DNA of 12,595 nucleotides, from contig JAKFXJ010000292.1 of assembly GCA_021731425.1 (NCBI GenBank), positions 1 through 12,595 of the forward strand, written 5' to 3'. The stretch comes from Limnohabitans sp. (GTDB taxonomy: Bacteria > Pseudomonadota > Gammaproteobacteria > Burkholderiales > Burkholderiaceae_C). The translations under genes and the position numbers were made by a program. The notes beneath the pieces are model-generated. The model did not search any database, was not told where the DNA came from, and saw nothing but the letters and a program-made list of their open reading frames with translations. Shown here in pieces: positions 1 through 12,595 of this stretch. How positions within the stretch are numbered: the first letter of the stretch is position 1; each line of letters opens with the position of its first letter.

Positions 1-1001
1 CCACCCGCTGCCACGGTGTGGATGCTCATCATGGGCGCACGCATGCGCACACCCGCCACCTGGGTTTCAAACTCGCGCTCAAACTGCCCGGCAAAGTGCG
101 ACACGTCGGTGGACGTGCCGCCCATGTCAAAACCAATCACCTTGTCGTGACCCGCCAACTGCGCGGTGCGGGCCATGCCCACAATGCCGCCCGCCGGGCC
201 ACTCAAAATCGCGTCCTTGCCCGCAAACACCTGCGCGTCCGTCAAGCCGCCCGAAGACTGCATGAACATCAGCTTCACACCCGGCATCTCGCTGGCCACT
301 TGGTCCACATAGCGCCCCAAAATCGGCGACAAGTACGCGTCCACCACGGTGGTGTCGCCCCGGCTGACCAGCTTCATCATGGGGCTGGTCTGGTGCGAGG
401 TGCTGACCTGGGTGAAACCCACCTCACGCGCCAGCCGCGCCGCCGCCAACTCGTGCGCCGTGTGCCGCCAGCCATGCATGAACACCACTGCCACCGAGCG
501 CACACCTTGTTGGTGCGCATCAACCAATTGGGTGCGCAAATGCACCTCGTCGAGCGGCAACAACACCTAACCGTCCACCGCCACGCGCTCCTGCGCCTCC
601 ACCACCGCGCTGTAGAGCAACTCGGGCAACACAATCTGGCGGTCAAACAAACGCGGGCGGTTTTGATACGCAATGCGCAGCGCGTCGCCAAAGCCTTGTG
701 TGGTCACCAGCAGCGTGGCTTCGCCCTTGCGCTCCAGCAGAGCGTTGGTGGCCACCGTGGTGCCCATCTTCACGCATTCGACTTGCTCGGGTGTGACCGG
801 CTCGCCGGACTTCAAGCCCAGCAAATGCCGAATGCCCGCCACCGCCGCATCGCGGTATTGCTCGGGGTTTTCAGAGAGCAGTTTGTGCGTGACCAAAGTG
901 CCGTCAGGCCGCTTGCCCACCACATCGGTGAAGGTGCCGCCCCGGTCGATCCAGAACTGCCAACGGTTTTTACCAGCGGGTGTGGTGTGGGATTCGGTCA
1001 T
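1..1001 (-). pseudogene. 5-oxoprolinase / hydantoinase-type N-terminal part, interrupted by in-frame TAG, truncated by window edge
   Basis: This is the N-terminal part of an ATP-dependent amide-ring hydrolase of the 5-oxoprolinase/N-methylhydantoinase A family, a cytosolic enzyme that opens 5-oxoproline- or hydantoin-like rings. The start is the ATG at 1001-999. The family motif DRGGTFTDVV lies at residues 19-28, and TTVATNALLERKG follows further on. A TAG at 569-567 (codon 145) stops the frame after ERVAVDG. The same frame then continues to the window edge for about 188 codons without another stop, giving VLLPLDEVHLRTQ, a HGWRHTAHE segment, a SSGGLTDA segment and the second-domain motif FDMGGTSTDVS. 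So this is one gene with one nonsense codon, not a frameshift. A GAG or CAG codon would become TAG by one base change. GTG directly follows the TAG, so re-initiation is possible. The style resembles the roughly 1200-residue single-chain oxoprolinases, but the rest is outside the window. The regulator gene lies 35 bp upstream on the same strand, so they are probably co-transcribed. Family is confident; substrate is unknown; whether it is dead or read through is open. Confidence 0.85.
567..569 (-). other. In-frame TAG codon inside the oxoprolinase-like gene
   Basis: Read on the minus strand the context is GAC GGT TAG GTG TTG TTG. Recognisable family sequence lies on both sides in the same frame. 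GAG (Glu) or CAG (Gln) would give this codon by one substitution. Confidence 0.85.
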
Positions 1002-1036
1002 AAGTCACTCAACAATCAGAATTCAAAAAACCTGGT

Positions 1037-1570
1037 TCACAAAGAAGCCGCCGCACGCGCCGCCTGGTCGTACATGCCCGAGAGCACACGCAGCAATCGA
1101 GCCAGTTCGCCAATGTCACGGTTCAAGCCATCGTCGGCCTTCAGGGCGTCGATCAGGCAGCTTTCGCGGATTTCGCGGTAACGCTGCACATAAGCGCGGC
1201 CTTCGTCGGTGGCGGCATAGGTCACGTCCTTGCCATTTTTTTGCGACACCACCACGCCCAGGCCTTGCAGCTTTTTCAGGGCGTAATTCACCAGATGGGT
1301 GTCTTCGATGTTCATGATGAAACAGATGTCGGCCAGACGTTTGTCACGCGCACGGTGCGTGACGTGGTGCAGCACCAGCACATCCAAGGGCGTCAAATCC
1401 TTCAGGCCCGCAGCCGCCATACAGTGGATGATCCAGCGGTGAAAGGCGTTGCCCGCCACGATCAGGCCGAACTCGAACTCGCTCATCTCGGCGCTGTCGG
1501 GCGAGACCAGGTGGGCCGACGACACGATGGGGCTGGCGGCTGATGTGCTCAGGGAATTTTTGCGCGGCAT
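1037..1570 (-). CDS. MarR-like winged-helix transcriptional regulator
   Basis: A 177-residue predicted dimeric DNA-binding regulator. The core SEFEFGLIVAGNAFHRW begins at about residue 29 and reads as the first dimerisation helix. TPLDVLVLHHVTHR and DKRLADICFIMNIEDTHLV fit the helix-turn-helix, and LGVVVSQKNGKDVTYAATDEG fits the beta-wing. Helices from YVQRYREIRE onward would complete the dimer interface. The start is put at the ATG 1570-1568. The frame could extend to a TTG at 1621, but that lies upstream of the candidate promoter (1600-1629) and inside the palindromic operator candidate. No strong Shine-Dalgarno is seen for either start. It precedes the oxoprolinase-like gene by 35 bp on the same strand and is divergent from the TRAP transporter genes, so it probably controls both units and itself (inference). 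The effector is unknown. The stop is TGA. Confidence 0.75.
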   Translation of the reverse strand: MPRKNSLSTSAASPIVSSAHLVSPDSAEMSEFEFGLIVAGNAFHRWIIHCMAAAGLKDLTPLDVLVLHHVTHRARDKRLADICFIMNIEDTHLVNYALKKLQGLGVVVSQKNGKDVTYAATDEGRAYVQRYREIRESCLIDALKADDGLNRDIGELARLLRVLSGMYDQAARAAASL

Positions 1571-1599
1571 GGGTTCCGTCAAGGCTGGAGAGATGAGAA

Positions 1600-1629
1600 A
1601 GTCTATGCCCGATGCCGACAATTTGCCAA
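1600..1629 (-). promoter_or_regulatory. Candidate sigma-70 promoter for the MarR-like gene
   Basis: On the minus strand TTGGCA (1629-1624) matches the -35 box at 5 of 6 positions. TAGACT (1605-1600) matches the -10 box at 4 of 6 after an 18-base spacer. Transcription would begin near 1593, leaving a leader of roughly 20 bases before the ATG at 1570. This is by eye only. Confidence 0.35.
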
Positions 1630-1641
1630 CAATTTGTTGAC
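1617..1641. promoter_or_regulatory. Candidate MarR-type operator (palindrome plus direct repeat)
   Basis: CAACAA-T-TTGTTG at 1627-1639 is a perfect palindrome around a central T. CAATTTG also occurs twice, at 1619-1625 and 1630-1636, 11 bases apart, about one helical turn. The palindrome overlaps the candidate -35 box of the divergent regulator, a layout common for autorepression by MarR proteins. No binding data; inference from position and symmetry. Confidence 0.4.
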
Positions 1642-1784
1642 GTTAAGGGAAAACACCGAGCACGGATTGGCTCCGCCTTGCCTACAGTGGGCACCAGACA
1701 GATGCACCCGATGCACGCGTGAAGCGGGCACCTTTCTTGCACTGCCCAGTGAACCGTTCACTTCCATCTTTCACAGGAGTTCTC

Positions 1785-2759
1785 ATGCAACGTCGCGCCC
1801 TTCACCTCAGCCTGCTGGCTGGCCTGCTCGCTGTTTCCGGCTTTGTGTCGGCCCAAACCAAATGGGACCTACCCGCCGCTTACCCGGCCACCAACTTCCA
1901 CACGGTCAACATGACGCAATTTGCGGCCGACGTGGACAAAGCATCCGGCGGAAAACTCAAAATCACGGTGCACGCCAACGCGTCGCTGTTCAAGGCCCCA
2001 GAAATCAAGCGTGCGGTACAAGGCGGCCAAGCCCAGCTGGGCGAGATTTTGTTGGTTAACTTCCAAAACGAATGGCAACCCTTTGGTGCGGACGGCCTGC
2101 CCTTTTTGGCCGACAGCTACGACGAGTCCATGAAGCTTTACAAAGCGCAAAAGCCGCTGCTGGAAAAGAAACTGGCCGACCAAGGCATGATGCTCTTGTA
2201 CTCGGTGGCTTGGCCTCCACAGGGCATCTACAGCAAGAAACCCATCAACAGCGTGGCCGACCTCAAGGGCATCAAGTGGCGTGCTTACAGCCCCACCACC
2301 GCCAAGATCGCTGAACTGGTTGGCGCCCAGCCCGTGACCGTGCAAGCGGCCGAGTTCTCACAGGCCCTGGCCACGGGCGTGGTCGAGTCCACCATGACCT
2401 CGGGTGCCACGGGCGTGGACAGCAAGCTGTTCGAGCACCTCAAGTACTACTACGACGTACAAGCTTGGTTGCCCAAAAATGCGGTGATTGCCAACAAGAA
2501 AGCCTTTGACGCCTTGGACAAGCCCACACAAGAGGCCGTGCTCAAAGCTGCTGCTGCCGCTGAGACCCGAGGCTGGACCGAGTCTCGCAAAGTCAACACC
2601 ACCACGCTGGAAACCCTCAAGGCCAATGGCATGACGGTGGCGCCACCTTCTGCGCAACTCAAAGCCGACATGAAAAAAGTGGGCGACGTCATCATGAAAG
2701 AGTGGCTTGAAAAGTCGGGTGCCGAAGGCAAGGCCATCGTCGACGCGTTCAACCGCTGA
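1785..2759 (+). CDS. TRAP transporter periplasmic substrate-binding protein (DctP type)
   Basis: A 324-residue secreted solute receptor of a tripartite ATP-independent periplasmic transporter, which hands an (often carboxylate) ligand to the membrane permease pair. The start ATG at 1785 is set by a strong AGGAG at 1775-1779. Residues 1-23 form a Sec signal peptide (QRR, then a Leu/Ala-rich core, cleavage likely after VSA). The mature protein has the family pattern: KWDLPAAYPATNFH at its N-terminus, GGQAQLGEILL near 80-90, and SVADLKGIKWRAYSP around 156-169, where R166 sits at the usual carboxylate-binding arginine. Then AAEFSQALATGVVEST near 188-203 follows. Length fits the family (about 320-340). 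The two permease genes follow directly. It is divergent from the oxoprolinase unit, so the substrate may be a cyclic amide acid or a similar organic acid (inference). Stop is TGA. Confidence 0.92.
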   Translation: MQRRALHLSLLAGLLAVSGFVSAQTKWDLPAAYPATNFHTVNMTQFAADVDKASGGKLKITVHANASLFKAPEIKRAVQGGQAQLGEILLVNFQNEWQPFGADGLPFLADSYDESMKLYKAQKPLLEKKLADQGMMLLYSVAWPPQGIYSKKPINSVADLKGIKWRAYSPTTAKIAELVGAQPVTVQAAEFSQALATGVVESTMTSGATGVDSKLFEHLKYYYDVQAWLPKNAVIANKKAFDALDKPTQEAVLKAAAAAETRGWTESRKVNTTTLETLKANGMTVAPPSAQLKADMKKVGDVIMKEWLEKSGAEGKAIVDAFNR

Positions 2760-2763
2760 CCGC

Positions 2764-3273
2764 ATGCGCCGACTGCTCAACGCCATTTATGCCAGCACCG
2801 CCGCCTTGGCGGCGCTGTGCATGTGCGGCTTGCTGTTCATGGTGCTGCTGTCCGTTTTGAGTCGGCAGATCCATGTGCATGTGCCCGGCACCGATGCTTA
2901 TGCCGGTTACCTCATGGCCGGGGCGGGCTTTTTGGCGCTGGCCCACACCTTGAAGCGTGGTGAACACATCCGCGTGACCTTGGTGCTGGGCTTGTTCAAA
3001 GGGGCTGCACGCCGGGGCATGGAGGTCTTCAGCCTGTCGCTGGCCAGCCTGCTGGCTTGTTTGTTCGCCTTCTACAGCTGCCGCTTGGTGTGGCAATCCA
3101 TCGAGTTCCATGACATCTCGACGGGAAACGATGCCACGCCTTTGTGGATACCGCAGTTGGCCATGGCGCTGGGTACAGTGATTTTTGCGCTGGCCTTTGT
3201 GGACGAGCTGGTGCTGGAAATTCGGGGCCAACGCGCCTCCCCCGAAAGCGGCGAAATGCTGCGCAACGAGTGA
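2764..3273 (+). CDS. TRAP transporter small permease subunit (DctQ type)
   Basis: A 169-residue inner-membrane protein with four predicted transmembrane segments: residues about 12-34 (ending VLSRQ), 46-64 (around YLMAGAGFLALAHTL), 84-108 and 128-152 (ending DELVLEI). The segment GYLMAGAGFLALAHTLKRGE is the most recognisable DctQ signature. The start ATG at 2764 lies only 4 bases after the stop of the binding-protein gene and has no good Shine-Dalgarno, so translational coupling is likely. An upstream ATG at 2707 in the same frame would overlap the preceding gene by 50 bases and is disfavoured. DctQ proteins bind the large permease and help dock the periplasmic receptor. Stop is TGA; the next gene starts 6 bases later. 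Confidence 0.9.
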   Translation: MRRLLNAIYASTAALAALCMCGLLFMVLLSVLSRQIHVHVPGTDAYAGYLMAGAGFLALAHTLKRGEHIRVTLVLGLFKGAARRGMEVFSLSLASLLACLFAFYSCRLVWQSIEFHDISTGNDATPLWIPQLAMALGTVIFALAFVDELVLEIRGQRASPESGEMLRNE

Positions 3274-3279
3274 TGGCCC

Positions 3280-4581
3280 ATGAATGACTTGATGATCACA
3301 GGGCTCTTGGTCCTGACCTTGTTTCTGATTTTGGGCAGCGGTGTTTGGATTGGCCTCACGCTCTCGGGTGTGGCTTGGGTCGGCATGCAAATGTTTTCGG
3401 CCCGCCCCGCCGGGGATGCCATGGCAGTGACCATCTGGGGCTCGGCCTCAACTTGGACCCTGACCGCTCTGCCCCTGTTCATCTGGATGGGCGAGATTTT
3501 GTTTCGCACACGTCTGAGCCAGGACATGTTCAAGGGCCTGGCCCCTTGGATGCAGGCCTTGCCCGGGCGCTTGCTGCACACCAATGTGGTGGGCTGCGCC
3601 ATCTTTGCGGCCGTGTCGGGCTCAAGCGCGGCCACCTGCGCCACGATCGGCAAGATGACCCTGCCCGAGCTGCAAAAACGCGGCTACCCCGAAGACATGG
3701 TCATCGGCACCCTGTCCGGCTCTGGCACCTTGGGCCTGTTGATTCCGCCATCCATCATCATGATCGTGTACGGCGTGGCGGCCGATGTCTCGATTGCCCA
3801 GCTTTTCATTGCTGGGGTCTTGCCCGGCTTGCTGCTGGCGGGGCTGTTTTCGGGCTACATCATTTATTGGTCACTTCGCCACCCGGACCAGATCCCTCCG
3901 CGTGACGCCCCCATGAGCTTCATGCAAAAGCTTGAAGCTTCCAGCAGCCTGATCCCGGTGGTCTTGCTGATTGCGGCGGTGTTGGGCTCCATTTACACCG
4001 GCTTTGCCACCGCCACCGAAGCGGCGGCTGTGGGTGTGGTGGGGTCCTTGGCCTTGTCAGCGCTGCAAGGCACGATGAGTTGGTCAGTCTTCAAAGACGC
4101 TTTGATGGGCGCCACACGCCTGTACTGCATGATCGCGCTGATCTTGGCCGGGGCTGCGTTTTTGACCTTGTCCATGGGCTACATCGGCCTGCCCCGCCAC
4201 CTGGCCGAATGGATCGGTGGTCTGGGCCTCAGCCCCTTTGCACTCATCATGGCCTTGATGGTGTTTTTCATCCTCCTGGGCTGCTTTTTGGACGGCATCT
4301 CCATGGTGGTGTTGACCATGGGCGTGCTCATGCCCACCGTGCAAAAAGCGGGCATCGACCCGATCTGGTTTGGCATCTTCGTTGTGTTTGTGGTCGAGAT
4401 GGCGCAGATCACACCGCCCGTTGGCTTCAACCTGTTTGTGCTGCAAGGCATGACGGGCAAGCAACTGCCCTACATCGCCCGGGTGTCGATGCCCATGTTC
4501 TTCTTGATGATGGGTGCTGTGTTGTTGATTTATTTTGTGCCAGGCATCGTGACCTGGCTGCCCACCCAGATGAAACTTTGA
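3280..4581 (+). CDS. TRAP transporter large permease subunit (DctM type)
   Basis: A 433-residue multi-span inner-membrane protein, the ion-coupled translocation channel of the TRAP system (DctM, ion transporter superfamily). Length is typical (about 425-435). Family features in order: an N-terminal span with LILGSGVWIGLTLSG, TALPLFIWMGEIL near residue 62, SGSSAATCATIGKMTLPEL near 112-131, GSGTLGLLIPPSIIMIVYG near 146-164, EAAAVGVVGSLALSA near 247-261, and ITPPVGFNLFVLQGMTGK near 379-396. About twelve hydrophobic segments can be counted. It follows the small permease by 6 bases in a three-gene operon and ends before a terminator-like hairpin. Substrate cannot be read from the sequence. Confidence 0.95.
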   Translation: MNDLMITGLLVLTLFLILGSGVWIGLTLSGVAWVGMQMFSARPAGDAMAVTIWGSASTWTLTALPLFIWMGEILFRTRLSQDMFKGLAPWMQALPGRLLHTNVVGCAIFAAVSGSSAATCATIGKMTLPELQKRGYPEDMVIGTLSGSGTLGLLIPPSIIMIVYGVAADVSIAQLFIAGVLPGLLLAGLFSGYIIYWSLRHPDQIPPRDAPMSFMQKLEASSSLIPVVLLIAAVLGSIYTGFATATEAAAVGVVGSLALSALQGTMSWSVFKDALMGATRLYCMIALILAGAAFLTLSMGYIGLPRHLAEWIGGLGLSPFALIMALMVFFILLGCFLDGISMVVLTMGVLMPTVQKAGIDPIWFGIFVVFVVEMAQITPPVGFNLFVLQGMTGKQLPYIARVSMPMFFLMMGAVLLIYFVPGIVTWLPTQMKL

Positions 4582-4610
4582 GCGAAGCGCCAAGTTCATC
4601 CTCTATGATT

Positions 4611-4642
4611 CAACCCGTCCCCAAAGGACGGGTTGTTCATTT
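4611..4642 (+). terminator. Intrinsic-terminator-like hairpin after the TRAP operon
   Basis: CAACCCGTCC (4611-4620) and GGACGGGTTG (4626-4635) form a perfect 10-bp stem around a CCAAA loop, followed by TTCATTT. The T-run is short and broken, so efficiency is uncertain. A TATGAT at 4604-4609 could be a -10 box for rdgC, but no -35 box at proper spacing was found. Confidence 0.65.
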
Positions 4643-4648
4643 GGGCAG

Positions 4649-4654
4649 TAAGGA
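4649..4654 (+). promoter_or_regulatory. Ribosome binding site deciding the rdgC start
   Basis: TAAGGA ends 6 bases before GTG at 4661. It directly abuts the in-frame TTG at 4655, which therefore cannot be the start. Confidence 0.7.
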
Positions 4655-4660
4655 TTGTTT

Positions 4661-5665
4661 GTGTTCAAAAATGTGATGGTTTACCGCATCGGCGAGGGCT
4701 TTGCGCCCTCCTTGGCCGATGTGCAGTCGGCTCTCGAGCCGGTGCAGTTTGTGGAATGTGGTGCGAGCCAAGACAAATCGATTGGCTGGGTGCCGCCACG
4801 TGGCGAGGCGCATGGCCCCTTGGTCGAATCCGTGGCCGGGCAATGGATCATGAAACTCATGATCGAATCCAAGGCGGTGCCGGGCAATGTGGTGCGGCGC
4901 AAGGCCGACGAACGCATTGCCGAAATCGAAGCGGCCACCGGACGCAAGCCCGGCAAAAAAGAAAAACGCGAGCTGATGGACGACGTGCTGCTGTCACTGC
5001 TGCCACAGGCCTTTGCACGCCAATCCACCGTGCTGGTGTGGATGGACCTGGAAAACCGCCGCTTGGTGCTGAACGCAGGCAGCCAAGGCAAGGCCGATGA
5101 AGTCATGTCGGCGTTGATGAACGTGATGGGTGGCCTGTCGGTGTCGCTGATCCAGACCGTCACCTCACCCCAAGCGGCGATGACGCAATGGCTGTTGGCC
5201 CCAACACCAGACGAGTGGCCAACAGACCTCACGGTGGAGCGCGAGACCGTGCTCAAGTCCAGCGGCGAAGACGCGGCCAGCGTGCGCTTTACCCGCCACC
5301 ACCTGGCCAACGACGACGTGCGTAAACATGTGATGGAAGGCAAACTGCCCACCCAACTGGCGCTCAGCTGGGACGGGCGTGTGGCCTTTGTGCTCACAGA
5401 CACCTTGCAGCTGAAAAAAGTGCAGTACCTCGACGGCGTGATGGACGACTCAGGCACCGACAAAAAAGAAGACCGGTTTGACGCCGACGTGGCCTTGTCA
5501 ACCGGATTGCTCGGGCCGCTGATCGACAGCCTGATCGACGCCTTGGGTGGTGAAATGGAATTGGGTGTAGCTGCTGCCGACCCGGTGCCAAGCACCACGC
5601 GCACCGTGCTCAATTCAACCGTCAACACGGGTGTTGCCGCCGACGAAGAAGACCCGCCGTTTTAA
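4661..5665 (+). CDS. rdgC: Recombination-associated protein RdgC
   Basis: A 334-residue cytoplasmic DNA-binding protein. In E. coli RdgC forms a ring-shaped dimer on double-stranded DNA and limits RecA activity. The GTG start at 4661 gives MFKNVMVYRIGEGF, which matches the family N-terminus, and is supported by AAGGA six bases upstream. Recognisable segments include VECGASQDKSIGWVPPRGE near residues 31-49, GRKPGKKEKRELMDDVLLSL near 94-113, and the C-terminal LDGVMDDSG region with LSTGLLGPLIDSLIDALGGE. It is about 30 residues longer than the E. coli protein (about 303), mostly in an acidic tail ending EEDPPF. It stands alone after the TRAP operon and is followed by crcB after 34 bp. Stop is TAA. 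Confidence 0.95.
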   Translation: MFKNVMVYRIGEGFAPSLADVQSALEPVQFVECGASQDKSIGWVPPRGEAHGPLVESVAGQWIMKLMIESKAVPGNVVRRKADERIAEIEAATGRKPGKKEKRELMDDVLLSLLPQAFARQSTVLVWMDLENRRLVLNAGSQGKADEVMSALMNVMGGLSVSLIQTVTSPQAAMTQWLLAPTPDEWPTDLTVERETVLKSSGEDAASVRFTRHHLANDDVRKHVMEGKLPTQLALSWDGRVAFVLTDTLQLKKVQYLDGVMDDSGTDKKEDRFDADVALSTGLLGPLIDSLIDALGGEMELGVAAADPVPSTTRTVLNSTVNTGVAADEEDPPF

Positions 5666-5699
5666 GACCTGCTAATCCACAGCCCAAAGGACCCACCTC

Positions 5700-6083
5700 A
5701 TGCTCACGGTGATCGCGATTTGCATTGGCGCCAGTGTGGGGGCGCTGTCGCGCTGGCAGCTGGGCTTGTGGCTCAACCCCGCCAGTGCCGGTCTGATGCC
5801 GTTGGGGACACTGGCCGCCAACCTGATTGGCGGTTATCTGGTGGGCGTGTGTGTGGGCGTGTTCCAGCAACTGCCCGACCTGGACCCGGTCTGGCGACTG
5901 GCCTTGGTCACCGGCTTTTTAGGCGCCTTGACCACCTTCTCCAGCTTCTCGGCCGAAGTGGTGGCCATGCTGCAACAAGGCCGCTACGCCTTGGCGGCAG
6001 GCACCTCATTGCTTCACTTGTTCGGCTCTTTGGCCCTGACGATTCTTGGCAACAAAACAGTCGCAATGTTCTGGGTCCGGTGA
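5700..6083 (+). CDS. crcB: Fluoride-specific ion channel CrcB (Fluc)
   Basis: A 127-residue inner-membrane protein that exports fluoride as a dual-topology dimer. Four hydrophobic spans are visible. Family motifs are GASVGALSRW (residues 10-19), GTLAANLIG (36-44, with the conserved Asn) and GFLGALTTFSSFS (72-84), the phenylalanine/threonine stretch that lines the fluoride pores. The ATG at 5700 is preceded by AAAGGA at 5686-5691 with 8 bases spacing. It lies 34 bp after rdgC in the same direction and could be transcribed with it. No fluoride riboswitch fits in that gap. Length is normal for a single-gene homodimer form. Stop is TGA. Confidence 0.95.
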   Translation: MLTVIAICIGASVGALSRWQLGLWLNPASAGLMPLGTLAANLIGGYLVGVCVGVFQQLPDLDPVWRLALVTGFLGALTTFSSFSAEVVAMLQQGRYALAAGTSLLHLFGSLALTILGNKTVAMFWVR

Positions 6084-6214
6084 TCGGGCCTTGGGGGGGT
6101 CTGATTGCCAGTGGCATCGGCCCATCAGCAGTGCAAGCGTTCAGACCTCATGCCCAAGCCCAGCGAGCGGTGGTAGATTGAGCACCAGAACTGCAGTAAC
6201 TGAGACCGAAAAGC
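6084..6214. other. Intergenic gap crcB to acetyltransferase, no gene seen
   Basis: The 131-base gap holds a run of seven G at about 6093-6099 and a short TGCCA-G-TGGCA palindrome at 6106-6116. No convincing promoter or terminator was found. Confidence 0.5.
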
Positions 6215-6742
6215 ATGGCCGCACCTGTTATTGAAACCGACCGATTGATCTTGCGTGCGCATCGCAATGATGACTTTCCTGCGCTGGCAGGCATCTGGGG
6301 AGACCCCGCAGTCACCCAATTCATCAGCGGCAAGCCTGCGACACAAGAGGAGTGCTGGGCGCGGCTTCTACGGTATGCCGGGCACTGGGAGTTGCTCGGC
6401 TTTGGGTATTGGGCCGTGCAATGGAAGGACGGTGATCAACTCATCGGTGACGTCGGTTTTGCGAACTGGGAAAGAAACATCTGTCCTTCCCTCGATGGTT
6501 TGCCGGAAGGCGGTTGGGTGCTCTCAACCGAGGCGCATGGGCGCGGCATCGCCACCGAGGCGGTGAACGCTGCGCTGGAATGGATGGATGCCACGTTCGG
6601 CGCCCAGACGACGACGTGCATCATTGGCCCAGATAACACGGCCTCTATTCGAGTGGCTCAGAAGGCGGGGTACCAAGAACACTGCCGATCGGAATTCAAA
6701 GGATCCCAGGTGATCCAGTTTCGTCGCCAAGGGGCGTCTTGA
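6215..6742 (+). CDS. GNAT-family N-acetyltransferase (RimJ/RimL-like)
   Basis: A 175-residue cytosolic acetyl-CoA-dependent acetyltransferase. The N-terminus IETDRLILRAHRNDD is typical of the Acetyltransf_3/RimJ-RimL group. The acetyl-CoA loop is HGRGIATEAV at residues 108-117 (R/Q-x-x-G-x-G/A pattern). NTASIRVAQKAGY at 141-153 is the conserved region after it, where the Asn and the AGY turn are usual. The target (a protein N-terminus or a small molecule) cannot be deduced. The ATG at 6215 has only a weak upstream purine stretch. It is convergent with the aldehyde oxidoreductase operon, whose last gene ends 30 bp away. Stop is TGA. Confidence 0.85.
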   Translation: MAAPVIETDRLILRAHRNDDFPALAGIWGDPAVTQFISGKPATQEECWARLLRYAGHWELLGFGYWAVQWKDGDQLIGDVGFANWERNICPSLDGLPEGGWVLSTEAHGRGIATEAVNAALEWMDATFGAQTTTCIIGPDNTASIRVAQKAGYQEHCRSEFKGSQVIQFRRQGAS

Positions 6743-6772
6743 ATCGGCCTTCTACAGCCACTCGCGCCACAC

Positions 6773-7072
6773 TCACCCCCCACCGCGCTGCATCGTCAAA
6801 TCAAAACGCTTCATGAAGCGCTGACGCGCATCTTCTTGCACGCCCACAAACACAAAAGAGACGGCCAGCCGCTGCAAGCGCAGCAGCGCGATCACACGCG
6901 GAGGCAGGATGCGCCATTGCAGTTGCAGGTGGCCGTCACCGATGTGCACGCAAACTTGTCCTGTACCCAGCTCATAGGCGTGCTCGCCCAAGGCGCGGGG
7001 CAAGGCCGTCAGCCATTCGCCTTCGGTGGTGCCCATGTCGCGCTCGAAGCGCTCGGGGTAGTAGGACTGCAT
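6773..7072 (-). CDS. Small protein of unknown function at the end of the aor operon
   Basis: A 99-residue soluble protein with no cysteine cluster, signal peptide or membrane span. It starts MQSYYPERFERDMG and has a central GQVCVHIGDGHLQLQWRIL beta-rich stretch. A basic IALLRLQRLAVSFVFVGV and QRFMKRFDLTM end follow. I do not recognise a named domain. The ATG at 7072-7070 is 26 bp after the MoaD-like gene; a TTG at 7102 overlapping that gene's TGA is an alternative start that would add ten residues. A small extra gene after the MoaD-like gene is also known in other multi-subunit W-AOR operons (recalled, not checked). Its place argues for a role in cofactor insertion or assembly of the enzyme (inference). 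It ends with TGA, convergent to the acetyltransferase gene. Confidence 0.7.
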   Translation of the reverse strand: MQSYYPERFERDMGTTEGEWLTALPRALGEHAYELGTGQVCVHIGDGHLQLQWRILPPRVIALLRLQRLAVSFVFVGVQEDARQRFMKRFDLTMQRGGG

Positions 7073-7098
7073 GGATCCGGTCGCTGCGTGTGATGAGT

Positions 7099-7353
7099 TC
7101 AACCACCGGCCACGGGGGGCCAGATAGCGAGCACATCGCCTTCGACCAAGGTGGTGGTGCCCCGGTCTTCGGGTTTGATGTATTTGCCGTTGACCAGCAC
7201 CAGATGCACGAGCTTGGACGGCATGCCAAAAGGCTCGATGATCTGGCTGATGCTGGACTCCTGCGCCACATCCAGCGTGACCTGGTTGCTGCGCCGGGCT
7301 TCGGGGGGCAAGTAGTCGGTTAGCGTGGCAAACAGTTTGAAAGTGATGTTCAT
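7099..7353 (-). CDS. MoaD/ThiS-family sulfur carrier protein
   Basis: An 84-residue ubiquitin-fold protein. MoaD proteins carry a C-terminal thiocarboxylate that supplies the dithiolene sulfurs of molybdopterin, the organic part of the Mo and W cofactors. The sequence starts MNITFKLFATLTDYLPPEA, has LVLVNGKYIKPEDRGTTTL in the middle and ends GDVLAIWPPVAGG. The terminal Gly-Gly required for adenylation is present. No MoaE or MoeB homologue is visible here, so this copy probably works with enzymes encoded elsewhere or is dedicated to the tungsten cofactor of the adjacent oxidoreductase. It begins 15 bp after the aorC stop, so co-translation in the operon is likely. Stop is TGA. Confidence 0.88.
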   Translation of the reverse strand: MNITFKLFATLTDYLPPEARRSNQVTLDVAQESSISQIIEPFGMPSKLVHLVLVNGKYIKPEDRGTTTLVEGDVLAIWPPVAGG

Positions 7354-7368
7354 GCGCAGATTGTCGCT

Positions 7369-8709
7369 TCAGCGGCGGCGTGCGTCTTGCGCACCGCTCC
7401 ATCGCCCTTGGCCCTGTGCGCAATCGAGGTAAGCGTCCACCAGTTTGGTCGGGTCGTGCATCAGGCGGTCTTTCCAGTCGCCCAAGTGCACCTGGCCTTC
7501 GACCAGGCCACGCATCACGCCCACATGCTCAGTCCAGCCCACGCTGTTGCAACCGACCATCACATCGTCCTTGAACTGCAAGCTCAGGTGGCGACCCGCA
7601 GCCTTGTCGGTCAACACGGCCGATTGACCACCGGCCACGCCTTCCCAGTTGCCAAAACTGGTCGAGATCAAACCCAAGGTGTCGAGCACGTTGATTTGTG
7701 TGACGCCTTTGAGCTCGGTCTTTTGGCCCAGCATGTTGAGCGCGGCCACACGGGCCTGCTCGGCCGCGTTGGGCTGGATGGCGCTCACAATCGTTTTGCC
7801 GCTGACCATGTCAAACGCTTCAGCGCAGTCGCCAGCGGCATAAATGCCGGGCACATTGGTTTGCAGGTGCTGGTCGGTCAACACGCCTTGCAGGCAGGTG
7901 ATGCCGCTGTCCTTCAAAAAGCCAATCGCTGGGCGCACGCCCGTGGCGCTGATGACCAGATCGGCCTCGACGGTTTGGCCGTTGGACAAGCGGACCTGCA
8001 GCGGGCCACCCGCTTCGTCAGACCCCAAGCCCACCGCAGAAGCCAACTTGCCGAGCAAGCCTTTTTCAGCACCTTGGTTGATGGCTTCGACCTTGGTGCC
8101 GGTGAACACCTGCACGCCTTTGGCCTCGCACCAGTCGCGGATCATGCCGCCCGCCACCGGGCCCATCATGCGGGGCACCATGCGATCACCCATCTCGACC
8201 ACGCTGAGCTTGACGCCACGCGCGGCCAGCGCTTCCATGATGATGCAGCCAATGAAGCCTGCGCCCATCTGCAGCACACGGGCACCAGGCTTGGCCAGCG
8301 CCTGAATAGCGCGGGCGTCTTCCAACGTCCAGCACGGGTGCACGCCGGGCAAGTCCATGCCCGCAATCGGTGGGCGCACAGGGTGTGAGCCGGTCGCGAT
8401 CAACAACTTGTCAAAAGCCATCGACTGGCCGTTGTCCAGATGCACGGTTTTGCCTGCAGCGTCCACACGCGTCACCTTGGCCTTGACTTGCGTGATGCGC
8501 ATATCGTCAAAGTGGGTGGCGCTCTTGCGCAGGTAGGTGCCCTGCTCTTCAATGTTGCCGATCAGCAAATAAGGGATGGCCATGCGTGAATACGGCGCAT
8601 CGGGCTCGTCACCCACCAGGGTGATGGTGTCGGCGGGGGCGTGCTTGCGCAGGGTCTCGGCGGCGATGACACCGGCAGGGCCTGCGCCCAAGATGACGTG
8701 GTGGGTCAT
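7369..8709 (-). CDS. aorC: FAD/NAD(P)-dependent subunit of aldehyde oxidoreductase (AorC type)
   Basis: A 446-residue pyridine nucleotide-disulfide reductase-fold flavoprotein. It passes electrons between NAD(P) and the Fe-S subunit of the aldehyde oxidoreductase. The N-terminal FAD-binding GAGPAG is at residues 8-13, ATGSHP at 105-110, the second nucleotide-binding GAGFIG at 149-154, and the FAD ribityl motif GIYAAGDCAE at 288-297. No redox CxxxxC pair follows the first glycine motif, so it is a ferredoxin-reductase-like rather than a disulfide-reductase member. The ATG at 8709-8707 has GGAG (8721-8718) 8 bases upstream. A palindrome-rich spacer separates it from aorB. The MoaD-like gene follows after 15 bp. 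The role as AorC rests on gene order with aorA and aorB. Stop is TGA. Confidence 0.88.
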   Translation of the reverse strand: MTHHVILGAGPAGVIAAETLRKHAPADTITLVGDEPDAPYSRMAIPYLLIGNIEEQGTYLRKSATHFDDMRITQVKAKVTRVDAAGKTVHLDNGQSMAFDKLLIATGSHPVRPPIAGMDLPGVHPCWTLEDARAIQALAKPGARVLQMGAGFIGCIIMEALAARGVKLSVVEMGDRMVPRMMGPVAGGMIRDWCEAKGVQVFTGTKVEAINQGAEKGLLGKLASAVGLGSDEAGGPLQVRLSNGQTVEADLVISATGVRPAIGFLKDSGITCLQGVLTDQHLQTNVPGIYAAGDCAEAFDMVSGKTIVSAIQPNAAEQARVAALNMLGQKTELKGVTQINVLDTLGLISTSFGNWEGVAGGQSAVLTDKAAGRHLSLQFKDDVMVGCNSVGWTEHVGVMRGLVEGQVHLGDWKDRLMHDPTKLVDAYLDCAQGQGRWSGAQDARRR

Positions 8710-8730
8710 GAATCGGACTCCAGAAACAGG

Positions 8731-8813
8731 TAGCGGCCCGCAGGCCGCTTGGATTCCTGTAGAAGCGCACCCCTATGGTGAAGGCTTCACGAGCAGGCGC
8801 TCGCTCCTACAGG
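8731..8813. repeat. Nested palindromes, REP-like, between aorB and aorC
   Basis: AGCGGCC (8732-8738) pairs with GGCCGCT (8743-8749) around CGCA. Next, CCTGTAGAAGCG (8756-8767) pairs with CGCTCCTACAGG (8802-8813), 11 of 12 positions. Inside that outer stem are GTGAAG-G-CTTCAC (8778-8790) and CGAGC-AGGC-GCTCG (8790-8803). The CTGTAGGAGCGAGC style resembles bacterial REP elements. It may slow transcription or protect the upstream mRNA. No T-run follows, so it is not a classic terminator. Confidence 0.6.
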
Positions 8814-8820
8814 GGCAAGG

Positions 8821-9021
8821 TCACAAACCCAGACGTTCCCGGGTGGCCGATGTCGGACGGCCTTCGCCATCCCAGCCGCGGGCGTCGTAGTACTTGGGCA
8901 GCATTTCGTCCAACTTGCTGACCATGCCTTTGCCGGGGCCGGTTTTAGCGGCTTCGTTCATCAGGCGTTTAGGCAGGTTGTCGTCGGCTTTGGTGAAACC
9001 AGCAGCGTTATTGAAGTCGCG
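8821..9021 (-). other. Conserved C-terminal tail of aorB beyond the in-frame TAG
   Basis: Sixty-six sense codons and TGA follow the TAG at 9024-9022 in the same frame. They contain the family patterns FNNAAGFTKADDNLPKRL and LPKYYDARGWDGEG. The aorB start is far upstream and no ribosome site precedes this tail, so it is not an independent gene. Confidence 0.85.
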
Positions 9022-10668
9022 CTACATGTTCCAGATGCGCTCGCCAATGTGGTTCAAGTGCTCCATGGTGAACTCTTCGCCGCAAGCGGCTTGCACCTGA
9101 GGGGCCACGTCAGCCAAGGTCCAGGCAAAGCTGGTGAACACGCAAATACCGGCCGAGTCAAAGGCAGCTGTCGCGTCTTGGAAGGCCTTGACCAATTCAG
9201 GCTTGCCTTCGTGCTCGGTGGGCTCGGTCTTGACCGGGATGCCCAGCACTTCAGACGCGATGGTGTAGCCGCGCAGGTGGCAAGCACCACGGTTGGACGT
9301 GGCGTAAGCCAAGCCAATGCCTTGGATCACACGACCGTCATAGGCGGGGAACTCTTGGCCTTTGACGCTCATGGACAGGTCGGGGTGGCCGTATTTGGCG
9401 GTCAGGCGCTTGGAGCCCATGCCAATTTCCTTGCCAAAACCGATGCCCTTGGCGGTCATGTCGACAAACTCGCACAGCGCTTCGGCCGAGCCAAACGGGG
9501 CTTCCACACCGATTTGCTCTTTGGTCAGCACGCCCATTTCATAGAGCTCCATGACGGCACCGATGGTGGCACCGAAGCTGATCGGGTCAAAGCCTTCTTC
9601 GTTGCAGATCATGTTGGCATACTGCAGGGCTTCCAAGTCTTTCACGCCGTTGGCTGCGCCCAGCGCCCAAGCTGCTTCGTATTCCAAGCCGCCGTTGGCG
9701 CCCCAGTACTCAGGCTTGTTCTTGACCGAGAAGTGGCCCTCGTCCATCTTGCTGATGCGGCCGCAAGCAATGGTGCAACCAAAACAGGCTTGGTTGGTCA
9801 CCAGGTGCTTTTTGCCATCGGTCTCGCGGGGCGTGACCATGGCTTCAGCCGAGATGTCTTTGGCGCTTTCAAACTGCACGTCGCGGTGGTTGCGTGTGGG
9901 CAAGCCCCCCACTTCGTTGATCACGTTCATCAGCACCTGGGTGCCGTAAGCGGGCAAGCCCTGGCCCGTGACCGCGTTGTCGGCCAACACCTTTTTGGCG
10001 GCCTTGGCCGCAGCCATGAACGCCTTGGGGTCTTTCATGTTGCCCACGCCCTTGGTGCCGCGCACCGCGATGGCTTTGAGGTTCTTGCTGCCCATGACGG
10101 TGCCCACGCCCGAGCGGCCAGCCGCGCGGTGCAAGTCGTTCACCACGGCGGCATAGAGCACGCCGTTTTCACCGGCTTTGCCGATGCTGCAAACGCGCAG
10201 CAAGGGGTCTTGCAAGCTGGACTTGAGGATTTCCTCGGTCTTCCAGACACTTTGGCCCCAGAGGTGGCTCGCATCACGCAACTCGGCTTCGTCGTCGTTG
10301 ATGTGCAGGTACACAGGCTTGGGCGAAGCGCCTTCAAAAATGACCATGTCCCAACCGGCCATTTTGAGCTCAGCGCCCCAATAGCCACCCGAGTTGGAGC
10401 AAGCGATTGCACCGGTAAGCGGGCTCTTGGTGATGACAGTGTAGCGGCCGCCTGTGGAGGCCATGGTGCCAGTCAGTGGGCCGGTGGCCCAGACGATTTT
10501 GTTGTCAGCCGACAGGGGGTCGACTTTGGGGTCGATCTCGCTGATCAGGTATTTGCTTCCCAGACCGCGCGAACCCAGGTAGGCTTTGGCCCACTCCATG
10601 TTCAGAGGTTCGGATTTGACGGTGCCAGCCGTGAGGTTGACGCGGAGAATTTTTCCAGCCCAAGACAT
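8821..10668 (-). CDS. aorB: Tungsten-type aldehyde oxidoreductase catalytic subunit, interrupted by in-frame TAG
   Basis: The large subunit of a tungsten aldehyde ferredoxin oxidoreductase-family enzyme. It oxidises aldehydes to acids at a W-bis-pterin site and can run in reverse with low-potential electrons. The ATG at 10668-10666 has AGGAG (10680-10676) 7 bases upstream. Residues 1-200 contain LGSRGLGSKY, ATGPLTGT, GRSGVGTVMGSKNLKAI (184-200) and other pterin-binding stretches. The [4Fe-4S] ligands are C295, C298, C302 and C509 (in DSAGIC). E329 and H464 sit near positions known as active-site residues in the archaeal enzymes. A TAG at 9024-9022 ends the frame at residue 548, right after GERIWNM. 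The same frame then reads RDFNNAAGFTKADD, SKLDEMLPKYYDARGW and ERLGL before TGA at 8823-8821, the normal family C-terminus. With one residue at the TAG it would be 615 residues, the usual length. GAG (Glu) is the likely ancestral codon. Confidence 0.9.
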
Positions 10669-10691
10669 GTTGATGCTCCTAGTGGGGGGAT

Positions 10692-11168
10692 TTAAGAGGC
10701 CGAGGGCTGATTGCCCAACTTGTCGGCCCACTGCTTCATTTTGTCGATGCCGGTCCAGTTGGCGTCCACGAATGTGATGGCGCCAGTTGGGCAGGCGTCG
10801 GCGCAAGCCGGATCGCCACCGCACAGGTCGCACTTTTGCACCTTACCGGTCTCTTGCACATAGTTGATCGTGCCGAATGGGCAGGCAATGGTGCAGACCT
10901 TGCAGCCCACGCAGGTGGACTCGTTGACCACTTTGGCGCCGGTGGCTTTGTCCACGGTGATGGCCTCCACTGGGCAGGCATGCAGACACCAAGCCTCGTC
11001 GCACTGGGTGCAGGTGTAGGGCACTTTTTTGCCAGTGTGGTGGAAGTCGAACACCTTGATGCGGGATTTGGAGGTGGCGTATGTGCCGTAGTTCTCGAAA
11101 GAACAGGCCATTTCGCACTGCAAGCAGCCGGTACATTTGTCCGGATTGATGTGCAGGACTTTCTGCAT
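10692..11168 (-). CDS. aorA: Fe-S electron-transfer subunit of aldehyde oxidoreductase (AorA type, four-cluster ferredoxin)
   Basis: A 158-residue cytosolic ferredoxin-like protein of the HycB/DmsB type. Sixteen cysteines form four [4Fe-4S] ligand sets: CTGCLQCEMAC at 12-22, CTQCDEAWCLHACP at 53-66, CVGCKVCTIACP at 86-97 and CDLCGGDPACADACP at 113-127. These would carry electrons between the catalytic AorB subunit and the flavin subunit. The ATG at 11168-11166 has a strong AGGAG 7 bases upstream; an upstream ATG at 11219 lacks one and its extra residues are not ferredoxin-like. It is the first gene of the operon and is 23 bp before aorB. No twin-arginine signal is present, so the complex is cytoplasmic. 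Stop is TAA. Confidence 0.9.
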   Translation of the reverse strand: MQKVLHINPDKCTGCLQCEMACSFENYGTYATSKSRIKVFDFHHTGKKVPYTCTQCDEAWCLHACPVEAITVDKATGAKVVNESTCVGCKVCTIACPFGTINYVQETGKVQKCDLCGGDPACADACPTGAITFVDANWTGIDKMKQWADKLGNQPSAS

Positions 11169-11322
11169 GTGTGTCTCCTGTGAGGTGTCGGACTTTTCAA
11201 GCCCACGCTTATGAATCAAAATGCATAGCCATTGTTGGTGATTAGCCCTGCAAACCGATACGGATTAACCCTAGGTTTTTCAGGGTTGTCCTCAAAAATT
11301 CTCAGCTTGATACACATCTGAC
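11169..11322. promoter_or_regulatory. Divergent control region between aorA and the GAF/PAS/HTH regulator
   Basis: This 154-base A/T-richer gap must hold the promoters of both the aor operon and the regulator. The clearest symmetry is AACCCT (11267-11272) and AGGGTT (11282-11287) with 9 bases between, a possible operator. An ATGCAT sits at 11221-11226. No good sigma-54 pair (GG and GC ten bases apart in the right context) was found in either direction. Confidence 0.4.
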
Positions 11323-12447
11323 ATGCCCCTGACCGCCCACCACAGCGACCGCTTGCAGCGGATTGAACAAGCCCGTGACCTGGTGTTTCAGGGGCGATCC
11401 GAGGCACAGGCCAGCGGCGTGTCCCCTTGGATTGCCCAGTCCTGGCAGCGCTGCCTGTCCATGGGCCTGCAGCCGGGCCAGGCGGTGGGTTTTGACGCCA
11501 TCTCAGCCCAGCACATGCGCCGCGTGCAAGAAGCCAGCCGCCCCCTGGTGCAAGCGGCCCAGCCCGTGCTGGCCGAGCTGGCTCGGGCTATTGCCGATAT
11601 TCGATATTTCGCCATCCTGACCAATGCCCAAGGCATCGTGGTCGACGTGCATGGCCCGGTGGACCGGCAAGACCGCCGTGCCGAGGTGATTGCCCGTGTG
11701 GGCGTAGACCTGTCTGAAAAAGCCGTAGGCACCACGGCGATCAGCGCTGCCCTGACCGAATTGCAGCCGGTGTGGTTGCACCGAGGCGAGCACTTTTTTC
11801 AGGACACAGGGATCTACAGCTGCGCCGGGGCACCCGTGTTTGGCCCGGATGGCCTGTGCGCTGGCATGCTGGACCTGACGGGCATCGAAACCACCGAGCG
11901 CCCAGCCCTCAAACACCTGGTGCGCCGCTCGGCCCGCAGCATCGAAAACAGCTGGCTGCTGTCCACCGACCATGCGTTGGTGCTGCGCCTGAATTGGCCC
12001 GGCAACCAGCCCGGTGACGACAGCGATGGGCTGATCACACTCGACCACAACGGACAGATCGTGGGGGCCAACCCCACGGCGCGGCAAATGCTGTCCATGT
12101 CACCGGGAAGCGACGGGCAAACGCAGCACGTCAGCGAAGTGTTCGCCTCGCCCTGGGAAAACCTGTTCGACGCGGCCAGCCGCCAAGCCAGTGCGCAAGA
12201 GTTGCCGCTGTGGTCTGGCCTGCGTTTACAAACACAAGCTTTGCGCCCGGGTGCCCGCCCAGCAGCCGCCCACAGCGCGAAGACTTCAGAACGTGCACAG
12301 GCGATGGCCAAACCCCTCAAGGATGTGCAGACGGACATGATCCGAGAAGCCGTCCAACAAGCGCGTGGCAACGTCGCCGAAGCCGCACGCAGCCTGGGCA
12401 TCAGCCGCGCCACGGTTTACCGCAAACTCGGCTTGCCCAAAAGCTGA
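11323..12447 (+). CDS. GAF/PAS/Fis-type HTH transcriptional regulator lacking a sigma-54 AAA+ domain
   Basis: A 374-residue cytosolic regulator related to AcoR-type activators. Residues 1-75 contain SPWIAQSWQRCLSMGLQP, the usual AcoR-like start. A GAF sensor domain follows at about 75-210 with GTTAISAAL (136-144), RGEHFFQ and CAGAPVFGPDGLCAGMLDLTG (167-187). A PAS-like segment DGLITLDHNGQIVGAN lies at 235-250. The end, 335-372, is a Fis/HTH_8 helix-turn-helix with ARGNVAEAARSLGISRATVY. The central AAA+ ATPase with GAFTGA and Walker motifs, present in typical relatives, is absent. The protein therefore cannot act as a standard sigma-54 activator and may work as a repressor or sigma-70 regulator (inference). 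It is divergent from aorA and likely senses an aldehyde-pathway or metal signal. The ATG at 11323 has no strong Shine-Dalgarno. Stop TGA is part of a hairpin shared with the next gene. Confidence 0.85.
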   Translation: MPLTAHHSDRLQRIEQARDLVFQGRSEAQASGVSPWIAQSWQRCLSMGLQPGQAVGFDAISAQHMRRVQEASRPLVQAAQPVLAELARAIADIRYFAILTNAQGIVVDVHGPVDRQDRRAEVIARVGVDLSEKAVGTTAISAALTELQPVWLHRGEHFFQDTGIYSCAGAPVFGPDGLCAGMLDLTGIETTERPALKHLVRRSARSIENSWLLSTDHALVLRLNWPGNQPGDDSDGLITLDHNGQIVGANPTARQMLSMSPGSDGQTQHVSEVFASPWENLFDAASRQASAQELPLWSGLRLQTQALRPGARPAAAHSAKTSERAQAMAKPLKDVQTDMIREAVQQARGNVAEAARSLGISRATVYRKLGLPKS

Positions 12448-12462
12448 TCTGGCCTCAGATCA
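12445..12462. terminator. Hairpin made of both convergent stop codons
   Basis: TGATCTG (12445-12451) and CAGATCA (12456-12462) form a perfect 7-bp stem with a GCCT loop. The left TGA is the regulator stop; the right TCA is the complement of the TGA of the tungstate-binding gene. No T-run follows on either side, so it is at best a weak bidirectional terminator. Confidence 0.45.
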
Positions 12463-12595
12463 CTGGCCCGCATTTGGGAAGAACAGCTGCTCGCCACCAA
12501 TTTTGTAGTCGGCAATCACGCCCTGCCCTGCGGCCGAGGTGATCCAGTCCACAAATTTCTGTGCATCGGCCTGTTTGACATGGGCGTGCTTGGCC
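12460..12595 (-). CDS. tupA: C-terminus of TupA-like tungstate-binding ABC transporter protein (partial)
   Basis: Only the last 44 residues are inside the window. They read KQADAQKFVDWITSAAGQ, then GVIADYKIGGEQLFFPNA and GQ before TGA at 12462-12460. The pattern FVDWITS, GQ, I-x-x-YK, G-x-QLFFPNA is characteristic of the C-terminus of TupA/ tungstate-type periplasmic binding proteins. Such a receptor would deliver tungstate to an ABC importer for the tungsten enzyme encoded nearby. The N-terminus, signal peptide and the oxyanion-binding residues are outside the window, so tungstate versus molybdate cannot be settled. It is convergent to the regulator gene with 12 bases between stops. The neighbourhood with aorABC supports tungstate (inference). 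Confidence 0.72.
   Translation of the reverse strand, partial: AKHAHVKQADAQKFVDWITSAAGQGVIADYKIGGEQLFFPNAGQ

Follow-up and report, generated by a model that had tools for sequence, protein, structure and literature searches.

An in-frame TAG codon in the aorB gene of a draft Limnohabitans genome is probably a consensus or damage error

The aor operon of Aromatoleum aromaticum is described, in the part of PMC6365974 that was available, as an ordered set of genes that includes aorA, aorB, aorC and a gene for a MoaD-like protein, and the residues that serve as Fe-S ligands in the A. aromaticum enzyme are named in the available part of PMC10413684. Conserved genes with an in-frame TAG are a feature of stop-codon reassignment or amber suppression, which are described for some phages. 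G:C>T:A changes that arise from oxidised guanine are a signature of library damage. Here we analysed a stretch of DNA (henceforth referred to as the window) that spans contig 45 from end to end (12,595 bases) in a fragmented Limnohabitans-type MAG (405 contigs, 2,815,623 bases, 82% complete). On its minus strand the window contains, in a single run and as in A. aromaticum EbN1, aorA (10692..11168; polyferredoxin-like subunit with Fer4 domains, in the same operon place as its A. aromaticum counterpart), aorB (8821..10668; catalytic subunit of a tungsten aldehyde oxidoreductase, with Pfam AFOR_N and AFOR_C domains and chain 8c0z_A as the closest solved structure), aorC (7369..8709; FAD/NAD-binding subunit with a Pyr_redox_2 domain) and aorD (7099..7353; MoaD-like protein with Ub-Mut7C and ThiS domains). 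The polyferredoxin, AFOR and FAD subunits of a bacterial AorABC enzyme are all encoded. A 99-aa open frame (6773..7072, minus strand) is possibly aorE, an identity suggested by its position alone, and a divergent gene on the plus strand (11323..12447) encodes a regulator with GAF and Fis-type HTH domains (Pfam GAF and HTH_8). Our literature search for work on tungsten and aldehydes in Limnohabitans found none in the collection searched.

The aorB frame starts with an ATG at position 10668 of the minus strand, runs for 548 codons to a TAG at 9024-9022 (codon 549), continues for 66 uninterrupted codons and closes with a TGA that ends at 8821. The TAG is the sole break in the frame, and because of it the complete C-terminal domain of a bacterial AorABC catalytic subunit does not lie in a single open frame in the present record. 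Since the positions of the Pfam AFOR_C profile continue across the stop (3-318 on its 5' side and 320-385 on its 3' side), a frameshift, considered as a candidate explanation, was ruled out. These results bear out an earlier note on this DNA, made from the sequence alone, according to which the TAG closes aorB 66 codons before the TGA at 8821 and the total of 615 residues is the usual family length: among the best 120 of 8000 homologues, 117 are 615 aa long and the others 606, 609 and 616 aa. Our search of a protein database clustered at 90% identity returned long homologues only, and it cannot decide on truncated copies because such clustering could conceal a shortened one. No second copy of aorB was found in the same genome when the 82%-complete MAG was searched. 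The alignment with AorB of A. aromaticum EbN1 (AORAa, PDB 8c0z) is gapless over residues 1-548 and 550-615, and Cys295, Cys298, Cys302 and Cys509 align one-to-one with the Fe-S ligands of that enzyme; as the earlier note had also claimed, all four are N-terminal to the stop. If the stop is real, AorB would lack its last 67 residues and retain the four Fe-S ligands. The stretch lost on the 3' side of the TAG is conserved in the four solved AORs that we compared.

At codon 549 every relative examined encodes Glu. The codon is GAG in all 29 same-genus loci that were fetched (out of 43 relatives with the C-terminal tail) and in 30/30 of the nearest named loci; among the best 80 of 518 named loci, a set that overlaps with the same-genus one, the residue is Glu in all 80 (77 GAG and 3 GAA) and the aligned part of aorB contains no stop. 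Glu is also found at the equivalent position in the four solved structures compared, among them 1aor of P. furiosus and 8c0z of AORAa, which thus differs from the present record in having Glu549 where the record has a stop. Whereas the earlier note, which had proposed this alignment, derived the TAG by a one-base change from either GAG or CAG, the relatives carry GAG (Glu), and so the G-to-T origin from GAG holds and the origin from CAG does not. Two loci with short open frames (L030 and L031), which seemed at first sight to be further broken copies of aorB, were rejected as such: they sit at contig ends and their codon at this position is GAG. Separately, a public record titled as an Akkermansia muciniphila MAG (HRSG-E13-bin-26) contains a Limnohabitans-like aorB with 99% protein identity, and its title therefore looks wrong.

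A coding-potential scan of 61 contigs of the MAG (906,837 of 2,815,623 bases) yielded 59 stop-bridged frames, 44 of which were left after a shadow-frame filter. Six of these 44, that of aorB included, were taken, on visual inspection, as stops that interrupt genes, and the remainder were read as gene junctions between neighbours in the same frame. The second in the window is a TAG at 567..569 (minus strand) in a hydantoinase/5-oxoprolinase-like gene that the end of the contig truncates (3-1001); at this site 29 relatives have 26 Glu, 2 Asp and 1 Lys. The other four, in genes whose names were read from their translations, are minus-strand stops elsewhere in the MAG: a TAG in trpC (L137:1901, contig C47; Ser in 29/29 relatives), a TAG in an acyl-CoA dehydrogenase gene (L149:5492, C59; 27 of the 29 loci supplied could be aligned, and these have Ser), a TAG in a cupredoxin-like gene (L098:15009, C7; 12 of the 29 loci supplied could be aligned, 11 with Glu and one with a gap) and a TAA in an rfbA-like gene (L135:9587, C44; Glu in 29/29 relatives). 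Glu is thus replaced at four sites (the hydantoinase-like site being mostly Glu) and Ser at two. In all six cases, both the most frequent codon among the relatives and the codon of the nearest relative specify Glu or Ser and would become the stop by a single G:C>T:A change. The aorB stop is therefore private among the relatives examined, one base from a conserved codon, and part of a set of six stops that are all of the G:C>T:A class.

This uniformity is not expected from the way in which the genus otherwise varies. In the six genes the other genomes have 449 private changes, which are mostly C>T/G>A (204/449) and include only 62/449 of the G:C>T:A class, so that six of six G:C>T:A stops would be unlikely if they were genuine nonsense mutations. 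With this genus spectrum and codon use, the expected share of G:C>T:A among nonsense changes is 0.22, and with flat weights it is 0.34, which gives p values for 6/6 of 1.1e-4 and 1.5e-3, respectively; for the four stops outside the window (4/4) the corresponding values are 0.002 and 0.013. The six stops also stand apart from the eight further changes that only this genome shows in columns of these genes that are invariant elsewhere, since all eight are at third codon positions (in this scoring five of the six stop sites are invariant, the hydantoinase column being variable, and the dehydrogenase and cupredoxin-like genes are represented by 24/29 and 9/29 loci). A direction test against another genome of the comparison, G009, showed the same tendency: G:C>T:A changes numbered 351 towards the present genome and 293 in the opposite direction (p 0.025), while transitions were balanced. 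This signal is weak, and the class is one of several that were examined. By number, the stops are not clearly unusual: control genomes scanned likewise gave comparable frames in smaller samples (18 stop-bridged frames in 400 kb of G009 and 9 in 153 kb of G047) and, on our reading of the scan, one possible in-frame stop, namely a TAA codon that would interrupt an RfbB-like gene in the complete genome G009. It is the spectrum, and not the count, that is unusual. Direct comparison with the frames of G009 showed seven stops in this genome, six of which were rejected because they read as 5' of true starts, and only that in aorB was taken as real; the comparison with G047 gave three stops, two of them in the present genome and one in G047; each is a change of CGA to TGA close to the start of a frame, and all three were likewise read as 5' of true starts.

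We consider that the aorB TAG is a consensus or oxidative-damage-type error in a draft MAG, with a probability of roughly 60%. This reading fits best because of the bias of the stops towards a single class, the privacy of each of them and the conservation around them, and same-class substitutions, which resemble the changes known from oxidised guanine, occur elsewhere in the assembly as well. The organism would then have an ordinary 615-residue aorB gene with Glu549, encoding the predicted W-cofactor subunit of an NAD-linked AorABC aldehyde oxidoreductase, and the TAG would be due to an incorrect consensus base, of the G:C-to-T:A class, one of several in a low-quality MAG. On this view the six stops would have come about in the reads, through guanine oxidation or miscalling, and not in living cells. 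Any such error must be rare, since private changes are not generally in excess in the aor genes of this genome (5 across 3,921 columns, compared with 1-19 in the 29 relatives). Overall, the observation made in the earlier note was confirmed and its interpretation was supported in part, the sequencing error that it had left open being the likeliest option.

A tentative alternative, to which we give the smaller but still appreciable share of the probability, is that the TAG is a real and very recent nonsense mutation, that the strain or a part of the population is without AorB activity, and that the other five stops could be due to a G:C>T:A mutation bias of the lineage. Of 90 genomes of the genus (the present one included), 44 encode the 66-residue aorB tail, as do 33 of the 56 near-complete ones; the operon is therefore patchy, other Limnohabitans lack it, and as it is dispensable in the genus a genuine loss of AorB would be tolerated and a recent nonsense allele is conceivable. 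Per base, stops are not demonstrably more numerous here than in the G009 and G047 controls, and the one candidate in 400 kb of G009 indicates that true nonsense alleles may occur at about this rate. The age of the stop would also be compatible with such an allele. Among the nearest named relatives, Limnohabitans sp. Bal53 (L304) is separated from this aorB by 65 synonymous and 5 nonsynonymous codon differences on the 5' side of the stop and by 11 and 0 on its 3' side; for a second one (L302), the respective figures are 63 and 1 on the 5' side and 7 and 2 on the 3' side. Because the differences are nearly all synonymous on both sides of the stop, the entire 615-codon frame has been under purifying selection until very recently, which fits a stop too young for its tail to have decayed. 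Judged from these codon differences, the stop would be either younger than almost every other change in the gene or absent from the cell. Against a nonsense allele, besides the spectrum, stands the inclusion in the set of genes that read as trpC and rfbA. The GO repair system protects against GC to TA mutations (PMC11078426, in the part available). In this genome mutY and mutM score above the cut-off and are without internal stops. These genes, intact in outline, would argue mildly against a mutator, although point defects are possible.

Readthrough of the TAG, or its recoding as Glu, by which full-length AorB would be made, had been raised in the earlier note, and we regard it as very improbable. 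The coding-like sequence that extends beyond the stop, the conservation of the tail and the presence of the second TAG of the contig at a likewise mostly-Glu position are what such decoding would predict. However, the search for a suppressor tRNA that the same note had suggested gave a negative result, in that none of the 31 tRNAs found in the 82%-complete MAG (all read by ARAGORN) has a CUA anticodon, and the best match to PylS scored 27 bits against a cut-off of 178. TAG also serves as an ordinary terminator, ending 31 of 565 coding-like frames (27 without the four in-frame stops); no single residue is replaced, as Ser codons are hit by two of the six stops; one stop of the set is a TAA; and the aorB stop is present in none of the best 80 of 518 relatives. 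RNA 3' of the aorB stop folds no better than shuffled sequences (z 0.70). The case is therefore unlike reassignment or amber suppression as described for some phages, with no suppressor tRNA found, an unconserved stop, mixed residues and TAG in use as a terminator. There is an equally slim chance that the lineage underwent a real burst of G:C>T:A nonsense mutations, for example because an enzyme that repairs oxidised guanine carries a point defect. AorB, TrpC and other proteins would then be shortened in living cells, and a tRNA encoded in the missing fifth of the genome would restore part of their synthesis by suppressing the stops at a low level.

Elsewhere in the operon, the spacer between aorB and aorC (window positions 8710-8820, minus strand) contains strong RNA hairpins (z -3.49). 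Directly 5' of aorC, the seven pairs of an AGCGGCC...GGCCGCT stem are kept in 24/24 aligned sequences (the window and 23 of 30 loci, including 8 with a differing upstream part), and in these 24 sequences no pair was found to be changed on both sides. A longer stem with GTAGGAGCGAGC occurs as one full copy in 907 kb of this MAG and as one in 400 kb of G009. As judged from its position and folding, the spacer hairpin might lower the expression of aorC relative to that of aorA and aorB, and a reduced expression of aorC would suit the Aor(AB)nC filament described in the available part of PMC10413684.

The TAG in aorB most likely carries no information on the translation of the gene, and the biology of AOR is unchanged by it, the relatives having a normal 615-residue AorB. 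When a catalytic gene of a draft genome appears to be split, the substitution spectrum of the other in-frame stops of that genome can account for the break, and examining this spectrum is a simple check that can be made before recoding or a pseudogene is claimed.
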